From positions 2,852,001 through 2,916,000 of the forward strand of contig NZ_AP023239.1 in assembly GCF_013393385.1 (NCBI RefSeq): DNA of 64,000 nucleotides, in the 5' to 3' direction. The DNA is from Paenibacillus sp. URB8-2. Lineage in GTDB: Bacteria; Bacillota; Bacilli; Paenibacillales; Paenibacillaceae. The position numbers and the translations under genes were made by a program. This document shows, one piece after another, positions 1 to 64,000 of this stretch. The notes below the pieces were generated by a model. The model saw nothing but the letters and a program-made list of their open reading frames with translations. It did not search any database and had not been told where the DNA came from. How positions within the stretch are numbered: the stretch's first letter is position 1; each line of letters starts with the position of its first letter.

Positions 1-391
1 AATACATCCAGAACAAGCGCAGCTCATGGACCGGAACGACTGAATTTGCTTATTGGCTTCGCACGATTGCGAGGCCAATATTCAGGCTGTCAAAATATTG
101 ATGCAGCGTAGCTCTTTCAAGGATAATCGCGTTGTCGCCCATTTGAATAATATCAATTGAATACTCTTCAATGACAAGTATTCCAGAATAGATAGTTCAT
201 TATCTGGTTTGACCTCTCGAATTCGACATAGTTAGTGAGAAGCAGCACTTGTATTTTATTCTAAAAACTTAATGGTTTCCCTCTTTTTAAGAACCTTGTT
301 CGCTACACTGCGTTGACTTTATGTTGACAGCCATCTTCTTAGTCTGAGTTTGTTAATTTCAATATTCGTTCTCCCATATGACCTGGAAGGC
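1..391. other. Region without a recognisable gene
   Basis: No intact gene is recognisable. On the minus strand an open stretch of about 45 codons ends at about position 49 (its C-terminal residues read ...GLAIVRSQ). It has no clear start or ribosome binding site and I do not recognise it. It may be a decayed gene end like the neighbouring pseudogene. Confidence 0.4.
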
Positions 392-751
392 ATGAATACA
401 GCGAAAGAATTTGACTTTATGCTGGATACGCTTGGAGGTTCATCTTATGGAGACACCCTGAAATTCATGAAAAAAATGCCATAGTGGCCACCATTATTAG
501 CGAGCGGGATGCCGTGTGCCCCCCGTTATATAGATGCAATGGAGGAAGAGCGTCAGTTGAAAGTAGTGTTTGTCTTTACCCGTCCGGATGGAAGGAATAT
601 GAATCATATTCGCGAGCTTGTGGAAGCAAAAAAGATAAAGCCAGTTGTAACCGCGGTTTTTCCGCTAACCGTTGAGGGAGCGCAAGAAGCCCAACTCTTA
701 AGTCAGATAGGCCGGACACGGGGAAAGATCGTGTTAAGCCATGGCAACTGA
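392..751 (+). pseudogene. Decayed zinc-type alcohol dehydrogenase / quinone oxidoreductase, C-terminal part
   Basis: Only the C-terminal third of an MDR-family (medium-chain dehydrogenase, NADPH:quinone oxidoreductase type) protein can be read, and only by changing frame. An ATG at 392 opens MNTAKEFDFMLDTLGG, which resembles the cofactor-domain segment around the 'D-x-x-LGG' turn, and stops after KKMP near 483. The next frame reads VATIISERDA, and a third frame from 509 reads LKVVFVFTRPDGRNMNHI and ends RTRGKIVLSHGN, the usual C-terminal end of the family. At least two frameshifts separate these pieces and the N-terminal catalytic domain is absent, so it cannot make a working enzyme. It lies in gene-poor, AT-rich sequence at the window edge. 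Confidence 0.7.
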
Positions 752-799
752 TTATCCGTATGCGATTCGGCCATATTTTAAAAATCGGCAGAAATACGA

Positions 800-832
800 G
801 AAAGCCGCGTTCCCGCCGGGGATGCGGCTTTC
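800..832 (-). terminator. Terminator of the Crp/Fnr-family gene
   Basis: A 9-bp stem, GAAAGCCGC pairing with GCGGCTTTC, lies just beyond the stop of the minus-strand regulator and is followed on that strand by a T-containing stretch. It is the natural end of that transcript. Confidence 0.6.
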
Positions 833-862
833 CGCGCGTTGTGCCGCGATATCGTTACAACT

Positions 863-1540
863 CTAATCCAATATCTCTTCAACCGCCCGGCGGTCCACAA
901 GCGTAATCCGGTTCCCGGAGAATGAAATGATTCCCTGATCCCGCATGCTGCCGATCTCCCGCGACAGCGAGGGCCGGGTAACATTCAAATGCTCGGCCCA
1001 GACCCGTTTGCTGTAAGGAAGCGTGACTGTGTCGGTTTGCTGCTTGTCCGCCATCTTTAGCAGCTCGAAGGCAATCTGCCGCCGCAGCGAACCAAGCGAA
1101 AGAATTTCAATCTTTCGGTTGAGCATGATCAGCCTGTCCGACATATTTTCCATGTAGCTTAGCAGGATGTCCGGATCGGAAGCGAACAGCTTCAGCATTT
1201 CCCGCTTGCCGATATACAGCACCTTGGAGGGGATGGATGCCAGAATGGTGGCGGGATACAACGGCTCCCGGCTGAACAGAACGGCCTCCCCGAAAGGCTG
1301 GCCTTCGTCGATGCGGGCAATCGTCATATTTTTTCCATTGGGATAAATTTTTTGGACTTCCACCTGGCCCTGAAGGACAATGCCAAGCTGCTCCGCGCTC
1401 TCTCCCTGGGCCGCGATCAGTTCATTCTTGCCATAGTCCTTTACCCGGTAGAGCAGATTTTCCAGCAAGCGGGAGATATCTTCCTGATTTTTGTCCTTGA
1501 AGCAAAAGACGTTTTGAAGAATCTGGGCAGTGTTCCCCAT
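863..1540 (-). CDS. Crp/Fnr-family transcriptional regulator (HcpR-like context)
   Basis: A 225-residue regulator. Residues 1-120 fit the cyclic-nucleotide-binding-type beta barrel (GQVEVQKIYPNGKNMTIARI, then the turn GQPFGEAVLF). A long dimerisation helix follows around 125-150, and a C-terminal winged helix-turn-helix around 165-215 (WAEHLNVTRPSLSREIGSM is the recognition helix region). It lacks the N-terminal cysteine cluster of E. coli FNR, so an Fe-S sensor of that type is not expected. It is divergent from a 4Fe-4S protein. That arrangement recalls HcpR-type regulators that sit beside hcp/ferredoxin genes and respond to nitrosative or redox stress; this role is inferred from context only. 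The regulator could control both itself and the divergent gene. A Crp-family assignment is secure; the ligand is unknown. Confidence 0.85.
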   Translation of the reverse strand: MGNTAQILQNVFCFKDKNQEDISRLLENLLYRVKDYGKNELIAAQGESAEQLGIVLQGQVEVQKIYPNGKNMTIARIDEGQPFGEAVLFSREPLYPATILASIPSKVLYIGKREMLKLFASDPDILLSYMENMSDRLIMLNRKIEILSLGSLRRQIAFELLKMADKQQTDTVTLPYSKRVWAEHLNVTRPSLSREIGSMRDQGIISFSGNRITLVDRRAVEEILD

Positions 1541-1561
1541 ACTTGATCCTCCTTCCCGGAA

Positions 1562-1623
1562 GCAAACCGTAACATCCGGTACCGATTGTTTGCAGCCAGT
1601 CTACTATACTCACAGTAACCTGT
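1562..1623. promoter_or_regulatory. Divergent intergenic region with palindromes, candidate operators
   Basis: Three dyads are visible between the divergent genes: GCAAAC at 1562-1567 with GTTTGC at 1588-1593, a perfect CGGTACCG at 1577-1584, and ACAG-N4-CTGT at 1612-1623. A TATACT at 1605-1610 could be the -10 of the plus-strand gene and lacks a good -35, as expected for an activator-dependent promoter. The first two dyads are centred about 40 bp before the likely start point. Which, if any, binds the Crp/Fnr protein cannot be decided by eye. Confidence 0.3.
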
Positions 1624-1649
1624 AAAGTGAACGCGAGGAGCTGAAAAGA

Positions 1650-2510
1650 ATGAAAAGGAAGATTATTGTCATTCATGAGGAACTGTGCAACGGCTGCGGA
1701 TTATGTGTGGATACTTGCCATGAAGGGGCGATTGAGCTGGTGGACGGCAGAGCCAGGCTGGTGAGTGACATCTACTGCGACGGTCTGGGGGACTGTCTGA
1801 CTGGCTGTCCGACCGGCGCGATTGAGATGATTCAGCGCGAGGCCGCTCCATACGACGATGAGGCGGTCCAGCTGCGTATGGCCGAGCGGAAACAGGCGCT
1901 TGAACCCGCCGGATCGGTACTCAACGCCGCCGGATTGACCGGTGGGGGCGCGGCCACGCAAGAGGACCATGGCCATGGACCGCTGCATGGTCGCGGGGCG
2001 CCGCATGGGGGATGTCCGGGCAGCATGGCCCGCCGGATCGGCCGACTCGAACCGGCGGTACCCGGTGTCACGGACGCATCAGGCACGGACGCGGCGACGC
2101 TTGCCGAGGCGCCCTCACAGAGCGGACAAGCGCCAGCGCCGTCCGAGCTGTCGCAATGGCCGATTCAGCTTCATCTGGTCAATCCGGCCAACCCTTATTT
2201 TGACGATGCCCACTTGCTGATTGCCGCCGACTGTACGGCGTTCGCGTATGCGGACTTTCACAAAGATTTCATCCGTGACCGCATCACGCTGATCGGTTGT
2301 CCCAAGCTTGACGATACAGTCGCTTATACGGAGAAGCTAACGGATATCCTGACAGCGCATAACGTCCGGAGCATTACGGTGACACGTATGGCGGTGCCTT
2401 GCTGCGGCGGGATTGTCCAGTCGGTCAAGCAGGCTATGCTGGCCGCGCGGACAATTGTGCCTTACCGGGAGGTCACGATTGGAATCGACGGCGTTGTTAT
2501 GAAGCTTTGA
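1650..2510 (+). CDS. 4Fe-4S dicluster-type ferredoxin-domain protein with His/Gly-rich linker
   Basis: A 286-residue cytoplasmic protein. The N-terminus carries an 8-Fe ferredoxin-like module: CNGCGLCVDTC at residues 14-24, then a less regular C-x5-C-x3-CP motif around 48-60. After about residue 75 comes a linker rich in Ala, Gly and His (HGHGPLHGRGAPHGG), then a C-terminal domain of about 120 residues ending with a CCGG motif and ...IGIDGVVMKL. Proteins of this shape are known in clostridia and Bacillales beside hcp and Crp/Fnr regulators, and are annotated only as ferredoxin-like. No hcp gene is present here. The start is ATG at 1650 with GAGGAG upstream. An electron-carrier or redox-sensing role is inference. 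The His-rich linker could bind metal. Confidence 0.75.
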   Translation: MKRKIIVIHEELCNGCGLCVDTCHEGAIELVDGRARLVSDIYCDGLGDCLTGCPTGAIEMIQREAAPYDDEAVQLRMAERKQALEPAGSVLNAAGLTGGGAATQEDHGHGPLHGRGAPHGGCPGSMARRIGRLEPAVPGVTDASGTDAATLAEAPSQSGQAPAPSELSQWPIQLHLVNPANPYFDDAHLLIAADCTAFAYADFHKDFIRDRITLIGCPKLDDTVAYTEKLTDILTAHNVRSITVTRMAVPCCGGIVQSVKQAMLAARTIVPYREVTIGIDGVVMKL

Positions 2511-2646
2511 GTTCGTATAAACTGATTAAAAACTGGAAAAGGATTAAACGGCTTGTGGAGACGATTCGGATTATTGAAGAGACTGTCATTGATAATAATT
2601 TTCAATTAGGATAGAAAAATAAGAACTGTATAAACCGCAATTAAGT

Positions 2647-3443
2647 TTATAACCTGACAAGGAGACGATCTATCGTTTCCATCGGTTGGTTGTTGATTCG
2701 ATTCATAAATTGGCTTACATGAAGTCTAATAGTATCCGCTTTTTCTTCTTCTCGGTGATGAACTTGACCGGTTTCATAGTTAATTGCACCAAACAATTTG
2801 GCCCCTTCGTGTTTGCCGTGCGTAGGCACTTTGCGTTGTTTACCACGAGGAAACCAGTTGTACTGAAGGGCTTGATACGATCGAATCATGGACTCATCTT
2901 CAAACAGCAGATGGTCGATCTTTTCAGCTTCCACTTGCTTCTTGAGCAGAGTGAACGTGTGCTTTCGAAAGAAAGTCTGGGCCTCCTCGTTGGCTTTGGC
3001 AAGCGTATAAGTGGCTTTGGTAAGCTGAAGTTCATCCGTTTGAGCATCGCGCTAATTCCTCGTACGCTCATGGTGACGCCGAATTCCCGTTTAATCCATT
3101 CTGCCACCAATGGCCGGGTCCAGGTATAATGGGCCTCAAAGCCTACATCGGCGGGTGTGTGTTGCTTGAGCATTGCGGCTAACCGATGACGCTCTTCTTC
3201 CGTAAGTTTTGTCGGTTGTCTAGGAGAATGATCCATCTCTAGACCCCTCAGACCTTGGGTTTGGTAGGTTTGCCAGTAAATACTGATGGTTTGACGCGCA
3301 CGGCTAAGTAACTCACCGATTTCGTCAAAGGTGTGTCCTTCGAAACGAAGGCGAACCGCTAGAAATCTTTCATAAAGCCGTTTGTCTGTGGTTTGTTTCA
3401 TTGCTGTATTTAACCGTTCAATCTCTTTGTTGCTCATTTTCAT
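2647..3443 (-). pseudogene. Broken IS630-family transposase
   Basis: The N-terminal part (2886-3443) has the IS630/Tc1 helix-turn-helix layout (RLRFEGHTFDEIGELLSRA, then SIYWQTYQTQGLRGL). The catalytic part (2647-2934) resumes in another frame with DHLLFEDESMIRSYQALQYN, the first acidic motif of the DDE domain. The two are joined by a -1 shift near position 3030: reading 'MNFS' then 'LTKATYTLAKANEEA' restores the family sequence if one C is added. There is no slippery A-tract, so this looks like a deletion rather than programmed frameshifting. The protein also stops at 2647 before the second Asp and the final Glu of the DDE triad. Terminal inverted repeats were not found. It is an inactive remnant between two chromosomal genes. 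Confidence 0.8.
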
Positions 3444-3656
3444 CGCCGCCTCGGATTCATTTACAATGTATTACCCGAATTGGCGGTTAAAATGAATTGT
3501 TAGCTTCTTAATTACGTTCTATATAGTTCATTTTCTTTATTTGGCTGTAACTGCTTTCCGGCCCTCTCTTCGGCTCTTTTGTGAGACGACTGTTGACTCG
3601 GAATATTCCTTGGCAAGTTGTAGAAGCTATACATCGCTATAAACCAAACGTAAGAA

Positions 3657-3677
3657 GCCCGCGTCCGACGCGGGCTC
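3657..3677 (-). terminator. Terminator of the sulfurtransferase gene
   Basis: Perfect 9-bp stem AGCCCGCGT / ACGCGGGCT with a 3-nt loop, directly after the minus-strand rhodanese stop. The minus-strand continuation is T-rich (TTCTTACGTTT). Confidence 0.75.
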
Positions 3678-3684
3678 TTTACCT

Positions 3685-4530
3685 TTACTCTTCCCCTGAA
3701 GCCACCAAATTCTCATCATAACTAATCCAATCACTCCAGCTCCCCGCATACAGCCGCACCTTGTCATATCCGGCTATATGCAGTGCCAGCACATTCGGGC
3801 AGGCGGTGACGCCGGAGCCGCAGTAGACAATAACTTCACGGTCTAAATCCATATCGGCAAAATGCTGCTTCAGCGCGGCGACGTCTTTCCAGCGGCCCTG
3901 TTCATCAAGGACGTCCTTCCAGAACCGGTTCACCGCGCCTGGAATATGGCCGGCTTTGGAATCGATCGGCTCTTCGAGACCGGCATAACGGCGCGGCTCT
4001 CGCGAGTCGATCAGCAGGGGAGAGGCCGATCCGCTTTCCAGCGAATACTTCCGAACTTCCTCCATACCGGCCAGCAATTCGGGATGGATTTCCGGTTCAT
4101 AGGACGTTGGAATGCGGATAGGCTGGCTGTCACTGACGGGGAAATTCTCCGATTTCCATTTCGAGTAGCCTTCATCCATTACATACACTTTATCGTGACC
4201 CAAATAGCGCAGCAGCCACCACAGTCTGGAAGCGAACGCGCCTCCCTGGTCATCGTAGGCAACAACGACGCTGTCCCGGTTGATGCCCGCTTGGCCAAGA
4301 TCAGCAGCAAGCTCTTTTGGGTCCGGAAGCGGATGGCGGCCGCCATGCGTGCCGACAGGAGCGGACAGCTGCTCTTCCAAATGCAAATAAACGGCTCCCG
4401 GAATATGATCTTTCAGGTAGGCGCTGCGTCCCGCTTCGGGATCGGACAGCAGAAAGCGGCAGTCCACGATCACAAGCTCGGGCTCATACATCCGGGCCAG
4501 CAGCCAGCGGGTGGAAACGACGGCATCCAT
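3685..4530 (-). CDS. sseA: Two-domain rhodanese, thiosulfate/3-mercaptopyruvate sulfurtransferase
   Basis: A 281-residue tandem rhodanese. The first, non-catalytic domain (about 1-135) contains the CH2A-like DxR motif (VDCRFLLSDP) and RLWWLLRYLGH. The second (about 155-275) has LIDSREPRRYAG and the active-site loop CGSGVTA, whose Cys carries the persulfide. A CGSGVTA loop is the usual signature of 3-mercaptopyruvate sulfurtransferases of the SseA/YnjE type; thiosulfate use cannot be excluded. It transfers sulfane sulfur to thiols or cyanide in the cytoplasm. No signal peptide is seen. The ATG has TAGGAGGAAAT upstream. It appears monocistronic with its own terminator. The symbol is by similarity to E. 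coli SseA and is tentative. Confidence 0.85.
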   Translation of the reverse strand: MDAVVSTRWLLARMYEPELVIVDCRFLLSDPEAGRSAYLKDHIPGAVYLHLEEQLSAPVGTHGGRHPLPDPKELAADLGQAGINRDSVVVAYDDQGGAFASRLWWLLRYLGHDKVYVMDEGYSKWKSENFPVSDSQPIRIPTSYEPEIHPELLAGMEEVRKYSLESGSASPLLIDSREPRRYAGLEEPIDSKAGHIPGAVNRFWKDVLDEQGRWKDVAALKQHFADMDLDREVIVYCGSGVTACPNVLALHIAGYDKVRLYAGSWSDWISYDENLVASGEE

Positions 4531-4808
4531 TAATTCAATTTCCTCCTAATATAGCAAGTATTTTAAAGCTATTATATCGAAAAAAGAAGAGGCCACAAAG
4601 AGAGAAGGCTACGCCAAACCCGTATTTAATGTGCATGAAGTGGACGTGGAGTGAGGAGGCGTGGGACTTTACTAGGGGCTATAACACATTCCGGTACACA
4701 CAAGAAGAAACGCCTGACGGCGTCCTTGAAGGACGCAAGTACGTCTCTCGTAGAAATATAAGGCCATTAATAAGCGTGAAACTTATAAATGCCTTATATT
4801 TAGAAAAA
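4531..4808. other. Intergenic region with small hairpins
   Basis: Spacer between two minus-strand genes. It holds two small dyads near 4710-4740 (ACGCC-TGA-GGCGT type and GTCCTTGAAGGAC). No reading frame here has a convincing start or family resemblance. It should contain the promoter of the rhodanese gene's neighbour only on the far left; otherwise nothing is seen. Confidence 0.4.
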
Positions 4809-4826
4809 AGACGGGCATCCCCGTCT
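4809..4826 (-). terminator. Terminator of the PilZ gene
   Basis: AGACGGG / CCCGTCT stem with a 4-nt loop, followed on the minus strand by six T residues. It sits 5 bp past the PilZ stop codon. Confidence 0.8.
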
Positions 4827-4830
4827 TCTT

Positions 4831-5211
4831 CTAAACGCCTTCACCACCTGAAGACATTGTCCATATATCGAGCTCGCGAATCAGAATTTCTTCCTCTTCA
4901 TCAGTCAAAACGAATCTGATTCCGTACTGGTACTCGCCAAGGCCGTACATCCAACCCCAGCGTACGCTTCCTGTGAACTGAAGCAGAGTCTCATTCAATT
5001 GAAAATGAATAATAATTCTGGTATCCCCGGACGTAAACCGGAGGTTCAATGAACTGCGGACCTTGCAGCCCGAACGGCTTAGGTCGATCAGCACTCCCGC
5101 GGTCCGCTTGCCGGTACCGTGACCGGTGCTTCCGGCCGGCACTTCCAGCCAGCAATCAATCGGTTGATTCATCACATAACGGAATGGTTCTTTTCTGCTG
5201 GCAGCGCCCAT
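4831..5211 (-). CDS. PilZ-domain protein (c-di-GMP receptor)
   Basis: A 126-residue single-domain protein. The N-terminal arginine pair (RKEPFR, residues 6-11) is followed about 35 residues later by the DLSRSGCKV motif, matching the PilZ D/N-x-S-x-x-G signature; together these bind cyclic di-GMP. The spacing is RxxxxR rather than the textbook RxxxR, so affinity should be tested. The C-terminal third (YGLGEYQYGIRFV) is the last strand of the barrel, followed by an acidic helix. There is no output domain, so it probably acts by binding a partner. It is divergent from a diguanylate cyclase gene, which suggests a local c-di-GMP producer/receptor pair. Confidence 0.8.
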   Translation of the reverse strand: MGAASRKEPFRYVMNQPIDCWLEVPAGSTGHGTGKRTAGVLIDLSRSGCKVRSSLNLRFTSGDTRIIIHFQLNETLLQFTGSVRWGWMYGLGEYQYGIRFVLTDEEEEILIRELDIWTMSSGGEGV

Positions 5212-5477
5212 AATTTACCTCCGCTCATTTATACACTATTATATCGAAATGAGAGGGTTTGGACAATCTGTCTCGACGTAAATTTACAAAAAAATTAAAG
5301 TGTTCGGTCATCGAATGTCACTCCTAAGAAAGCGCTCTATTCATAGGGTGTTCATTACTACACAAAAGGTGTCCGTCTACCGATATATATATTAAAACTA
5401 ATCATGCGTTTATACGCCATTACCATTTCGCATGGTTCATTTCTCGAACTGGGCAATGGAGAGGGAGGAACGACGGA

Positions 5478-7109
5478 GTGTCAATAAATTTGCGGACCCT
5501 GTTCGCAGGCGCGTTTGCAGTTGTGATCATTTTGCTGACCGCGCTGCTCAGTTATTTGATCGGCAATGAATCATCCAAGACCGCAGAGGTTACCATCGGA
5601 AGATCGCTGGCGGAGGTTGCTTACCAGATGTCATACAGTTTGGATCACTTCATGTGGGCGCGTTCAGAGGAAATGGATGTGCTTAGCAAGCTTAAAGCGT
5701 TCCAGCAGCCGGTTGACAAGGAGGAAATTGCGGGACTTCTTAACCAACTGAAAGAAAATCTTCCGGTGTTTACCTGGGTGGGTTATATGGATACGAAAGG
5801 CAATGTTCTGTCCTCAACAGATCATATTCTGGCCGGAAGCAACATTAAGGAGCGGCCTGTTTTTAAAAACGGGATCGAAGCTCCCTACATAGGTGATGTC
5901 CATGATGCCAAACTGCTCGCCAAGCTGCTGCCCAATCCAAGCGGAGAGCCGCTGCAATTCGTTGATATCAGCGTTCCCGTGAAGGACGCAAGCAGCAGAT
6001 CGATCGGGGTGCTGGCGGCGCATCTCAGCTGGGAGTGGTCCCGTCAGGTGGAGTCTTCCATTTTGACGCCGCTCAAGGAAAATATGAAGGGTGTCGAGAT
6101 CTTCGTTGTCAGCAAAGACGATAATATGATTGTGCTCGGACCCGCCAGCCAGGTAGGCAAGCCGATGAAAGACCCGGCGCTTGCACAGGCTAGGCAGGGC
6201 AAAAGCTCCTGGCTCATTAATAAGTCAGAGGGCGGCCAGTCCTATTTGACAGGTTACGCTCACGGAGACGGCTATATGGACTACCCCGGTCTCGGTTGGT
6301 CCGTAATTATCCGTCAGCCGGCAGATATCGCTTTCGCTTCCGTACACAGACTGCAAAATTATATCGCTATCTCCGGACTGGCTGTTGCCGTTCTGTTCGG
6401 CATTGGAGGCTGGTTCCTCGCAGGGTGGATTGTCCGCCCGCTTCAGCTTATTGCCGAGAGCGCCGATTTGCTCAGTGCAGGAAACGAAGCTGAGATTCCG
6501 AAGTTTAACAGGATCAAGGATTTATCCATCCTCTCCGATTCTTTGCGGAATCTTGTCAATAATTTAAGCCAAACCGAGACGGAGCTGTTCTATATGCCCG
6601 ATAGGACTCGGCATGATGCGCTGACCGGATTGCCCAACCGAATGGCTCTTGACGATTATTTGGCCTATGCAGTCAGCAAAGCGAAGCAGAACCGCTCGAC
6701 TCTCAGCTTCTTGTACCTGGATTTGGACGGCTTCAAGAAGGTGAATGACACGCTCGGACATGCATCGGGAGACAAGCTGCTGCAAGAGGTATCCTTCCGT
6801 CTGCTGGAATCGACCCGTGACAATGAGATGGTCAGCCGGATTGGGGGAGATGAATTCGTGGTTATTCTGCACACATCTGCGGCGAAGCCGATGCAGGAAG
6901 CCGAGGTCGTTGCCAAACGCATCATTGACAAGATCAATCAGCCTTTCCTGATCGACGGGGAAATCGTGCAAGTCGGCTGCAGCGTTGGAGCTGCGGTCTG
7001 GAGTCCCGAAACCCAGGATACAAGCGAAATTTTGCGATTGGCGGATGATGCGTTGTATATTTCCAAGCGGAGCGGCAAGAACCGGATTACTTTTGAAACA
7101 GCGGTATAA
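5478..7109 (+). CDS. Membrane diguanylate cyclase: Cache-HAMP-GGDEF
   Basis: A 543-residue membrane sensor. One transmembrane helix lies at about 8-30, an extracytoplasmic dCache-type sensor at about 35-285, a second helix at about 293-315, HAMP at about 312-365 (WIVRPLQLIAESADLLSAG), and a GGDEF domain from about 375 to the end. The catalytic motif is intact (RIGGDEFVVI), as is the substrate-binding LYLDLDGFKKVND. It should condense two GTP to cyclic di-GMP. The inhibitory I-site position, five residues before GGDEF, reads RDNE rather than RxxD, so product inhibition may be weak. The GTG start at 5478 has a GAGGGAGGA ribosome binding site. It is transcribed away from a PilZ gene. The ligand of the Cache domain is unknown. 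Confidence 0.92.
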   Translation: MSINLRTLFAGAFAVVIILLTALLSYLIGNESSKTAEVTIGRSLAEVAYQMSYSLDHFMWARSEEMDVLSKLKAFQQPVDKEEIAGLLNQLKENLPVFTWVGYMDTKGNVLSSTDHILAGSNIKERPVFKNGIEAPYIGDVHDAKLLAKLLPNPSGEPLQFVDISVPVKDASSRSIGVLAAHLSWEWSRQVESSILTPLKENMKGVEIFVVSKDDNMIVLGPASQVGKPMKDPALAQARQGKSSWLINKSEGGQSYLTGYAHGDGYMDYPGLGWSVIIRQPADIAFASVHRLQNYIAISGLAVAVLFGIGGWFLAGWIVRPLQLIAESADLLSAGNEAEIPKFNRIKDLSILSDSLRNLVNNLSQTETELFYMPDRTRHDALTGLPNRMALDDYLAYAVSKAKQNRSTLSFLYLDLDGFKKVNDTLGHASGDKLLQEVSFRLLESTRDNEMVSRIGGDEFVVILHTSAAKPMQEAEVVAKRIIDKINQPFLIDGEIVQVGCSVGAAVWSPETQDTSEILRLADDALYISKRSGKNRITFETAV

Positions 7110-7156
7110 ATGATAGGAGTATAAGAACCGCTTTGAACTGACATATAGGTATAGAA

Positions 7157-7192
7157 AAAGCGCCCTTCACCGTCATTCGGGAAAGGCGCTTT
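7157..7192. terminator. Bidirectional terminator between the cyclase and the TrpD-like gene
   Basis: AAAGCGCC pairs with GGCGCTTT across a 20-nt loop, between two convergent genes. The plus side continues TTTGC and the minus side runs into an A/T-rich stretch, so it can serve both. Confidence 0.6.
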
Positions 7193-7239
7193 GCTGCGTC
7201 CGTATAAAGTATAAAGCAATGAATCCGGTTGTCTGCAAC

Positions 7240-8283
7240 TCAGACATGATGCGTGACGGGAGGCACGCTGCGCAGTGCGTTTTTCCAGGCGCTGTAAATG
7301 TCCCAAGCCTTGCCGCCATCCAGAAGATCCTTGCAAGTGTACACGCCCTCCTCGATGGAACCGACGCGGCCGGCCAAATGCAGTCTGACCGCACCGTTCA
7401 GCAGAACCTGGTTGTAAAAGGCGAGATGGCCTCCTCCCCGCAGTACGGCTTCCGTCGTTGTCAGCTGGAGGCGGGCATCCCAGACAACATCCGGAACGGG
7501 AGTATCCAGTCCGAACGCTTCAGGATCAATAATATCAAGACCCGAATCGCCGTTTTCTACCGTGTAGACCCGGGTAGGACGGTCGATATGCAGGTCTTCC
7601 GAGCCTTCGGTTCCCTGTATGATCATGGCTTTACGGTATCCGAGTTTAATCAGAAGTCTCGATAGACGGTCAAAGACCGTATTATGATAGATTCCGAGCA
7701 CGATAAAGGGGGAGCAGGCGTAATCCATCAGCTTCTCCGTCGTATTTATTATGGTCCGCATCCCGATTTCCTCGCGGATTCCCCGGAGTTTTCCGAGCGG
7801 AGGGCACCATTCTTCGGAGCTTGCATACAGAACACCGCTGCGGCGGGCGGCATGAATGGAGCTTTCACGGGAGAGAGCGGAGGACGGAATGTCCGCCTCC
7901 AAGATAATATCCTGCAGCGTTATCCCCCATTTCGGGGGGAGCGACGCGGAACCGTGCAGCGTTACCGGCAGTCCTGCCGCGGCGAGCAGGAAGGCGGTCG
8001 GAAAGGTCGCCGCAAAGGAGCGGATTCGCCCGTCGTAAGGTCCGGCGCAGTCTATGCCCTCTTGGACAGACTCTCGCTTTGTAAATTTACGGCAGACGGA
8101 CACAAATGCCTCCAATTCCTCTATGCTTTCAAGCTTAATCCTTTCGGCGATAAGGAACGCGCCGATCTGCGCCGGTGTGGCGGAAAGACTAAGAATTGCT
8201 TCTGCGGCAGCGGCAGCTTCTTCGAAGTTCAAATCCCGGGCGCCCCTTTTGCCTCTGGCAACTTCTTTGAGAATGTTAATCAT
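7240..8283 (-). CDS. TrpD-like (anthranilate phosphoribosyltransferase superfamily) protein, probably not a true TrpD
   Basis: A 347-residue protein with the TrpD/thymidine phosphorylase-type N-terminal helical domain (EVARGKRGARDLNFEEAAAAAEAIL, then ATPAQIGAFLIAERIK) and the alpha/beta domain. The PRPP-binding signatures are degenerate: the GTGGD loop reads AGPYDGR, and the KHGNRxxSS motif reads LHGSASLPPK. Tryptophan-synthesis activity is therefore unlikely; it resembles the TrpD2/YbiB branch. The ATG at 8283 has AAGGGGGCACC upstream and lies 14 bp after the stop of the ANTAR gene, so the two form an operon divergent from nirBD. This context links it to nitrogen or nitrite control, but no role is proven. 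No trp genes are nearby. Confidence 0.75.
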   Translation of the reverse strand: MINILKEVARGKRGARDLNFEEAAAAAEAILSLSATPAQIGAFLIAERIKLESIEELEAFVSVCRKFTKRESVQEGIDCAGPYDGRIRSFAATFPTAFLLAAAGLPVTLHGSASLPPKWGITLQDIILEADIPSSALSRESSIHAARRSGVLYASSEEWCPPLGKLRGIREEIGMRTIINTTEKLMDYACSPFIVLGIYHNTVFDRLSRLLIKLGYRKAMIIQGTEGSEDLHIDRPTRVYTVENGDSGLDIIDPEAFGLDTPVPDVVWDARLQLTTTEAVLRGGGHLAFYNQVLLNGAVRLHLAGRVGSIEEGVYTCKDLLDGGKAWDIYSAWKNALRSVPPVTHHV

Positions 8284-8296
8284 GTGCGGTGCCCCC

Positions 8297-8896
8297 TTAA
8301 GTTTGATCCTGAAGCATCTGGTATACCTTGACGATTGAAGTTGCGACATCCACCATCCGTTTGCGTTCGTTCATCGCCTGCTTGCGCAGAAGATCGTAAG
8401 CTTCGGATTCGGGTATGTTTTTGGCCTTGGAGAGAATGCCCTTCGCCATCTCGATCCATTTTCTTTCTTCAAGACGAGAGAGCAGCTGTTCCTTTTCCTT
8501 CATCCACTGCTTCCGTTCGAAACACTGTTTGGCGCCGAAATGAAGGCTCCAGTGAATCTCCTGCGGCTGCATGGACGGAAACAGGATACCGTCAGTCATA
8601 ATATTGTCCTCGCACGCCGAGACGGAGAGAGTAGCGGTCTCATTCGTACACCACCACATGACGGGCGCGGTCTTGCGCGACATCAACAGATCCGCCCAGC
8701 ATTTGAATTCCGTAATCGGCAGACATAAGATAGAGGCGTCGGCGTCCGCAATCAGCGAGACGGCTTCTTCCCGAGAAGCGGCCACTTCAACAATATAGCC
8801 GCAGGACCTGAGAATGACTTCCGGCTTGGACCGGGCTTCGATCTTGTCCGGGAGTTTCCCGGTCAGCCCGCTATATACAACCAATAGGGAATGCAT
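8297..8896 (-). CDS. ANTAR-domain RNA-binding antiterminator (NasT/NasR-like)
   Basis: A 199-residue protein. Residues 1-125 form a receiver-like domain without a normal phospho-acceptor site (the expected acidic position lies in ASILCLPITEF). A coiled linker follows (KQWMKEKEQLLSRLEERK), then a C-terminal ANTAR three-helix domain (about 140-195) with the conserved pattern AKGILSKAKNIPESEAYDLL and AMNERKRMVDVA. ANTAR proteins bind paired hexaloop hairpins in mRNA leaders and prevent termination. Exactly such a pair lies in the leader of the divergent nirB gene (9110-9156). It most likely turns on nitrite-reductase expression. How nitrate, nitrite or nitrogen status is sensed is not visible; no NasS-like partner lies nearby. 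It is the first gene of a two-gene operon with the TrpD-like protein. Confidence 0.88.
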   Translation of the reverse strand: MHSLLVVYSGLTGKLPDKIEARSKPEVILRSCGYIVEVAASREEAVSLIADADASILCLPITEFKCWADLLMSRKTAPVMWWCTNETATLSVSACEDNIMTDGILFPSMQPQEIHWSLHFGAKQCFERKQWMKEKEQLLSRLEERKWIEMAKGILSKAKNIPESEAYDLLRKQAMNERKRMVDVATSIVKVYQMLQDQT

Positions 8897-8982
8897 TGTC
8901 GGACGCCCCTTTTTTTAAACTTGGAATTTACTGGATTTACAGCTTGTTATTCGCTTACTAATTGGACTTTTTTATATCCAAA

Positions 8983-8999
8983 TGTTATTTTATATAACA
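8983..8999. promoter_or_regulatory. GlnR/TnrA-type operator, perfect match
   Basis: TGTTATTTTATATAACA fits TGTNA-N7-TNACA, the known 17-bp GlnR/TnrA consensus, with no mismatch. It lies between the divergent ANTAR and nirB genes, about 100 bp upstream of the predicted nirB start point. Confidence 0.65.
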
Positions 9000-9045
9000 C
9001 ATAACGAGGCTGGATGTCGATATTTTTAAAAATAAAAATTTTATA

Positions 9046-9062
9046 TGTTAAATTTGTTGACG
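9046..9062. promoter_or_regulatory. Second GlnR/TnrA-type operator overlapping the nirB -35
   Basis: TGTTAAATTTGTTGACG matches TGTNA-N7-TNACA with one mismatch in the last base pair of the box. It begins 63 bp (about six helical turns) after the first site and covers the -35 hexamer, a position expected for repression. Confidence 0.45.
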
Positions 9063-9085
9063 TTTAAAATTGGGTGTTGTATATT
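9057..9085 (+). promoter_or_regulatory. nirB promoter (SigA type)
   Basis: TTGACG, 17-bp spacer, TATATT. The predicted start is near 9092, giving a leader of about 150 nt that contains the ANTAR hairpins. Confidence 0.65.
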
Positions 9086-9109
9086 CAGTTTAACAAATTT
9101 AATCTTTCG

Positions 9110-9209
9110 CGGATACAATGGCGTATCTGAGAAAAAGCGGCAATGGCGCCTGCTTTCATGTTTGGTTTGAGAAATGCTTTCTCTCGTGCCGGCTTGAAGC
9201 GGGCTTTTT
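9110..9209 (+). promoter_or_regulatory. ANTAR-target leader: two hexaloop hairpins plus intrinsic terminator
   Basis: Hairpin 1 (9110-9129) has stem CGGATAC/GTATCTG and loop AATGGC. Hairpin 2 (9134-9156) has AAAGC-GGC, the same loop AATGGC, then GCC-T-GCTTT with one bulge. Both loops have A at position 1 and G at position 4, the known ANTAR recognition rule, and the hairpins are 4 nt apart. A third perfect hairpin, GAGAAATGCTTTCTC, lies at 9169-9183. A terminator (GCCGGC-TTGAA-GCGGGC then TTTTT) lies at 9188-9209, before the nirB ribosome binding site. The 3' side of hairpin 2 could instead pair with the GAAGCGGGC of the terminator, giving a possible switch. The likely trans-acting factor is the divergent ANTAR protein. 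Confidence 0.82.
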
Positions 9210-9238
9210 GTGTTCCCATGGAGAGGAGAGATATAAAT

Positions 9239-11680
9239 ATGAAATCATCCCGTAAAAAACTGGTGCTTGTCGGCAATGGCATGGCAGGTGTACGCGCAAT
9301 CGAGCATCTGCTGAAACTGGCTCCCGATACTTATGAGGTTACGATTTTTGGCGCCGAGCCGCATCCGAACTACAACCGAATCATGCTGTCCTCAGTATTA
9401 GCCGGGGGAACGGAATTATCCGAAATTGTTATTAACGATTATGAATGGTATCAAAGCCATAATATCACCTTGCATGTCGGACACAAAATCGAGAACATCG
9501 ATACGGTTAACCGAATCGTCCGTTCCGATCAGGGGATTGAGGCTCCTTACGACGAGCTGATTCTCGCTACCGGTTCCGATCCGTTTATGCTCCCTCTTCC
9601 GGGTGCGGACAAGGAGGGCGTTATCGCTTTCCGTGATATCAAGGACTGTCAGATCATGATGGAAACCTCGAAAACCTATAAAAAAGCCGTCGTGATCGGC
9701 GGAGGACTGCTCGGCTTGGAAGCGGCCCGCGGACTGCTGCATCTCGGAATGGAGGTCTCCGTCGTCCATATCTCTGATTATATAATGGAAAGACAGCTCG
9801 ACAGGGAAGCGGCGGTCATGCTGCAAAGAGAGCTGGAGGCTCAGGGCATGAAATTCTTGCTGCGCAAGCAGTCGGAAGCCATTCTTGGCAAAAAACGTGT
9901 CAAAAGCCTGCTCTTCGCGGACGGCAGTTCGGCTGAAGCCGATCTGATCGTGATGGCGGTCGGAATCCGGCCGAATACCACGCTTGTGAAAAAGAGCGGC
10001 GTAACCGTTAACCGCGGCATTGTAGTAAACGATTATATGGAAACGAATATTCCGGGCGTATATGCCATCGGGGAATGCGCGGAGCACCGGGGTATCGCAT
10101 ATGGCCTCGTCGCACCGCTGTATGAACAGGGGGCCGTCCTTGCCAAACGGCTGGCAGGCATTGATTCGCAGGGCTACGAAGGATCGGTAACCTCGACCAA
10201 GCTGAAAGTGTCGGGCGTGGACGTCTTTTCCGCCGGACAGTACGAAGAACCCGACGGTTCGCGGGCGCTCCGCTATCAGGACGAGATTGGTGGAGTGTAT
10301 AAGAAACTTGTGATCCGTGAGGACAAGCTGATCGGCGCGGTGCTGTTCGGAGATACGGCGGATGGCGCAGAGCTGTTCTCTCTAATTAAGAGCGGCGAAT
10401 CCATTCAGGGAAAAGAAAGATCTCTGCTGCTCGGATTGCCGGACGACGCGGTGAAATCTTCTCCAACCGCTCGTCTGGAAGCCATGGCGGATGATGAAAT
10501 CATCTGCGGCTGCAACGGCGTATCCAAGGGCGCCATCGCGGAAGCCATTACGATCGGCGGCTGCGCCAGTGTAGGGCAGATCAAGGCTTGCACGAAAGCG
10601 TCGGCATCCTGCGGAGGCTGCAAGCCGCTGGTAGAAGGGCTGCTTGAGCTGTATGCGGGCGATGCGGCAGTCAAGGTCAAGGAAGGCATTTGCGGCTGTA
10701 CATCGCTTGGCCGGGACGAGATCGTCGCCGAGATCAAACGGATGGAGCTCAAGACAGTTAAGGAAGTCATGAATGTGCTGGAATGGAGCAATGAGGAAGG
10801 CTGCTCGAAATGCCGCCCTTCCCTGAACTACTATCTCGGCATGCTGTGGCCGGAAGAATATGTGGACGAGAAGGAATCCCGCATCACGAATGAACGTTAT
10901 CACGCCAACATCCAGAAGGACGGCACTTATTCCGTCGTTCCCCGGATATATGGCGGCGTAACTTCCCCGGGCGAGCTGAAAAAGATTGCCGAAGTCGCAG
11001 AGAAATTCGACGTTCCGATGGTGAAGTTTACGGGGGGACAAAGACTTGACCTGCTTGGCGTCAAAAAAGAGGACCTGCCGAAAATTTGGGAGGAGCTCGA
11101 CATGCCGTCAGGACATGCATACGGCAAAACGCTGCGTACGGTCAAGACCTGTGTCGGATCGACCTTCTGCCGGTTCGGCACCCAGGACTCCATCGGGATG
11201 GGCATCCGTCTGGAGAGAGAGTTCGAGCGGCTGAATACGCCGGCCAAAGTCAAGCTTGCCGTCTCCGGCTGTCCGCGCAACTGTGCGGAAGCGACGATCA
11301 AGGATTTCGGCGTTGTCGCGATCGACGGGGGCTGGGAGCTTCATGTCGGCGGCAACGGCGGCGTGCATGTCCGGGCGACGGATCTGCTGTGCGTCGTGAA
11401 GACGGAGGATGAGGTTGTCGAATGGGCAAGCGCATTCCTTCAATATTATCGCGAAAATGCCGGTTGGAACGAAAGAACCTCCAATTGGGTGGAGCGTGTA
11501 GGACTGGACAGCATCAAGAAGGCGCTCGAGGACAGAGAAGCGCGGCTGGAGCTGCAGGAAAGAATCCAGACGGCACTCAGCGTGACCACCGATCCGTGGA
11601 AGCAGATTGTGACAAACAGAGAGCTTCGCAAAAATTTCGAGCCGATCTCTCAGACGGAGACGGTTTACCAGGAGGGCTAA
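9239..11680 (+). CDS. nirB: Assimilatory nitrite reductase [NAD(P)H], large subunit
   Basis: An 813-residue cytoplasmic enzyme that reduces nitrite to ammonium. Order of domains: FAD domain at about 1-120 (VLVGNGMAGVRAIEHL), NAD(P)H domain at about 140-260 (VIGGGLLGLEAARGL), BFD-like [2Fe-2S] domain near 420-465 (CGCNGVSK, CTKASASCGGCKPLV), a second cysteine-rich segment (ICGCTSLG ... EGCSKCRP), then the sulfite/nitrite reductase domains. The C-terminal motif TCVGSTFC plus GCPRNC supplies the four cysteines for the [4Fe-4S]-siroheme centre. The ATG at 9239, preceded by GAGAGGAG, is the true start. An upstream in-frame ATG at 9143 would lie inside the regulatory hairpins. It is followed by nirD and a siroheme-synthesis gene. 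It is likely controlled by GlnR/TnrA and by ANTAR antitermination. Confidence 0.95.
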   Translation: MKSSRKKLVLVGNGMAGVRAIEHLLKLAPDTYEVTIFGAEPHPNYNRIMLSSVLAGGTELSEIVINDYEWYQSHNITLHVGHKIENIDTVNRIVRSDQGIEAPYDELILATGSDPFMLPLPGADKEGVIAFRDIKDCQIMMETSKTYKKAVVIGGGLLGLEAARGLLHLGMEVSVVHISDYIMERQLDREAAVMLQRELEAQGMKFLLRKQSEAILGKKRVKSLLFADGSSAEADLIVMAVGIRPNTTLVKKSGVTVNRGIVVNDYMETNIPGVYAIGECAEHRGIAYGLVAPLYEQGAVLAKRLAGIDSQGYEGSVTSTKLKVSGVDVFSAGQYEEPDGSRALRYQDEIGGVYKKLVIREDKLIGAVLFGDTADGAELFSLIKSGESIQGKERSLLLGLPDDAVKSSPTARLEAMADDEIICGCNGVSKGAIAEAITIGGCASVGQIKACTKASASCGGCKPLVEGLLELYAGDAAVKVKEGICGCTSLGRDEIVAEIKRMELKTVKEVMNVLEWSNEEGCSKCRPSLNYYLGMLWPEEYVDEKESRITNERYHANIQKDGTYSVVPRIYGGVTSPGELKKIAEVAEKFDVPMVKFTGGQRLDLLGVKKEDLPKIWEELDMPSGHAYGKTLRTVKTCVGSTFCRFGTQDSIGMGIRLEREFERLNTPAKVKLAVSGCPRNCAEATIKDFGVVAIDGGWELHVGGNGGVHVRATDLLCVVKTEDEVVEWASAFLQYYRENAGWNERTSNWVERVGLDSIKKALEDREARLELQERIQTALSVTTDPWKQIVTNRELRKNFEPISQTETVYQEG

Positions 11681-11685
11681 CGGAT

Positions 11686-12003
11686 ATGACGATGACCAAA
11701 ATGCATATCGGCAATGTGTCGGAAATCGATCGCAAGGGATCGCGGACCCTTAAAGTGAATGACATGGAAATCGCCTTGTTCCGTCTGTCTGACGGGGAAG
11801 TGCTGGCCGTGGAGAACAAGTGCCCTCATAAAGGCGGCACGCTGTCGGAAGGAATGATCTGCGGCGACAAAGTCCACTGTCCGCTGCATGACTGGCGCAT
11901 CGATCTCCATACCGGGAAGGTGCAGGAGCCGGATACGGGATGCGTTCCCACCTTCGAGGTTGAGGTTGACCCGGCCACAGGAGCTATTTATCTGACAGTT
12001 TAA
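11686..12003 (+). CDS. nirD: Nitrite reductase small subunit, Rieske type
   Basis: A 105-residue Rieske-fold subunit of NirBD. The [2Fe-2S] ligands are present as CPH (in NKCPHKGG) and CPLH (in VHCPLHDW), so a real Rieske cluster is expected, unlike E. coli NirD, which lacks the ligands. It starts 5 bp after nirB with GGAGGG in the nirB stop region as ribosome binding site. An upstream in-frame start is overlapped by nirB and was rejected. Confidence 0.93.
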   Translation: MTMTKMHIGNVSEIDRKGSRTLKVNDMEIALFRLSDGEVLAVENKCPHKGGTLSEGMICGDKVHCPLHDWRIDLHTGKVQEPDTGCVPTFEVEVDPATGAIYLTV

Positions 12004-12066
12004 CGTCTGCCACTGCGGGTGTATGAACGATCATAAGAAATCTGTTAAGCAAGGGGGAAGCACATC

Positions 12067-12321
12067 ATGGATTACGTAAAATCCGGTGAAGTTCTGCAGT
12101 CTATGATTGCCGACGTCTCCTTTGCCGACTGGTGGATTTGGAACGGTATTCCGGTTCTTCTCGGCAACTTTATCGGAGGCATACTCTGCACCAGCCTGCT
12201 GCTCTACCTGTCCCATAAGAGCTCTCTGCCCGGCTTGTCCTCCTTGCCGCTTATGGCTAAGGCTAGCCGATCGGTCGAACTGGTACTGCACGAGAGAGCG
12301 GCATTGGTGAAAAGCCTATGA
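12067..12321 (+). pseudogene. Remnant of a formate/nitrite transporter (FNT, NirC-like): last helix only
   Basis: An 84-residue reading frame with its own good ribosome binding site (AAGGGGGAAG) and ATG. Residues 18-50 (DVSFADWWIWNGIPVLLGN followed by FIGGILCTSLLLYL) match the last transmembrane helix and preceding loop of FNT channels, which normally have about 260 residues and six helices. The preceding five helices are missing and the tail after residue 50 is unlike FNT. It ends by overlapping cobA (ATGA). A nirC gene in this operon position would import nitrite. Either a deletion left a stub, or a short membrane peptide is made. Channel function is not possible. Confidence 0.6.
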
Positions 12322-13088
12322 AAACGGGCCGTATATCCATCGTCGGGGCGGGACCGGGAGATCCGGAATTGATCACAGTGAAGGCGGTGCGCCGCATCCA
12401 GGAGGCGGACGTCGTACTGTACGACAGGCTTGTGTCGAAGGAACTGCTGGATTATGCGAAGCCCGATGCGCTTCTGATCTACTGCGGCAAAGCGCCGGGG
12501 CAGCACACCATGACCCAGGAGCAGATCGAACACGCGATGATTCACCATGCCCGTCAAGGCTCTAGGGTCGTCAGGCTGAAGGGAGGCGATCCGTTCGTGT
12601 TCGGCAGGGGCGGAGAAGAGGCGTTGGCCGCAGCCGCGGCCGGCATCGCCTGGGAAGTTGTCCCGGGTGTCACTTCCGCCATCGGCGCAGCCGCGGGCGC
12701 AGGCATCCCGCTAACACACCGCGGTGTCGCGGCTTCCTTTGCCGTCATCACCGCGAGCCGGTGCGGCGACACGGAAGCTCCGCTGGACTGGGAGCATCTT
12801 GCACGTGGCGTAGATACGATAGCCGTATACATGGGCGTCGGCCGCCTCGGGCAAATCCGGGAGGAACTGCTGCGCCATGGAAAGGCGGGATCGACGCCGG
12901 TGGCGCTGATCGAGAACGGGACGACAAGCCGGCAGCGGACGGTTGTTGGGACATTGGATAATATAGAACAGCTGGCTTCCGCGCTCGAGATCGGCAACCC
13001 GGCGATGATCATCATCGGGGAAGTCGTCAAAGTGAAAGAACTGCTGATGAACCTGGAATCGGCACCAAATGAACAAATCAATTTTTAG
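12318..13088 (+). CDS. cobA: Uroporphyrinogen-III C-methyltransferase (SUMT)
   Basis: A 256-residue SAM-dependent enzyme that methylates uroporphyrinogen III at C2 and C7 to give precorrin-2, the siroheme precursor needed by NirB. Signatures: VGAGPGDPELITVKA at the N-terminus, VVRLKGGDPFVFGRGGEE at about 85-100, and the VPGVTSAIGAAAGAGIPLTHRG substrate loop. It has the single-domain form and lacks the CysG Fe-chelatase half. It overlaps the preceding stub by 4 bp and ends the nir operon with a strong terminator. In Bacillus the equivalent nas-linked gene is called nasF/sumT. Confidence 0.93.
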   Translation: MKTGRISIVGAGPGDPELITVKAVRRIQEADVVLYDRLVSKELLDYAKPDALLIYCGKAPGQHTMTQEQIEHAMIHHARQGSRVVRLKGGDPFVFGRGGEEALAAAAAGIAWEVVPGVTSAIGAAAGAGIPLTHRGVAASFAVITASRCGDTEAPLDWEHLARGVDTIAVYMGVGRLGQIREELLRHGKAGSTPVALIENGTTSRQRTVVGTLDNIEQLASALEIGNPAMIIIGEVVKVKELLMNLESAPNEQINF

Positions 13089-13154
13089 GTGCGATTCAGA
13101 TTCATTTAAGCTGCCTAGGGTAAATTAGACATAACCCCCTTATAATAAATGATA

Positions 13155-13183
13155 GACCCCGCCGAAAGGCGGGGTCCTTTTTT
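13155..13183 (+). terminator. Terminator of the nirBD-cobA operon
   Basis: Perfect 9-bp stem GACCCCGCC / GGCGGGGTC with a GAAA tetraloop followed by CTTTTTTT. Confidence 0.9.
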
Positions 13184-13273
13184 GGCAAAAGAAAACCATA
13201 CGCTATGCGTATGGTTCGGGAGAGCTTCCAGCGATGTATCAAAAAAAATTCCTCCTAATGTTACAATAAATTT

Positions 13274-13849
13274 GGTTCGCCAACCGAATTTATCGCACAA
13301 TAGGAGGAATACAGATGTCATCTGATGTGAACAGTTTAGCACATACAAAATGGAATTGTAAGTACCATATCGTGTTCGCCCCAAAGTATAGACGCCAAGT
13401 AATCTATGGGAAATTGAAACAAGATATTGGGAAAATACTGAGACAACTATGTGAAAGAAAGAATGTAGAAATTATCGAAGCAGAAGCGTGTAAAGATCAT
13501 ATTCATATGCTGGTGAGTATTCCACCAAAGCTCAGTGTATCGGCGTTTATAGGATATTTAAAAGGAAAGAGCAGCTTGATGATCTTTGACCGACATGCCA
13601 ACCTAAAGTATCGGTATGGAAATCGGAAATTTTGGTGTAAAGGGTTTTACGTGGATACCGTCGGAAGGAACAAGAAAGTGATACAAGAATATATCCAAAA
13701 TCAACTGCAGGAGGATATCGTCGCGGAACAAATAACAATCATGGAATACATTGATCCATTTACAGGAGAAGAGATCAAAGATAATCGAAAGAAGAAGAAA
13801 TAGAAAACCCCTTTAGGGGTAGCAGTAAAAGTAGTGCGGTTGGCGAACC
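13274..13849. repeat. 13-bp inverted repeat around the IS200 transposase gene
   Basis: GGTTCGCCAACCG at 13274-13286 and its exact reverse complement CGGTTGGCGAACC at 13837-13849 bracket tnpA. In the transcript they could pair to enclose the whole gene, or act as structure that hides the start region. Confidence 0.75.
13315..13803 (+). CDS. tnpA: IS200-type Y1 (HUH) transposase
   Basis: A 162-residue single-strand transposase. The HUH metal site is in CKDHIHMLV and the catalytic tyrosine is in the NKKVIQEYIQNQL helix. The start TWNCKYHIVFAPKYRR-like segment (KWNCKYHIVFAPKYRR) is the family N-terminus. Length matches intact IS200 transposases. The ATG at 13315 has TAGGAGGAAT upstream, so the gene appears intact and translatable. 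Confidence 0.93.
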   Translation: MSSDVNSLAHTKWNCKYHIVFAPKYRRQVIYGKLKQDIGKILRQLCERKNVEIIEAEACKDHIHMLVSIPPKLSVSAFIGYLKGKSSLMIFDRHANLKYRYGNRKFWCKGFYVDTVGRNKKVIQEYIQNQLQEDIVAEQITIMEYIDPFTGEEIKDNRKKKK

Positions 13850-13982
13850 ATTCAGTGCCCTTTAGGGCTGGCCAGTAATAAAGGCTTTCAGCCGCAGAAC
13901 AAACCACCCGTTATACGGGTGGTTTTGATTGAAAAATCAGAAAGTATAAGCTTCGCGCTAATCCTTAACCTGATATTTTTAC

Positions 13983-14029
13983 GAGAAACGGATGCCTTCC
14001 TCTTCCAGAGGACGGCGAAACCGTTTCTT
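13983..14029 (-). terminator. Terminator-like hairpin after the 14061-15038 gene
   Basis: AGAAACGG pairs with CCGTTTCT and encloses a second stem CCTCT-TCC-AGAGG. It is downstream of the minus-strand gene. The T-tract is weak, so termination strength is uncertain. Confidence 0.45.
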
Positions 14030-14060
14030 CTTACATATTCGCAGACCAACCCATAAAAGT

Positions 14061-15038
14061 TCAGTCTCCGATCGCCCGGTTTACCGTTTTAACCATCGAC
14101 TGTATTGAATCCTGGCTAAAGAAGAAACCTCTTCCTTCAGGGATACTTTCTCCATGCTCATGATCGAACTCTTCAAACTTCTGGTCGATCCCGAGCCGGT
14201 ATACCGTTGATTCTTTCAATTCATCCCAACTGGTTATCGGTGGCTGCTCTTTCAGATGAATAACATAGACCAGACCGCGGCCCATGTCCAAGTAGAGGAA
14301 GTCTTTGTTTCTTCGCGGAGGCCCGGGTTTGGCGGAATTCAGTTTGACCCTATATTTCATTTCTTCTCTGGAAAGCCCGAGTGTAATAACCTGATTGGTT
14401 TCCGAATCGACGACGAGTGTCAGAACTGGGACGAACCCGGCAAAAAAGCGCAGCGCAGCAGATTCTCGCAAGGAATCGTCAAAAGTCCAGCCCAAAGGAA
14501 GCAGCCGATAATCCTCATTCCGGTCGAAATAAGCTTTTTGCAGAACCTTTTCCAATCCTTGCGTGTCAGGGAGCTTGCTGCTTGAAATCGCTTCATTTTT
14601 CACCGTGTAATAGAGCAGCTTTCTTCTTCCCTTATGATGCCAAAGGCTAGTATCACGATGTCTGTACAAATCCTCCATTACCGGAAGGATGCCGGTCTGT
14701 ACCGAGTCGAGCAATGCCTTTGATTCCGGCCTGACATGCCGCATGTAGATCGTTTCAATCTCTCCTTCTTTAACACACAACTTCACATCCAGAAAATGAG
14801 GAGCAACCTCGTCCATGATTAAACGCCGGATTTCTTCGTTTTGCCCCCAAATTTCGTGCATTATATTGTCGTTCAGCCAGACGCTGGGGGACAGGAATAA
14901 TTGTGCGAGCACGGTTGCCGAAGTGGGAATTGTCATCATATCTACCTTCTCCATCCGAAAATCGGGCCGGTCAAAATTTATTCTGTCTTCCTCTGCGATA
15001 TACTCTAGCAGGCTGTTGTTTTTGATCCAATCGTACAT
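14061..15038 (-). CDS. Hypothetical protein, 325 residues
   Basis: I do not recognise a family. The protein is soluble, without a signal peptide or membrane segment. It has mixed charge, with regularly spaced alpha/beta stretches (FFAGFVPVLTLVVDSETNQVITLGLSR; NKDFLYLDMGRGLVYVIHL) that suggest a folded cytoplasmic domain. The start is ATG at 15038 with GGAGGATATCCG upstream. It sits about 70 bp downstream of a membrane-anchored hypothetical gene on the same strand, with which it may be co-transcribed. Confidence 0.75.
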   Translation of the reverse strand: MYDWIKNNSLLEYIAEEDRINFDRPDFRMEKVDMMTIPTSATVLAQLFLSPSVWLNDNIMHEIWGQNEEIRRLIMDEVAPHFLDVKLCVKEGEIETIYMRHVRPESKALLDSVQTGILPVMEDLYRHRDTSLWHHKGRRKLLYYTVKNEAISSSKLPDTQGLEKVLQKAYFDRNEDYRLLPLGWTFDDSLRESAALRFFAGFVPVLTLVVDSETNQVITLGLSREEMKYRVKLNSAKPGPPRRNKDFLYLDMGRGLVYVIHLKEQPPITSWDELKESTVYRLGIDQKFEEFDHEHGESIPEGRGFFFSQDSIQSMVKTVNRAIGD

Positions 15039-15106
15039 CGGATATCCTCCATTCCCAACTGGACTGAACCGGACTTAGAGCAGGCATCAATGTATTTTTT
15101 AAGACA

Positions 15107-15877
15107 TTAATTAACCTTGACGTACCGTTCCGCGAATTGATCGCGGTATTTTTTGTTGAAGTACGGACTGCTGATTTGTTCTCTCCATTGCTCGTCGGTC
15201 TTGATGCCATCAAGGTCGGTATTAAAAAAATTCTCTACTGAACCTTTGGTCAGGGAAACCGAATAGGTTTTGCCGCTGTACGGAATGGTGATGTCAATGG
15301 AGGCCGTGCCCGGAAAATGGCGGAACAGCCGGGTCGGTTCTTCCATAAGTATTTTGTTAATGGCGTCGCCAGTTCCAAAATAATCCGTATAATCCATTGT
15401 TGTTAACTTGGTGCCCGGGTTGGCTTTTTTGTACTCTGCGAAGCTGCCAAAGTAATTGATTTCTATATTATCCGTTCCGATCCCGACGTCTCTAATAAAT
15501 GGAGCACCCTTCAACTGCTGCGAATAGGCCTGCACCTCCTGTTTCGGCAAAGGCACCTGATCTGCAGGGGCAGTTTGGCTCGGAGCTATCGAAGGTCGAG
15601 CGGTTGTCGACGGCGCGTCAGTCTCAGGTATTGCGGCTGAAGGCGATACGGCAGACGACGCAGGGTTTGCCGCGGAAGTGCCGGGAGACGCTGTTGCTGA
15701 AGGCGTAATAGACGCTTTCGGGGAAGGCTCCTGCGAACCCGCAGCCGCCGACGGAGAAGTCGCAGGCAGGGGGTTCTGTGCTTGCTGTTTTCCAGTGGCA
15801 ACCGCAACGATGATCCCCGCGGCAATGACCGCGATAAAGACCCAGAACCACCATCCGGCGTAAATGGGCTTTCTCAT
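15107..15877 (-). CDS. Membrane-anchored hypothetical protein with Ser/Pro/Ala-rich linker
   Basis: A 256-residue protein of unknown function. Residues 1-30 hold a short cytoplasmic start (MRKPIYAGWW) and one transmembrane helix (FWVFIAVIAAGIIVAVATG). About 85 residues of low-complexity Ser/Pro/Ala/Thr linker follow, then a soluble domain of about 135 residues ending YRDQFAERYVKVN that should lie outside the membrane. The ATG at 15877 with GGGAGGATAAG is better placed than the upstream start at 15916. The layout (anchor, disordered stalk, small domain) is common for Bacillales surface proteins. It is probably in an operon with the next gene downstream. Confidence 0.78.
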   Translation of the reverse strand: MRKPIYAGWWFWVFIAVIAAGIIVAVATGKQQAQNPLPATSPSAAAGSQEPSPKASITPSATASPGTSAANPASSAVSPSAAIPETDAPSTTARPSIAPSQTAPADQVPLPKQEVQAYSQQLKGAPFIRDVGIGTDNIEINYFGSFAEYKKANPGTKLTTMDYTDYFGTGDAINKILMEEPTRLFRHFPGTASIDITIPYSGKTYSVSLTKGSVENFFNTDLDGIKTDEQWREQISSPYFNKKYRDQFAERYVKVN

Positions 15878-16028
15878 AATCTTATCCTCCCTAGCGTTGT
15901 TTTGGCGATAACTCAAGTTTAACAGAAACGGCTTGGGAGGTTAAATGGTGCGAAAGGGGATGGCATCTCAAACGCTTACAGCCAGCCTGCAAAATGCTAT
16001 ATTTTTATGAGAAGAGGAGGTTGCTATT

Positions 16029-16550
16029 TTGGAACAAGCCATATACTGGATTGGCGGATCGGCATGTGCCGGAAAAAGCACAATAGCTAAGCGGTTCGCG
16101 GACAAGCAGGGTTGGGATCTGTATTCCTGTGATGAGCATCTGGACCGCCATTTGAGGAACATATCCGCCCGGGATCAGCCTGCAATGCATAAGATTTCGA
16201 GGATGAGTTATAATGAAGCTTTTTACATTCGAAGTGTTCAGGAACAGTTAAGAGAGTACATCGAATTTTTTAAGGAGGATTTCTCTTTCGTCATGAGGGA
16301 TCTTGAGGAACGGAGCCATCTTCCGCTTATTGTCGAGGGGAATCAGCTGCTGCCATCTTTGGTTGCGCCTTGCCTGAAACCCTGGCATAAGGCTATATGG
16401 CTGATCCCTGACGAACCGTTTCAGCGTCATTACTACAGCCGGCGGGATTGGATACAGGAAATACTGAACGGCACGGATGATCCGGCGGCGGCTTTTGACA
16501 ATTGGATAAGATTTGCAGCAGACTTTCCATGTGGTAGAGGAATACTTTAG
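16029..16550 (+). CDS. P-loop kinase-like protein, possibly frameshifted at the C-terminus
   Basis: A 173-residue nucleotide-binding protein. The Walker A motif is at residues 9-17 (GGSACAGKST), followed by YSCDEHLDRHLR, as in small uncharacterised AAA/kinase-like proteins that phosphorylate small substrates. A later SRRDWIQEIL segment resembles the lid. The start is TTG at 16029 with GAGGAGG upstream. The frame ends in a short odd tail (AADFPCGRGIL), whereas one frame over the DNA reads on as QQTFHVVEEYFSLNEC to a stop at 16566. The latter looks more like a real helical end, so a one-base change near 16510 is suspected. The substrate is unknown. Confidence 0.65.
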   Translation: MEQAIYWIGGSACAGKSTIAKRFADKQGWDLYSCDEHLDRHLRNISARDQPAMHKISRMSYNEAFYIRSVQEQLREYIEFFKEDFSFVMRDLEERSHLPLIVEGNQLLPSLVAPCLKPWHKAIWLIPDEPFQRHYYSRRDWIQEILNGTDDPAAAFDNWIRFAADFPCGRGIL

Positions 16551-16562
16551 CCTCAATGAATG

Positions 16563-17231
16563 CTAAGCTTCCTCCAATAATTCTTTTGAATCATTGCGGA
16601 CATTGCCGACCTTCGCGGAGACGGGATAGGCCCGCATTTTTGAGGCATCGTACGGCTTCATCAGTTTGGCAAGGCTGTCCACATCATGGTTGCTTCGCTC
16701 CAGCCAGTTATTCTCATCTTCCGGACGAAGAATTACCGGCATCCGGTTGTGAATTTCCGCCGTTAGAGCATTGGGCTCCGTAGTGATGATGGCGCAGGTA
16801 CCGAGCTTTTTTCCATCCGCATTCACCCATATATCATAAATACCGGCCAGCGAAAAAACACACCCGTCACGCATCATAATACGCATTGGCTGCTTGCTTC
16901 CGCCTTGACTGCGCCATTCATAAAATCCGTCTGCCGGAATAATGCAGCGCCGCGAGGAGAGAAGTTTTTTAAATGAAGGCTTGTCCTGCAGCGTCTCTGC
17001 GCGGATATTGATCATTTTGCTTCCGGACCTGTCGTCCGCAGCCCAGGAAGGAACAAGCCCCCAGCGCAGTTCTCCGACTCGGTTTCCTGCCCCGGTGCCG
17101 ATAACGGCGGGAAGATTCTGCATCGGCGCGGCATTATATTTTGGAGCGTAATGTTTGATCGTGACGTCCTGGGTGTAATATTTCAGCATAAGCTCTTCCA
17201 AAGCAACGGTTATCGTGTATCGACCGCACAT
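16563..17231 (-). CDS. SRAP/HMCES-type abasic-site processing protein (YedK family)
   Basis: A 222-residue protein of the SOS-response-associated peptidase family. After Met removal the catalytic Cys2 (MCGRYTI) forms a thiazolidine crosslink with abasic sites in single-stranded DNA. Other conserved positions are visible: PKYNAAPMQNLPAV (Asn), GFYEWR (Glu) and IHNRMPVIL (His). The start must be the ATG at 17231, because Cys2 has to follow directly; an in-frame GTG three codons upstream would destroy the active site. AAGGGGGTG is the ribosome binding site. It converges with the kinase-like gene; the ends nearly touch. Confidence 0.92.
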   Translation of the reverse strand: MCGRYTITVALEELMLKYYTQDVTIKHYAPKYNAAPMQNLPAVIGTGAGNRVGELRWGLVPSWAADDRSGSKMINIRAETLQDKPSFKKLLSSRRCIIPADGFYEWRSQGGSKQPMRIMMRDGCVFSLAGIYDIWVNADGKKLGTCAIITTEPNALTAEIHNRMPVILRPEDENNWLERSNHDVDSLAKLMKPYDASKMRAYPVSAKVGNVRNDSKELLEEA

Positions 17232-17434
17232 CCTCGGCACCCCCTTAATTTGACATCAATCATAAGCCAAGTCAAAGCCGTATTCAACGGGAATATTTCT
17301 TTGATCTCTATGCTAGTCTAATTACTGTAACATTTATTACATAATAATAGTTATAAATACGGTATAGTTATTAAAGATGCAATTATTATCATGGGCTGTA
17401 TCAGACGAGACGGCTCAAACAGGAGGAGTAATGT

Positions 17435-17641
17435 ATGGAGCAAATCGTTCAGCTGAAGGAAGAAATTAAGCAATTGAACAGTGCGGCCATCAACTTGCAG
17501 AACCAGCTTCACGATCTGGCGGAGGGCCTGCCGCTGAACCTGGAACAACTCCCCGAATTGGCGCGCCAAACCTTCGAGACCTTTACTGCGCTGGCAGCCA
17601 AGAGACAGGAACTGAAAAGTCTGAAATCGCAGCAAATCTGA
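17435..17641 (+). CDS. Small coiled-coil protein of the CCE_0567 / Rop-like family
   Basis: A 68-residue helical protein. It shows two heptad-patterned helices (VQLKEEIKQLNSAAINLQNQL and ETFTALAAKRQELKSLKSQQ) joined by the family turn HDLAEGLPLNLEQLPELA. This matches small 'CCE_0567' proteins usually encoded in nif clusters of diazotrophs, which form helical bundles of uncertain function. No nif gene is in this window. The ATG is preceded by AGGAGGAGTA. It is followed by a strong terminator, so it is monocistronic. Confidence 0.7.
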   Translation: MEQIVQLKEEIKQLNSAAINLQNQLHDLAEGLPLNLEQLPELARQTFETFTALAAKRQELKSLKSQQI

Positions 17642-17697
17642 AATTGCAATACAATCGCAATACAATAAAGGCTTGAGCACGGGGCGCTGCTCCGGGT

Positions 17698-17746
17698 GGG
17701 ATCTGTCCGACGACCGTAATGGGTTGAAAGGATGGGTCCCTTTTTT
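17698..17746 (+). terminator. Terminator of the CCE_0567-like gene
   Basis: An 11-bp stem, GGGATCTGTCC with GGATGGGTCCC, is fully paired when G-U wobbles are allowed, and is followed by TTTTTT. Confidence 0.7.
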
Positions 17747-17793
17747 CAGTTCCTAACATACCTTGAACCAACAACTTGAGAGGGGATAACTGA

Positions 17794-18039
17794 ATGCATC
17801 TGTTATGGGTATTGATTGTCGGCGGGTTAATTGGTTGGTTAAGCGGCAACTTGATTGGCAGAGATGTGCCTGGAGGTATCGTCGGCAACATTGCGGCTGG
17901 CTTTGTGGGATCTTGGCTAGGGACGGAATTGCTAGGCGCCCGCGGACCAATCGTTGGAGGATTTTACATCGTGCCCGCGATTATCGGCTCTATATTGGCG
18001 TTGCTTATTTTCTTCGCGATTGCACGCAGACAACAATAA
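17794..18039 (+). CDS. GlsB/YeaQ/YmgE-family stress membrane protein
   Basis: An 81-residue integral membrane protein with three hydrophobic segments and the family glycine pattern (GGLIGWLSGNLIGRDVPGG, then GNIAAGFVGSWLG). The C-terminus is basic (IARRQQ). Members are general-stress proteins linked to envelope stress; the molecular role is unknown. The ATG has GAGAGGGGAT upstream. Confidence 0.88.
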   Translation: MHLLWVLIVGGLIGWLSGNLIGRDVPGGIVGNIAAGFVGSWLGTELLGARGPIVGGFYIVPAIIGSILALLIFFAIARRQQ

Positions 18040-18214
18040 GAGGTATAGCGGAAATCCGAGGGTTACGAAAAGAGCATGAGGTGGCGGCGGATACTTCGGA
18101 AATAAGGCTAAGTACCGCAGGATGGTCAAGACCGGAATCGCCAAAGGGGTTACATGCAAGCACAAAATGAGCACTCCGCCTATATACTGTAGTAAAAAAT
18201 GAAGGAGTCAGCCT

Positions 18215-18820
18215 ATGTATACTTATTTCCCGATCTATAGCAATTATGCTTTCCGACAGCCCCATCAATGGGAGTGGACGCCATCGAAAGTAGAGTTGAA
18301 CAGGAAGCTCAGGGCTTTATGGGAACAGCACGTGTACTGGACCCGATTAACGATCAACAGTATTGTTGATGGCCTGAAGGATGAGAAAGAAACAACCGAA
18401 AGGCTCCTCCGTAATGCCGACGATTTTGCGGCAGTTCTTGCCCCATTCTATGGTCCGGCTGTTGCGACCGAGTTTGCCAAACTGATGCGGGGACATCTCA
18501 CGATCGCTGCCGAGCTCGTCAAGGCGCTGAAGGCGGGGAACTCCAAAGCGGCCGCGGACGCCCAGAAGCGCTGGTATGAGAATGCGGATGCTATTGCTGA
18601 CTTTCTGGCCCGGATCAATCCCTATTGGTCCAAAGCGGAGTGGCGGCAAATGCTCCACGAGCATTTGAGGCTGCTCACCAATGAGGTCGCCACGCGTATT
18701 GCCGGGAACTATGCGGAGAACATTGCATCAAATGACCAAATTGAACCGCAAGCGCTTGGAATGGCTGACGTGATGACGAGTGGAATCATTCAACAATTTC
18801 CGTCGAAATTTCTTAGTTGA
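18215..18820 (+). CDS. Conserved hypothetical helical protein
   Basis: A 201-residue soluble, mostly helical protein. I recall very similar Bacillales proteins (WEQHVYWTRLTINSIV, INPYWSKAEWRQMLHEHLRL), sometimes mislabelled as acetylglutamate kinase, but no catalytic motif of that enzyme is present. Trp/His-rich helix faces and an internal duplication-like pattern (LTIAAELVKALKAGN) suggest a four-helix bundle. The ATG at 18215 has AAATGAAGGAGTCAG upstream. It is apparently monocistronic. Confidence 0.8.
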   Translation: MYTYFPIYSNYAFRQPHQWEWTPSKVELNRKLRALWEQHVYWTRLTINSIVDGLKDEKETTERLLRNADDFAAVLAPFYGPAVATEFAKLMRGHLTIAAELVKALKAGNSKAAADAQKRWYENADAIADFLARINPYWSKAEWRQMLHEHLRLLTNEVATRIAGNYAENIASNDQIEPQALGMADVMTSGIIQQFPSKFLS

Positions 18821-18837
18821 TAACCGGCTTTAGATTC

Positions 18838-19002
18838 CTATCCGAGTAGCATTTGCTGTAAAAAAGGTATAAGGACCTCAGTGACACTAACTGAGTACAG
18901 GGCATAGGCAACGAGCGAACCCATGGTTCCATTAGCACCTGTTGTAGCTAAGCCAACATGGGTGAGCGTGAAATCGAAGAAAGTTATTCCGGCAGCGACC
19001 AT
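18838..19002 (-). CDS. Possible small hydrophobic protein (54 residues)
   Basis: A minus-strand frame starting MVAAGITFFDFTLTHVG and ending FLQQMLLG, with two hydrophobic stretches. The residue composition is protein-like, but there is no clear ribosome binding site and no family I know. It could be a decayed membrane-protein end. Confidence 0.25.
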   Translation of the reverse strand: MVAAGITFFDFTLTHVGLATTGANGTMGSLVAYALYSVSVTEVLIPFLQQMLLG

Positions 19003-19023
19003 ATAAGTTCATACGAAAAGAAA

Positions 19024-19060
19024 GAGGGCGTCTCGCCTATTCGACTTAGGAGACACCCTC
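19024..19060 (-). terminator. Terminator of the DUF3231 gene
   Basis: GAGGG-c-GTCTC pairs with GAGAC-a-CCCTC and is followed on the minus strand by TTTCTTTTC. Confidence 0.75.
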
Positions 19061-19066
19061 TTGATT

Positions 19067-19588
19067 TTATGCTTTAACTGGTTCGGGTCTTTTTACTTGA
19101 AGCGGAGGAGGAATTAGCCAGCCTTTTTTCTTGTTTATATGCAGGATTCTCAGACCTAAGCTTGCTTTTGTAGCATGATACTTGGCGAATAAAGTGCCAA
19201 TATCCTCACGAATCGATTGGCCCATCGCTTGGCTGCAAGCAACAAGTCCGACTGCATTCTCGGCAGCGATTTTAGCTGCAATCTCCGGATCTGTAAATCG
19301 CGCACCTACAGGAATATCCTCAAGCTTGACTTCGGGTCTGTGAGGCAATATTGGCGCTGAAGCGATGCCATTGTCCTCGAGAAGCTTATCGCATTCACTG
19401 ATTTCCAGTTCAGCTTGATCAATTAACGAGCCTAATACTTTTTTTAGGTCGTGGTCACCAGCATGATTTAAATATGCCCGATAACAAGAGACCGTTCCTT
19501 TTGCAGCCATTGAAGCCGACCAAACGTTAAAGATCTCTCCATAATGCATCGGTTCTTCTTTGGGGTTGCCGCCTAGAATCCCTGTCAT
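19067..19588 (-). CDS. DUF3231 family protein (ferritin-like, spore-associated family)
   Basis: A 173-residue single copy of the DUF3231 fold, which in many Bacillales proteins occurs twice in tandem. The signature MHYGEIFNVWSASMAAKGTV and the helix YLNHAGDHDLKKVL are visible, together with the acidic/His positions of a four-helix bundle. Function is unknown; the family is common in spore-formers. The ATG at 19588 preceded by AAAGGAGCTTG is preferred to the TTG two codons upstream. Confidence 0.85.
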   Translation of the reverse strand: MTGILGGNPKEEPMHYGEIFNVWSASMAAKGTVSCYRAYLNHAGDHDLKKVLGSLIDQAELEISECDKLLEDNGIASAPILPHRPEVKLEDIPVGARFTDPEIAAKIAAENAVGLVACSQAMGQSIREDIGTLFAKYHATKASLGLRILHINKKKGWLIPPPLQVKRPEPVKA

Positions 19589-20016
19589 ATTCAAGCTCCT
19601 TTTTTAGTTCATTTTTGACAAGTTAAGTATGCCAGAAATATTGAGCCATTATACGGAGAGTTGGGTTCAGGGAATTGTTGACCGAATATTTCGAGCTTGA
19701 TAAATAAGGTTTTACACACAAAAATCGGGCCCCGTCTCGCGACGAGGCCCTTTCATGGGAGAGGAGAAACCGGACGAAGAGCTTATGGGGAAGCGTAAGC
19801 TTGCTCCGCGGTTGTCTACGACATTTTGTGATGTCGATAATTACAGGATGACCCTTGACAGCTGATTTTATACATATCATGCAAAATTTTGTCCGCCGGC
19901 TCACGTGACGGGATGCGACAATTTTTTTTATTTAACGGCGGGAATGTGGTACGATAGGCGTGAAATTATGCCGTTTTGGCGTAATAAATAGATATACAGA
20001 GCAGGTGAAGCAAGCA
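19589..20016. other. Intergenic region upstream of rsmD with a terminator-like hairpin
   Basis: No recognisable gene. A strong hairpin (19727-19750, GGGCCCCGTC-TCGC-GACGAGGCCC) is followed on the minus strand by GATTTTTG, as if ending a minus-strand transcript from about 19900, but no protein gene fits there. A plus-strand frame of 36 codons starting at the ATG near 19755 has no support. The rsmD promoter must lie near 19930-19980. Confidence 0.4.
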
Positions 20017-20613
20017 GTGAGAGTGGTGTCGGGCACAGCCAAGGGAAGACCTTTAAAAAGCGTTCCGGGAACCGGAACCCGCCCTACGACCGATAAGGTC
20101 AAAGAGGCGATTTTCAGCATGATCGGCCCTTATTTCGAAGGAGGCGACGTGCTGGACCTGTTCGCCGGGACCGGCGGACTCGGAATCGAAGCCCTGAGCA
20201 GGGGGATGAACAGCGCAGTATTTATCGACATGGAGCCGAAAAGCATCGATACGGTACGCGAGAATCTAAAGACTGCAAGGCTCGCAGAAAAGGCCGAGGT
20301 ATACCGGAACGATGCGAACAAGGCCTTGGGCGCGCTGGAGAAGCGGGGGCGGATATTCGATCTCGTCTTTCTGGACCCGCCTTACCGTCATAAATTCGGG
20401 GACGAGCTAATGGCCTTCATGGCAGACAAAGGGCTGCTGCGCCAGGGCGCGGTCATTGTGCTTGAGCACGAGTCCGGCTATGAATATCCCGAACAAATCC
20501 CGGGCTTTGAACAATTGCGTCATGCAGTGTATGGAGAAACGGCGGTATCCATTTACCGTTATGTATCCGGCGAAGAGACCGACATCGATAAGGATGAGGG
20601 GGTACAAGAGTGA
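20017..20613 (+). CDS. rsmD: 16S rRNA (guanine966-N2)-methyltransferase
   Basis: A 198-residue SAM-dependent methyltransferase acting on G966 of 16S rRNA. The start GTG at 20017 (MRVVSGTAKGRPLK) follows AGGTGAAG and matches the family N-terminus; the longer frame from 19960 adds unrelated residues. The motif DLFAGTGGLGIEALSRG binds SAM and FLDPPY is the catalytic motif. Its stop overlaps the coaD start (GTGA). Synteny with B. subtilis ylbH-ylbI supports the call. Confidence 0.95.
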   Translation: MRVVSGTAKGRPLKSVPGTGTRPTTDKVKEAIFSMIGPYFEGGDVLDLFAGTGGLGIEALSRGMNSAVFIDMEPKSIDTVRENLKTARLAEKAEVYRNDANKALGALEKRGRIFDLVFLDPPYRHKFGDELMAFMADKGLLRQGAVIVLEHESGYEYPEQIPGFEQLRHAVYGETAVSIYRYVSGEETDIDKDEGVQE

Positions 20614-21131
20614 GTCTGCAAATTAGAGAGGAAAGGGTCGCGATTTACCCCGGTAGTTTCGATCCGGTAACGCTGGGCCATATCGATATTATTGAGCGGG
20701 CCGCGAAGCAATTCGACCGGCTGGTCGTGGCCGTATTGAATAATTTAAGCAAAAATCCGCTGTTTTCTGTAGAGGAGCGCGCCGATCTGCTTCGTCAGGT
20801 AACATCGCATCTTCCCAATGTGGAAATAGACAGCTTTCGGGATTTGCTTGCCAATTATGTCCGGCAAAAAAATGCGCATGTTATCGTCCGGGGCATCCGC
20901 ACCGTTACCGATTTCGAATATGAACTGCAAATCGCTACCATTAACAGCAAGCTGAATTCGGATGCGGAGACGATTTTTATGATGACGAATCCGAAGTACT
21001 CCTATCTTAGTTCCAGCGTGGTTAAAGAAATCGGCCATTTTGGCGGAGATTTGACTGATTTCGTCACTCCGGAAGTTGAACGGGCAATCCGGCTGAAGTT
21101 CAGCGAAAGCGGCGGTGGAGAGCTGAAGTAA
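20610..21131 (+). CDS. coaD: Phosphopantetheine adenylyltransferase
   Basis: A 173-residue enzyme that makes dephospho-CoA from 4'-phosphopantetheine and ATP. The nucleotidyltransferase motif GSFDPVTLGHIDII (with T/HxGH) is at residues 16-29, and the second ATP-binding motif YSYLSSSVVKEI at about 130-141. The GTG start overlaps rsmD by 4 bp. The 3' end overlaps the convergent ylbJ by 32 bp. Confidence 0.95.
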   Translation: MSLQIREERVAIYPGSFDPVTLGHIDIIERAAKQFDRLVVAVLNNLSKNPLFSVEERADLLRQVTSHLPNVEIDSFRDLLANYVRQKNAHVIVRGIRTVTDFEYELQIATINSKLNSDAETIFMMTNPKYSYLSSSVVKEIGHFGGDLTDFVTPEVERAIRLKFSESGGGELK

Positions 21132-22323
21132 GCCGGACAGTGGCAGACAGAATCAGCAAGGAGAGCAGCATCAACACCAACAGTGCGGCTAAATTGGGGA
21201 ATAAGCTCCAGGCCGCTCCTTCTCCAGATGATCCGGACATAGGAGAAAGGTTCCCGCCTGCAAAAGCGGGCAGTGCCGCCTCTTGAATCGCAGTAAGCGG
21301 TTTGTAGAGCAGCAGCGTCAGAAGGAACGCATAACCGCCGTGCAGAAGCCGCCCTGCGGCAAACGGGAGAAAGCGGGCACCAGCGGGCCTCAGCACCGTC
21401 AGCGCTTGGAGCTGTGCGCAGATGCCGCTCCAGCCAAGCATTCCCGACAGCAACGCAAGCCCGAGCGGTCCTATAGACAATCCAGGGACTGTCGGTGCGA
21501 CTCCGGTCGTCAGCGCCTGCGCCCCAAGATGAATTTCCAGTAGACTGGCTGGCAGGGCGGCTGGCAGCATGGGCCATTGCCTTGTTACAATGCTGATGAC
21601 GACGGCGAAGATAATCATATAACCCCCAACCAGCATCAGGCTCTGCACCGAGGCGCTTACCGATTCGCCAAGCAGTCTGCCGAAGCTGCGGCCGTCCCTT
21701 GCGCGCGCGTCCGCTGCGGCCGATGCAGCACGCCGGATTAGGGAAGCCCGACGAATGGCGGAAGTTTTAGCCGGAGCGGTATCCTTTTGCGGGGGAGCTC
21801 CCGCGGATATCGTCATGCCTGCGGCGAGCCCCGCAACCCAGTGCACGGCAAGCAGGCCGTAACCGGCCGCGGGGCTGTGAAGCATGGCGGCGCCGACGAC
21901 GATCAGCAGCGTGACCGGGCTGGCGAAATGGGCAAGTGAAGCCAGACGGCCGGCATCTCTACCGGAGATTTCGCCCTGCTGATGCAGCTGGACTGCTCCA
22001 TGGGCACCACCGGGGAATCCGGACGTCATTCCCAGCGCCAGCGTCCAGCCCGCGGAGCCCGGCAGCCGGAAGACGAGCTTCATGAGCGGCTCCAGAAGAA
22101 CGCCGATGGCATGAACGAAACCGGAGGCGCTCAGCATTTCCGATAGCATCAGAAACGGCAGCAGCGCCGGAAAGACGAGCGTCCACCACAGCTTCAAGCC
22201 TTGAAGAGAGGCATTAAACGAGCTTTCCGGCGAGGAAATGATGGCAGTTGCGAGAAGCATAGCCAGACCCCCGGACAGAAAAGGCGCTGATTGTTTGGCG
22301 ATTCGCGTTATATTTGCGTTCAT
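21100..22323 (-). CDS. ylbJ: Sporulation integral membrane protein YlbJ
   Basis: A 407-residue polytopic membrane protein with about eight to ten hydrophobic segments, of the nucleoside-recognition (Gate) domain type. The family motif TSGFPGGAHGAVQLHQQGEI is seen at about 100-120. In B. subtilis YlbJ is needed for normal spore formation (cortex stage) and is made in the mother cell. The ATG at 22323 has GAGGTGG upstream. The C-terminal end overlaps coaD on the other strand. The position between coaD and ylbL matches Bacillus, except that ylbK is missing and the gene is inverted relative to coaD. Confidence 0.9.
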   Translation of the reverse strand: MNANITRIAKQSAPFLSGGLAMLLATAIISSPESSFNASLQGLKLWWTLVFPALLPFLMLSEMLSASGFVHAIGVLLEPLMKLVFRLPGSAGWTLALGMTSGFPGGAHGAVQLHQQGEISGRDAGRLASLAHFASPVTLLIVVGAAMLHSPAAGYGLLAVHWVAGLAAGMTISAGAPPQKDTAPAKTSAIRRASLIRRAASAAADARARDGRSFGRLLGESVSASVQSLMLVGGYMIIFAVVISIVTRQWPMLPAALPASLLEIHLGAQALTTGVAPTVPGLSIGPLGLALLSGMLGWSGICAQLQALTVLRPAGARFLPFAAGRLLHGGYAFLLTLLLYKPLTAIQEAALPAFAGGNLSPMSGSSGEGAAWSLFPNLAALLVLMLLSLLILSATVRLTSALHRRFR

Positions 22324-22486
22324 GTTTCATTCCACCTCTTCATAGCTTGGGAGCAGACGAGTTTACTAACAATTTATGCAGACCGGGCAACCGTCATGCT
22401 AAAGCGGGTGCAGGACCGCAAATCGGTCTCCACAAAATACATAACCGGAAATGAAGGCGGAGTCTATTGGAAAGAAGGGAACTCCA

Positions 22487-23524
22487 TTGAGGCAATCCAG
22501 GAACAGAACGGGATTTCGCGCCGGGGTCTATCTGTTTACACTGATCGTGTTGGTCTACATCATTGTGTTCATGGGGACGCCTTACGTTGTGTACCAGCCG
22601 GGAGGCGCCTCCGAAGTTGCCCCCATGATCAAGGTGGAGAATGAGGATAAAGAGGAGGCGGGAACCTTCATGATGACCACCGTTTCCGCCAGCTATGCCA
22701 ACGTGGCGCTGCTGCTATTTTCGGCGCTGAATCCGAACGCTGAAGTCGAACGCAAAGCCGAAAGGCTCGGCAATCAGACGGAGGAAGAATACGCGGCTAC
22801 GCAAGTGTACTATATGAGCAGCTCGCAGTTGAATGCCGTGGAGGCTGCGTACAAAGCGGCCGGCATTCCATACCATGACGCTACCGATTATTTGTTCGTG
22901 TTCTCCGTTCCCGGGGAGACGGGTCACAAGCAGCTTCAGCCCGGAGACAAAATTGTCAGCGTTGACGGGCGGCAGGTGGCCGATCCGGAGGCGCTGAGCA
23001 AGCTGCTGTCTTCCAGAAAAGTCGGGGATCAGGTTGTGGTATCGCTGGATCGCGGCGGAAAGAAGCTTACGGAAAACATAACGCTCGTGGAGATCAAGGA
23101 CAGCGGCAAGCCGGCGGTCCGTCCGGGTCTTGGCGTCGTCATTGGAGCCGTTCAGAAGGTGAAAGCCTCGGAGTCGGGGAGAGAAGTCCGCTTTACGGAT
23201 ACCGATGTCGGCGGTCCGTCGGCGGGCTTGATGTTCACTATGGAAATATACAACCGGCTAACGAAGGGTGATCTGACCAAGGGGTACAGAGTCGCCGGCA
23301 CCGGCACGATCGATCCGAATGGAGAAGTGGGTCCGATTGGAGGAGTGAAGTTCAAAATCGTAGCCGCCGACCGGAAGGGCGCGGAAATCTTTTTCGTTCC
23401 GGTTAAGAACTACGAAGAAGCCAAGGCGAAAGCGGACAAAATCGGCACCAAGATGAAGCTGGTGCCCGTATCGACACTAAGCGAGGCTATTCAGTACATG
23501 GAGAAGCTGCCGGTCAAACCATGA
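22487..23524 (+). CDS. ylbL: PDZ-Lon-type serine protease, YlbL/SepM family
   Basis: A 345-residue membrane-anchored protease. An N-terminal transmembrane helix (VYLFTLIVLVYIIVFM), a PDZ domain at about 135-215 (QLQPGDKIVSVDGRQV), and a Lon-type catalytic domain with Ser in GGPSAGLMFT and Lys in GGVKFKI form the Ser-Lys dyad. Relatives process peptide signals or membrane proteins outside the cell. The TTG at 22487 with AGAAGGG is the better start; an ATG at 22451 is in frame but lacks a clear ribosome binding site. The 3' end overlaps the convergent tmcAL gene by 11 bp. Confidence 0.9.
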   Translation: MRQSRNRTGFRAGVYLFTLIVLVYIIVFMGTPYVVYQPGGASEVAPMIKVENEDKEEAGTFMMTTVSASYANVALLLFSALNPNAEVERKAERLGNQTEEEYAATQVYYMSSSQLNAVEAAYKAAGIPYHDATDYLFVFSVPGETGHKQLQPGDKIVSVDGRQVADPEALSKLLSSRKVGDQVVVSLDRGGKKLTENITLVEIKDSGKPAVRPGLGVVIGAVQKVKASESGREVRFTDTDVGGPSAGLMFTMEIYNRLTKGDLTKGYRVAGTGTIDPNGEVGPIGGVKFKIVAADRKGAEIFFVPVKNYEEAKAKADKIGTKMKLVPVSTLSEAIQYMEKLPVKP

Positions 23525-24860
23525 CCGGCGGCTTCAGATAGTCGCTGTACAGATCGCTGCGGAGCGGTGAGGCAAAGGCTGCGGCGTAGGCCGCTGAAGC
23601 CTGAAGATCCCGCGTAAGCTGGGGATGGGAGCTAAGCGCCGGCCGAATAATGACGGGGAGAGAGGCGCTTTGCTTCATTTTTTTTAGCAGAATTCTGCCG
23701 CTCTCCCGGAAACCGAGAACCCGGATATATCCCGGACCTTTCGAGAGGGCGCCAGGCGAGAATTCTTCCTTGCCGTGATTCAGCAAAATATGCAGCAGCA
23801 TTCGCTGAAGCCGGGTGCGGGTGTAGCGTTTGCTCTTCAAGGCGGAGAGCAGACCATCAACCGTGAACCGCTCAAGCTCCGGTACAATCCGCAGGAGACG
23901 GTTCTCCAATCCTTCACCCACATCCAGCAGTCCGCCAAGCTCGGCGGCTGAGCGGGTGGAGAGAAGGTGAAGCAGCGGGGACCGGAAGCTCTCCCAATCG
24001 AGCGGCCCCCGGCCTTCCTCCTGCTCATGCCGAAGGATGCTCAGGCTGTCTTCCGGCATGTAGCCTTCAAGAGATCCGCCTTCCCGCAGCAGTCCGCGCA
24101 GCGCCGTTGCGCTGGCGATCGAGGTTCCGGAGCGGAGCGGTTCGTGAAAGCCCGCTCCGAGGCGGGGAACGGTCAGCGGAACGATCCCGCTGCCCAGCCG
24201 CCGCAGGGCGATCAGGTAATGAAGGCCGAGGCTGTTGTTCGGTCCGCGCAGCAGATCCTCCAGGCCGCTCCCGTTCATTGGGGAAGCGGAGCCGGCACCC
24301 GCTCCGGACATGTCTGCCGGACCAGCAGTCCGGTCGGCAGGTCCTTCAGCAGGTCCTTCGGCGCCTGCGACAACGCCATCCGGGCCGCCTTCTTCAAGGC
24401 GGTCCCGCCATGCAAGCGCCGCCGCCGCGCTGTAAGCGGCGGGAAAGCCCTCGCCGAGCGCAAGACGCCGGCGGATTTCGCCCTGAAGCGGGCCGCTTTC
24501 CTCGGCGAGAAAGCGCGCCAGCGGCAGCAGCTGCGAGGGGCTGCCGGACTCGGAGCCGAAGCACAGGCTGTCCACGACGCCTGTCGCTTCAAGCAGCGCA
24601 ACCGCGCCAAAGGCGAACCACTCCGCAGGCTGGACGGCGTAAGCGACCGGAAGCTCGATCACCAGGTCGGCGCCCATGAGCAGGGCCATTTCGGTGCGAG
24701 CCCGCTTGCTTACGGCCGCGGGCTCGCCGCGCTGGGTGAATGGGCCGCTCATCACGACGATGGAGCGGGATGCGCCGGACAGTCTTTTGGCTTCTCTGAA
24801 GTGATGGACATGCCCGTTATGTAAAGGGTTGTATTCGGCAATAATTCCTACTGTCGACAC
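23514..24860 (-). CDS. tmcAL: tRNA(Met) cytidine acetate ligase
   Basis: A 448-residue nucleotidyltransferase-like enzyme (YlbM) that uses acetate and ATP to form N4-acetylcytidine at the wobble position of elongator tRNA-Met. N-terminal signature GIIAEYNPLHNGHVHHF; then VVMSGPFTQRGEPA and ADLVIELPVAYAVQPAEWFA. A Gly/Ala/Pro-rich stretch of about 40 residues interrupts the protein near residues 170-215 (AEGPAEGPADRTAGPAD ...), not typical of the family. The start ATG at 24860 lacks a strong ribosome binding site. Confidence 0.92.
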   Translation of the reverse strand: MSTVGIIAEYNPLHNGHVHHFREAKRLSGASRSIVVMSGPFTQRGEPAAVSKRARTEMALLMGADLVIELPVAYAVQPAEWFAFGAVALLEATGVVDSLCFGSESGSPSQLLPLARFLAEESGPLQGEIRRRLALGEGFPAAYSAAAALAWRDRLEEGGPDGVVAGAEGPAEGPADRTAGPADMSGAGAGSASPMNGSGLEDLLRGPNNSLGLHYLIALRRLGSGIVPLTVPRLGAGFHEPLRSGTSIASATALRGLLREGGSLEGYMPEDSLSILRHEQEEGRGPLDWESFRSPLLHLLSTRSAAELGGLLDVGEGLENRLLRIVPELERFTVDGLLSALKSKRYTRTRLQRMLLHILLNHGKEEFSPGALSKGPGYIRVLGFRESGRILLKKMKQSASLPVIIRPALSSHPQLTRDLQASAAYAAAFASPLRSDLYSDYLKPPVMV

Positions 24861-24998
24861 ACAGGGTTCACTCCTGTTCTGTATATGGGTTCGCCTTGGC
24901 TAAAGTGTACAAAAGCTCCGTCAAAACGTCCCGAATCGGTTACTAATAGTTATAACATAAATCTTCCCTCTTTCTGCAACAATATAAAGGGAAAATGG

Positions 24999-25028
24999 TT
25001 GACAAAGGTCATGAATGGTAGGTATAAT
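24999..25028 (+). promoter_or_regulatory. Promoter of ylbN-rpmF
   Basis: TTGACA, 18-bp spacer, TATAAT: perfect SigA hexamers, about 28 bp before the ylbN start codon. Confidence 0.85.
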
Positions 25029-25055
25029 AAATTTTGTTTGTTTGGAGTGATATCT

Positions 25056-25568
25056 ATGAAGTTTCACTTTCGCAAAATCGCAAATGCCGACGGACCTTTG
25101 CACTTCCACGAGAATGTGGATGTCAGCGAAGCCGTCAAAGGACGCAAGGATATTTTGACTGTATCGCCGTTATTAGCCGATCTCGATGCGCTGCCCGCGG
25201 CTGCGGATCTCGTAACCGTGGAGGGTAAGCTGAGCGGAGATGCGGACATGCTATGTGCGCGTTGCTTGAATCCTGTCAAGAGCCATATGGATATTCCTTT
25301 TGCCGAGACGTTCAAGTGGAGTAAGGAACCGGCCGAGCCGGAAGAAGAGGAAGACGAGGATCTGAACTACGTGACCGATGAAGCCGTGGATCTGGTGCCT
25401 TATGTCGAGGAAAGCTTTCTTCTCCATTTGCCGCTTTCCGTGCTCTGCACCTCAGACTGCAAGGGACTCTGTCCCACATGCGGGAAGAATTTGAACGAAG
25501 GCGCCTGCAGTTGCGACAACACCGTAATCGATCCGCGTCTCGCCGGATTGAAAGATTTTTTCAAATGA
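25056..25568 (+). CDS. ylbN: YceD/DUF177 family protein
   Basis: A 170-residue protein with an acidic middle (EPAEPEEEEDEDLNYVTDEAVDL) and the family's cysteine pairs CARC and CTSDCKGLCPTCGKNLNEG ... CSC, a likely zinc site. YceD homologues act in 23S rRNA processing or accumulation and are almost always next to rpmF, as here. The ATG at 25056, preceded by TTTGGAGTGA, fits the family N-terminus (MKFHFRKIA). Confidence 0.9.
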   Translation: MKFHFRKIANADGPLHFHENVDVSEAVKGRKDILTVSPLLADLDALPAAADLVTVEGKLSGDADMLCARCLNPVKSHMDIPFAETFKWSKEPAEPEEEEDEDLNYVTDEAVDLVPYVEESFLLHLPLSVLCTSDCKGLCPTCGKNLNEGACSCDNTVIDPRLAGLKDFFK

Positions 25569-25625
25569 GACGATGAAATGAACAACCCGTCTTTACGGGT
25601 TCACTTGAATAAGGAGGTGGAACAC

Positions 25626-25799
25626 ATGGCAGTACCTCAACGTAGAACGTCCAAAACACGCCGTGACAAGCGTCGCACGCACTTTAAGCTGGTTGTGCCG
25701 GGCATGGTGAAATGTGAACAATGCGGAGAATTGAAGCTTGCTCACCACGTATGCAAAGTGTGCGGAACGTACAAAGCTAGAGAGATCATCAAACAATAG
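25626..25799 (+). CDS. rpmF: 50S ribosomal protein L32
   Basis: A 57-residue ribosomal protein with the full signature [17 protein letters not shown] and an intact zinc ribbon (CEQC ... CKVC), so it is the zinc-binding form. AAGGAGGTGG lies 5 nt before the ATG. It is co-transcribed with ylbN, 57 bp downstream. Confidence 0.98.
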
Positions 25800-25818
25800 T
25801 GATCTTTCTGAACAAAGT

Positions 25819-25853
25819 AGTACTTCATCTATCGGTGAGGTGCTATTTTTTTT
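25819..25853 (+). terminator. Terminator of ylbN-rpmF
   Basis: AGTACTTCA pairs with TGAGGTGCT (with wobbles) and is followed by ATTTTTTTT. Confidence 0.8.
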
Positions 25854-25954
25854 GCGGGCATAACGTAGGCAGGGTATCAGGCAGCTTGTGTCAGGAGATT
25901 TTTCGCCGGATCACGGTTTTGAAGTCAATGCTTTATTTTTCCGGCATCATGCTT

Positions 25955-25982
25955 TATACTACATATTAGTACCAGGTTCTAA
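25955..25982 (+). promoter_or_regulatory. FapR operator at the fatty-acid operon promoter
   Basis: TTAGTACCAGGTTCTAA (25966-25982) is a 17-bp dyad with one mismatch and matches the FapR box of Bacillus. A TATACT at 25955-25960 places the start point inside the operator, the standard geometry for repression relieved by malonyl-CoA. The -35 is weak. Confidence 0.8.
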
Positions 25983-26080
25983 ATTGTGAATTTTTAATTG
26001 CTTCCATATAAATTGCGGCCGTTCAGAGGCCGGTCATTGCTTAGACGAGCACGGACGGGAGGTGAACCGCCATCGAGCGC

Positions 26081-26677
26081 GTGTCGAAAAAAGAACGCCA
26101 GCAGCTGCTGTTGCAGATTATTGCGGACAACCCTTTTGTCACGGACCGCGAGCTTACACGGCAGTTGAAGGTTAGCATACAGACCATCCGCCTGGACCGT
26201 ATGGAACTCGGGATTCCGGAGCTGCGGGAGCGTATGAAGCAGATGGCGGAGCATTCCTACGATCAAGTGCGCTCTCTTCCTCCGGATGAAGTGGTCGGGG
26301 ATATCGTCGATTTGCAGCTCGACAAGAGCGGGATCTCGATCTTTGAGATTCGTGAAGAGCATGTCTTCTCAAGAAACGGTATCGCCCGGGGCCATTACGT
26401 GTTCGCGCAGGCCAATTCGCTTGCGGTTGCCGTAATAAACGATGAAATTGCGCTTACGGCCTCGGCCGATATCCGTTTTATACGCATGGTCCGGCTGGGA
26501 GAGAAATGCATTTCCAAGGCTTATGTCCGCTCGCTGGCGGGCCGCAGGGGCAAGGCCGAGGTCGACGTATTCACCTATGTCGGCGAAGAGATGGTCTTTC
26601 AGGGCCAGTTCGTCGTGTACCGGTCCGCGGCGGAAGAATACAGCGAAGGGGGAAGCCGAAGTGCAGATCGCCATTGA
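26081..26677 (+). CDS. fapR: Fatty-acid/phospholipid synthesis repressor FapR
   Basis: A 198-residue repressor. The N-terminal helix-turn-helix (residues 1-45, [19 protein letters not shown]) is joined to a hot-dog-fold effector domain that binds malonyl-CoA. It controls its own operon through the operator at 25966. The GTG at 26081 gives MSKKERQQ but lies 18 bp beyond the best ribosome binding site. An ATC three codons upstream (26072) sits at ideal distance from GGGAGGTG and would add the family-like prefix ERV. The end overlaps plsX by 17 bp. Confidence 0.93.
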
Positions 26678-27650
26678 CGCCATGGGCGGGGATCATGCGC
26701 CCGAGTGCAATGTAGAGGGTGCCTTGTCCGCGGCTGCGGAATGGAAAGATACGCAGATCGTGCTGGTAGGCGATGAAGCAAGGCTTGCGCCGCTGCTTAA
26801 AGACAAGCCTTCTAATGTGACGGTTCGCCATGCAAGTGAAGTAATCGGGCCTGATGAGGAGCCCGTCAAAGCCGTACGGCGAAAAAAGGATTCATCCATG
26901 GTTGTTGCGGGAAGAATGGTTAAGGAAGGCGAAGCCGAGGCCATGATATCCGCAGGCAATACGGGAGCTCTCATGACGACGGGGCTGCTTGTCGTCGGAA
27001 GAATGAAGGGCATCGAGCGCCCGGCGCTTGCGCCTATGATTCCGACCCTCGACGATGTCGGCGTGTTGGCTTTGGACCTCGGCGCGAATATGGACGCCGA
27101 GCCGCAGCATCTGGCGCAGTACGCGCTGATGGGAAGCATCTACCGCAGCAAGATGCACGGTATTTCGCAGCCGCGCGTAGGGCTGCTGAACGTCGGCGCG
27201 GAGCCCGGCAAGGGGAACAAGCTGACAAAGGAAGCATACCCGCTGCTGGAGCAGCTTGCGGGCATCAACTTTGTCGGCAACGTGGAAGCGCGTGACGTTC
27301 TAACGGGAAGCTGCGATGTGCTCGTCTGCGACGGCTTTGCCGGCAATATTTTGCTGAAGTCGCTGGAAGGGACAGCAGGTGCGATTTTTGCCCTGCTCAA
27401 AGAGCAGTTCAGCCGTTCCCTTAAGACCAAGCTTGGAGCGGCGATGCTTATGCCTGAACTGAGAGGACTTAAGGGCAAGATGGATTACAAGGAGCACGGC
27501 GGCGCGCCGCTGCTCGGTTTAAGCGGTCTCGTCGTGAAGGGACATGGGTCATCTGACGGCAATGCCATTAAGAATGCGGTCCGGCAGGCGCGGCAGGCAC
27601 TCTCGTCGGGTCTTGTGCCAAGCATATCCAAGGAAATTAGCGGGAAGTGA
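26661..27650 (+). CDS. plsX: Phosphate acyltransferase PlsX
   Basis: A 329-residue enzyme that converts acyl-ACP and phosphate to acyl-phosphate for phospholipid synthesis. The GTG start at 26661 ([15 protein letters not shown]) is fixed by the family N-terminus and the upstream GAAGGGGGA. Motifs seen: [11 protein letters not shown] and [12 protein letters not shown], then [15 protein letters not shown]. Overlaps fapR and fabH, so it is translationally coupled in the FapR operon. Confidence 0.96.
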
Positions 27651-28648
27651 GTGACAATATGAAGAGCTTACGTCCGGTCGGTATTATCGGCACTGGAAAG
27701 TATGTGCCCGAGAAAATATTGACCAACAGCGATTTAGAAAAAATAGTGGAAACGAACGATGAATGGATTGTTAGCCGCACAGGCATTCGGGAGCGCCATA
27801 TCGCCGCTCCGGATCAAGCGACCTCCGATCTGGCTTACGAGGCTTCGCTCCGCGCGCTGGCTTCGGCGGGCATGAAGCCCGAGGATCTGGATCTGATCAT
27901 TGTGGCAACGATTACGCCCGACACGACATTCCCTTCTACGGCTTGCATTCTGCAGGATAAGCTAGGTGCGAAGGGCGCAGCGGCATTTGACCTGTCTGCG
28001 GCCTGCTCCGGTTTCGTATACAGTCTAGCGACGGCGGTCGGCTTCATTCAGAACGGCATGTATAACAACGCCCTGATTATCGGTGCGGACTCGTTATCCA
28101 GGATTACGGATTATACGGACCGCAACACTTGTGTTCTATTCGGGGACGGCGCGGGAGCGGTCATTGTCGGCGAAGTGCCGGAAGGACGGGGATTCAAATC
28201 CTTTGATCTCGGCGCGGAGGGCGCAGGCGGCCCGCTTCTGAGACTCGAAGGCGGCGGCTCACGGCTGCCCGCTTCGGTAGAAACAGTAGAAGGCAAGAAG
28301 CATTTTATCTACATGAACGGACGGGAAGTGTTCAAGTTCGCTGTCCGGGTAATGGGTGCGGCAACGGAGAAGGTGCTGGGTAAAGCGGGTCTTACGAAGG
28401 AAGACATCGATCTCTTTGTACCGCATCAAGCGAATATACGCATTATTCAGTCAGCAATGCAGCGTCTCGATCTTCCGCCGGAGAAGTGCGTTATTAATGT
28501 AGACAAATATGCGAACACCTCGGCCGCATCCATACCGCTTGCCCTGGTGGAAGCGGCGGAAGAGGGACGGATAAAAGAAGGCGACACCGTCCTCATGGTC
28601 GGCTTCGGCGGCGGCCTGACTTGGGGCGCTTCCATATTGACTTGGTAA
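27647..28648 (+). CDS. fabH: 3-oxoacyl-ACP synthase III
   Basis: A 333-residue condensing enzyme that starts fatty-acid synthesis from acyl-CoA and malonyl-ACP. The catalytic triad is visible: Cys in AACSGFVYS, His in VPHQANIRI and Asn in YANTSAASIP. In Bacillales it prefers branched-chain primers. The GTG at 27647 overlaps plsX; an ATG four codons on is an alternative with GGAAGTGA upstream. Confidence 0.96.
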   Translation: MSDNMKSLRPVGIIGTGKYVPEKILTNSDLEKIVETNDEWIVSRTGIRERHIAAPDQATSDLAYEASLRALASAGMKPEDLDLIIVATITPDTTFPSTACILQDKLGAKGAAAFDLSAACSGFVYSLATAVGFIQNGMYNNALIIGADSLSRITDYTDRNTCVLFGDGAGAVIVGEVPEGRGFKSFDLGAEGAGGPLLRLEGGGSRLPASVETVEGKKHFIYMNGREVFKFAVRVMGAATEKVLGKAGLTKEDIDLFVPHQANIRIIQSAMQRLDLPPEKCVINVDKYANTSAASIPLALVEAAEEGRIKEGDTVLMVGFGGGLTWGASILTW

Positions 28649-28669
28649 GTGAAAGGGAGTAATAGCATA

Positions 28670-29593
28670 ATGGGTAAAATCGCATTCGTATTTCCCGGAC
28701 AGGGCGCGCAGGCAGTCGGCATGGCGAAGGATGTATATGAAGCTGTGCCAGACGCCCGTGCGATATTTGAAACAGGCGATGAGGTTCTCGGCTTTCCGCT
28801 CAGCACACTCGTATTCGAGGGGCCTGAAAGCGATCTTAAGCAGACAGCCAACACACAGCCCGCGCTGCTTACCGCAAGCGTAGCCTATCTGGAAGCACTG
28901 AAGGGCAAAGGCCTTACGCCGGATTACGTGGCGGGCCACAGCCTGGGAGAATACAGCGCCCTGGTGGCGGCAGGTGTCCTGACCTATGAGGACGCCGTCA
29001 AGCTTGTACGTCTGCGCGGCCGGTTTATGGAAGAGGCCGTGCCGGGCGGGCAGGGCGCGATGGCTGCCGTACTGGGAGCCGAGCGTGAGGCGCTGGCCGA
29101 GCTGTGCCGAAGCGTATCCGAACAGGAAGGCCCCGTTGAGCTGGCGAACGTCAACTGCCCGGGTCAGATTGTCGTATCCGGCTCGCAGGCGGGCGTGAAC
29201 GCGGTCGTTCAGCGGGTGAAGGAAGCGGGCGGCAAGCGGGCGATCCCGCTGGAAGTGAGCGGTCCTTTCCATTCCTCCTTGATGAAGGAGGCGGCGGAGC
29301 GCCTGGCGGGTGAGCTTGCCAAGACGGAATTCAGTGCTCCGTCCGTTCCGGTTGTTGTCAACGTTACCGCCCTTCCCGTTAGCGATCCGGAGGAGATCCG
29401 AGAGCTGCTGGTCCGGCAGGTGTATTCACCGGTGCTGTGGCAGGACTCCGTGGAACAGCTGATTGCAGAAGGCGTGGATACGTTCGTTGAGATCGGTTCC
29501 GGCAGCGTGCTTGCCGGTCTTATCCGCAAAATCGACAAGAACGCCAAAGTGATCAATATCAACAGTCTGGCAAGTATTGAGGCTCTTGCCTGA
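28670..29593 (+). CDS. fabD: Malonyl-CoA:ACP transacylase
   Basis: A 307-residue acyltransferase loading malonate on ACP. The nucleophile motif GHSLGEYSAL and the N-terminal FVFPGQGAQ are intact, and the catalytic His lies in GPFHSSLM. ATG at 28670 with AAAGGGAG upstream; the frame is open to 28649 but those codons cover the ribosome binding site. Confidence 0.96.
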   Translation: MGKIAFVFPGQGAQAVGMAKDVYEAVPDARAIFETGDEVLGFPLSTLVFEGPESDLKQTANTQPALLTASVAYLEALKGKGLTPDYVAGHSLGEYSALVAAGVLTYEDAVKLVRLRGRFMEEAVPGGQGAMAAVLGAEREALAELCRSVSEQEGPVELANVNCPGQIVVSGSQAGVNAVVQRVKEAGGKRAIPLEVSGPFHSSLMKEAAERLAGELAKTEFSAPSVPVVVNVTALPVSDPEEIRELLVRQVYSPVLWQDSVEQLIAEGVDTFVEIGSGSVLAGLIRKIDKNAKVININSLASIEALA

Positions 29594-29650
29594 ACCAGTG
29601 ATTCGAACCGCGCAGATAAGTTTTACGGAATATGAAAGGGGACTATAAGT

Positions 29651-30400
29651 ATGTTCTCAGCATTGCGGGGCCAGACGGCCCTCGTTACCGGCGCTTCGCG
29701 CGGCATCGGTCGCAGCATCGCGCTGGCGCTGGCGGAGTACGGCGTCAAGGTCGCCGTGAACTATTCCGGCAGCGAAGATGCGGCGCGGGAGACCGTGGAA
29801 CGCATCGCGGAGCTTGGCTCCGAAGGAATCGCGCTCCGGGGGAATGTCGGCAGCACCGAACAGGCGGAAGGTCTTGTTAAAGAGACCCTTAACGCTTGGG
29901 GGCGTATTGATATACTCGTCAATAACGCCGGCATTACAAGGGACAACCTGATTATGCGGATGAAAGAGGAAGAGTTCGACCAGGTCATTGAGACGAATCT
30001 CAAAGGCGTGTTCAACTGTCTGAAGGCGGTCACCCGCCCGATGATGAAGCAGCGCTATGGCCGGATCATTAACATTTCCTCCGTTGTCGGCGTGACGGGC
30101 AATCCAGGGCAGGCGAACTATTCGGCGGCGAAGGCCGGCATTATCGGATTGACCAAATCGGCTGCGCGCGAGCTTGCTTCCCGCGGCATAACGGTCAATT
30201 GTATTGCCCCGGGCTTTATCGACACCGATATGACCCGCCAGCTGTCCGAGGAAGTGCGCTCCGACCTGGCCAAGGGTATTCCGCTTGCCCGTCTCGGCCT
30301 GCCGGAAGAAATTGCGTCGGCCGTCCTCTTCCTGTCATCGGAGGGAGCGGCATATATGACGGGCCAGACTCTCCATGTGGATGGCGGCATGTATATGTAA
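29651..30400 (+). CDS. fabG: 3-oxoacyl-ACP reductase
   Basis: A 249-residue short-chain dehydrogenase that reduces 3-oxoacyl-ACP with NADPH. The TGASRGIG cofactor loop is at 14-21, NNAG at about 89-92, and the catalytic Ser-Tyr-Lys appears as ISSVVG and YSAAKAG. GAAAGGGGA precedes the ATG. Operon member between fabD and acpP. Confidence 0.96.
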
Positions 30401-30521
30401 AGTTATAAGAAGCCCCTTGCCGGGGTTTAAAGTACGGGAATGGTCTCCGTAAAGCGTTTTTTTCGCTCTATGGTATTTTGAACTCATATCTCGTATAATA
30501 CCAAAAGAGGAGGTGAACCGG

Positions 30522-30755
30522 ATGTCCGATGTATTGGAGCGTGTAAAGCGCATTGTCGTCGACCGCTTAGGAGCCGACGAAGCCGAAGTCACACTGGAAG
30601 CGTCTTTCAAAGATGATTTGGGAGCTGATTCTCTAGATGTTGTAGAATTGGTTATGGAATTGGAAGATGAATTCGATTTGGAAATCTCTGATGAAGACGC
30701 AGAGAAAATTACGACCGTGGGTGAAGTTGTAAACTACATACAATCTCATACCTAG
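30522..30755 (+). CDS. acpP: Acyl carrier protein
   Basis: A 77-residue acidic carrier. The 4'-phosphopantetheine attachment Ser lies in [12 protein letters not shown]. The ATG at 30522 follows GAGGAGGTGAACC, a near-perfect ribosome binding site. A TATAAT occurs at 30494-30499 without a good -35, so an extra internal promoter is possible but weak. Confidence 0.97.
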
Positions 30756-30771
30756 AGTCCTTTGCTTAAAG

Positions 30772-30925
30772 AGTCCCGTACCTGCTTAAGGCGGGACTTC
30801 TCCTCATTTTTACAGCGACTAACGCTTTGCGAAAGATACGCTTTGATAAGCGTATTTCCAAGGAAAATAACAAACCGCCGCCTTTTTCGCGGCGTTTGCA
30901 ATTTATATAGTGGTAAATAAGAGAG
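30772..30925 (+). terminator. Hairpin series between acpP and fabF
   Basis: Three stems follow acpP: AGTCCCG/CGGGACT (30772-30798), ATACGCTT-TGAT-AAGCGTAT near 30836-30856, and CGCCGC-CTTTTTC-GCGGCG near 30881-30900. The first ends in a T-rich stretch and probably terminates part of the transcription, allowing high acpP relative to fabF and rnc. Confidence 0.5.
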
Positions 30926-30957
30926 AATTCAAAGCTTACAGTAAACAGATGGGGTGA

Positions 30958-32202
30958 ATGCGTTTGAGTCATAGAGTGGTTGTTACCGGTATGGGCGTGA
31001 TGACAGCGCTGGGGAAAGATTTGGAGACATTTTGGGACAGCCTGATGAACGGGAAGTCCGGCGTCTCTACAATCGAAGCCTTCGATGTCAGCGAATATAC
31101 AACGCAGATTGCAGCTTCGATTAAAGATTTTGATCCTGAGGAACTGTTCGGCCGCAAGGAAGCCCGCAAGATGGACCGTTTTGTCCAATTCGCCCTCGCA
31201 GCAGGACAGCAGGCGCTGAATGACAGCGGTCTTGTGATTGGCGAAAACATTGAAGCCGAGAGATTAGGCGTATCCGTCGGCTCGGGTATAGGAGGACTTG
31301 GCACTTGGGAAGACCAGCATAACCTGCTGCTTGAAAAAGGCCCGAAACGTGTCAGCCCGTTCTTTATTCCGATGATGATCGCCAACATGGGTTCGGGACA
31401 GTTGTCCATCAGCCTCGGAGCGAAGGGACCCAATACGACGCAGGTAACCGCCTGCGCGACGGGAAGCCACGCTATCGGCGATTCGCTCCGCATGATTCAG
31501 CGCGGCGACGCGGACGCCATGATCTGCGGCGGCGCGGAAGCGACGATCCGTCCGACGGGTATGGCTGGTTTCTGTGCGATGAGAGCGATGTCCACGCGCA
31601 ATGATGAACCGGAAAAGGCGAGCCGTCCGTTCGACACGGACAGAGACGGATTTGTCATGGGCGAAGGCGCCGGCATTCTGGTGCTGGAATCCCTGGAGCA
31701 TGCGCTTCAGCGGGGCGCCCGTATCTACGCTGAGGTTATCGGCTACGGGTTGAGCGGAGACGCCCACCATATGACCGAGCCTGATCCGGAAGGCGCGGCC
31801 CGCTGCATGAAGATGGCGATCCGCGACGCAGGCATTCAGCCGGAGGAAATCGATTATATCAACGCGCACGGCACCTCGACACCCGTAGGGGACAAGTCCG
31901 AGACGACAGCCATCAAGAAGGCGCTGGGCGACCATGCGTACAAGGTGGCTATCAGCTCCACGAAATCCATGACTGGCCATCTGCTTGGAGCGGCCGGCGG
32001 TGTTGAGGCGATCATTTGCGGACTTTCCCTGCAAAAGGGAATAATCGCTCCAACGATCAATTTGGATAATCAAGACCCCGATTGCGATCTGGACTATGTT
32101 CCGAATACGCCGCGCGAAGCGGATCTGAACATCGTGATGTCCAACTCGTTCGGATTTGGTGGACATAACGCTACCGTTATTTTGAAAAAATACAATCAGT
32201 AA
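30958..32202 (+). CDS. fabF: 3-oxoacyl-ACP synthase II
   Basis: A 414-residue elongating condensing enzyme. Cys in [13 protein letters not shown], His in [11 protein letters not shown] and His in [15 protein letters not shown] form the Cys-His-His active site. The ATG at 30958 lies very close to GGGGTGA; the TTG two codons later has better spacing. 12 bp upstream of rnc. Confidence 0.96.
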
Positions 32203-32214
32203 GGAGACCGTGCG

Positions 32215-32931
32215 ATGAATGGGGACCTGAAGCAATTGCAAAGTCAACTTCATATTCAATTCCACGATTCTCAGCTGCTGAAGCAGGCTTTTACCCATGC
32301 GTCCTATGTCAATGAACACCGCTTCAACCAGCACCAGGACAATGAACGCCTTGAATTTTTGGGCGACGCCGTCCTGGAGCTGACGGTTTCCGAATATTTG
32401 TACAATCTGCTTCCGGATCGGCCGGAAGGTGAATTAACCAAGCTGCGGGCCGCTATCGTCTGTGAGCCCTCGCTGGTCAAATTCGCCGAGAACCTCGGCT
32501 TTGGCCGCTACGTATTGCTTGGCAAAGGCGAAGAACTGACGGGAGGACGAACCCGGCCGGCGCTGCTGGCGGATGTGTTCGAGTCCTTCGTTGGAGCGCT
32601 TTTTTTGGATCAGGGTTTGGAAACGGTGCGTGGGTTTCTGGCTGAATATGTACTCCCTTTGGTGGAGACGGACGGCAAGCTGCTGTTAGGGGTAAACGAC
32701 TTCAAGACAGAACTGCAGGAATTGATTCAGCATCACGGTATGGGCACCTTGGAATATCGGATTATTGAGGAACGGGGACCGGCTCATGAACGCGAATTTG
32801 TCTCCGAAGTAAGCATGGCCAGCCGTACCCTTGGCCGGGGAAGCGGCCGCTCGAAGAAGGAAGCAGAGCAGCAGGCTGCTGCAGCTGCGCTACTGCGTCT
32901 GAAAGAGGACGGGTCTGAGAAAATGGGCTAA
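32215..32931 (+). CDS. rnc: Ribonuclease III
   Basis: A 238-residue double-strand-specific endoribonuclease. The catalytic signature [20 protein letters not shown] lies at about 43-62, with a further acidic motif [19 protein letters not shown], and a C-terminal dsRNA-binding domain ([14 protein letters not shown] ... [14 protein letters not shown]). AAGGAGACC ribosome binding site. In Bacillus it is followed directly by smc; here a 13-kb block intervenes. Confidence 0.97.
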
Positions 32932-32963
32932 CACAGACACAGTATAATATGGTCAAACGCAGC

Positions 32964-33019
32964 AGAGCAGCAAAGGTCTGAATCCGGCGTACAAACGGAA
33001 CTCAGACCTTTGCTGCTCT
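32964..33019 (+). terminator. Strong terminator after rnc
   Basis: An 18-bp stem from AGAGCAGCAAAGGTCTGA and its exact complement, with a 20-nt loop, followed by TTTTT. It ends the fatty-acid operon at rnc and marks the left edge of the hydrogenase block. Confidence 0.92.
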
Positions 33020-33096
33020 TTTTCGAATTATAACGGAAATGCCCAGGAATTTAAGAATAACAGTTGGAAACGGATGGATAAGTGTTAATTTATGGA

Positions 33097-33125
33097 TTGA
33101 CAAGATTTTTGGAAAAGTCTAACAT
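33097..33125 (+). promoter_or_regulatory. Promoter upstream of the DUF2294 gene
   Basis: TTGACA, 17-bp spacer, TAACAT. The predicted start is near 33132. It probably begins the formate/hydrogenase transcript or a short leader transcript. Confidence 0.6.
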
Positions 33126-33177
33126 GTAATTAATTAAATAAAATCCCATAAAAAGATGGATATTGTGGGGTGTTTGG

Positions 33178-33528
33178 ATGTGTGAGACTGAATTCGAATG
33201 CCAGGAGAAGATTAGAAGACTCGTAGTCAAGATTGTTAAGCATTATCGGGGCAGAGGTCCGGAGAATGTAAAGGTTAAACTGGAGAATGACCTGTTAATC
33301 ACCATTGAGATTAGGGGAATTCTATCAAGTCTATCGGAAATTTTAATGAAAGAAGGCGCTGTCGATCTCGTTGCGGAATATTGGAAAGTATTAAAGCCTT
33401 ATTTGGAAAGAGAATTTATGTCCGAAATGATAGACACGCTTGGCAGCCGGTTTACATATACTTGGAAGATTGCTGAACTTTGTCCAAGCGGCCGGGCAAT
33501 TATTATTCAACTTAATAAATCGGTTTGA
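33178..33528 (+). CDS. DUF2294 (PF10057, MpsC-like) small protein
   Basis: A 116-residue soluble protein. The pattern GRGPENVKVKLENDLLITIEIRG, followed by helices around an acidic stretch, matches the DUF2294 family. Pfam links this family to a Na+-dependent system (MpsC), but the biochemical role is unclear, and such genes are also seen next to formate dehydrogenase genes. The ATG at 33178 is preferred over the upstream TTG; GGGGTG lies before it. It directly precedes fdhF, separated by a terminator-like hairpin. Confidence 0.65.
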   Translation: MCETEFECQEKIRRLVVKIVKHYRGRGPENVKVKLENDLLITIEIRGILSSLSEILMKEGAVDLVAEYWKVLKPYLEREFMSEMIDTLGSRFTYTWKIAELCPSGRAIIIQLNKSV

Positions 33529-33562
33529 TTGAAGAGAAAGGGCGTAAGCTTCTTCGCTTTTT

Positions 33563-33613
33563 AATAAGCCAGTACATGGTGTATTTCCTGACTATACTTT
33601 GTATTGGCTTATT
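33563..33613 (+). terminator. Terminator/attenuator between the DUF2294 gene and fdhF
   Basis: AATAAGCCAGTAC pairs with GTATTGGCTTATT (one G-U or mismatch) across a 25-nt loop and is followed by TTTTTTG. Because no convincing promoter follows before fdhF, it may be an attenuator that is read through under inducing conditions. Confidence 0.65.
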
Positions 33614-33628
33614 TTTTGTTGTGTCCTT

Positions 33629-33644
33629 TGTGCATAAAATCACA
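33629..33644. promoter_or_regulatory. Fnr/Crp-type box upstream of fdhF
   Basis: TGTGCATAAAATCACA fits TGTGA-N6-TCACA, the Bacillus Fnr/Crp-type consensus, with one mismatch. It lies only 19 bp before the fdhF start codon, downstream of the hairpin. This is too close for ordinary class II activation of fdhF, so repression or chance is possible. Confidence 0.4.
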
Positions 33645-33662
33645 TGAAAAGGTGGTTATCCA

Positions 33663-35807
33663 ATGGGGAACAAAGTACTGACGGTATGCCCGTATTGCGG
33701 AAGCGGATGTCAGATGCATTTGCTGGTTGAAGATGGGAAGGTCGTGGGGGCCGAGCCTGCGGATGGACGAACAAACGAAGGGAACTTGTGCCTGAAAGGT
33801 CATTATGGTTGGGACTTTCTGAATGATCCGCAGATTCTGACCGCCCGCCTTCGCAAGCCCATGATCCGCAAAGAAGGGATTTTGCAGGAGGTATCTTGGG
33901 AGGAAGCCATACAATTTACAGCAGAGAAGCTTAGTGCCATTAAAGAAAAATATGGTCCGGATGCGATTATGGGCACAGGTTCAGCCAGAGGACCGGGCAA
34001 TGAGGCCAACTATGTCATGCAAAAATTTATGCGTGCGGTGATCGGCACCAATAATATTGACCACTGCGCCAGAGTATGCCACGGTCCATCCGTGGCGGGG
34101 CTGACCTATTCGTTGGGCGATGGGGCGATGTCGAATTCGATTCCGGAGATCGAGGATACGGATCTGCTCTTCATTTTTGGTTATAATGCCGCCGTTACAC
34201 ATCCGATTGTAGCCAGAAGAATCGTCAGAGCGAAGCAGAAAGGCGCTACTATTATCGTATCCGATCCACGAAAGACAGAATCGGCTAGAATTGCAGATAC
34301 TTGGCTCCCTCTTAAAGGGGGGACAAACATGGCGCTTGTAAATGCATTTGGAAATGTACTCTTAGAGGAAGAATTATATGACAAGGATTATGTAGCCAAT
34401 TATGTAGAAGGGTTTGCTGAATATAAGGAAAGTGTGCAAAAGTATACGCCTGAATATGCCGAGAGCATCACCGGTGTAAAAGCAAATGATATTCGCAAGG
34501 TGATGCGGCAGTATGCCAATTCGAATAAAGCGATGATTCTGTATGGCATGGGGGTCTGCCAATTCGCCCAAGCGGTGGACGTTGTCAAAGGGCTCGCCTC
34601 GCTGGCGCTGCTGACCGGCCATTTTGGCAGATCCGGCGTCGGCATTGGACCGGTCCGCGGCCAGAACAACGTACAGGGCTCCTGTGATATGGGGGCATTG
34701 CCTAATGTGTATCCGGGTTATCAATCCGTTACCGATCCCAAAATACGCAAAAAGTTCGAGAAGGCCTGGGGCGTGACGCTGCCGGAAAAAACGGGGTACC
34801 ACTTAACTGAAATTCCCCATCTGGTATTGAAGGAAGACAAGGTGAAGGCCTATTACATTTTTGGTGAAGACCCCGTACAAAGTGATCCGAACGCGGCCGA
34901 GGTTAGAGAAACGCTGGAAAAGATGGAGTTTGTCATTGTGCAGGATATCTTTATGAACAAGACGGCACTGCATGCGGATGTCATCCTTCCCGCTACCTCC
35001 TGGGGCGAACATGAAGGTGTGTATTCGTCAGCCGACCGCGGATTTCAGCGGATTAGAAAAGCCATTGATCCTCCGGGGGAAGTGAAGCCGGATTGGCAGA
35101 TTATCAGCGAGGTGGCCACTGCGATGGGCTATCCGATGTCCTACCGGAATACGGAGGAGATCTGGGACGAGATGAGAGCCCTCTGTCCTAAATTTGCGGG
35201 AGCAAGCTATAAGAAGATGGAGGAGCTGGGCGGTATTCAGTGGCCTTGCCCGTCCGAAGATCATCCGGGTACACCTTATTTATATGAGGGCAACCGCTTT
35301 TCAACCCCCAACGGCAAAGGGCGGCTGTTCGCCTGTGAATGGAGAGCTCCGCTGGAGCAACCGGATCAGGAGTATCCGCTGACGCTGTCGACTGTCCGTG
35401 AAGTCGGACATTATTCCGTCCGCACCATGACCGGGAACTGCCGTGCCCTTAGCCAATTATCCGATGAGCCCGGTAATATTCAGATCAGTCCCGGGGATGC
35501 TTCGAGCCTCGGCATTCAAGATGGGCAGCTGGTAAGGATTATCTCCCGGCGGGGTAGGATTGTAGCCAGGGCGCAAATCAGCGACCGGGTCAAAACAGGC
35601 GCCACCTATATGACCTATCATTTCTGGATTGGCGCTTGCAACGAGCTGACTGGGGACGCTTTGGACCCTGTCTCGAAGACACCGGAGTATAAATATTGCG
35701 CGATTCGCCTGGAAAAGATTCCGGATCAGCTTCGTGCCGAGCAGCAGGTTCGGCAGCAATATGAGTCGCTTAAAAAGCAAATGCATGTGGGGGCGGGTCA
35801 GGCATGA
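33663..35807 (+). CDS. fdhF: Molybdopterin formate dehydrogenase, cysteine form (FdhF)
   Basis: A 714-residue catalytic subunit that interconverts formate and CO2 at a bis-MGD Mo/W centre. An N-terminal [4Fe-4S] site is present (C9, C12, C16, C43 in CPYCGSGC ... NLCLKG). The metal ligand motif reads HCARVCHGPSVAGL, so residue 139 is Cys (codon TGC) where E. coli FDH-H has Sec140, followed by the conserved His140. Further MGD-binding motifs: GPVRGQNNVQGSCDMG and the C-terminal YMTYHFWIGACNELT. No signal peptide, so cytoplasmic, and about the size of E. coli FdhF. It overlaps the next gene by ATGA. AAGGTGG is the ribosome binding site. The context with HydA and two HycB-like proteins suggests an FHL/HDCR-type complex. 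Confidence 0.95.
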   Translation: MGNKVLTVCPYCGSGCQMHLLVEDGKVVGAEPADGRTNEGNLCLKGHYGWDFLNDPQILTARLRKPMIRKEGILQEVSWEEAIQFTAEKLSAIKEKYGPDAIMGTGSARGPGNEANYVMQKFMRAVIGTNNIDHCARVCHGPSVAGLTYSLGDGAMSNSIPEIEDTDLLFIFGYNAAVTHPIVARRIVRAKQKGATIIVSDPRKTESARIADTWLPLKGGTNMALVNAFGNVLLEEELYDKDYVANYVEGFAEYKESVQKYTPEYAESITGVKANDIRKVMRQYANSNKAMILYGMGVCQFAQAVDVVKGLASLALLTGHFGRSGVGIGPVRGQNNVQGSCDMGALPNVYPGYQSVTDPKIRKKFEKAWGVTLPEKTGYHLTEIPHLVLKEDKVKAYYIFGEDPVQSDPNAAEVRETLEKMEFVIVQDIFMNKTALHADVILPATSWGEHEGVYSSADRGFQRIRKAIDPPGEVKPDWQIISEVATAMGYPMSYRNTEEIWDEMRALCPKFAGASYKKMEELGGIQWPCPSEDHPGTPYLYEGNRFSTPNGKGRLFACEWRAPLEQPDQEYPLTLSTVREVGHYSVRTMTGNCRALSQLSDEPGNIQISPGDASSLGIQDGQLVRIISRRGRIVARAQISDRVKTGATYMTYHFWIGACNELTGDALDPVSKTPEYKYCAIRLEKIPDQLRAEQQVRQQYESLKKQMHVGAGQA

Positions 35808-36475
35808 AGAGGGAACGGCCCAATTCGTTCGTCATTGCCGAAGCCGGTAAATGTATAGGCTGCAAAGCGTGCGAACTGGCCTGCTTCGCGGTGCATAACC
35901 AGGATAACGGTGTGGCTGCATCGGTAGGTACGATCACCATGCCGGTTCTTCCAAGGCTGTATGTCATCCGGTCGGACAGTTTCGCGATGCCGGTTCAATG
36001 CCGGCATTGCGAGAATGCGCCTTGCGCCGGCGTTTGTCCGGTACAAGCGATCCGGCAGGAGGAAGGCGCGATTCTGATCGATGAGGATCGCTGTATAGGC
36101 TGCAAAGCTTGTGCCATGGCTTGCCCGTTTGGCGCGGTCAGTCTTTATAAGTCGTACGGCAACGGCCAGGAGATAGAGCAGCCGTACTTAAAGGAACAGC
36201 AAAACGGCCGTTTGGAACGTAAAACAAGAATCATCGCTTATAAATGTGATTTATGCCGAAATATTGCATCAGCAGCGAATACGGTTTCTGAAGAGACAGT
36301 GACATCAGTCGCAGTTGACCAATCCGGCAGACTGACAGAAAACGGAGGCGGTTCGCTTCCCGCTTGCGTCTCAGTCTGTCCGGAACAGGCGCTGACGCTA
36401 GTTAGTCCGATCCTTGGAGAATCCCGATCACGGACGGCTGCAGATGTGGGCAGCTTGAGGAGCCTTAGATTATGA
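35804..36475 (+). CDS. HycB/HydN-like ferredoxin subunit (four [4Fe-4S]), first copy
   Basis: A 223-residue electron-transfer subunit. Four cysteine groups are visible in the HycB order: CIGCKACELAC (from residue 17), CRHCENAPCAGVCP, CIGCKACAMACP, and CDLC ... ACVSVCP, so four [4Fe-4S] clusters are expected. The fourth group is split by a roughly 30-residue insertion (SAANTVSEETVTSVAVDQSG). The C-terminal tail after residue 200 is Arg/Ser-rich and may form a helix. It overlaps fdhF and hydA by 4 bp each, implying tight co-translation. It likely wires FdhF to the hydrogenase, as HycB3 does in HDCR. Confidence 0.9.
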   Translation: MKRERPNSFVIAEAGKCIGCKACELACFAVHNQDNGVAASVGTITMPVLPRLYVIRSDSFAMPVQCRHCENAPCAGVCPVQAIRQEEGAILIDEDRCIGCKACAMACPFGAVSLYKSYGNGQEIEQPYLKEQQNGRLERKTRIIAYKCDLCRNIASAANTVSEETVTSVAVDQSGRLTENGGGSLPACVSVCPEQALTLVSPILGESRSRTAADVGSLRSLRL

Positions 36476-37908
36476 CAAACTTAATTCCAGAAAAGAAAGG
36501 TTCATCTGTGATGCCAAATATCGATCCTATTATTCATATCGATAAGCAGCTATGCACCGGCTGCAGACGGTGCGCGTCGGTATGCCCGGTGGATGCAATT
36601 ACTGGTGAAGCGGGCACTCCGCAGAGTATTGATGCACATCGCTGCGTAATTTGCGGGCAATGTATTCAGGCGTGTACTGCTTACGCGGCGGAGAGTGAAC
36701 CTTCCCTAGCCTCTCGTGCAGAGAAGCTGCGGCAAAGAGGGCAGGTTTCTAGTGTGCGTGAACCTTTATTCGCCGCCTATTCGACCGGACATGGGCTGGA
36801 GCTGAAGGAAGCGCTGGCCGATCCGAAACGGCATAAAGTCGTGCAATGCGCTCCGGTTATCCGTGTGTCGCTGGCGGAGGAATTCGGCTTGCCGTTCGGC
36901 ACATTAACGCCGGGCAAGATGGCGGCGGCGTTAAGACGGCTGAATTTTGACAGGGTGTATGACACAAATTTTGGCGCCGACGTCACGATTATGGAAGAAG
37001 GCAGTGAATTAATAGGCAGAGTCATGTCCGGCGAGCGGCTGCCTATGTTCACCTCCTGCTGCCCGGCCTGGGTCAAGCATGCGGAGACGACCGCGCCGCA
37101 GTTGCTGGAGCATCTGTCAAGCTGCAAGTCGCCAATGCAAATGATAGGAGCCTTGGTCAAGACCTACAGCGCTGAAGTTGATGGAGTTGATCCTGCAGAT
37201 ATCCTAAGTGTGGCGGTAATGCCCTGTACTTGTAAGAAATTTGAAGCCGGTAGGGAAGAAATGAATGTCGACGGGCATCAGGAAGTGGATCTGGTTATTA
37301 CAACGAGGGAACTGGCCCAGTTAATCAAGGATAAAGGCATTGACTTCATCAATCTTCCCGACGAACCGTTTGACTCGCCTTTAGGGAAGTATTCCGGAGC
37401 AGGAACGATCTTTGGCGCAACCGGAGGAGTCATGGAAGCGGCGATCCGAACAGGGTATGAGCTGATGACACACGAGTCCATCCCGAATCTTCAGCTCGAT
37501 TTTATCAGAGGGGATGAAGGGATTCGTACGGCAGCGGTGCAGATTGGGGATTTGGAGCTCAAGGTGGCTATGGTCGCGGGACTTAAATATGTATCATCCA
37601 TTCTGGAACAAGTGGCCGAGGGAACCTGCCCTTATCACTTTATAGAAGTCATGGCCTGTCCCGAAGGATGCGTCAGCGGCGGCGGCCAACCGAAGCTTCT
37701 GCTGGAAACGCAGCGAAAAAGCGCTTATCAGGCGCGAAAGAGTTCAATTTACCGTCATGACGCCAATCAGAAGGTCCGCAAGTCGCATGAGAACCCGGCC
37801 ATTATTAAATTATACAAAGATTTTTTAGGCGAGCCTTTAGGCCATGCCTCACATCATTTGCTGCATACCAAGTTCATTTCCAGAAGTGCCAAGGAGGAGT
37901 TGTCATGA
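36472..37908 (+). CDS. hydA: [FeFe] hydrogenase catalytic subunit
   Basis: A 478-residue hydrogenase. Two N-terminal [4Fe-4S] clusters are bound by C28/C31/C34/C38 and C58/C61/C64/C68. The H-cluster domain has all three classical motifs: TSCCPAW (194-200), MPCTCKKFE (250-258) and EVMACPEGCVSGG (392-404). The proton-path segments DTNFGADVTIMEE and SSCKSP are also canonical, including the proton-relay Cys of TSCC. This is the group A (prototypical) sequence type, without the extra [2Fe-2S] or His-ligated cluster. Length and domain order fit the HydA2 subunit of HDCR and other short monomeric-type enzymes. It overlaps both flanking HycB-like genes by ATGA. Confidence 0.95.
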   Translation: MTNLIPEKKGSSVMPNIDPIIHIDKQLCTGCRRCASVCPVDAITGEAGTPQSIDAHRCVICGQCIQACTAYAAESEPSLASRAEKLRQRGQVSSVREPLFAAYSTGHGLELKEALADPKRHKVVQCAPVIRVSLAEEFGLPFGTLTPGKMAAALRRLNFDRVYDTNFGADVTIMEEGSELIGRVMSGERLPMFTSCCPAWVKHAETTAPQLLEHLSSCKSPMQMIGALVKTYSAEVDGVDPADILSVAVMPCTCKKFEAGREEMNVDGHQEVDLVITTRELAQLIKDKGIDFINLPDEPFDSPLGKYSGAGTIFGATGGVMEAAIRTGYELMTHESIPNLQLDFIRGDEGIRTAAVQIGDLELKVAMVAGLKYVSSILEQVAEGTCPYHFIEVMACPEGCVSGGGQPKLLLETQRKSAYQARKSSIYRHDANQKVRKSHENPAIIKLYKDFLGEPLGHASHHLLHTKFISRSAKEELS

Positions 37909-38489
37909 ACAGTTTCGTACTTGCCGATCCCGATAAATGTATTGGATGTCATACTTGTGAAGCAGCCTGTGTCGTTGCCCATTCGGGAAACCGTCTCTTT
38001 GAGCAGGAAGAAAGCGGTATTGCATTCTACCCGCGTCTCACCGTAATCGAAACGGATGAAGTTACCGCTCCCATCCAGTGCAGACATTGCGAGGATGCGC
38101 CTTGTGCCAATGTGTGCCCGAATGGCTCGATTACGAACAAGAACAATAGCATTTTTATTAACCAGGATACGTGTATTGGCTGTAAAACCTGCATGCTGGC
38201 CTGTCCCTATGGGGCGATTACGATGGTTACCGCGTATCAGGATGGTCAGAAGCAGCGGCAATCCGGCCTGCGGACAAATGCTGAGGGCGCATGGAGCCGG
38301 AAGGAAAGAATCGTAGCGAACAAATGCGATCTGTGTGATGAACGCGGAAATGGACCGGAATGTGTACGTGTATGCCCGACGGATGCGCTCCGGTTCATTG
38401 TACCCGGCCAAATCGATGAGTCGATTGCGCGGAAAAGAATGGCCAGTGCGCAGTTGCTGCAGCAGTTTGGCAGCTTATCCGGCTATTGA
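37905..38489 (+). CDS. HycB-like ferredoxin subunit (four [4Fe-4S]), second copy
   Basis: A 194-residue paralogue of the 35804 product. It has four compact cysteine groups: CIGCHTCEAAC, CRHCEDAPCANVCP, CIGCKTCMLACP and CDLCDERGNGPECVRVCP. The C-terminal end (DESIARKRMASAQLLQQFG) is predicted to be an amphipathic helix; in the T. kivui HDCR, C-terminal helices of HycB subunits build filaments. Whether this tail does the same is unknown. Stop overlaps the open frame before moaA. Confidence 0.9.
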   Translation: MNSFVLADPDKCIGCHTCEAACVVAHSGNRLFEQEESGIAFYPRLTVIETDEVTAPIQCRHCEDAPCANVCPNGSITNKNNSIFINQDTCIGCKTCMLACPYGAITMVTAYQDGQKQRQSGLRTNAEGAWSRKERIVANKCDLCDERGNGPECVRVCPTDALRFIVPGQIDESIARKRMASAQLLQQFGSLSGY

Positions 38490-38548
38490 GCCCGTTTATA
38501 TTTCATCCAGGCATCATTCACAAAAATGTAGAAAGCAAGGTGAATCCT

Positions 38549-39586
38549 TTGTCCGATCCTCTGGTTGACTCTTTTGGCCGTGTACATAATTATGTGCGAA
38601 TCTCCGTTACGGACCGCTGTAATCTTGGCTGTCAATATTGCAGGACGGGGAATACAGCCGAGTATACTTCCAAGATGGACCTGCTCACCTTTGACGAGAT
38701 AGTTGCCATCGTAAATGTACTTGCAGAGATGGGCGTCACTAAGGTGAGGATTACCGGTGGAGAGCCGCTCCTTCGGCCACATCTTGAAGAACTTGTATCA
38801 AGACTGAGCTCCGTATCGGGCATACGGCGCATTGGACTGACAACCAACGGTATGCTGCTGGCGTCCAAGGCTCGCGCGCTTCTCAAGGCGGGGTTGACTG
38901 ACGTGAATATCAGTCTGGATTCCCTGCTCCCTGAGCGGTACGCAAACATAACGCGCGGCGGCAATTTGTCCCGGGTAATGAGGGCGGTGGAAGCCTGCTT
39001 TGAGGCCGGATTCAAAATGCTGAAGCTCAATGTAGTACTCATGCAGGGAGTTAATGACGACGAAATCGAGTCTTTTTTGCGGCTAACGCTGGATTATCCT
39101 CTGCAAATCCGTTTTATTGAATATATGCCTATCGGCGTTCAAGCAGAGGGGTGGAAAGCGGGATATATGCCGCTGGAAGGTATTATGGCCCAATGTGCGG
39201 AGAGAGGTTGGGACGCACGGCGTGTTGTGCCTGCCGATAGTCTGTCCAATCCATCTTTTTGCGGAACGGCTGCCGATTCGGGGCCGACGAGGTATTACCG
39301 GATTTCCGGTGCTGCCGGAGAATTCGGCCTGATTAATCCGGTTAGCGATCATTTCTGCATGGACTGCAACCGGCTGCGCATAACGGCGAACGGGCATATC
39401 AAGCCCTGCCTTTATTGGAACGACGAGCGGGATATCAAGCCGTTTATCGGCAATGATGAGATGCTGAGACAAGAAATCCGGCGATCGCTCGAAGCCAAAC
39501 CGCAGCGGCATGAAATGATCGTTCAGCCGAACCACAAGCCTACGCAGCATGCTATGCTGCGTCAGATGTCTCAAATTGGCGGGTGA
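38549..39586 (+). CDS. moaA: GTP 3',8-cyclase MoaA (molybdenum cofactor synthesis)
   Basis: A 345-residue radical SAM enzyme performing the first step of molybdopterin synthesis. N-terminal cluster CNLGCQYC binds [4Fe-4S]-SAM; the C-terminal cluster is CMDCNRLRITANGHIKPC; the chain ends in the conserved double glycine (MSQIGG). The TTG start at 38549 is chosen because AAGGTGA lies 5 nt before it; the frame is open further upstream to 38486, overlapping the previous gene, but those residues are not family-like. It presumably supplies cofactor for FdhF. No other moa/moe/mob genes lie in the window. Confidence 0.9.
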   Translation: MSDPLVDSFGRVHNYVRISVTDRCNLGCQYCRTGNTAEYTSKMDLLTFDEIVAIVNVLAEMGVTKVRITGGEPLLRPHLEELVSRLSSVSGIRRIGLTTNGMLLASKARALLKAGLTDVNISLDSLLPERYANITRGGNLSRVMRAVEACFEAGFKMLKLNVVLMQGVNDDEIESFLRLTLDYPLQIRFIEYMPIGVQAEGWKAGYMPLEGIMAQCAERGWDARRVVPADSLSNPSFCGTAADSGPTRYYRISGAAGEFGLINPVSDHFCMDCNRLRITANGHIKPCLYWNDERDIKPFIGNDEMLRQEIRRSLEAKPQRHEMIVQPNHKPTQHAMLRQMSQIGG

Positions 39587-39593
39587 AACCGGA

Positions 39594-41015
39594 ATGAGTG
39601 ATGAATTGAGATTCCGTATGGAACAGGATTCGCTTGGCAGTGCTCCAGTGCCTCGGGATGCCTATTATGGGATTCATACCGTACGTGCGCGGGATAATTT
39701 TGCGGTCAGCGGCCGCCCGGCCCATCGGCAGCTTATGCAGGCCATGGTGTTGGTCAAGAAAGCCGCAGCCAAAGTAAACGGACGGCATGGAGATATTCCA
39801 GAGTATGCCGCTGAGGCGATTCAGTTGTCCTGCGACGATATTCTGGGAGGCATGTTGGATGATCATTTTATCGTGGATGCCTATCAGGGCGGAGCGGGAA
39901 CCAGCACCAACATGAATGTGAACGAGATGATCGCAAACCGGGCAATCGAGCGGCTTGGAGGAACGAAGGGAGACTATCGGTTAATCCATCCGATTGATCA
40001 TGTAAATCTATATCAGTCCACGAATGACGTCTATCCGACCGCTCTGCGTATCGCTGTCATTCCTCTGCTGCGATTACTGAGTGAAGAGCTGTCTTCCCTT
40101 CAGGAAGCGTTGCAGGAGAAGGAGCGGCAATATGCCGATGTATTAAGGCTGGGCCGGACTCAGCTTATGGATGCGCTGCCGATCATGGCCGGTCAGAGCT
40201 TCGGCGCCTACGCCAAGGCGGTAGCCCGTGACCGGTGGCGGCTCTATAAAGCGGAGGAACGGCTTCGGGAGATCAATATCGGCGGTACGGCTGTCGGCAC
40301 GGGGATGAATGCGCCGCTTAAGTATACTTATGCCATTGCGGAGGAGCTCCGTGAAATGACCGGGCTCGGGTTATGCCGCAGCGATTTTCCAATGGATGCC
40401 ACTCAGAATATGGATGTGTTCGTGGAAACTTCGGGCTTGCTGAAAGCGGCCGCAGTGAATCTGCTGAAGATATCGGGCGACTTCCGGCTGCTGAATTCGG
40501 GATCTTCCGGTGGCATTGGCGAATATAAGCTGCCCGCTGTACAGGTCGGCTCCTCCATTATGCCCGGTAAGGTCAATCCGGTCATCGCCGAGATGGCCGG
40601 GTCCGTCGCGATGCGCGTGATCGCCAACGATACGGCGGTGACACTGGCGGCGGCAAGCGGACAACTGGAGCTTAATGCGTTTACGCCCTTGATTGCCGAG
40701 GCGCTGCTGGAATCCCTGGAGCTGCTGAGCCATGCCGTGCCGCTGTTCACGGAACGATGTGTTCAGGGGTTAACGCTGGACCCCATCCGTTGTCAAGAGC
40801 ATCTGGACCGTTCGGGGGTGATGGCTGCGGCAACGGTATCCTATCTAGGGTATGACACCGCAGCTGAGCTGGCTGCGGCCATGGCGGCCACGGGACAGCC
40901 GCTTGGACAGCTACTGCGGGAACACGGCCTAATGGCAGATGAGCAAATTGAAGCGATCCTTCATCCGCTTGAAGTTACCAAACCGGGGATTCCCGGAAGT
41001 GGCAGAAGGGTCTGA
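39594..41015 (+). CDS. aspA: Aspartate ammonia-lyase
   Basis: A 473-residue member of the aspartase/fumarase superfamily, converting aspartate to fumarate and ammonium. The signature GSSIMPGKVNP is at about 325 and the substrate loop includes YQGGAGTSTNMNVNEMIANRA and the HVNLYQSTNDVYPTA segment. These favour aspartase over fumarase; the two are hard to separate by eye. The ATG at 39594 follows GGGTGAAACC. It sits between moaA and hydF in the hydrogenase operon, so a role in maturation (ammonium for the azadithiolate bridge) or in fermentative redox balance is possible. Confidence 0.85.
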   Translation: MSDELRFRMEQDSLGSAPVPRDAYYGIHTVRARDNFAVSGRPAHRQLMQAMVLVKKAAAKVNGRHGDIPEYAAEAIQLSCDDILGGMLDDHFIVDAYQGGAGTSTNMNVNEMIANRAIERLGGTKGDYRLIHPIDHVNLYQSTNDVYPTALRIAVIPLLRLLSEELSSLQEALQEKERQYADVLRLGRTQLMDALPIMAGQSFGAYAKAVARDRWRLYKAEERLREINIGGTAVGTGMNAPLKYTYAIAEELREMTGLGLCRSDFPMDATQNMDVFVETSGLLKAAAVNLLKISGDFRLLNSGSSGGIGEYKLPAVQVGSSIMPGKVNPVIAEMAGSVAMRVIANDTAVTLAAASGQLELNAFTPLIAEALLESLELLSHAVPLFTERCVQGLTLDPIRCQEHLDRSGVMAAATVSYLGYDTAAELAAAMAATGQPLGQLLREHGLMADEQIEAILHPLEVTKPGIPGSGRRV

Positions 41016-41046
41016 ACCCAGGTAGGAAAACGAAGGAGAGCACTCT

Positions 41047-42303
41047 ATGAGCTTGATCGATACACCACGCGGAGAACGACTGCACCTTGCCGTCTTCGGG
41101 CGGCGCAATGCCGGTAAATCGAGTGTAATTAACGCGCTTGGCGGGCAGGAGACCTCGATTGTTTCCCCGGTGAGCGGTACGACCACCGACCCGGTCTATC
41201 AACCGATGGAGCTGCTGCCGGCGGGCCCAGTGGTACTTATTGATACAGCCGGACTGGATGACGTTGGCGATTTGGGGCAGCTGCGTGTACACAAAACTAT
41301 GCGAATTCTAAACAAAACGGATTTGGCGATGGTTGCGGTAGATGCCACCCAGGGAGCAGACGAATTTGAGCGGGAGCTGCTGCGGACGATTGCCGCCAGA
41401 GAAATTCCGGCGATTGTGATTTTAAACAAAATCGATCTGCTTACCGCGCAAGGAGATGAAGGAGAGGCCGACTCGGCGGCGGCACGAGTGGAAGCCGTAA
41501 TTGGCTGCAAGCCGATTTGTTTAAGCGCCGCCACGGGATGTGGAATCGGCGAATTAAAGACGGCGATTGCAGCAGCCTTGCCGAGGGGAGAAGACAAGTT
41601 CCGGATTGTCGGCGACCTGTTAAGTCCTGGTGATCTGGCTGTTCTTGTCGTCCCGATCGACAAGGCCGCGCCTAAAGGGAGGCTGATCCTGCCCCAGCAG
41701 CAGACCATTCGCGACATTATGGAATGCGATGCGGTAGCTGTGGTGACCAAGGAACAAGAACTCGGGCATACACTGGCCGCAATGGGGCGCAAGCCTAGAT
41801 TGGTGATCACAGATTCGCAGGCTTTCCTGAAAGCCCAAGCCGATACCCCGAAGGATGTTCCGTTAACCTCCTTCTCCATTTTGTTTGCCCGCTACAAAGG
41901 CGATCTTCCCCGGCTTGTAGGCGGGGTGAGGGCGATCAGCCGCCTGCGTGACGGCGACCGGGTGCTGATTGCGGAAGCTTGTACCCATCATCGGCAATCC
42001 GATGATATCGCCACCGTCAAGATTCCCCGCTGGCTGCGGGAAAAGACGGGCAGGCAGCTTCAAATCGATCATGCCGCCGGCAGTGATTTTCCTGAAGGGT
42101 TGGAACAGTATTCCCTTATCATCCATTGCGGAGCCTGCATCCTGAATCGCAGAGCGATGCTGCAGCGAATGGAGGAAGCCAGGGTTGCGGGGGTCCCGAT
42201 TGTCAATTATGGCGTGTTTATTGCCTATGTCCATGGGGTATTCCCAAGGGCGATTGAAATGTTCCCGTCCGCGATGCTGGCCTGGGCAGAGGAAGGAAGT
42301 TAA
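41047..42303 (+). CDS. hydF: [FeFe] hydrogenase maturation GTPase HydF
   Basis: A 418-residue scaffold GTPase on which the [2Fe] subcluster is assembled before transfer to HydA. N-terminal GTPase: FGRRNAGKSSVINAL (P-loop), GTTTDPV, DTAG and NKID. C-terminal [4Fe-4S] site follows the CxH ... HCxxC rule: CTHH near residue 315 and IHCGACI near 363. AAGGAGAG ribosome binding site. Last gene of the plus-strand operon. Confidence 0.95.
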   Translation: MSLIDTPRGERLHLAVFGRRNAGKSSVINALGGQETSIVSPVSGTTTDPVYQPMELLPAGPVVLIDTAGLDDVGDLGQLRVHKTMRILNKTDLAMVAVDATQGADEFERELLRTIAAREIPAIVILNKIDLLTAQGDEGEADSAAARVEAVIGCKPICLSAATGCGIGELKTAIAAALPRGEDKFRIVGDLLSPGDLAVLVVPIDKAAPKGRLILPQQQTIRDIMECDAVAVVTKEQELGHTLAAMGRKPRLVITDSQAFLKAQADTPKDVPLTSFSILFARYKGDLPRLVGGVRAISRLRDGDRVLIAEACTHHRQSDDIATVKIPRWLREKTGRQLQIDHAAGSDFPEGLEQYSLIIHCGACILNRRAMLQRMEEARVAGVPIVNYGVFIAYVHGVFPRAIEMFPSAMLAWAEEGS

Positions 42304-42321
42304 AGATCTGTATGTTAAATG

Positions 42322-42359
42322 AAAGCACCCGGTTCCTTGTTACAGGTTCCGGGTGCTTT
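42322..42359. terminator. Bidirectional terminator between hydF and hydG
   Basis: Perfect 11-bp stem AAAGCACCCGG / CCGGGTGCTTT flanked by T and A runs. It separates the two convergent hydrogenase transcripts. Confidence 0.88.
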
Positions 42360-42375
42360 TTATGATGACTGTTTG

Positions 42376-43797
42376 TCAGAACCGCAGGTCCCGTTCACCT
42401 GCCCGGATGCGTCGCAGCTGCTTTATCGTTGCTTTTTTGACCGATTCCTTGGGAATGCGTTCCAGGTTCTCGCGAATCGTCTGTTCGCCAATGGCGCGCA
42501 TTTCCTCATCGGCATAGTCCAGCAGATATTCCTGGAAGGTCATTAAGGAATTCGGCTGGCATACATTATGAATTTGCCCCGATTTCGCCAGCTGCATAAA
42601 GCGGTCCCCCGTCCGTCCTTCCCGGTAACATGCGGTGCAGTAGCTGGGAACATAGCCGTCTCGGCACAGGTTCTTGATAATTTCCATAGGAGAGCGTTGA
42701 TCGCCGACTGTGAACTGCGGCTTGTCGTCTTTGCCTTTATTGACGCTATACGCGCCAACGCCGGTAGCTGAGCCTGCGCTGATCTGTGATATTCCCAGTT
42801 TAATAATCTGGTCGCGGTATTCCGGGTCCTCACGTGTAGACAAGATCATTCCTGTATAAGGTACGGCCATTCTCAATACGGCGACAATCTTCGCGAAATC
42901 GTGGTCACCCACAAGATGGGGGTAATTATCCAGATTCACGTTCTCTGCTTCGCGCAGGCGGGGGACAGAGATCGTATGCGGCCCGCAGCCAAACGTCTGC
43001 TCCAGATGTTCGGCGTGTTTCAGCATGGCAATGGTCTCGTATTTATAATCATAGAGTCCGTACAGGACGCCGATGCCAACATCATCGATTCCGGATTTCA
43101 TTGCCCGGTCCATGGCGGTCGTGTGCCAGTCATAATCGCTTTTGGGTCCCTGTGGGTGGTAATTGTGATAACTGGGTCTGTGATAAGTCTCTTGGAATAA
43201 AATATAGGTTCCGATCCCGGCATCCGCCAGTTTGCGGTATTCTTCCTCTGTCGTGGCGGCAATATTGATGTTAATCCGCCGGATACTGCCATTGTCCAGC
43301 TTGGTGTCGTATATGGTCCGGATACATTCCAGGATGTAGTCGATGGAACAATGGTTAGGGTCTTCACCCGCTTCAAGGACAAGCCGTTTATGGCCAAGTG
43401 ACTGAAGTACCTGGACCTCCTGGGCAATTTCATCTTGAGTGAGACGGCTGCGTACAAACTCGGAATTGGAATGCTTGTATCCGCAATAGACACAGTTATT
43501 GACACAGTAGTTGCTGACATAGAGGGGGGCGAACAGGACGATCCGGTTGCCGTATATCCGTTCCTTGATTTCCCTGGACACCTGGTACAGCTGTTCCAGC
43601 GTAGCTTCATCATTCACATGCAGCAGCACCGCAGCTTCCCGGGAGGTCAGCCCTTTGCACGTTCTCGCTTTGTCCAGGATTGCGGTTACGATCTGGCTGT
43701 CGTTTATTGCCGCCTCCCCGTATTGCAGGGATTCCTTGATTTCCTCGTCCTGAATAAAATCCGCCGGACGGCGCTCATTCACTCGGTTCACGAACAT
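42376..43797 (-). CDS. hydG: [FeFe] hydrogenase maturase HydG (tyrosine lyase)
   Basis: A 473-residue radical SAM enzyme that cleaves tyrosine to make CO and CN ligands of the H-cluster. N-terminal motif CVNNCVYC (CX3CX2C); the C-terminal auxiliary cluster has the exact CX2CX22C spacing (CTAC ... C), needed for the dangler-Fe site. The ATG at 43797 gives family-typical length (MFVNRVNERRPADF then IQDEEIKESL). The frame is open to a TTG at 43908 that overlaps the hydE stop, but the added residues are not family-like. Confidence 0.95.
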   Translation of the reverse strand: MFVNRVNERRPADFIQDEEIKESLQYGEAAINDSQIVTAILDKARTCKGLTSREAAVLLHVNDEATLEQLYQVSREIKERIYGNRIVLFAPLYVSNYCVNNCVYCGYKHSNSEFVRSRLTQDEIAQEVQVLQSLGHKRLVLEAGEDPNHCSIDYILECIRTIYDTKLDNGSIRRININIAATTEEEYRKLADAGIGTYILFQETYHRPSYHNYHPQGPKSDYDWHTTAMDRAMKSGIDDVGIGVLYGLYDYKYETIAMLKHAEHLEQTFGCGPHTISVPRLREAENVNLDNYPHLVGDHDFAKIVAVLRMAVPYTGMILSTREDPEYRDQIIKLGISQISAGSATGVGAYSVNKGKDDKPQFTVGDQRSPMEIIKNLCRDGYVPSYCTACYREGRTGDRFMQLAKSGQIHNVCQPNSLMTFQEYLLDYADEEMRAIGEQTIRENLERIPKESVKKATIKQLRRIRAGERDLRF

Positions 43798-43904
43798 CCA
43801 CTTCTTTCTGGGTTCATTAATGGCAAAAAAAGAAGGCTGAACTTCGCCCGATTGATTTCCTGCGAAATTACAGACAAACGACAGGTCACAAATGACCTTT
43901 GTTC

Positions 43905-45044
43905 TCAAAAAACATCCAGCCGGGCCGGAGGGCTAGACAACCAGTTCAGACTGTCTCCTCGGCCCATATTGACATGAAAGCCGGCGTCCTCAATCCGCTG
44001 CTCCAGACAGAACCTGCACTGCGCAGATTCATCTCCCGTACAAATTTTATTATTATATAATGTATATTTCGGACGAACGGACAGCGGGGACAGATTAGGC
44101 ATGACTACATTTGCACCCGCTTTTAATGCGAGTTCCCGCCCATACGGATGGACGGTTCCCATCGCTGTGGTAGCCGGAATCAAGGCGTTCGGCACAAACA
44201 GTCGCGCAAGTGCGATCATATCAAGTGTGGCTTCTAAGGTTCCGGCCGGCTCGTCCTTTAAAGGTGTAGCTTGATGCGGCAAAAATGGACCGATGCCAAT
44301 CATGTCCGGATTAAGCTCCTTGAGGTACAGTAAGTCCTCGGCCAAGTCTTTGTGCGTCTGTCCGGGCAATCCGACCATAAACCCGGCTCCGACCTGATAG
44401 CCGATCGCTTTAAGGGCACGCAAGCGGTCCCGCCGATTCTCAAAAGTCATGGTCGGATGCAGCGTCTGGTAGAGTCTGCTGGAAGCTGTCTCATGACGCA
44501 GCAAATAACGGTCAGCACCCGCTTCAAATAACCGGGTATACGTCTCGTCGTCACGTTCGCCTATCGAGAGCGTCACAGCGGTATCCGGATAGCGCCGTTT
44601 GATATCAGCAATAAGGCGCGAGAGCTTGTCCGTTGTGTACCAATCGTCTTCTCCGCTCTGCAGAAAGAAGGTGCGATAGCCCAAATCGTAACCCTCCCGG
44701 CAGCACTCCAAGATTTCATCGGGCCGGAGCCGATAGCGGCTGACTGTCTTATTGGCGGAGCGTATCCCGCAGTACATGCAGTTTTGTTTGCAGATATTGG
44801 AGAATTCAATCAGCCCCCGCAGATACACCCCTGTTCCGTAATAGGCCACCCGCTTCTGATGGGCAAGAGTATGCAGCCGCCTTCGGGATGCCTCGTCCAA
44901 TCTATCAAGCAGATAGACAATTTCTTCGGAATCCAGGGATTCTTGCGCGTTTAAACGATCCAATAAATATTCCGTTGAACATCCCTCCTTAAACTGAACA
45001 GGTGCATCTTTCTTGCAACAGCTAACATGAAAATAATGTAACAA
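43905..45044 (-). CDS. hydE: [FeFe] hydrogenase maturase HydE
   Basis: A 379-residue (longest frame) radical SAM protein of the biotin-synthase-like class that acts in dithiomethylamine-bridge and [2Fe] assembly. CKQNCMYC binds the SAM cluster; a second CTGDESAQCRFC near the C-terminus could bind an extra cluster. Conserved core: FLQSGEDDWYTTDKL and GFMVGLPGQTHKDLAEDL. The start is uncertain: the frame opens at TTG 45044 without a visible ribosome binding site, while a textbook AAGGAGGGATG (ATG at 44982-44980) is out of frame by one base. About 50 bp downstream of fdhD. Confidence 0.9.
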   Translation of the reverse strand: MLHYFHVSCCKKDAPVQFKEGCSTEYLLDRLNAQESLDSEEIVYLLDRLDEASRRRLHTLAHQKRVAYYGTGVYLRGLIEFSNICKQNCMYCGIRSANKTVSRYRLRPDEILECCREGYDLGYRTFFLQSGEDDWYTTDKLSRLIADIKRRYPDTAVTLSIGERDDETYTRLFEAGADRYLLRHETASSRLYQTLHPTMTFENRRDRLRALKAIGYQVGAGFMVGLPGQTHKDLAEDLLYLKELNPDMIGIGPFLPHQATPLKDEPAGTLEATLDMIALARLFVPNALIPATTAMGTVHPYGRELALKAGANVVMPNLSPLSVRPKYTLYNNKICTGDESAQCRFCLEQRIEDAGFHVNMGRGDSLNWLSSPPARLDVF

Positions 45045-45093
45045 AAGTAAAAATGAAGAACTATGAGCTTTTTGCTTGAAATGACAGATATGT

Positions 45094-45909
45094 TCAATTG
45101 TGGTTTAGGAGCATACAATCGCTGATACGGTCCGGGCGCGTATACACGTTGCATGAATCCTGACGGATGAAACCGACTGTCGTGATGCCGAGCTGTTCAG
45201 CCAGCTCAAGGGCCAGCGCCGTGGGAGCGGATTTGGACAAAATGATTTCACAACCGATTTTGGCGACCTTCAGCAGAATTTCCGATGAAATACGGCCGCT
45301 GAACACGATGATTTTGTTGTCCAGGTTCATCTCGTGCCTTAGGCAGTGGCCGTAAATTTTGTCTAGCGCATTATGACGGCCAATGTCGCTGCGGGCGAGC
45401 AGCACTCCGCCGGTATCGCAAATCGCGGCGGAGTGGACCCCGCCCGTTCGGTGAAACAGCTCCGCACCCGTCTGCACTTCTTCCATCAGGCGAAAACAAT
45501 CTTTAAAGGATAAAGAGACATGAATGCCGTCGATGATTTTGGCAGTTCTTGCATCGTTGACATATACAAACCCATGGCGGCCTGCACCGCAGCAGGAAGT
45601 GACATATCGCTTGGCATATAACTGGCGGTGAAGATCATTCCAGCGGTCTGTGGAGATGTGTACGTACCCTTCTTCTTCCTGCGTCCACATTTCTTTAATA
45701 TCTCGAATTCCCCGAATGATGCCTTCAGAGGCCAAGTAACCGATTGCCATGTCTTCAATGTATTCGGGGGTGCATACCAGAGTCACGAATTCTTCGCCGT
45801 TAATCTTAAGTGTGACCGGATGTTCCGTCACAATGAGATCCGGTTCTCTGGTGATTCGGCCTTGCCGGTAACGAATAATGTGTCCTTGTTGTTCAGGTAC
45901 CCGCTTCAT
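45094..45909 (-). CDS. fdhD: Formate dehydrogenase sulfur-carrier FdhD
   Basis: A 271-residue protein that inserts the sulfido ligand into the Mo/W cofactor of formate dehydrogenase. The reactive cysteines lie in the loop TSCCGAGRHGF, as in the Bacillales form, with later conserved FHRTGGVHSAAIC, SDIGRHNALDKIYG and FSGRISSEILLK. The ATG at 45909 lies 8 nt after AAGGGTGATGG. It heads a minus-strand transcript fdhD-hydE-hydG, joining FDH and hydrogenase maturation in one unit. Confidence 0.95.
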   Translation of the reverse strand: MKRVPEQQGHIIRYRQGRITREPDLIVTEHPVTLKINGEEFVTLVCTPEYIEDMAIGYLASEGIIRGIRDIKEMWTQEEEGYVHISTDRWNDLHRQLYAKRYVTSCCGAGRHGFVYVNDARTAKIIDGIHVSLSFKDCFRLMEEVQTGAELFHRTGGVHSAAICDTGGVLLARSDIGRHNALDKIYGHCLRHEMNLDNKIIVFSGRISSEILLKVAKIGCEIILSKSAPTALALELAEQLGITTVGFIRQDSCNVYTRPDRISDCMLLNHN

Positions 45910-46077
45910 TTCCATCACCCTTATTAATGAAGATTTGGAATATAGAAAAATAACTTTAATAGAAAAAAATAGAAATTCAAACATCATTACTACATCACTT
46001 ATTGCAATTAATGTCAATTTTATATTTCACAATCCAGCTCAATTTCTTCATCCTGTTCCTTCATTGCAACGTTCTAT

Positions 46078-46105
46078 TTGTGGGTATGGAACGCTATGGT
46101 ATAAT
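46078..46105 (+). promoter_or_regulatory. Promoter of smc
   Basis: TTGTGG, 16-bp spacer, TATAAT, 23 bp before the smc start codon. A private promoter is needed here because the hydrogenase block separates smc from rnc. Confidence 0.65.
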
Positions 46106-46128
46106 GGGGCGGAGGTGACTGGCGACGT

Positions 46129-49100
46129 ATGTTTTTGAAACGGATTGAATTAGCTGGCTTTAAATCGTTTGCCGACAAAACGGAGATGGAGTTCGTGCGC
46201 GGCATAACGGCTGTCGTTGGACCCAACGGAAGCGGCAAGAGCAACATTTCGGACGGCATCCGCTGGGTGCTTGGCGAACAAAGCGCCAAATCGCTGCGCG
46301 GCGGCAAGATGGAAGATATTATTTTTGCCGGAAGCGATGCCCGCAAGGCTGTCAATTATGGCGAAGTGTCGCTGACGCTGGACAATGAGGACCATGCGCT
46401 GCCGCTGGACTTCAGCGAAGTGACGGTGACCCGGCGGGTCCACCGCAGCGGAGACAGCGAGTATATGATCAATAAGCAGTCGTGCCGGCTGAAGGATATT
46501 ACGGAGCTGTTCATGGACACCGGCATCGGCCGCGAGGCATATTCCATTATTGGACAAGGCCGGATTGAGGAAATTCTCAGCACCCGGTCCGAAGACCGGC
46601 GGGGGATTTTCGAAGAGGCGTCGGGGATCGTTAAATATAAATCGCGGAAAAAGGACGCGGGACGCAAGCTGGATGAGACGGAGCAGAATCTGCTGCGCAT
46701 CCACGACTTGATCAGCGAGCTGGAGGATCAGATTGGGCCGCTGAAGGAGCAGTCCGAGAAAGCGATCCGTTATAAGGAATTGAAAGAGCAGCTGAAACAG
46801 CTTGAAATATCCGTCTATGTGCAACAGATCGAGGGTATCCATGAGGCCTGGAAGGATGGCAACGCCAAGCTGGAGATTTTGCGGGACGAGCAGCTTCAAC
46901 TGTCAACGGTCGTCACAGCCCATGACGCCAAGCTGGAGAGCGGAAGAGCCGCACTCCGCCAGTTGGAGGAAAAGATCGAGAAGCTTCAGGAGCAGCTGCT
47001 GCGGTACAGTGAAGCTTTTGAGAAGAGCGAAGGTTACGGCGAATTGCTGAAAGAGCGCAGACGGCATCTGGAAAATAACCGGGAGCAGCTGCTTCAGGCC
47101 ATCGGTTCCGTCGGCGAGCGCTCGGAAGACCGGATGCGCGAGCTGAGCGGTCTCGAAAACAATCTGGAACAGACCCGGCTTCGCCTCGCGGAGCTTCGAA
47201 AGCAGCTAAAGGACGAAGAAGCCAGGCTATCGGGCGTTACGGACGGGCTCAGCCAGAGCAAAGAGGAAAGCTTGAAGAGCGCGCTGCTGGAGCTCATGAA
47301 TAAAATGGCCCAGGCGCGCAACGAAATCCGCTATGCCGACCAGCAGAAGGAAACTCTGGAGCGGCGGATGAACCGCAGCGAGGAAGAGAGCGGCAAGTGG
47401 ACATCACGGCATGAGGAGCTTCTGCGGGAGCAGGGCAAGCTGAAGAACGGAATCGAGGCGCTTGGCAAAGAGCTTGGAAAGCTGCGCAAAGATTACATCA
47501 CCGAGAGCGAACACTCGGTTGCCCGGCAAAAGCTGCTTGACGAGGCCCACTCGGGACTTCGCAAATGGGAACAGAAGCGGGAAGCGCAGGTCTCCCGCCA
47601 TGAGACGATGAAGGAAATGCAGGATGACTTCGACGGCTTCATGCTCGGCGTCAAAGAAGTGCTCAAGGGCGCACGCAAGGGGCACCTCAGCGGCGTTCAC
47701 GGCGCTGTGGCCGAGCTGATCTCCGTGCCCGAGAAGCTGGAGACGGCTGTCGAAACCGCACTGGGCGCTTCGCTGCAGCATATCGTTATGGACAACGAAG
47801 CCGTGTCTCGACAGGCCATTTCTTTTCTGAAGCAGCGGCAGCTTGGCCGCGCCACGTTCCTTCCGCTCGATGTCATCCGGCCACGCCAGATTTCCGGCAG
47901 CGACCGCGGGATGATTGAGGGTGCGGACGGATTTGTGGGAATCGGCTCCGAGTTGGTCGGCTTTGAAGGGAAATATGCCAGTATAGTCGGCAGTCTGCTT
48001 GGGAATGTCGTTATCGCGGAAAGCTTGGAGCAGGCGAACAAAATCGCCGCCAGATGCCAGTACCGCTACCGCGTCGTTACCCTGGAGGGCGATGTCGTCA
48101 ATGCCGGGGGTTCAATGACCGGAGGCAGCCAGCACAAGAAGAATTCCAGTCTCCTTGGACGCAAACGCCAGCTGGATCAGCTGAAAGAGGAGATCGGCGA
48201 AACCGAGCGCCAAATCGACAAGCTGAAAGCCAGCATCGCCCGGCTGCGGAAGGAGCAGGAAGACTCCAATGACAAGCTGGAGAAGCTTCGCCACGGAGGG
48301 GACGAGAAGCGTCTGGAGGAGCAGCGGCTCGCCGGCGATCTGAGGCAGCTGGAGCAGGAGCTTCGGCATGTGCAGGAGCAGGTGGAAAGCGCAGGAGCGG
48401 AGCGAAGCGGATTCGCTGATGAAGCGAAGCAGCTGGAGAAGACAAGAGAGCAGGCCGCGGCCGAACTGGCTTCGCTGGAAGCGGAAGAAAAAGCCGCCCA
48501 TGAAGCGATCCGGAATGCGGAATCGCTGCGAAAGGCGAGCGAGACCGAGAAGGAAGAGCTTCAAGGCAAGCTGACCGGGATGAAGGTAGCGGAAGGCAAG
48601 CTGGATCAAGAGATTTTTTCGCTGGAGGAACAGCTGCGGAGACTGAAGTCCGATGCCGGTTCACAGGACAAGGAATTGCGTCAGAACCGCAGTTTACTCG
48701 CGACGATTGAGCAGGATTTGAATACCAATACCGCCGAAGCCGTCAAACAGCAGGAAGATTTGAACACGTACCGTCTCAAAAAGGAAGAGGCGGCTGAGAA
48801 TCTGGATTATACCCGGGCGGAACGGACATCGCTGACCCGAAAGCTGGAGCTGGAGGAAGGCGAAACGAAGGAACAGCGGCAGGCGCTGAAAGCGGTGGAT
48901 GACCGGCTGCGCGCGACGGAGGTTTCCGTTGGCCGGCTGGACGTCGAGCTTGATAACATTTTGCGGAAGCTGAGCGACGATTATGAGCTGAGCTACGAGT
49001 TGGCCAAGCAGCGCTATCCCGTTCCGGAGGATGTCCCTGCCGCACAGGCCGAAGTACAGAAACTGAGACGGAGCATTTCCGCGCTTGGCGAGGTGAATCT

Positions 49101-49698
49101 GGGCGCCGTGGACGAGTATCAGCGGGTGCATGAACGCTATACGTTCCTCAGCGAGCAGAAGGACGATCTCGTTGAAGCCAAGACCACGCTGTATCAGGTC
49201 ATCCGCGAAATGGAAGAAGAAATGTCCAAGCGGTTCAAGCAGACGTTCGACGCGATCCGCAGGGAATTCGGTACGGTGTTCACCAAGCTGTTCGGCGGTG
49301 GCCGGGCTGATCTGATGCTGTTGGACCCGGACAATCTGCTGGATACGGGTATCGACATCGTCGCCCAGCCTCCGGGCAAGAAGCTGCAAAATCTGCAGTT
49401 GCTGTCGGGCGGCGAACGCGCGCTTACCGCAATGGCGCTGCTGTTCGCGATCCTGCAGGTTAAGCCGGTACCGTTCTGCGTGCTGGACGAGGTGGAAGCG
49501 GCGCTGGACGAGGCGAATGTGGTCCGGTTTGCCCAATATTTGCGTGAATTCTCGGAGCAGACCCAGTTTATCGTTGTGACCCACCGTAAAGGAACGATGG
49601 AAGAGGCGGATGTGCTCTACGGGGTAACGATGGAAGAAGGCGGCGTCTCCAAGCTTGTCTCTGTGCGTCTGGAAGATGAAGAAGCGGAGATTGCATAA
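46129..49698 (+). CDS. smc: Chromosome-partition SMC ATPase
   Basis: A 1189-residue structural-maintenance protein. N-terminal Walker A GPNGSGKSNI (about 32-41), long coiled coil to about 500, hinge at about 510-660 (HLSGVHGAVAELI ... GGSMTGGSQHKK), returning coiled coil, and C-terminal ATPase with signature LLSGGERALTAMALL and Walker B CVLDEVEAALDEANV. With ScpA/ScpB it compacts and aligns the chromosome arms. GGAGGTGA precedes the ATG. ftsY follows 42 bp downstream. Confidence 0.97.
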   Translation: MFLKRIELAGFKSFADKTEMEFVRGITAVVGPNGSGKSNISDGIRWVLGEQSAKSLRGGKMEDIIFAGSDARKAVNYGEVSLTLDNEDHALPLDFSEVTVTRRVHRSGDSEYMINKQSCRLKDITELFMDTGIGREAYSIIGQGRIEEILSTRSEDRRGIFEEASGIVKYKSRKKDAGRKLDETEQNLLRIHDLISELEDQIGPLKEQSEKAIRYKELKEQLKQLEISVYVQQIEGIHEAWKDGNAKLEILRDEQLQLSTVVTAHDAKLESGRAALRQLEEKIEKLQEQLLRYSEAFEKSEGYGELLKERRRHLENNREQLLQAIGSVGERSEDRMRELSGLENNLEQTRLRLAELRKQLKDEEARLSGVTDGLSQSKEESLKSALLELMNKMAQARNEIRYADQQKETLERRMNRSEEESGKWTSRHEELLREQGKLKNGIEALGKELGKLRKDYITESEHSVARQKLLDEAHSGLRKWEQKREAQVSRHETMKEMQDDFDGFMLGVKEVLKGARKGHLSGVHGAVAELISVPEKLETAVETALGASLQHIVMDNEAVSRQAISFLKQRQLGRATFLPLDVIRPRQISGSDRGMIEGADGFVGIGSELVGFEGKYASIVGSLLGNVVIAESLEQANKIAARCQYRYRVVTLEGDVVNAGGSMTGGSQHKKNSSLLGRKRQLDQLKEEIGETERQIDKLKASIARLRKEQEDSNDKLEKLRHGGDEKRLEEQRLAGDLRQLEQELRHVQEQVESAGAERSGFADEAKQLEKTREQAAAELASLEAEEKAAHEAIRNAESLRKASETEKEELQGKLTGMKVAEGKLDQEIFSLEEQLRRLKSDAGSQDKELRQNRSLLATIEQDLNTNTAEAVKQQEDLNTYRLKKEEAAENLDYTRAERTSLTRKLELEEGETKEQRQALKAVDDRLRATEVSVGRLDVELDNILRKLSDDYELSYELAKQRYPVPEDVPAAQAEVQKLRRSISALGEVNLGAVDEYQRVHERYTFLSEQKDDLVEAKTTLYQVIREMEEEMSKRFKQTFDAIRREFGTVFTKLFGGGRADLMLLDPDNLLDTGIDIVAQPPGKKLQNLQLLSGGERALTAMALLFAILQVKPVPFCVLDEVEAALDEANVVRFAQYLREFSEQTQFIVVTHRKGTMEEADVLYGVTMEEGGVSKLVSVRLEDEEAEIA

Positions 49699-49740
49699 TT
49701 TGGCGTATTGCCATTTCATTAAATGAACGGAGGAAGAAGA

Positions 49741-50742
49741 TTGAGTTTTTTTAAGAAATTGAAAGAAAGCATTTCCGGCAAAACGGAAAGTGTAACAAAG
49801 CAGTTCCGGGAAGGTCTGGAGAAGACCCGCAAAGGGTTCGTGGAGAAAGTATCCGACCTGATGATTCGCCGCAAAAAAATCGATGAGGAGTTCTACGAAG
49901 AGCTGGAAGAAATTCTGATCGGCGCCGACGTCGGCGTTAATACGGTTATGACGCTGGTGGATGAACTGCGCACCGAGGTGAAGAAGCAGCGTATCGAGAA
50001 CGCAGCCGAGCTGCAGCCGATACTCTCCCGCAAGCTGATGGAGCTGCTGCGCGGTGACGATGACGTTCGGCTGAAGGAGAACCCTGACGGCATTACAGTC
50101 ATTCTGTTCGTTGGCGTCAACGGCGTCGGCAAGACGACAACGATCGGTAAGCTGGCACACCGCTATAAGCAGGAAGGCAAAAAAGTGCTGCTGGCCGCGG
50201 GCGATACGTTCCGTGCGGGAGCCATCGAGCAGCTTGAGGTATGGGGACAGCGGGCAGGCGTGGATGTGATCAAGCAGAGCGCGGGTTCCGACCCCGCAGC
50301 GGTGATGTTTGATGCGGTTCAGGCCGCCAAGCAGCGCGGCGTCGAAGTGCTGATCTGCGATACGGCGGGCCGGCTGCAGAACAAGAGCAATCTGATGGAA
50401 GAGCTGGCCAAAATATTCCGTGTCATCCAGCGCGAGATTCCGGGTGCGCCGCATGAGGTGCTGATGGTGCTCGACGCGACGACAGGGCAGAATGCGCTTG
50501 CGCAGGCCAAGCTGTTCGGCGAGAAGAGCGGAGTGACAGGCCTTGTCCTTACCAAGCTGGACGGAACGGCCAAAGGCGGCATTGTCGTCGCCATCCGCCA
50601 GGAGCTGAACCTTCCGGTGAAGCTGGTCGGGCTTGGCGAGAAAATGGAGGATCTGCAGCCGTTCGATTCCGAACAATTCGTTCATGCTCTGTTCGCCGGA
50701 GTGATAATCGAAGAGAAGGAAGACGGGAACCCGGAAGATTGA
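49741..50742 (+). CDS. ftsY: Signal-recognition-particle receptor FtsY
   Basis: A 333-residue SRP-type GTPase that docks ribosome-SRP complexes at the membrane. The short N-terminus ([11 protein letters not shown]) with basic amphipathic residues is the membrane-targeting part. The NG domain shows [15 protein letters not shown] (P-loop), [27 protein letters not shown] and [10 protein letters not shown]. The TTG at 49741 with GGAGGAAG is preferred to the ATG at 49723. A terminator follows; ylxM-ffh, which come next in Bacillus, are absent here. Confidence 0.96.
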
Positions 50743-50769
50743 CTTTCAAAAAAAATATCGACATACAGC

Positions 50770-50798
50770 AGCGCCGTCAGATGCCGGCGCTTTTCTTT
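50770..50798 (+). terminator. Terminator of smc-ftsY
   Basis: AGCGCCG / CGGCGCT stem followed by TTTCTTT, 28 bp after ftsY. Confidence 0.8.
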
Positions 50799-50838
50799 AT
50801 ACTATTTTACAATCGCCCTGCACCTCAGTACATAATTT

Positions 50839-51363
50839 CTATGTCAAGCCCATGCGTTCTTTAAGTGAAACGATTTGTGCGATATGATGTCTGCCGTGCC
50901 AGGCATACCGATGAGCTGCCGTTTCAAGACTCATTGGTCCGTGAGTGGGGCTCGTAAATGTTCGCTGAAAGTCGGACGGGTGCAAGGAACGTAGCAGAAC
51001 GGCAAAGCGGTTGTGAAGGGATTCCAGAAGAATCAAGGACAATTCAATCGGTGCCGCATAGTCGCTTAGCTCCGCCCACAAATCCTCCCGATAAGAACCG
51101 GAGATTGGGTGATCTTCAGTCAGCGCCCTCTTAAAACGAATATAGGCGTTCATATCGTTATCGGCCATATGGTGAACGACTTGTTGAACCGTCCAACCGT
51201 CCGGACGATATGGTGTATGCAGCTGCTCTAATGTTAGATTTTTCACAGTCTGCCTGAGAAGGTTCGGGATTTCCAGGATTTCATCAATCCAAAGGTTACG
51301 CTGTTCTGAAGTCGGGTTCTCAACAGGTTCAAATGGTCCGATTGGATAACGAAGCCGATCCAT
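50839..51363 (-). CDS. DinB/YfiT-family putative metal-dependent thiol S-transferase (BstA-like)
   Basis: A 174-residue DinB-fold protein closely resembling B. subtilis YfiT/BstA, a bacillithiol S-transferase. The three metal-binding His are in VVHHMADND and AWHGRHHIAQI. The sequence starts MDRLRYPIGPFEPVENP, typical of the subfamily. The ATG at 51363 with AAGGATGTGAG is preferred over an earlier in-frame start. It is convergent with smc-ftsY. Likely detoxifies electrophiles; substrate not predictable. Confidence 0.85.
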   Translation of the reverse strand: MDRLRYPIGPFEPVENPTSEQRNLWIDEILEIPNLLRQTVKNLTLEQLHTPYRPDGWTVQQVVHHMADNDMNAYIRFKRALTEDHPISGSYREDLWAELSDYAAPIELSLILLESLHNRFAVLLRSLHPSDFQRTFTSPTHGPMSLETAAHRYAWHGRHHIAQIVSLKERMGLT

Positions 51364-51396
51364 GTACTCACATCCTTTCAGTTTGATATCTATCAT

Positions 51397-51724
51397 AAAT
51401 GAAAAGAGAACAAACTAAAACCACAATATTCCATCTGCTAATTCCAATATTACAACATATGAAAAATTCACAATATAGAAGACGTATATCTCTCCCGCAT
51501 ACATTTAGTCTGTAATACTATCAAACGCGCTCCGTCCCAGATAAAGGAAACGCATACAGACCATGATAAAATGACAGTCTATCAAAACCGTTGTTATATA
51601 TATTGACATGATCAAGCAGATTTACGTATTATGAAAATGTGATTGAATTATTTTATAGAAATCGGATGAATTATAAGCACAGTTTGTCAAAAAACATTAC
51701 ATTTTCTCGAAAGGAGTCGGGCTC
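51397..51724. other. AT-rich intergenic region containing a repeat shared with the rtp upstream region
   Basis: About 330 bp without a gene. It contains one copy of the 26-bp repeat (51445-51470) and, 18 bp on, ATCTCTCCCGCAT (51488-51500), a 13-bp string that also lies in the rtp upstream region. A ribosome binding site (AAAGGAGTCGGG) ends it. Promoter elements for the ATP-grasp operon are not obvious, though TTGACA occurs at 51603. Confidence 0.5.
51445..51470 (+). repeat. 26-bp perfect repeat, copy 1 (candidate Ter-like site)
   Basis: Identical over 26 bp and in the same orientation as 62374-62399, the copy upstream of the RTP homologue. It begins CAATATTACAAC and ends GAAAAATTCA. Its length and the AA..TATG...AAATT..CA pattern recall the roughly 30-bp Bacillus RTP-binding sites, but the match is loose. 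Confidence 0.6.
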
Positions 51725-53188
51725 ATGTCTAAACTTGATCCACTGCCCGGTCTGTCTCCGTATCCGCTGCATCATTTTTACGATGAAATGTTCGATGGTG
51801 AGCGCAGCGTCCGCCCTCATTATAAGCATGTAAACCGCATGTTTGCCGGAATGAGCCCCGAAGAGCTGCAGGCCAAGCAACATTTAATGCAGCGGCGAAT
51901 GATGGAGGAGGGCATTACCTTTACTCTGTATAACCCGGCTCAGGACCATCCCATGGAACGGACCATCCCCTTTGATATGATTCCAAGGATTATCTCGAAG
52001 GATGAGTGGGAGAAGCTTGAGGCAGGGATCATCCAGCGCGTGACGGCACTGAACCTGTTCATTCATGATATCTACCACGAACAATATATTGTCAAAGATG
52101 GCATCGTGCCCCGCAAAATGGTCATATCCAACTGTTATTTTCGCCCGGAAATGGCAGGACTACGGGTTCCTGGCGGAGCTTATATAACCACATCGGGAAT
52201 TGACTTGATCAGGCACAACGACGGAAATTATTATGTGCTGGAGGACAACCTTCGCACGCCTTCCGGTTTTTCCTACCTATTTAAAGGAAGATCTCTGATG
52301 AACCAGCTGTTCCCCGAGTTGTCTTTCTCAAGCTCCATCCGAGATGTGGAACACAGCATCAACCGCTTCTTGTCTGTACTTCGCAGCCTTTCGCCTTCGC
52401 GCACGTCTGATCCTGTTATTGCTCTATTGACCCCAGGCGTATATAATTCCGCTTACTATGAGCATGCCTTCCTGGCCCAGCAAATGGGCATACATCTTGT
52501 GGAAGGACGAGATTTGGTCATTCAGGATCACAAACTGTATTTGAGAGAAATGAACGGTCTTAAGCGCGTGGACGTGCTGTACCGCCGTCTCGACGACGAC
52601 TATATCGATCCGCTTGCCTTCGATCCCAACTCCCTGCTTGGTGTCGCGGGCCTCATGAATGCATACCGCGCCGGCAATGTGGCCATTGCTAACGCTCCGG
52701 GAACCGGAGTCGCTGACGATAAGGCCATGTACGTATATGTGCCGGAGATGATCCGTTATTATCTGAAAGAGGAACCGATCCTCAATAATGTTCCCACTTA
52801 TCTCCTTTCCAAACCGAATGAACGGCAGCATGTGCTTGATAATCTGGAAGAAATGGTTGTCAAGGAAACCTCACTTTCCGGTGGATATGGAATGCTGATC
52901 GGAAGCGAGGCAAGCAGGAGTGAGCGGGAGGAATTCCGACTTAAAATTCTTGCTGAACCGGACCGCTATATCGCCCAGCCGATCATGTCACTTTCGAGAG
53001 CGCCGATTTTGTCTGAAGGCACGATGAGCCCCCGGCATATCGATTTGAGAGCTTTCGTACTGATGGGCGCGGACCGCAAGCCTCATGTCATTCCGGGAGG
53101 TCTGACGCGCGTGGCGATGAAGGAAGGGTCGCTCGTGGTGAATTCCTCTCAAGGAGGCGGAGTCAAGGATACCTGGGTCATGTCCTAA
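51725..53188 (+). CDS. Circularly permuted ATP-grasp protein (CP_ATPgrasp)
   Basis: A 487-residue ligase-like protein of the DUF404/DUF407 family. Characteristic stretches: YDEMFDGERSVRPHY at the N-terminus, RPEMAGLRVPGGAYITTSGIDLIRHNDGNYYVLEDNLRTPSG, VVKETSLSGGYGMLIG (Lys and Gly-rich ATP loop) and ISLSRAP ... HIDLRAFV. It should activate a carboxylate with ATP and join it to an amine, perhaps a peptide. It is the first gene of a conserved trio with the Alpha-E and transglutaminase-like genes. GAAAGGAGTCGGG precedes the ATG. Substrate unknown. Confidence 0.9.
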   Translation: MSKLDPLPGLSPYPLHHFYDEMFDGERSVRPHYKHVNRMFAGMSPEELQAKQHLMQRRMMEEGITFTLYNPAQDHPMERTIPFDMIPRIISKDEWEKLEAGIIQRVTALNLFIHDIYHEQYIVKDGIVPRKMVISNCYFRPEMAGLRVPGGAYITTSGIDLIRHNDGNYYVLEDNLRTPSGFSYLFKGRSLMNQLFPELSFSSSIRDVEHSINRFLSVLRSLSPSRTSDPVIALLTPGVYNSAYYEHAFLAQQMGIHLVEGRDLVIQDHKLYLREMNGLKRVDVLYRRLDDDYIDPLAFDPNSLLGVAGLMNAYRAGNVAIANAPGTGVADDKAMYVYVPEMIRYYLKEEPILNNVPTYLLSKPNERQHVLDNLEEMVVKETSLSGGYGMLIGSEASRSEREEFRLKILAEPDRYIAQPIMSLSRAPILSEGTMSPRHIDLRAFVLMGADRKPHVIPGGLTRVAMKEGSLVVNSSQGGGVKDTWVMS

Positions 53189-53230
53189 CAAAAAGAACGC
53201 ATCAATAAAAGGACGAGGGAGTGACGGTAG

Positions 53231-54184
53231 ATGTTGAACCGCAACGCAGAAGCTTTATTTTGGATTGGCCGTTATATGGAAAGAGCGGAGAATCATGCAA
53301 GACTGATCGATGTTCATTATCATATTCAGCAGGAAGAGGATTTTCTGGAGGAAGGGCATAAATGGTCCAGATTGATTGATGCGATCGGCGCCAGAGATGA
53401 ATATTTGCAGCAGTTTGAAAGCTTTTCGGAGCAGGATGTCCTGTCCTTTATCACGCTGGATCTCGGCAATGCGAATTCTCTGTACTCATGCGTACATCAA
53501 GCGCGCAACAATCTCCGCACCCTGCGCCAGCAGCTTCCGAGCGAGCTGTGGGATATCGCCAACAGCTTTAACCTCTGGCTCGGTGACCGGTCGGTTGCCG
53601 ACATTATGAAGAGCCCTCATCAGTTCTACCAGCAGATTAAAGAACGGGCGGCCATGTTCCTCGGAGCCGAGCAGTCGGTTATGCTGCGGGGCAATGAGTG
53701 GCGGTTTATCGAAAGCGGACGCTTTCTGGAACGGGCGGAGAATACCGTGCGCATTCTTCAATCTGTAACCTCTTCCTGCCAGGACAAGGAACAGTCCGCG
53801 GTTTATACCCAGCTTCAGGCTGTTTTGAGATCGGTCAGCGGGTACCAGGCGTTCCGCAAATTTTTCGCGGATGCGGTGTCTCCTGAATGCATATTGGAAT
53901 TTTTGATTACCAACAACGCTTTTCCGCGCTCCGTACGCTTTTCCGCTAATCATTTGGAAGAGCATCTGGCGAATATCGAAATTGATTTTACCGACCGGGG
54001 CGAAGGTTATGAACGGGTAATCCGACAGGCGGGCAAGATCAGGGCGGAGCTTGATTATATGGAAAAGGAAGATATCGCCGGGCAGCTGGTGGATCAGGTG
54101 CTGGAGTCGCTGAAGTCATCCTGCCAGAAGCTGGGGAGAACGATGGAGGTTGCTTTTTTTCGGCAAGAAGGGATTAAAATATGA
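53231..54184 (+). CDS. Alpha-E domain protein (DUF403)
   Basis: A 317-residue all-helical protein. The family signature is at the start (MLNRNAEALFWIGRYMERAENHARLIDVHYH) and repeats in the middle (FIESGRFLERAENTVRIL), showing an internal duplication with conserved R-x-x-E-R-A-E-N. The Glu-rich helices gave the family its name. It always travels with the ATP-grasp partner, probably as a complex. It overlaps the transglutaminase gene by ATGA. Confidence 0.92.
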   Translation: MLNRNAEALFWIGRYMERAENHARLIDVHYHIQQEEDFLEEGHKWSRLIDAIGARDEYLQQFESFSEQDVLSFITLDLGNANSLYSCVHQARNNLRTLRQQLPSELWDIANSFNLWLGDRSVADIMKSPHQFYQQIKERAAMFLGAEQSVMLRGNEWRFIESGRFLERAENTVRILQSVTSSCQDKEQSAVYTQLQAVLRSVSGYQAFRKFFADAVSPECILEFLITNNAFPRSVRFSANHLEEHLANIEIDFTDRGEGYERVIRQAGKIRAELDYMEKEDIAGQLVDQVLESLKSSCQKLGRTMEVAFFRQEGIKI

Positions 54185-55047
54185 AAATTCAAATCAATCA
54201 TACGACCCGGTATACTTATCCGGAGCCCGTGACGGACAGTGTCAATGAGATCCGGCTCACTCCGCGAACGAATTACAGGCAATCCTGTTATCATCATGAG
54301 GTGGAAATTTTTCCGCCAGCGAATTTACTTACTTATGAAGATTTCTTCGGAAACCGGGTCCACGCTTATTCGGTGAACAAACCTCATACCGAGATGGTCA
54401 TTCATACCCGAGCAACAGTCGTAACGGAAGACCGGGCCCAACGACGCGATCTGCCGAAGCTGGATCTGGAAGAGCAAATCACACGGATGAAGGAAGAGGA
54501 ATTTCATAACCGTTATATCGAGTTTATTCTGCCGACCCGCTACACGGAGGTTACTCCGGAGCTGATGGAATTTGCTTCCCAGCACCCTTTTGACGAAGCG
54601 GAGGATTTATACGAATGGACCAAGAGGCTGTCCTCCACCATCTATGAGCAGTTCACTTACGATCCCGAAGCGACGAGCGTCAACACGACAGTCAAAAAAG
54701 CGCTAAAGCTCAAGCGCGGCGTCTGCCAGGACTATGCCCATCTTATGATTGCGGTCTGCCGAAGTGTCGGACTTCCGTCGAGATATGTGAGCGGATATCA
54801 CTTTGTGGGCGATCTTCAGGGCGGCAATGCCGATTTTGAACAGGCTTCCCATGCATGGGTCGAGACGCATATCCCGGGGAGCGGCTGGCTCGGCTTCGAT
54901 CCGACCAACAACGTGGAAGTGAACTGGCGTTATGTAAAGCTGGGACATGGACGCGATTACAAAGATATTGTGCCGGTCAAAGGCGTGTATCGTGGAGCCG
55001 CAGGCAATCTGGAAGTCACGGTGGATGTGCGGTTACTGGACAAATAA
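54181..55047 (+). CDS. Transglutaminase-like cysteine protein of the ATP-grasp/Alpha-E system
   Basis: A 288-residue protein. The N-terminal beta domain (MKIQINHTTRYTYPEPV) precedes a transglutaminase-like papain-fold with an intact triad: Cys in RGVCQDYAHLM, His in ASHAWVETH and Asp in LGFDPTNN. It is predicted to act as a peptidase or amidase/transamidase on the product of the ATP-grasp enzyme. No signal peptide. Third gene of the trio. Confidence 0.92.
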   Translation: MKIQINHTTRYTYPEPVTDSVNEIRLTPRTNYRQSCYHHEVEIFPPANLLTYEDFFGNRVHAYSVNKPHTEMVIHTRATVVTEDRAQRRDLPKLDLEEQITRMKEEEFHNRYIEFILPTRYTEVTPELMEFASQHPFDEAEDLYEWTKRLSSTIYEQFTYDPEATSVNTTVKKALKLKRGVCQDYAHLMIAVCRSVGLPSRYVSGYHFVGDLQGGNADFEQASHAWVETHIPGSGWLGFDPTNNVEVNWRYVKLGHGRDYKDIVPVKGVYRGAAGNLEVTVDVRLLDK

Positions 55048-55091
55048 TAGGGGTTAAAACGTCAATAAGCTACGGCGTTTCAGCTGTCACG

Positions 55092-55125
55092 GCCGCTTTC
55101 GGTTAATAACCGGAGGCGGCTGTTT
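55092..55125 (+). terminator. Terminator of the ATP-grasp operon
   Basis: GCCGC-TT-TCGGTT pairs with AACCGGA-GGCGGC and is followed by TGTTTTG. Confidence 0.6.
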
Positions 55126-55281
55126 TGATTTGTCTTTTTCGGAGAAAATAGTAGGACAACCTTCTCTGAACCTTGGGTTTGGAAGGAACCTTTTTTACCT
55201 GAAATGATTAAAAGGGAGGCTCCTTTGGGTAATCTTGAGACAGAGTCACTATTTACGTGAAAACGGAAGGAGAGCCTACAT

Positions 55282-56091
55282 ATGAGCCCTAATACTGAAC
55301 CCAAGCAGCGATTTGCAGGAAAAACAGCCATTATTACCGGAGCGGGCTCGGGCATCGGCAGAGCAACTGCCATTCAGATGGCCCGTGAAGGCGCCAATAT
55401 CGCCCTGTTTGATCTGGTGAACGACCGTACCTCCGTTGTGGAGCGGAAGCTGAACCGGATACGTGAAGGCTGTGCGCTCGCCGTCGATGTGGATACCTCA
55501 AGCCCCGAGCGGATGGAAGCGGCGGTTCGGAAAACGGTGGAGCATTTCGGCGGGCTGGATATCGTATTTGCCAATGCGGGAATCAACGGTTCCATTGGTC
55601 CGATCGAAGAGCTGAGCATCGAAGACTGGCAGCGCACGCTGTCGGTCAACCTTACCGGGACGTTTCTCTCTTTGAAATACACTATCCCCCATATGAAGAG
55701 CAAAGGAAAAGGAAGCATTATTATTACCAGTTCCATCAACGGCAACCGGCGGTTTGCGAGCTTCGGCTTCTCGCCGTACAGCACGACTAAGGCGGGGCAG
55801 GTAGCCTTTGCCAAAATGGCCGCTCTGGAGCTGGCCAAATTCAAAATCCGGGTGAACGTCGTTTCTCCCGGGGCCATTTCCACGAACATCGACGAAAGCA
55901 CTGAACCGAATGAAGAGCTGGAATCGATTGTCATTCCGATCGAATTCCCGGAAGGACAGCAGCCGCTGGCCGACGGGCCGGGCAAGCCGGAGGATGTGGC
56001 TAACCTCGTATGCTTTCTCGCATCGGATGAATCGTCCCATATTACCGGAGCGCATATTGTAATCGACGGCGCCGAATCGCTGCTGACTTAA
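55282..56091 (+). CDS. Short-chain dehydrogenase/reductase
   Basis: A 269-residue classical SDR. TGAGSGIGRAT at 14-24 binds NAD(P), NAG(I) at about 95, catalytic Ser in ITSSINGN and YSTTKAG holds Tyr and Lys. The end region (GKPEDVANLVCFLASDESSHITGAHIVIDG) is typical. The substrate cannot be predicted. AAGGAGAG ribosome binding site. Single gene with its own terminator. Confidence 0.9.
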   Translation: MSPNTEPKQRFAGKTAIITGAGSGIGRATAIQMAREGANIALFDLVNDRTSVVERKLNRIREGCALAVDVDTSSPERMEAAVRKTVEHFGGLDIVFANAGINGSIGPIEELSIEDWQRTLSVNLTGTFLSLKYTIPHMKSKGKGSIIITSSINGNRRFASFGFSPYSTTKAGQVAFAKMAALELAKFKIRVNVVSPGAISTNIDESTEPNEELESIVIPIEFPEGQQPLADGPGKPEDVANLVCFLASDESSHITGAHIVIDGAESLLT

Positions 56092-56123
56092 AGGAAAGCA
56101 AATAGCAACATCCAGCTAGTTTG

Positions 56124-56166
56124 ATCCGTGTTCTTCGGACCCGTTCCGGAGGATGCGGATTTTTTT
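56124..56166 (+). terminator. Terminator of the SDR gene
   Basis: ATCCG-tg-TTCTTCGGA pairs with TCCGGAGGA-tg-CGGAT (with wobbles), followed by TTTTTT. Confidence 0.85.
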
Positions 56167-56235
56167 GCGGCGGGTAATGGAAATAAATGATAAACTGTTG
56201 TAAGTATGTTATTTTTTACCTGAGAGGTGACAAGG

Positions 56236-56967
56236 TTGAGGGTTTTAAATTTTATGACTTCTTTCCATTTAACCTGCAGCACGAATACAAGGCCGGCTGT
56301 CAGAGAAGGGATCACCGCCCTGCTGTATTTTGTGTATGTGAATGTGATTTATTATCTGCTCGGTCTGTTCTATAAATCCCAGTGGATGGATCAATTAACA
56401 ACCGCCTTTCCCGATAAGGATTGGATGAGATTGGCGTTTACTGTGCCGGCTGTGGTTCTACAGCTTGTTCCTCTATTCATTATCTTGAAGCTGCGGGGGG
56501 AAACCTGGGGATCCATAGGGATAAAGCGTTCCAAAATCGTAATGTCCATCATCATCGGTCTCATCGCAGTCCTTCCTTTCCGCTGGATACCCATTGCGAA
56601 CTGGATGTTTCACGGCAAATCTCTCCCGCTGGACGGAGGGGCGGTGCTGGGGTTCTTCTATTATTTGGCGCTGATCGCGCTGCCGGAGGAACTGATCTTC
56701 CGGGGCTACATCCAGACGAGGATTATGGGGCTCATCCCGAGTAAGTCCGCGGCAATCCTGACGACGGGCATGCTCTTTGCCTTTATTCATGTTCCGTTTC
56801 AAATGGCGGTCCTGAATCTGAATTATGCCGGGTATGTTGCTCAGATGTATTTGCATTTGATCATTATCTTGTGCATGCATCTATATTTTACATACATTTA
56901 TACGAGAACGAATAATATTGCCGGGGCGGCGCTGTGCCATGCCCTCATTGATTTTATAATAGGCTGA
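56236..56967 (+). CDS. CPBP-family intramembrane glutamic endopeptidase
   Basis: A 243-residue membrane protein with about six to seven hydrophobic helices. The CPBP (Abi/Rce1-like) motifs are intact: PEELIFRG (EExxxR), FAFIHVPF (FxxxH) and a late HALIDF. Members cleave membrane-linked substrates or protect against bacteriocins. The TTG at 56236 with GAGAGGTGA is preferred; GTG at 56227 overlaps the ribosome binding site. Confidence 0.85.
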   Translation: MRVLNFMTSFHLTCSTNTRPAVREGITALLYFVYVNVIYYLLGLFYKSQWMDQLTTAFPDKDWMRLAFTVPAVVLQLVPLFIILKLRGETWGSIGIKRSKIVMSIIIGLIAVLPFRWIPIANWMFHGKSLPLDGGAVLGFFYYLALIALPEELIFRGYIQTRIMGLIPSKSAAILTTGMLFAFIHVPFQMAVLNLNYAGYVAQMYLHLIIILCMHLYFTYIYTRTNNIAGAALCHALIDFIIG

Positions 56968-57042
56968 TCAGCTGCGGATAACTGTGATAAAATAAAGCCC
57001 AGGCGCTCAGAGCGTCCCATATTGATCAAGGAGGCGGTGGAA

Positions 57043-57423
57043 ATGGCCATTATGTCTTGGCTGGCCGAGCAGCGGATTGAAGAGGCGATGCGCAAAGGCG
57101 AATTCCGGAATTTGCCGGGCCATGGCAAGCCGCTGGAACTGGAGGATATGTCGGGGGTGCCCGACGAACTCCGAATGTCGTTCAAGATCATGAAGAACGC
57201 CGGGCTTCTTCCGGAGGAGCTGCAACTGCGGGCGGAATGCGCGACCCTGGAAAATCTGCTTGCCGCCTGCCACAGCGGCGGGGGAGAGAAACGCGAGCTC
57301 GGACGCAGACTGACCGAGAAAAAGCTGAGGCTGGAAGAGATTCTCCGGCAGCGGGGACTCGATGGAAGCGCCGCATTTGCGCAGTACGGGGAACAAATCC
57401 GGATGAGACTGGATAAAGAGTAG
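57043..57423 (+). CDS. DUF1992 (DnaJ-homologue subfamily C28-like) protein
   Basis: A 126-residue cytoplasmic protein. The core EQRIEEAMRKGEFRNLPGHGKPLELED is the DUF1992 signature, followed by a charged helical tail. Function is unknown. The ATG at 57043 with AAGGAGGCGG is better than the earlier in-frame start at 57022, which covers the ribosome binding site. Confidence 0.88.
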   Translation: MAIMSWLAEQRIEEAMRKGEFRNLPGHGKPLELEDMSGVPDELRMSFKIMKNAGLLPEELQLRAECATLENLLAACHSGGGEKRELGRRLTEKKLRLEEILRQRGLDGSAAFAQYGEQIRMRLDKE

Positions 57424-57493
57424 GAAATGGCGAATTTATAATAGAACTGCCGGCGGGATGAATGGAAGAAGCGCCATGCCACGCAGAAGATTA

Positions 57494-57534
57494 AGAATGC
57501 CCGGCCACTTGTTGATAGAGCGGCCGGGCATTCT
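57494..57534. terminator. Bidirectional terminator between the DUF1992 gene and gluQ
   Basis: Perfect 13-bp stem AGAATGCCCGGCC / GGCCGGGCATTCT, with T-tracts on both sides. Confidence 0.9.
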
Positions 57535-57575
57535 TTTGATGTCTCCATCATTTCAAAGAGAGAAACGGAAACAGT

Positions 57576-58583
57576 TTATTGCTGGAAGGAAGGGTGGAGT
57601 CTGACCAGCATTTCGGGAGTGACTACGATGTCTTTGCGGGAGATCCGGTCCAGCTTGAAAGAAGTCAGCAAATCAAGCGGCGAGACCTGGGTCGGTTCAG
57701 GCAGCAGTCCGGCCACCCAAGCCAGCCAGCCGTTAACCGTCTGTGGCGTCACACCCGCATCCCGCAGCTCGGCGAGCGTAATCCCGCCGTGACGCTTGGC
57801 CAGACGTCGTCCGTCCCGGTCCAACAGGAGCGGGACATGGGCAAAGCGCGGCAGCTTCCAGCCCAGCGCTTCGTAGAGCATCAGCTGACGGGGCGTGGAA
57901 TCAAGGAGATCGGCTCCGCGAAGCACATCCGTAATGCCCATGAGGGCGTCGTCCACGACGACGGCAAGCTGGTACGAGAAGATGCCGTCGGCTCGGCGCA
58001 CGATGAAGTCGCCTCCAGCGGCTGCATCGGTCCGGCGGGGGCCAGCGACGCCGTCGGTGAAGAAGATTTCTCCGGACGGAACGGCGAAGCGGAGGGAAGG
58101 CGACTTGTTCAAGGATCGCCACTGCGCCTCTTCAGGAGACAAGCTTCGGCATGTTCCGGGGTAAACCGGGCCTTCCGAGGCCAGACCGTGGGGAGCGGCA
58201 GCGGCCGCCAGAATATCATGGCGGCTGCAGTAGCAGGGGTACAGCCTTCCTTCGGCCTTCAGCCGGTTAAGTGCCGTTTCATACAGCTTCAGCCGCTCGC
58301 TTTGGACATAAGGTCCGAAGGGTCCACCCACGTCGGGCCCTTCGTCCCAGTCGAGACCGAGCCAGCGTAGATCGTAGGTGATTTGCCGGGCAAATTCGGG
58401 CCGGCAGCGAGCCGTGTCAATGTCCTCCATACGGAGCACGAAGATTCCGTTCCTGTTGCGGACTTGCAGCCAGGCCATCAGTGCGGCCAGGGCATTGCCA
58501 ATATGGATGAAGCCGGATGGCGACGGTGCGTATCGGCCGCGAATGGCGCTGCCGGCCAGTTCAATATTTGAGAGCGGAAGCAA
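57576..58583 (-). CDS. gluQRS: Glutamyl-Q tRNA(Asp) synthetase
   Basis: A 335-residue truncated glutamyl-tRNA synthetase that attaches glutamate to queuosine of tRNA-Asp. YAPSPSGFIHIGN carries the HIGH-type motif, CYCSR ... YPGTCR the zinc site, and RRLAKRHGG the KMSKS-type loop. The anticodon-binding domain is absent, as expected. TTG start at 58583 with TAGGAGGG upstream. Confidence 0.95.
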   Translation of the reverse strand: MLPLSNIELAGSAIRGRYAPSPSGFIHIGNALAALMAWLQVRNRNGIFVLRMEDIDTARCRPEFARQITYDLRWLGLDWDEGPDVGGPFGPYVQSERLKLYETALNRLKAEGRLYPCYCSRHDILAAAAAPHGLASEGPVYPGTCRSLSPEEAQWRSLNKSPSLRFAVPSGEIFFTDGVAGPRRTDAAAGGDFIVRRADGIFSYQLAVVVDDALMGITDVLRGADLLDSTPRQLMLYEALGWKLPRFAHVPLLLDRDGRRLAKRHGGITLAELRDAGVTPQTVNGWLAWVAGLLPEPTQVSPLDLLTSFKLDRISRKDIVVTPEMLVRLHPSFQQ

Positions 58584-58873
58584 AGGAGAACCCTCCTAAC
58601 GAGACAAATAATGTATGACTTGCGAAGCGGACGCTGCATCAAAGGGCGACCTGGAATCCGAGGCCCGTCTACCGTCTTGAATTTTTCAGAGGTTTCGCCC
58701 ATGATTACAATAACGAAAATGATCACAATAATGGGAGGATCACTTTTCTATTCAATATTTTATTGTAATTCACGAATCAGGCAATTGCCAGTCCCACTGT
58801 TTGTTTACTATGATTAGTCGAATGATGCATTGAAATGAATATTAACTATATTTACTGATGACGGAGAGATTAC
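58584..58873. other. Intergenic region between gluQRS and hrpB
   Basis: Divergent promoter region of about 290 bp, AT-rich in its right half. It should hold promoters for both genes. No reading frame or RNA structure worth annotating was seen. Confidence 0.4.
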
Positions 58874-61407
58874 ATGAGCACACTGCCGATTATTCAGGTC
58901 ATACCTGAACTTAAAAATATACTTGACGCATCTCCCTCCGCCGTCCTTATTGCTGAACCGGGAGCGGGAAAGACGACGGCGGTGCCGCTTGCGCTGCTGG
59001 AAGAGCCGTGGATGAAAGGCAAAACCATGCTTATGCTGGAACCCAGACGGCTTGCCGCCAGGGCGGCGGCTGTCTATATGGCGTCCCGTCTAGGAGAAAA
59101 GGCAGGCCAGACTGTGGGCTACCGAATGCGCATGGACAGCAAAACGGGGCCAAACACGCGCATCATCGTCGTTACCGAAGGCGTGCTGACCCGGATGCTT
59201 CAGGACGACCCGTCACTTGGCGACACCGGGTTAGTGATATTCGACGAGTTCCACGAACGAAGCCTGAATGCGGATCTGGGCCTTGCGCTCTCGCTGGAGA
59301 CGCAGGCCGTTCTGCGCGAGGATTTGAAGCTGCTCATTATGTCGGCAACGCTGGACGGAGAGAAGGTATCCGAACTGCTTGGCGCAGCTCCGGTCGTCCG
59401 GTGTCGGGGCAGAGTCTATCCCGTAGACACGATTTATGCGCCGCCTGCAAAGTCAATCCCGCTTGAAAAGGCTGCGGTGAACGCGGTCCGCCGCGCTCTG
59501 GCTGAACAGTCCGGCGATATCCTGCTGTTTCTTCCTGGCGAAAGGGAAATCCGCAGGGTCGAATCCGAGCTGCTGTCCGGCGCGCTCCCCGGGAACGTGG
59601 AAGTTCGCCCGCTCTACGGCCAACTGCCGCAGGCCGAGCAGGACAGCGCCGTTGCGCCGGCTGTTGAGGGCTGGCGGAAAGTGGTGCTGGCGACGTCGAT
59701 TGCCGAGACAAGCTTGACGATCGAAGGGGTGCGGACCGTGATCGATTCCGGTCTGCGCCGTACGCAGCGGTTCTCGCCGAGAACCGGCATGCCCCGTCTG
59801 GAGACGCTGCTGATCTCCAAGGCGTCTGCGGATCAGCGGCGCGGCCGGGCGGGACGGACCGCTCCGGGCGTCTGCTACCGGCTCTGGAGCCCGGAAGAGC
59901 ACGACCGCCTGCCCGAATCGGACGCGCCGGAGATTCTGGAGGCCGATCTCTCCGGTCTCGCGCTGGAGCTGGCGCTGTGGGGCGTACGCGACCCCGCGCA
60001 GCTTGCCTGGCTGGACGCCCCGCCGCCCGCGCCGTACGCGCAGGCGACGGCGCTGCTGCGCCAGCTCGGCGCGCTGGACGCCGCCGGCGCCATAACCCGC
60101 ACGGCCGGCGCCTGGCCGCGCTCGGCACACACCCCCGCGCCGCGCACATGCTGCTGCGCGCGGCCGGGCTTGGCGCGGCGCCGCTCGCCTGCCGGCTGGC
60201 GGCGCTGCTGCAGGAGCGGGACCCGATGCGCGGTCCCGCCACGGGCAGTTGCGACCTCACGCTTCGCGTAGAGGCGCTGCTGCGGTACGAGGCCTCCGCC
60301 GGGCGCGAAGCGGGCGGAGGTGATCCCGCGGCTCTTCGCGCCGCTGCGCGCGCGAGCCGCGGACTGCTGGCGCAGCTGCGGGCGGCTGCGCCCGAAGCCG
60401 CGCTTTCGGCCGATAACGACTCGGCCGATGCTGTGGCGGCGGACCCTTTCCTGTGCGGTCTGCTGCTGTCCTTCGCCTATCCCGACCGGATCGGACAGCG
60501 CCGGGGAGGAGGAGCTTTTGTGCTCTCCGGCGGACGGGGTGCGGCAATGGGTGAGAGCCAGCATCTGGCGCGTGAGCCTTATATCGTTGCCGTTTCCGTT
60601 GACGACAAGGGGACGCAGAGCCGGATTATGCTTGCGGCTCCGGTGGAAGAGAGGGATTTGCTGGCGAACCACGAGGATAAAATATCCGAGCTTTCCCAAG
60701 TATACTGGGATGAGGACAGCAAGAGCGTGAAATCCCGCCGCCGCGTGATGCTCGGCGAGCTTTCGCTTAAGGAGACCGGGCATGAACGGCCTTCGCCGGA
60801 GGAAGCCGCAAGGGTTCTGATGCAGGTGATTGCCGGAGAAGCTCTAGGACCGCTTCCATGGGACAAGGGTACAATTCAGTTTAGGGAACGGATGGCGTTC
60901 ATGCACCGGCTTGATCGGAGTTGGCCGGATGTGTCCGATGCGGGACTCACAGACAGCTTGGAAGAATGGCTGCTGCCTTATCTGGTTGGCTGCCGCAGTC
61001 TGCGCGATTTACAGCGTCTTTCGCTGCGCGATGCGCTGGAGGGTCTGCTGGACTGGGAGCGGAAACGTGAGCTGGACCGGGAGGCTCCCACGCATATTGC
61101 GGTGCCCAGCGGCTCCCGGATCGCGGTGGATTATAGCGACCCGGCGGCTCCGGTGCTGGCGGTAAAGCTTCAGGAAATGTTCGGACTGAAGGAGACTCCA
61201 CTAATTGGAAATGGCAGGGTGCCCGTTCTGCTTCACCTGCTGTCGCCTGCGCGTCGCCCGGTTCAGGTGACTGCCGATCTCGCCAGCTTTTGGAAGAGCG
61301 GATATTTTGATGTGAAGAAAGACTTGAAGGGCCGGTATCCCAAACATTATTGGCCGGAAGATCCGCATCAGGCCATCCCGACAAGCCGCACGCGGCCGGT
61401 AAAATAG
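58874..61407 (+). pseudogene. hrpB: ATP-dependent helicase HrpB, split by a frameshift
   Basis: A DEAH-type helicase of about 844 residues when one base is restored. The first frame (58874-60271) has AEPGAGKTTAVPLALL (Walker A), FDEFHERSLNADLGL (DEFH), MSATLDGEKV (SAT) and QRRGRAGRTAPGVCYRLW (motif VI). The second frame (to 61407) carries the rest, including the HrpB C-terminal domain (LPYLVGCRSLRDLQ ... ALEGLLDWERKRELDREAPTH). The join lies near 60103: adding one G to ACGGCCGG restores TGRRLAALGTHPRAAHML. The spot is very GC-rich, so a sequencing error is possible; otherwise both halves are unlikely to work. Confidence 0.85.
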
Positions 61408-61564
61408 CTGCAAGAGAGCATTCCATATTTCGGGAAATCTGCGATTTTGGCACTTCATTCAGGCTCCTCTACTTCGTGCGCTGCGTTTGGAAAATCACAT
61501 GAAGGGTAATAACTAACGTAGCAACATGACAAAGGCGCAGCAACATGACGAAGGAGGGCTTCAA

Positions 61565-62185
61565 GTGACAAAGAAAATAGTTGGCATTTTCGATACGGAA
61601 CGAGAGGCAACCAGAGCGATTCAGGAATTGCAGGGCAGAGGCTTCCGCAATGAAGATATTTCGGTGGTCACGAGGGATCGCGACGATCTGAACACGATTA
61701 CCGATGAAACGGATACAATGGCTCCGGAGGGAATCGCTACAGGAGCCGCAACCGGCGGAGTAGTCGGAGGGATAGCCGGCCTGCTGGCAGGAATCGGCGC
61801 GTTGGCCATTCCGGGTATCGGCCCGATTATTGCGGCAGGCCCGATTGCGGCGGCGTTAACCGGCGCCGCGGTGGGAGCTGGCGCAGGCGGCTTGGTCGGC
61901 GGACTGGTCGGATTGGGCATCCCCGAAGACGAAGCGAAAGAGTATGAAGGATACGTCGACCAAGGCAAAATCCTGGTTCTGGTGGATGACAATGGACGGG
62001 ATACCGAAATTCATGATATCTTCCGCGGCAATCGCTCGCTGAACGCCTCGCGCTATGAATCGTCGGTAGGTCCAACCAATCCGGACATTATTCCGGACGA
62101 CTCAAGAGTAGGCAACACGATGGGCAACAGAGGGTCGATGAACACCGATACCGACCCGGATCTCTATAACCGGAACAAGTTCTAA
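61565..62185 (+). CDS. General-stress protein of the YflT/GsiB-17M type
   Basis: A 206-residue protein. An N-terminal YflT domain (KKIVGIFDTEREATRAIQEL) is followed by a long Gly/Ala-rich hydrophobic stretch (ATGGVVGGIAGLLAGIGALA ... GGLVGGLVGLGIPEDEAKEYE) that could enter a membrane, then an Asp/Asn/Arg-rich tail. Such proteins are SigB-type or general-stress induced in Bacillales; molecular role unknown. The GTG at 61565 follows AAGGAGGG; an ATG 13 codons upstream overlaps that site. Confidence 0.82.
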   Translation: MTKKIVGIFDTEREATRAIQELQGRGFRNEDISVVTRDRDDLNTITDETDTMAPEGIATGAATGGVVGGIAGLLAGIGALAIPGIGPIIAAGPIAAALTGAAVGAGAGGLVGGLVGLGIPEDEAKEYEGYVDQGKILVLVDDNGRDTEIHDIFRGNRSLNASRYESSVGPTNPDIIPDDSRVGNTMGNRGSMNTDTDPDLYNRNKF

Positions 62186-62219
62186 CATAAACACATTATA
62201 AACATCATTAAAAAACAAA

Positions 62220-62258
62220 CCGCATTTCCCTTCAACAAATATGGGGAATGCGGTTTTT
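62220..62258 (+). terminator. Terminator of the YflT-like gene
   Basis: CCGCATT-t-CCC pairs with GGG-g-AATGCGG, followed by TTTTTTG. Confidence 0.85.
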
Positions 62259-62581
62259 TGCGTCTGTACACCTTACGGCAGCAGTCCAACAAACCAATCG
62301 TTCCGAATTGAATGGTATATATTAACATTTCGCAGTTCGGCAACAAACCTATTAATACCATTCCCACTATAGACAATATTACAACATATGAAAAATTCAT
62401 AATAGTAAACTCAAAAACCCTCTCCCCCCTCACACCATATCCATAAACTCAATCTAAATCTCTCCCGCATCAATAACTCCAGAAAAAGGAGAGGCGAATC
62501 CGCAAAATCATATTGTGAAATTTGAGAAACAGTGATTATATAGAGGTAACGTATCCCGCATTTTGATAAGGGAGGTCTTTC
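62259..62581. promoter_or_regulatory. rtp upstream region
   Basis: About 320 bp of AT-rich, non-coding DNA. It holds repeat copy 2 (62374-62399), ATCTCTCCCGCAT (about 62458-62470) and a looser similar element around 62506-62527 (CATATTGTGAAATTTGA). In B. subtilis the rtp promoter is flanked and repressed by two RTP-binding Ter sites; a similar autoregulatory layout is possible here. Confidence 0.45.
62374..62399 (+). repeat. 26-bp perfect repeat, copy 2 (candidate Ter-like site)
   Basis: Exact copy of 51445-51470, same orientation, 10.9 kb apart, located 183 bp before the rtp start codon. A perfect 26-bp repeat confined to non-coding DNA and placed before a DNA-binding-protein gene suggests a binding site. 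Confidence 0.6.
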
Positions 62582-62941
62582 ATGGCTTTTATGATTGCTC
62601 AACGGGCGTTTATTAAGCTGTATCTCATTACCATGGTGGAGCAACATCACGGCTATGGCTATCAAATGCTTGAAGATTTGCGCAGGGATTTTAAAAGTCA
62701 CGGATACAACCCTCCGCAGAGCGAAATTTACCGCGCTCTCCACGAATTGGTTCAGCAAGGGATTCTATACCGCACGAAGCAATTAAAGGGGAATGATCCC
62801 AGGGTGGATTTTCAGGAAATCGTTCTTTACCATTTCACGTCGGACGGAGCCGAGAAGGCAAAGCTCTACAAGAAGCAGGTGAAGACGGATCTTGACCGTT
62901 GTTTGGGAATATTAAACAAAGCGGTGGCCGACAACTATTAG
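62582..62941 (+). CDS. rtp: Replication terminator protein (RTP) homologue
   Basis: A 119-residue winged-helix dimer-type protein. From my memory of B. subtilis RTP (122 residues), similarity runs over the whole length: QRAFIKLYLITMVEQ, YGYQMLEDLRRDFK, EIYRALHELVQQGIL, VVLYxF-like EIVLYHFTSDGAEKAKLYKKQ and LDRCLGILNKAVADNY correspond closely. RTP binds Ter sites and blocks replication forks from one side by contacting DnaB helicase. A PadR-like regulator is the alternative, since RTP shares that fold, but the C-terminal dimerisation helix matches RTP. GGGAGG precedes the ATG. RTP is known mainly from B. subtilis relatives. Confidence 0.75.
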   Translation: MAFMIAQRAFIKLYLITMVEQHHGYGYQMLEDLRRDFKSHGYNPPQSEIYRALHELVQQGILYRTKQLKGNDPRVDFQEIVLYHFTSDGAEKAKLYKKQVKTDLDRCLGILNKAVADNY

Positions 62942-62997
62942 AAGAACCGGGATGTTCTGCACCCGAATGCGAGACGGCCAAGAATGGACGCCAAAAA

Positions 62998-63034
62998 CCC
63001 CCGGCTGCGGATATCATGTGTCCGCAGCCGGGGG
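62998..63034 (-). terminator. Terminator of the YteA-like gene
   Basis: 14-bp stem CCCCCGGCTGCGGA / TCCGCAGCCGGGGG followed on the minus strand by TTTTTGG. It can also stop rtp transcription from the other side. Confidence 0.85.
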
Positions 63035-63048
63035 AGAGGTAAGGCATC

Positions 63049-63615
63049 CTACATATCGTCATAATCCGAAACATTGCGTTTGGCTGCCATCGCCGGGGTA
63101 TTGGAGGTTCCATAATCCTCTACGCTATCCCAGGCCTGCGCATCGTCGAACCGGCCGGTGTGCTTTTGCCTTCCTTCTCCCGCTCCGGAAGGCGGCCGGG
63201 TCATGGCCTGCTCCTCGACCGGACGGTCGCCGGAAATCTCTTTTCGCGGAGTATGTTCCACGCTGTACGCGGTGAAGGGAATCGCCTCCAGCCGTTCGTA
63301 AGGAATTTCTTCGCCGCTGACGACGCATAGGCCGTAGGTGCCGTCCTCCATCCGCTGAAGGGCCTGATCGATTTCCTCTAATTCGTCTTCCAGAGAATCG
63401 TTAATCGCCAGGTCGCGGCTCCGTTCGAAGGTTTCGGTTCCCACGTCGGCAGGATGATTGTCCACTGACGACAGTTCGCCGGTTGATATACGCAGCGAAT
63501 CGCCGAGCAGGCTGTTTTCTTCGTTATTTTGAGCGAAATGCTCTTGCAGCTCCCGTCTGCGATCCAGCAGAAGCTTTTTCAGATGGGCAAGCTGGGTATC
63601 CGATAAATGACTCAT
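63049..63615 (-). CDS. YteA/DksA-TraR-like protein
   Basis: A 188-residue protein of the Bacillus YteA group. N-terminal coiled coil (LAHLKKLLLDRRRELQEHF ... DELEEIDQALQRMEDGTYGLC) as in DksA, then a zinc-finger region that has lost most cysteines (CVVSGEEIPYERLEAIP), so zinc binding is doubtful. The coiled-coil tip could enter the RNA polymerase secondary channel. The C-terminal 70 residues are Gly/Asp-rich and probably disordered. AAAGGGAG precedes the ATG. Confidence 0.85.
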   Translation of the reverse strand: MSHLSDTQLAHLKKLLLDRRRELQEHFAQNNEENSLLGDSLRISTGELSSVDNHPADVGTETFERSRDLAINDSLEDELEEIDQALQRMEDGTYGLCVVSGEEIPYERLEAIPFTAYSVEHTPRKEISGDRPVEEQAMTRPPSGAGEGRQKHTGRFDDAQAWDSVEDYGTSNTPAMAAKRNVSDYDDM

Positions 63616-63786
63616 ATAGAAACTCCCTTTCTGAACGTAATAAAACCCTGGGTGTAATTCTTCCTTACCCTAATAAGCGAGGATGCAATCACCCTTCCCC
63701 CCGGGGCGTTGGTATTTTCAGCTTCTCTTCACCCTGATATAATGGGAAAGCCGGAAGAGAGCAGTCCACATTTGGAGGTATGGAAG

Positions 63787-64000
63787 ATGGATGAACATAT
63801 GAAGCGGAGACTGGACAAACAGAGAAAATTGTTCAGTCAGCTTGGGATCACGCTGGACGCGCTTACCATTCATGAGAAAGAATTCGGCATGAAATTACGC
63901 GGATACGATCCGGAGGAAGTAGATACTTTTTTGGATAGCGTCATCAAGGATTACGAGCGGTTCTATGCAACCATCGCCGACTTGATGGACAAATGGCAGG
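63787..64000 (+). CDS. GpsB/DivIVA-domain protein, 5' part only
   Basis: The first 71 codons run off the window end. After a basic start (MDEHMKRRLDKQRKLFSQLG) comes the DivIVA/GpsB lipid-binding and coiled-coil motif: IHEKEFGMKLRGYDPEEVDTF with LDSVIKDYERFYATI. The close match to GpsB (LEKEF..RGY...EVDKFLD.IIKDYE) with an N-terminal extension of about 25 residues suggests a cell-division or growth factor. GGAGGT precedes the ATG. Confidence 0.85.
   Translation, partial: MDEHMKRRLDKQRKLFSQLGITLDALTIHEKEFGMKLRGYDPEEVDTFLDSVIKDYERFYATIADLMDKWQ

What the first reader, a model, noticed from the sequence alone, without database searches (positions are those of the whole stretch)
33178..46017. Candidate HDCR/formate-hydrogen-lyase module based on an [FeFe] hydrogenase in a Paenibacillus-type genome
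Seen: fdhF, a HycB-like ferredoxin gene, hydA and a second HycB-like gene, joined by 4-bp ATGA overlaps. This subunit set (FdhF + two HycB + HydA) equals that of the hydrogen-dependent CO2 reductase described in acetogens (A. woodii, T. kivui), where it runs H2 + CO2 <-> formate directly. Known: classical enterobacterial FHL uses a [NiFe] hydrogenase and membrane subunits; none are seen here. Inferred: a soluble formate/H2 enzyme, possibly filament-forming, in a facultative fermenter that is not an acetogen. Physiological direction would probably be formate disposal.
Basis: partly seen in the sequence, partly recalled or inferred. Interest (0 to 1): 0.85.

Follow-up and report, generated by a model that had tools for sequence, protein, structure and literature searches.

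The report
Formate-to-hydrogen enzyme with leader RNA
A Paenibacillus-type bacterium carries genes for an enzyme that is predicted to turn waste formate into hydrogen gas and CO2, a kind already proposed for this genus, and in front of them lie a small companion gene and a conserved, predicted RNA fold that likely control the operon.

Summary
In detail: fdhF, hycB, hydA, hycB are joined by 4-bp overlaps amid moaA, an aspA-like gene, hydF, hydG, hydE, fdhD. HydA falls in one clade with T. kivui HDCR HydA2. The genome shows no [NiFe] hydrogenase, no CdhC/ACS match, one [FeFe] HydA and one PFL-like gene. An HDCR-type formate hydrogenlyase is well supported by sequence, but not new: a 2018 review proposed it for Paenibacillus, and a 2026 paper purified the recombinant C. 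beijerinckii complex. New here: (1) a DUF2294/MpsC-family gene heads the operon; it, a two-stem terminator-like RNA (33528-33617) and HDCR-type HydA occur in the same 17 of 100 genus genomes. The RNA recurs in Clostridium and covaries. (2) In all 17 the HycB4-type subunit has an enlarged cluster-site gap and a shortened or eroded C-terminal tail, the part reported to build T. kivui filaments, so such filaments are doubtful. A link to nif genes fails a phylogenetic control. What the DUF2294 protein and RNA do is inferred.

The parts
33097..33125 (+). promoter-like TTGACA-17-TAACAT ahead of the first gene
   Evidence: 12 such matches in the region against 13.5 in shuffles; same motif (16-18 nt spacer) ahead of the gene in 17 of 17 genus loci. 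Consensus match, not tested.
33178..33528 (+). DUF2294/MpsC-family gene (116 aa), found only with HDCR-type HydA in this genus sample
   Evidence: PF10057 33.6 bits, cut-off 23; 17 of 100 genus genomes, the same 17 as HDCR-type HydA
33528..33565 (+). leader RNA stem P1
   Evidence: 6 of 13 pairs with changes on both sides
33566..33617 (+). leader RNA stem P2 plus U-tract, terminator-like
   Evidence: (z -6.06)
33629..33644 (+). palindromic Fnr/Rex-like box TGTGCATAAAATCACA
   Evidence: 1 mismatch; 2 found, 1.12 expected by chance in the window; within 1 mismatch in 14 of 17 genus loci; regulator names are recalled
33663..35807 (+). fdhF, Cys-type formate dehydrogenase
35804..36475 (+). hycB-a, HycB4-type electron-transfer subunit
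36472..37908 (+). hydA, [FeFe] hydrogenase of HDCR type
37905..38489 (+). hycB-b, second electron-transfer subunit
38486..39586 (+). moaA, molybdenum cofactor synthesis (start as listed by the ORF tool)
   Evidence: TIGR02666 350.4 bits
39549..41015 (+). aspartate ammonia-lyase-like gene
   Evidence: NF008909 603.6 bits
41047..42303 (+). hydF, H-cluster maturation GTPase
   Evidence: TIGR03918
42376..43908 (-). hydG, H-cluster maturase
   Evidence: TIGR03955
43905..45044 (-). hydE, H-cluster maturase (radical SAM; name by position)
   Evidence: PF04055; not scanned against NCBIfam
45094..46017 (-). fdhD, formate dehydrogenase sulfurtransferase
   Evidence: TIGR00129

Best explanation
This is a gene cassette for an HDCR-type enzyme (formate dehydrogenase, [FeFe] hydrogenase and two iron-sulfur relay proteins) that is predicted to split fermentation formate into H2 and CO2, and its structural genes are preceded by a DUF2294-family gene and a conserved, predicted two-stem RNA that likely decides whether transcription continues into them. 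Shown: gene content, order and overlaps; HydA kinship with T. kivui HDCR; no [NiFe] hydrogenase or CdhC match in the genome; the co-occurrence in 100 genomes; the RNA's conservation and covariation. Inferred from kin: pyruvate formate-lyase makes formate, FdhF oxidises it, electrons pass through the HycB clusters to HydA, which makes H2; MoaA and FdhD would serve FdhF, HydE/F/G the H-cluster. Inferred from layout: transcription starts ahead of the DUF2294 gene, meets the terminator-like P2 stem, and reads on only when an unknown signal allows. The order 'small gene, conserved hairpin, structural genes' resembles pyrR- or glpP-type operons (recalled), so the DUF2294 protein is the first candidate for the factor acting on the RNA.
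For: HydA: 708 bits to T. kivui HDCR HydA2 7qv7_D, next 392; clade at SH-aLRT 98 with it, C. diolis and Clostridium HDCR-type HydAs; 65% identity. HycB-a with T. kivui HycB4, 99/95. FdhF 76% identical to a protein named from C. beijerinckii, a species whose recombinant complex was purified and runs both ways (passages, PMC12905484). Sole [FeFe] HydA, no [NiFe], no CdhC, one PFL-like gene. Leader: DUF2294 gene in 17 of 100 genus genomes, HDCR HydA in 17, RNA in 17 at E <= 5.1e-12, the same genomes; the best RNA match in any other genome is E 0.022. Covariation: 9 pairs changed on both sides, 4.9 expected by shuffling (2 of 500 reach it); 21 such cells against 6.1 (0 of 500); slid structures 2-5 pairs. 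DUF2294 gene directly upstream of fdhF in three Clostridium loci. Held-out RNA match ahead of a second fdhF in C. magnum, 55.8 bits, E 3e-7.
Against: No activity, expression or binding data. FdhF is closer to E. coli FdhH (1009 bits) than to T. kivui FdhF (740). The outer P2 stem hardly varies, so covariation rests mainly on P1 and inner P2; 'further pair types' is not above its shuffles (26 against 23.8, 67 of 500); the structure was read from single folds of these sequences before it was counted. HDCR-type clusters occur in genomes in which no DUF2294 gene of this kind was found: C. ragsdalei, Pelosinus, C. difficile, Sporobacter, a Bacillota MAG, Halodesulfovibrio, and Anaerospora (whose stretch shows no fdhF), so it is not needed for HDCR as such. 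In one of the 17 (G053) the DUF2294 frame is broken. Co-occurrence inside one genus is partly shared descent. The DUF2294 protein is not strongly basic (median pI 7.9).
Confidence: 0.72

Rival explanations
1. The same enzyme runs mainly the other way in the cell, as in acetogens, fixing H2 (for example from nitrogenase) and CO2 into formate, perhaps feeding C1 metabolism or reversed PFL.
For: Characterised HDCRs and the C. beijerinckii complex are reversible. All 17 HDCR genomes carry nifH over cut-off (54 of 100 overall), Fisher p 7e-6.
Against: No CdhC/ACS match; the nif link is clade-bound: 4 independent pairs, sign test median p 1. The eroded HycB4 tail does not suggest selection for filament-boosted CO2 reduction.
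Confidence: 0.13
2. The two-stem RNA is a ligand-sensing riboswitch (for example for a cofactor or metal of the enzyme), and the DUF2294 protein is a separate accessory (assembly or insertion factor for FdhF/HydA).
For: Covarying structure with sequence-conserved joints GAUU and AUAA. In C. magnum a copy stands ahead of an fdhF that has no DUF2294 gene beside it.
Against: Short, two hairpins only; no Rfam match at gathering score. Every strong RNA match lay in a genome that also has the DUF2294 gene, though outside the genus only the fetched stretches were searched for the RNA.
Confidence: 0.3
3. The hairpin is just the ordinary transcription terminator of the DUF2294 gene, and fdhF has its own promoter.
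For: Strong stem plus U-tract right behind the gene; a conserved palindromic box lies between it and fdhF. In C. magnum a P2-like hairpin follows the DUF2294 gene without fdhF (34.6 bits with R1; only 25.8 bits, E 0.16, with R2).
Against: Ordinary terminators are not expected to keep the letters of both arms and a covarying stem P1 across Paenibacillus and Clostridium; a copy ahead of a C. magnum fdhF follows no ORF of 50 aa or more on its strand within about 400 nt.
Confidence: 0.25
4. HydA and FdhF act separately here: HydA with ferredoxin or NADH, FdhF with another acceptor.
For: FdhF is nearest the E. coli FDH-H type, HydA the T. kivui HDCR type, so the pair could be a recent assembly.
Against: 4-bp overlaps and constant gene order in Paenibacillus and Clostridium; a homologous recombinant set from C. 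beijerinckii genes co-purifies.
Confidence: 0.05

Closest known systems
HDCR of Thermoanaerobacter kivui / Acetobacterium woodii
   Same: FdhF + HydA2 + two HycB; HydA in one clade with T. kivui HydA2; HycB-a of HycB4 type; Cys-type FdhF as reported for T. kivui
   Different: no CdhC/ACS match in the genome; FdhF nearer E. coli FdhH than T. kivui FdhF; HycB4-type tail shortened and its CDxC-to-C gap 15-38 residues against 7; gene order fdhF-hycB-hydA-hycB (in T. kivui both hycB lie between fdhF and hydA2); DUF2294 gene and leader RNA in front
CbFdh/Hyd of Clostridium beijerinckii (2026, PMC12905484)
   Same: same subunits in a non-acetogen; the recombinant complex runs both ways; a FdhF named from this species is 76% identical
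   Different: fdhF and hydA in two predicted operons there; recombinant complex above 1.3 MDa; no leader described in the passages read
Putative Paenibacillus HDCR clusters (2018 review, PMC6288185)
   Same: the same proposal: HDCR replacing FHL for formate disposal
   Different: the passages read name no DUF2294 gene, RNA element or HycB4 change
E. coli formate hydrogenlyase
   Same: FdhF homologue (1009 bits), likely role
   Different: [NiFe] hydrogenase and membrane arm there; none found here
S. aureus MpsC
   Same: Pfam family PF10057
   Different: there beside a bicarbonate transporter and reported not to be a functional part of it; here beside fdhF

Membership tests
HDCR (group A4-type Fdh/[FeFe] hydrogenase complex) | fdhF, hydA and two hycB genes together | tested here: met
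HDCR (group A4-type Fdh/[FeFe] hydrogenase complex) | HydA in the clade of a characterised HDCR HydA2 | tested here: met
   (SH-aLRT 98, quick tree)
HDCR (group A4-type Fdh/[FeFe] hydrogenase complex) | HycB4-type subunit | tested here: met
   HycB-a with T. kivui HycB4 at 99/95
HDCR (group A4-type Fdh/[FeFe] hydrogenase complex) | HycB3-type subunit | tested here: inconclusive
   HycB-b groups mostly with downstream HycBs, but T. kivui HycB3 (long branch, 1.38) falls on the other side of the tree
HDCR (group A4-type Fdh/[FeFe] hydrogenase complex) | filament-forming C-terminal helices on HycB3 and HycB4 | tested here: inconclusive
   HycB-b tail kept; HycB-a tail 23-30 residues against 32 in four Clostridium, with its pattern lost in several; HycB-a model too poor, pLDDT 53.4
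HDCR (group A4-type Fdh/[FeFe] hydrogenase complex) | no membrane or bifurcating subunits in the cluster | tested here: met
HDCR (group A4-type Fdh/[FeFe] hydrogenase complex) | reversible H2 + CO2 / formate exchange | not testable with these tools
   needs the enzyme
Classical enterobacterial FHL | [NiFe] hydrogenase with membrane arm | tested here: not met
   no PF00374 match in the genome
HDCR of an acetogen (Wood-Ljungdahl) | acetyl-CoA synthase | tested here: not met
   no PF03598 match in the one-contig genome (among the 14 controls only two archaea rang)
DUF2294 / MpsC (PF10057) | score over Pfam cut-off | tested here: met
   33.6 bits, cut-off 23; 8 of 8 aligned members match the family at E <= 1
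Known Rfam RNA family | match at or above a gathering score | tested here: not met
   (the one sub-threshold match, SCARNA7 at 33066-33203, is not at the element)
Attenuated operon headed by its regulator (pyrR/glpP type) | small first gene, conserved hairpin with U-tract, then structural genes | tested here: met
   layout only, the comparison is recalled
Attenuated operon headed by its regulator (pyrR/glpP type) | the first gene's protein binds the RNA | not testable with these tools
   no clear structural relative found

The most novel reading that the evidence does not exclude
The DUF2294 protein is a new kind of RNA-binding antiterminator (or attenuator) that acts on a new two-stem leader RNA to switch HDCR operons in Paenibacillus and Clostridium, giving a first function for this protein family; and the Paenibacillus branch has given up T. 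kivui-like filaments while turning HDCR into a formate disposal enzyme.
Probability: 0.22. Interest if true: 0.78.

Novelty: new variant of a known kind. Interest (0 to 1): 0.5.

Why it matters
The enzyme itself confirms a published proposal. What is added is a testable handle on how HDCR synthesis is controlled: one promoter-like site, one small gene and one RNA, kept together in Paenibacillus and the RNA and gene also in Clostridium. It offers a possible function for DUF2294, a family whose S. aureus member was found dispensable for the transporter beside it, and a natural comparison, eroded against intact HycB4 tails, for the question whether HDCR filaments matter for CO2 reduction or for formate splitting. 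HDCRs are of interest for hydrogen storage, so a native on/off element would be useful.

Tried and rejected
Link to nitrogen fixation: 17 of 17 HDCR genomes are nifH+ (over cut-off) against 37 of 83 others (Fisher 7e-6), and 37 of 39 genomes with any [FeFe] HydA against 17 of 61; but on an SMC tree of 99 genomes (G089 dropped, no SMC match; five rows are partial) independent pairs give no support (4 pairs, median p 1). Kept only as a remark.

HycB-a structure: mean pLDDT 53.4; it draws a C-terminal helix 204-222, but at pLDDT under 50, so it was not used.

RNA: weak matches dismissed: G061, G042, G012 (E 0.022-0.1); C. difficile L035 1188-1260 (30.7 bits, E 0.019, found on both strands, about 4.9 kb from fdhF) and L106 (25.3 bits, E 0.21). 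The genus search scored 48 candidates a genome with stricter filters and may lose weak copies. RNAalifold alone gave little covariation on the shorter alignment A7 (1 of 12 pairs); the full element A8 with a structure read from single folds gave 9 of 30, so the structure was chosen after looking at the sequences. Plasmid search for the DUF2294 protein: no match.

Literature (9 searches used): DUF2294 gave 1 paper, on a fungus (listing); 3 papers hold both 'hydrogen-dependent CO2 reductase' and Paenibacillus; 16 hold two of Paenibacillus, formate hydrogen lyase, HDCR; 23 hold four of five Paenibacillus/nitrogen-fixing/hydrogenase terms (15 listed); 24 hold four of five riboswitch/formate dehydrogenase terms, none of the 15 listed seen to describe this RNA (listing only); YbcI 5 papers (listing). 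Papers of subscription journals are mostly not held; the T. kivui cryo-EM paper itself was not read and is cited second-hand.

Full report
WHAT IS THERE. The window is bases 2852001-2916000 of a one-contig 5.58-Mb genome. The named proteins nearest to its HydA and FdhF are from Paenibacillus (P. zanthoxyli 92%, Paenibacillus sp. 94%). The cluster reads: DUF2294/MpsC-family gene 33178-33528, fdhF, hycB-a, hydA, hycB-b, moaA, aspA-like, hydF on the + strand, and fdhD, hydE, hydG on the - strand converging on it. The 4-bp ATGA overlaps of fdhF, hycB, hydA and hycB are correct. The same order stands in 10 of 10 wide loci of the same genus, two of them with an insertion between hydA and hycB-b.

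WHAT KIND OF ENZYME. HydA matches T. kivui HDCR HydA2 with 708 bits, the next solved structure with 392, and lies with it, with C. diolis and with Clostridium HDCR-type HydAs in one clade (SH-aLRT 98) apart from the longer, bifurcating-type HydAs (50 rows, a hand choice among the loci held). HycB-a sits with T. kivui HycB4 (99/95). HycB-b groups mostly with other downstream HycBs; its tie to T. kivui HycB3 is unresolved. FdhF keeps the Cys where E. coli FdhH has Sec and is nearer to FdhH (1009 bits) than to T. kivui FdhF (740), but 76% identical to a FdhF named from C. beijerinckii. Several Clostridium fdhF frames here break near codon 140, as a Sec codon would do (the codon itself was not read).

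WHAT IT LIKELY DOES. This is the only [FeFe] hydrogenase found in the genome; no [NiFe] large subunit (control rang in 8 of 14 genomes) and no CdhC/ACS (control rang in 2 archaea of 14) were found; one PFL-like gene is present, as in 98 of 100 genus genomes at least one is. So formate made by PFL is likely split to H2 + CO2. [quoted passage not shown] A 2015 study saw H2 from P. polymyxa and supported an FHL by modelling (passages of PMC4583153). In 2026 a homologous complex from genes of the non-acetogen C. beijerinckii was made in E. coli, purified and shown to run both ways (abstract and passages of PMC12905484). The core finding is therefore a member of a known kind.

FILAMENTS. Filamentation of T. 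kivui HDCR is reported to depend on C-terminal helices of HycB3 and HycB4 (passage of PMC10413684). In 17 of 17 genus members the HycB4-type protein has 15-38 residues between CDxC and the next cluster Cys (7 in four Clostridium and in C. difficile, 9 in P. terrae and P. brasilensis) and a tail of 23-30 residues after the last CP, against 32 in the four Clostridium (29 in C. difficile) with the pattern RNxAAALSL; in five Paenibacillus (G026, G027, G030, G048, G053) the pattern is gone, in others partly kept. Of the three subunits compared HycB-a changes fastest (mean identity to the window 70.9% over 17, HycB-b 79.2% over 15, HydA 85.3% over 17). HycB-b keeps its tail. The window's own HycB-a keeps a partial SRSRTAA match. 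The AlphaFold model of HycB-a was too poor to judge. I infer that T. kivui-like filaments are doubtful here; this is not shown, and the C. beijerinckii complex is reported above 1.3 MDa.

A COMPANION FIRST GENE. The DUF2294-family gene was found in 17 of 100 genus genomes at E <= 0.001, HDCR-type HydA (79% identity or more) in 17, and they are the same genomes; 22 further genomes, and G027 besides, have another HydA at 48-54%. In G053 the DUF2294 frame is broken. Three Clostridium genomes have it directly upstream of fdhF (C. thailandense, G120, G121), as do P. terrae (two strains) and P. brasilensis. Of 17 named genomes searched whole, 6 matched at E <= 0.01, 5 of them strongly; genomes with HDCR-type clusters but no match were C. 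ragsdalei, Pelosinus, C. difficile, Sporobacter, a Bacillota MAG, Halodesulfovibrio, and Anaerospora (no fdhF in its stretch). In the small genus sample around C. thailandense 4 of 7 matched. Staphylococcal MpsC is reported not to be a working part of the bicarbonate transporter (passages of PMC6689103, PMC8552792), so the Pfam name tells little here.

A LEADER RNA. Between that gene and fdhF lies a predicted two-stem RNA: P1 33528-33565, P2 33566-33610, U-tract to 33617. The window's P2 folds at -23 kcal/mol, z -6.06. In an alignment of 20 elements (of 25 distinct ones; three close ones left out, two held out) 93.7% of cells pair; 9 pairs change on both sides against 4.9 in shuffles (2 of 500 reach it), 21 cells against 6.1 (0 of 500), covariation score 0.203 against 0.144 (0 of 500), slid structures give 2-5 pairs; 'further pair types' does not stand out (67 of 500). 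P1 carries 6 of the 9; for example A-U of most rows is C-G in the three P. terrae/brasilensis rows at one pair. The outer P2 stem is nearly invariant and says little by itself. Model R1 finds one strong copy in each of the 17 HDCR genomes and none like it in the other 83 (E <= 5.1e-12 against 0.022 and worse). No Rfam family matches at gathering score.

In C. magnum a copy that is in neither model (55.8 bits, E 3e-7 with R2) stands about 350 nt ahead of a second, C. ragsdalei-like fdhF without a DUF2294 gene beside it, while the DUF2294 gene lies on another contig, beside tandem hydA genes and followed by a P2-like hairpin (34.6 bits with R1, weak with R2). The other C. magnum HDCR cluster of that locus has no copy. 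The stop codon of the DUF2294 gene lies at the edge of P1 in six Paenibacillus loci read and inside P1 in three Clostridium, so the conserved GAUU is not explained by coding. A promoter-like TTGACA-N16-18-TAACAT stands ahead of the gene in 17 of 17, and a palindromic box between RNA and fdhF in 14 of 17 at one mismatch or less.

MECHANISM. I commit to this: one transcript starts ahead of the DUF2294 gene; P2 ends most of it until a signal lets polymerase pass into fdhF-hycB-hydA-hycB. Shown: layout, conservation, pairing in silico. Inferred: termination, the signal, and the DUF2294 protein as the factor.

NIF. HDCR genomes are all nifH+ (17 of 17), but so is most of their clade; 4 independent pairs leave no support.

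VERDICT. Observation confirmed; interpretation supported but already in print; the leader RNA with its companion gene and the HycB4 change make it a new variant. Interest 0.5.

Noticed in passing
L117-L122 (own-genus genomes G091, G043, G082, G087, G055, G059): Another [FeFe] system: tandem hydA (576-634 aa) with hydE, hydG, two hydF-like genes and aspA; in L117 also genes that look like 2-oxoacid:ferredoxin oxidoreductase and a NuoE-like subunit (by eye, not scanned). 23 of 100 genomes have this HydA; only G027 has both types.
   Followed up: partly
own genome and genus: 37 of 39 genomes with any [FeFe] HydA carry nifH over cut-off, against 17 of 61 others; clade-bound on an SMC tree.
   Followed up: partly
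L114 9876-11120: A transposase-like gene (IS110-like by recalled look) sits between hydA and hycB-b in genome G090 (HydA 79% to the window); G051 (L115) has a similar gap.
   Followed up: no
L253 4389-9145 (C. magnum): DUF2294-family gene beside a tandem hydA pair instead of fdhF.
   Followed up: partly
window 35804-36475: HycB4-type subunit with a long, length-variable insert (36 residues between CDLC and the next Cys in the window) inside an iron-sulfur cluster motif.
   Followed up: partly
G053:C1:5987217-5987572: DUF2294-family gene in two frame pieces in one HDCR genome.
   Followed up: no
window 19718-19811: ylbH leader RNA (RF00516, 56.8 bits), unrelated.
   Followed up: no
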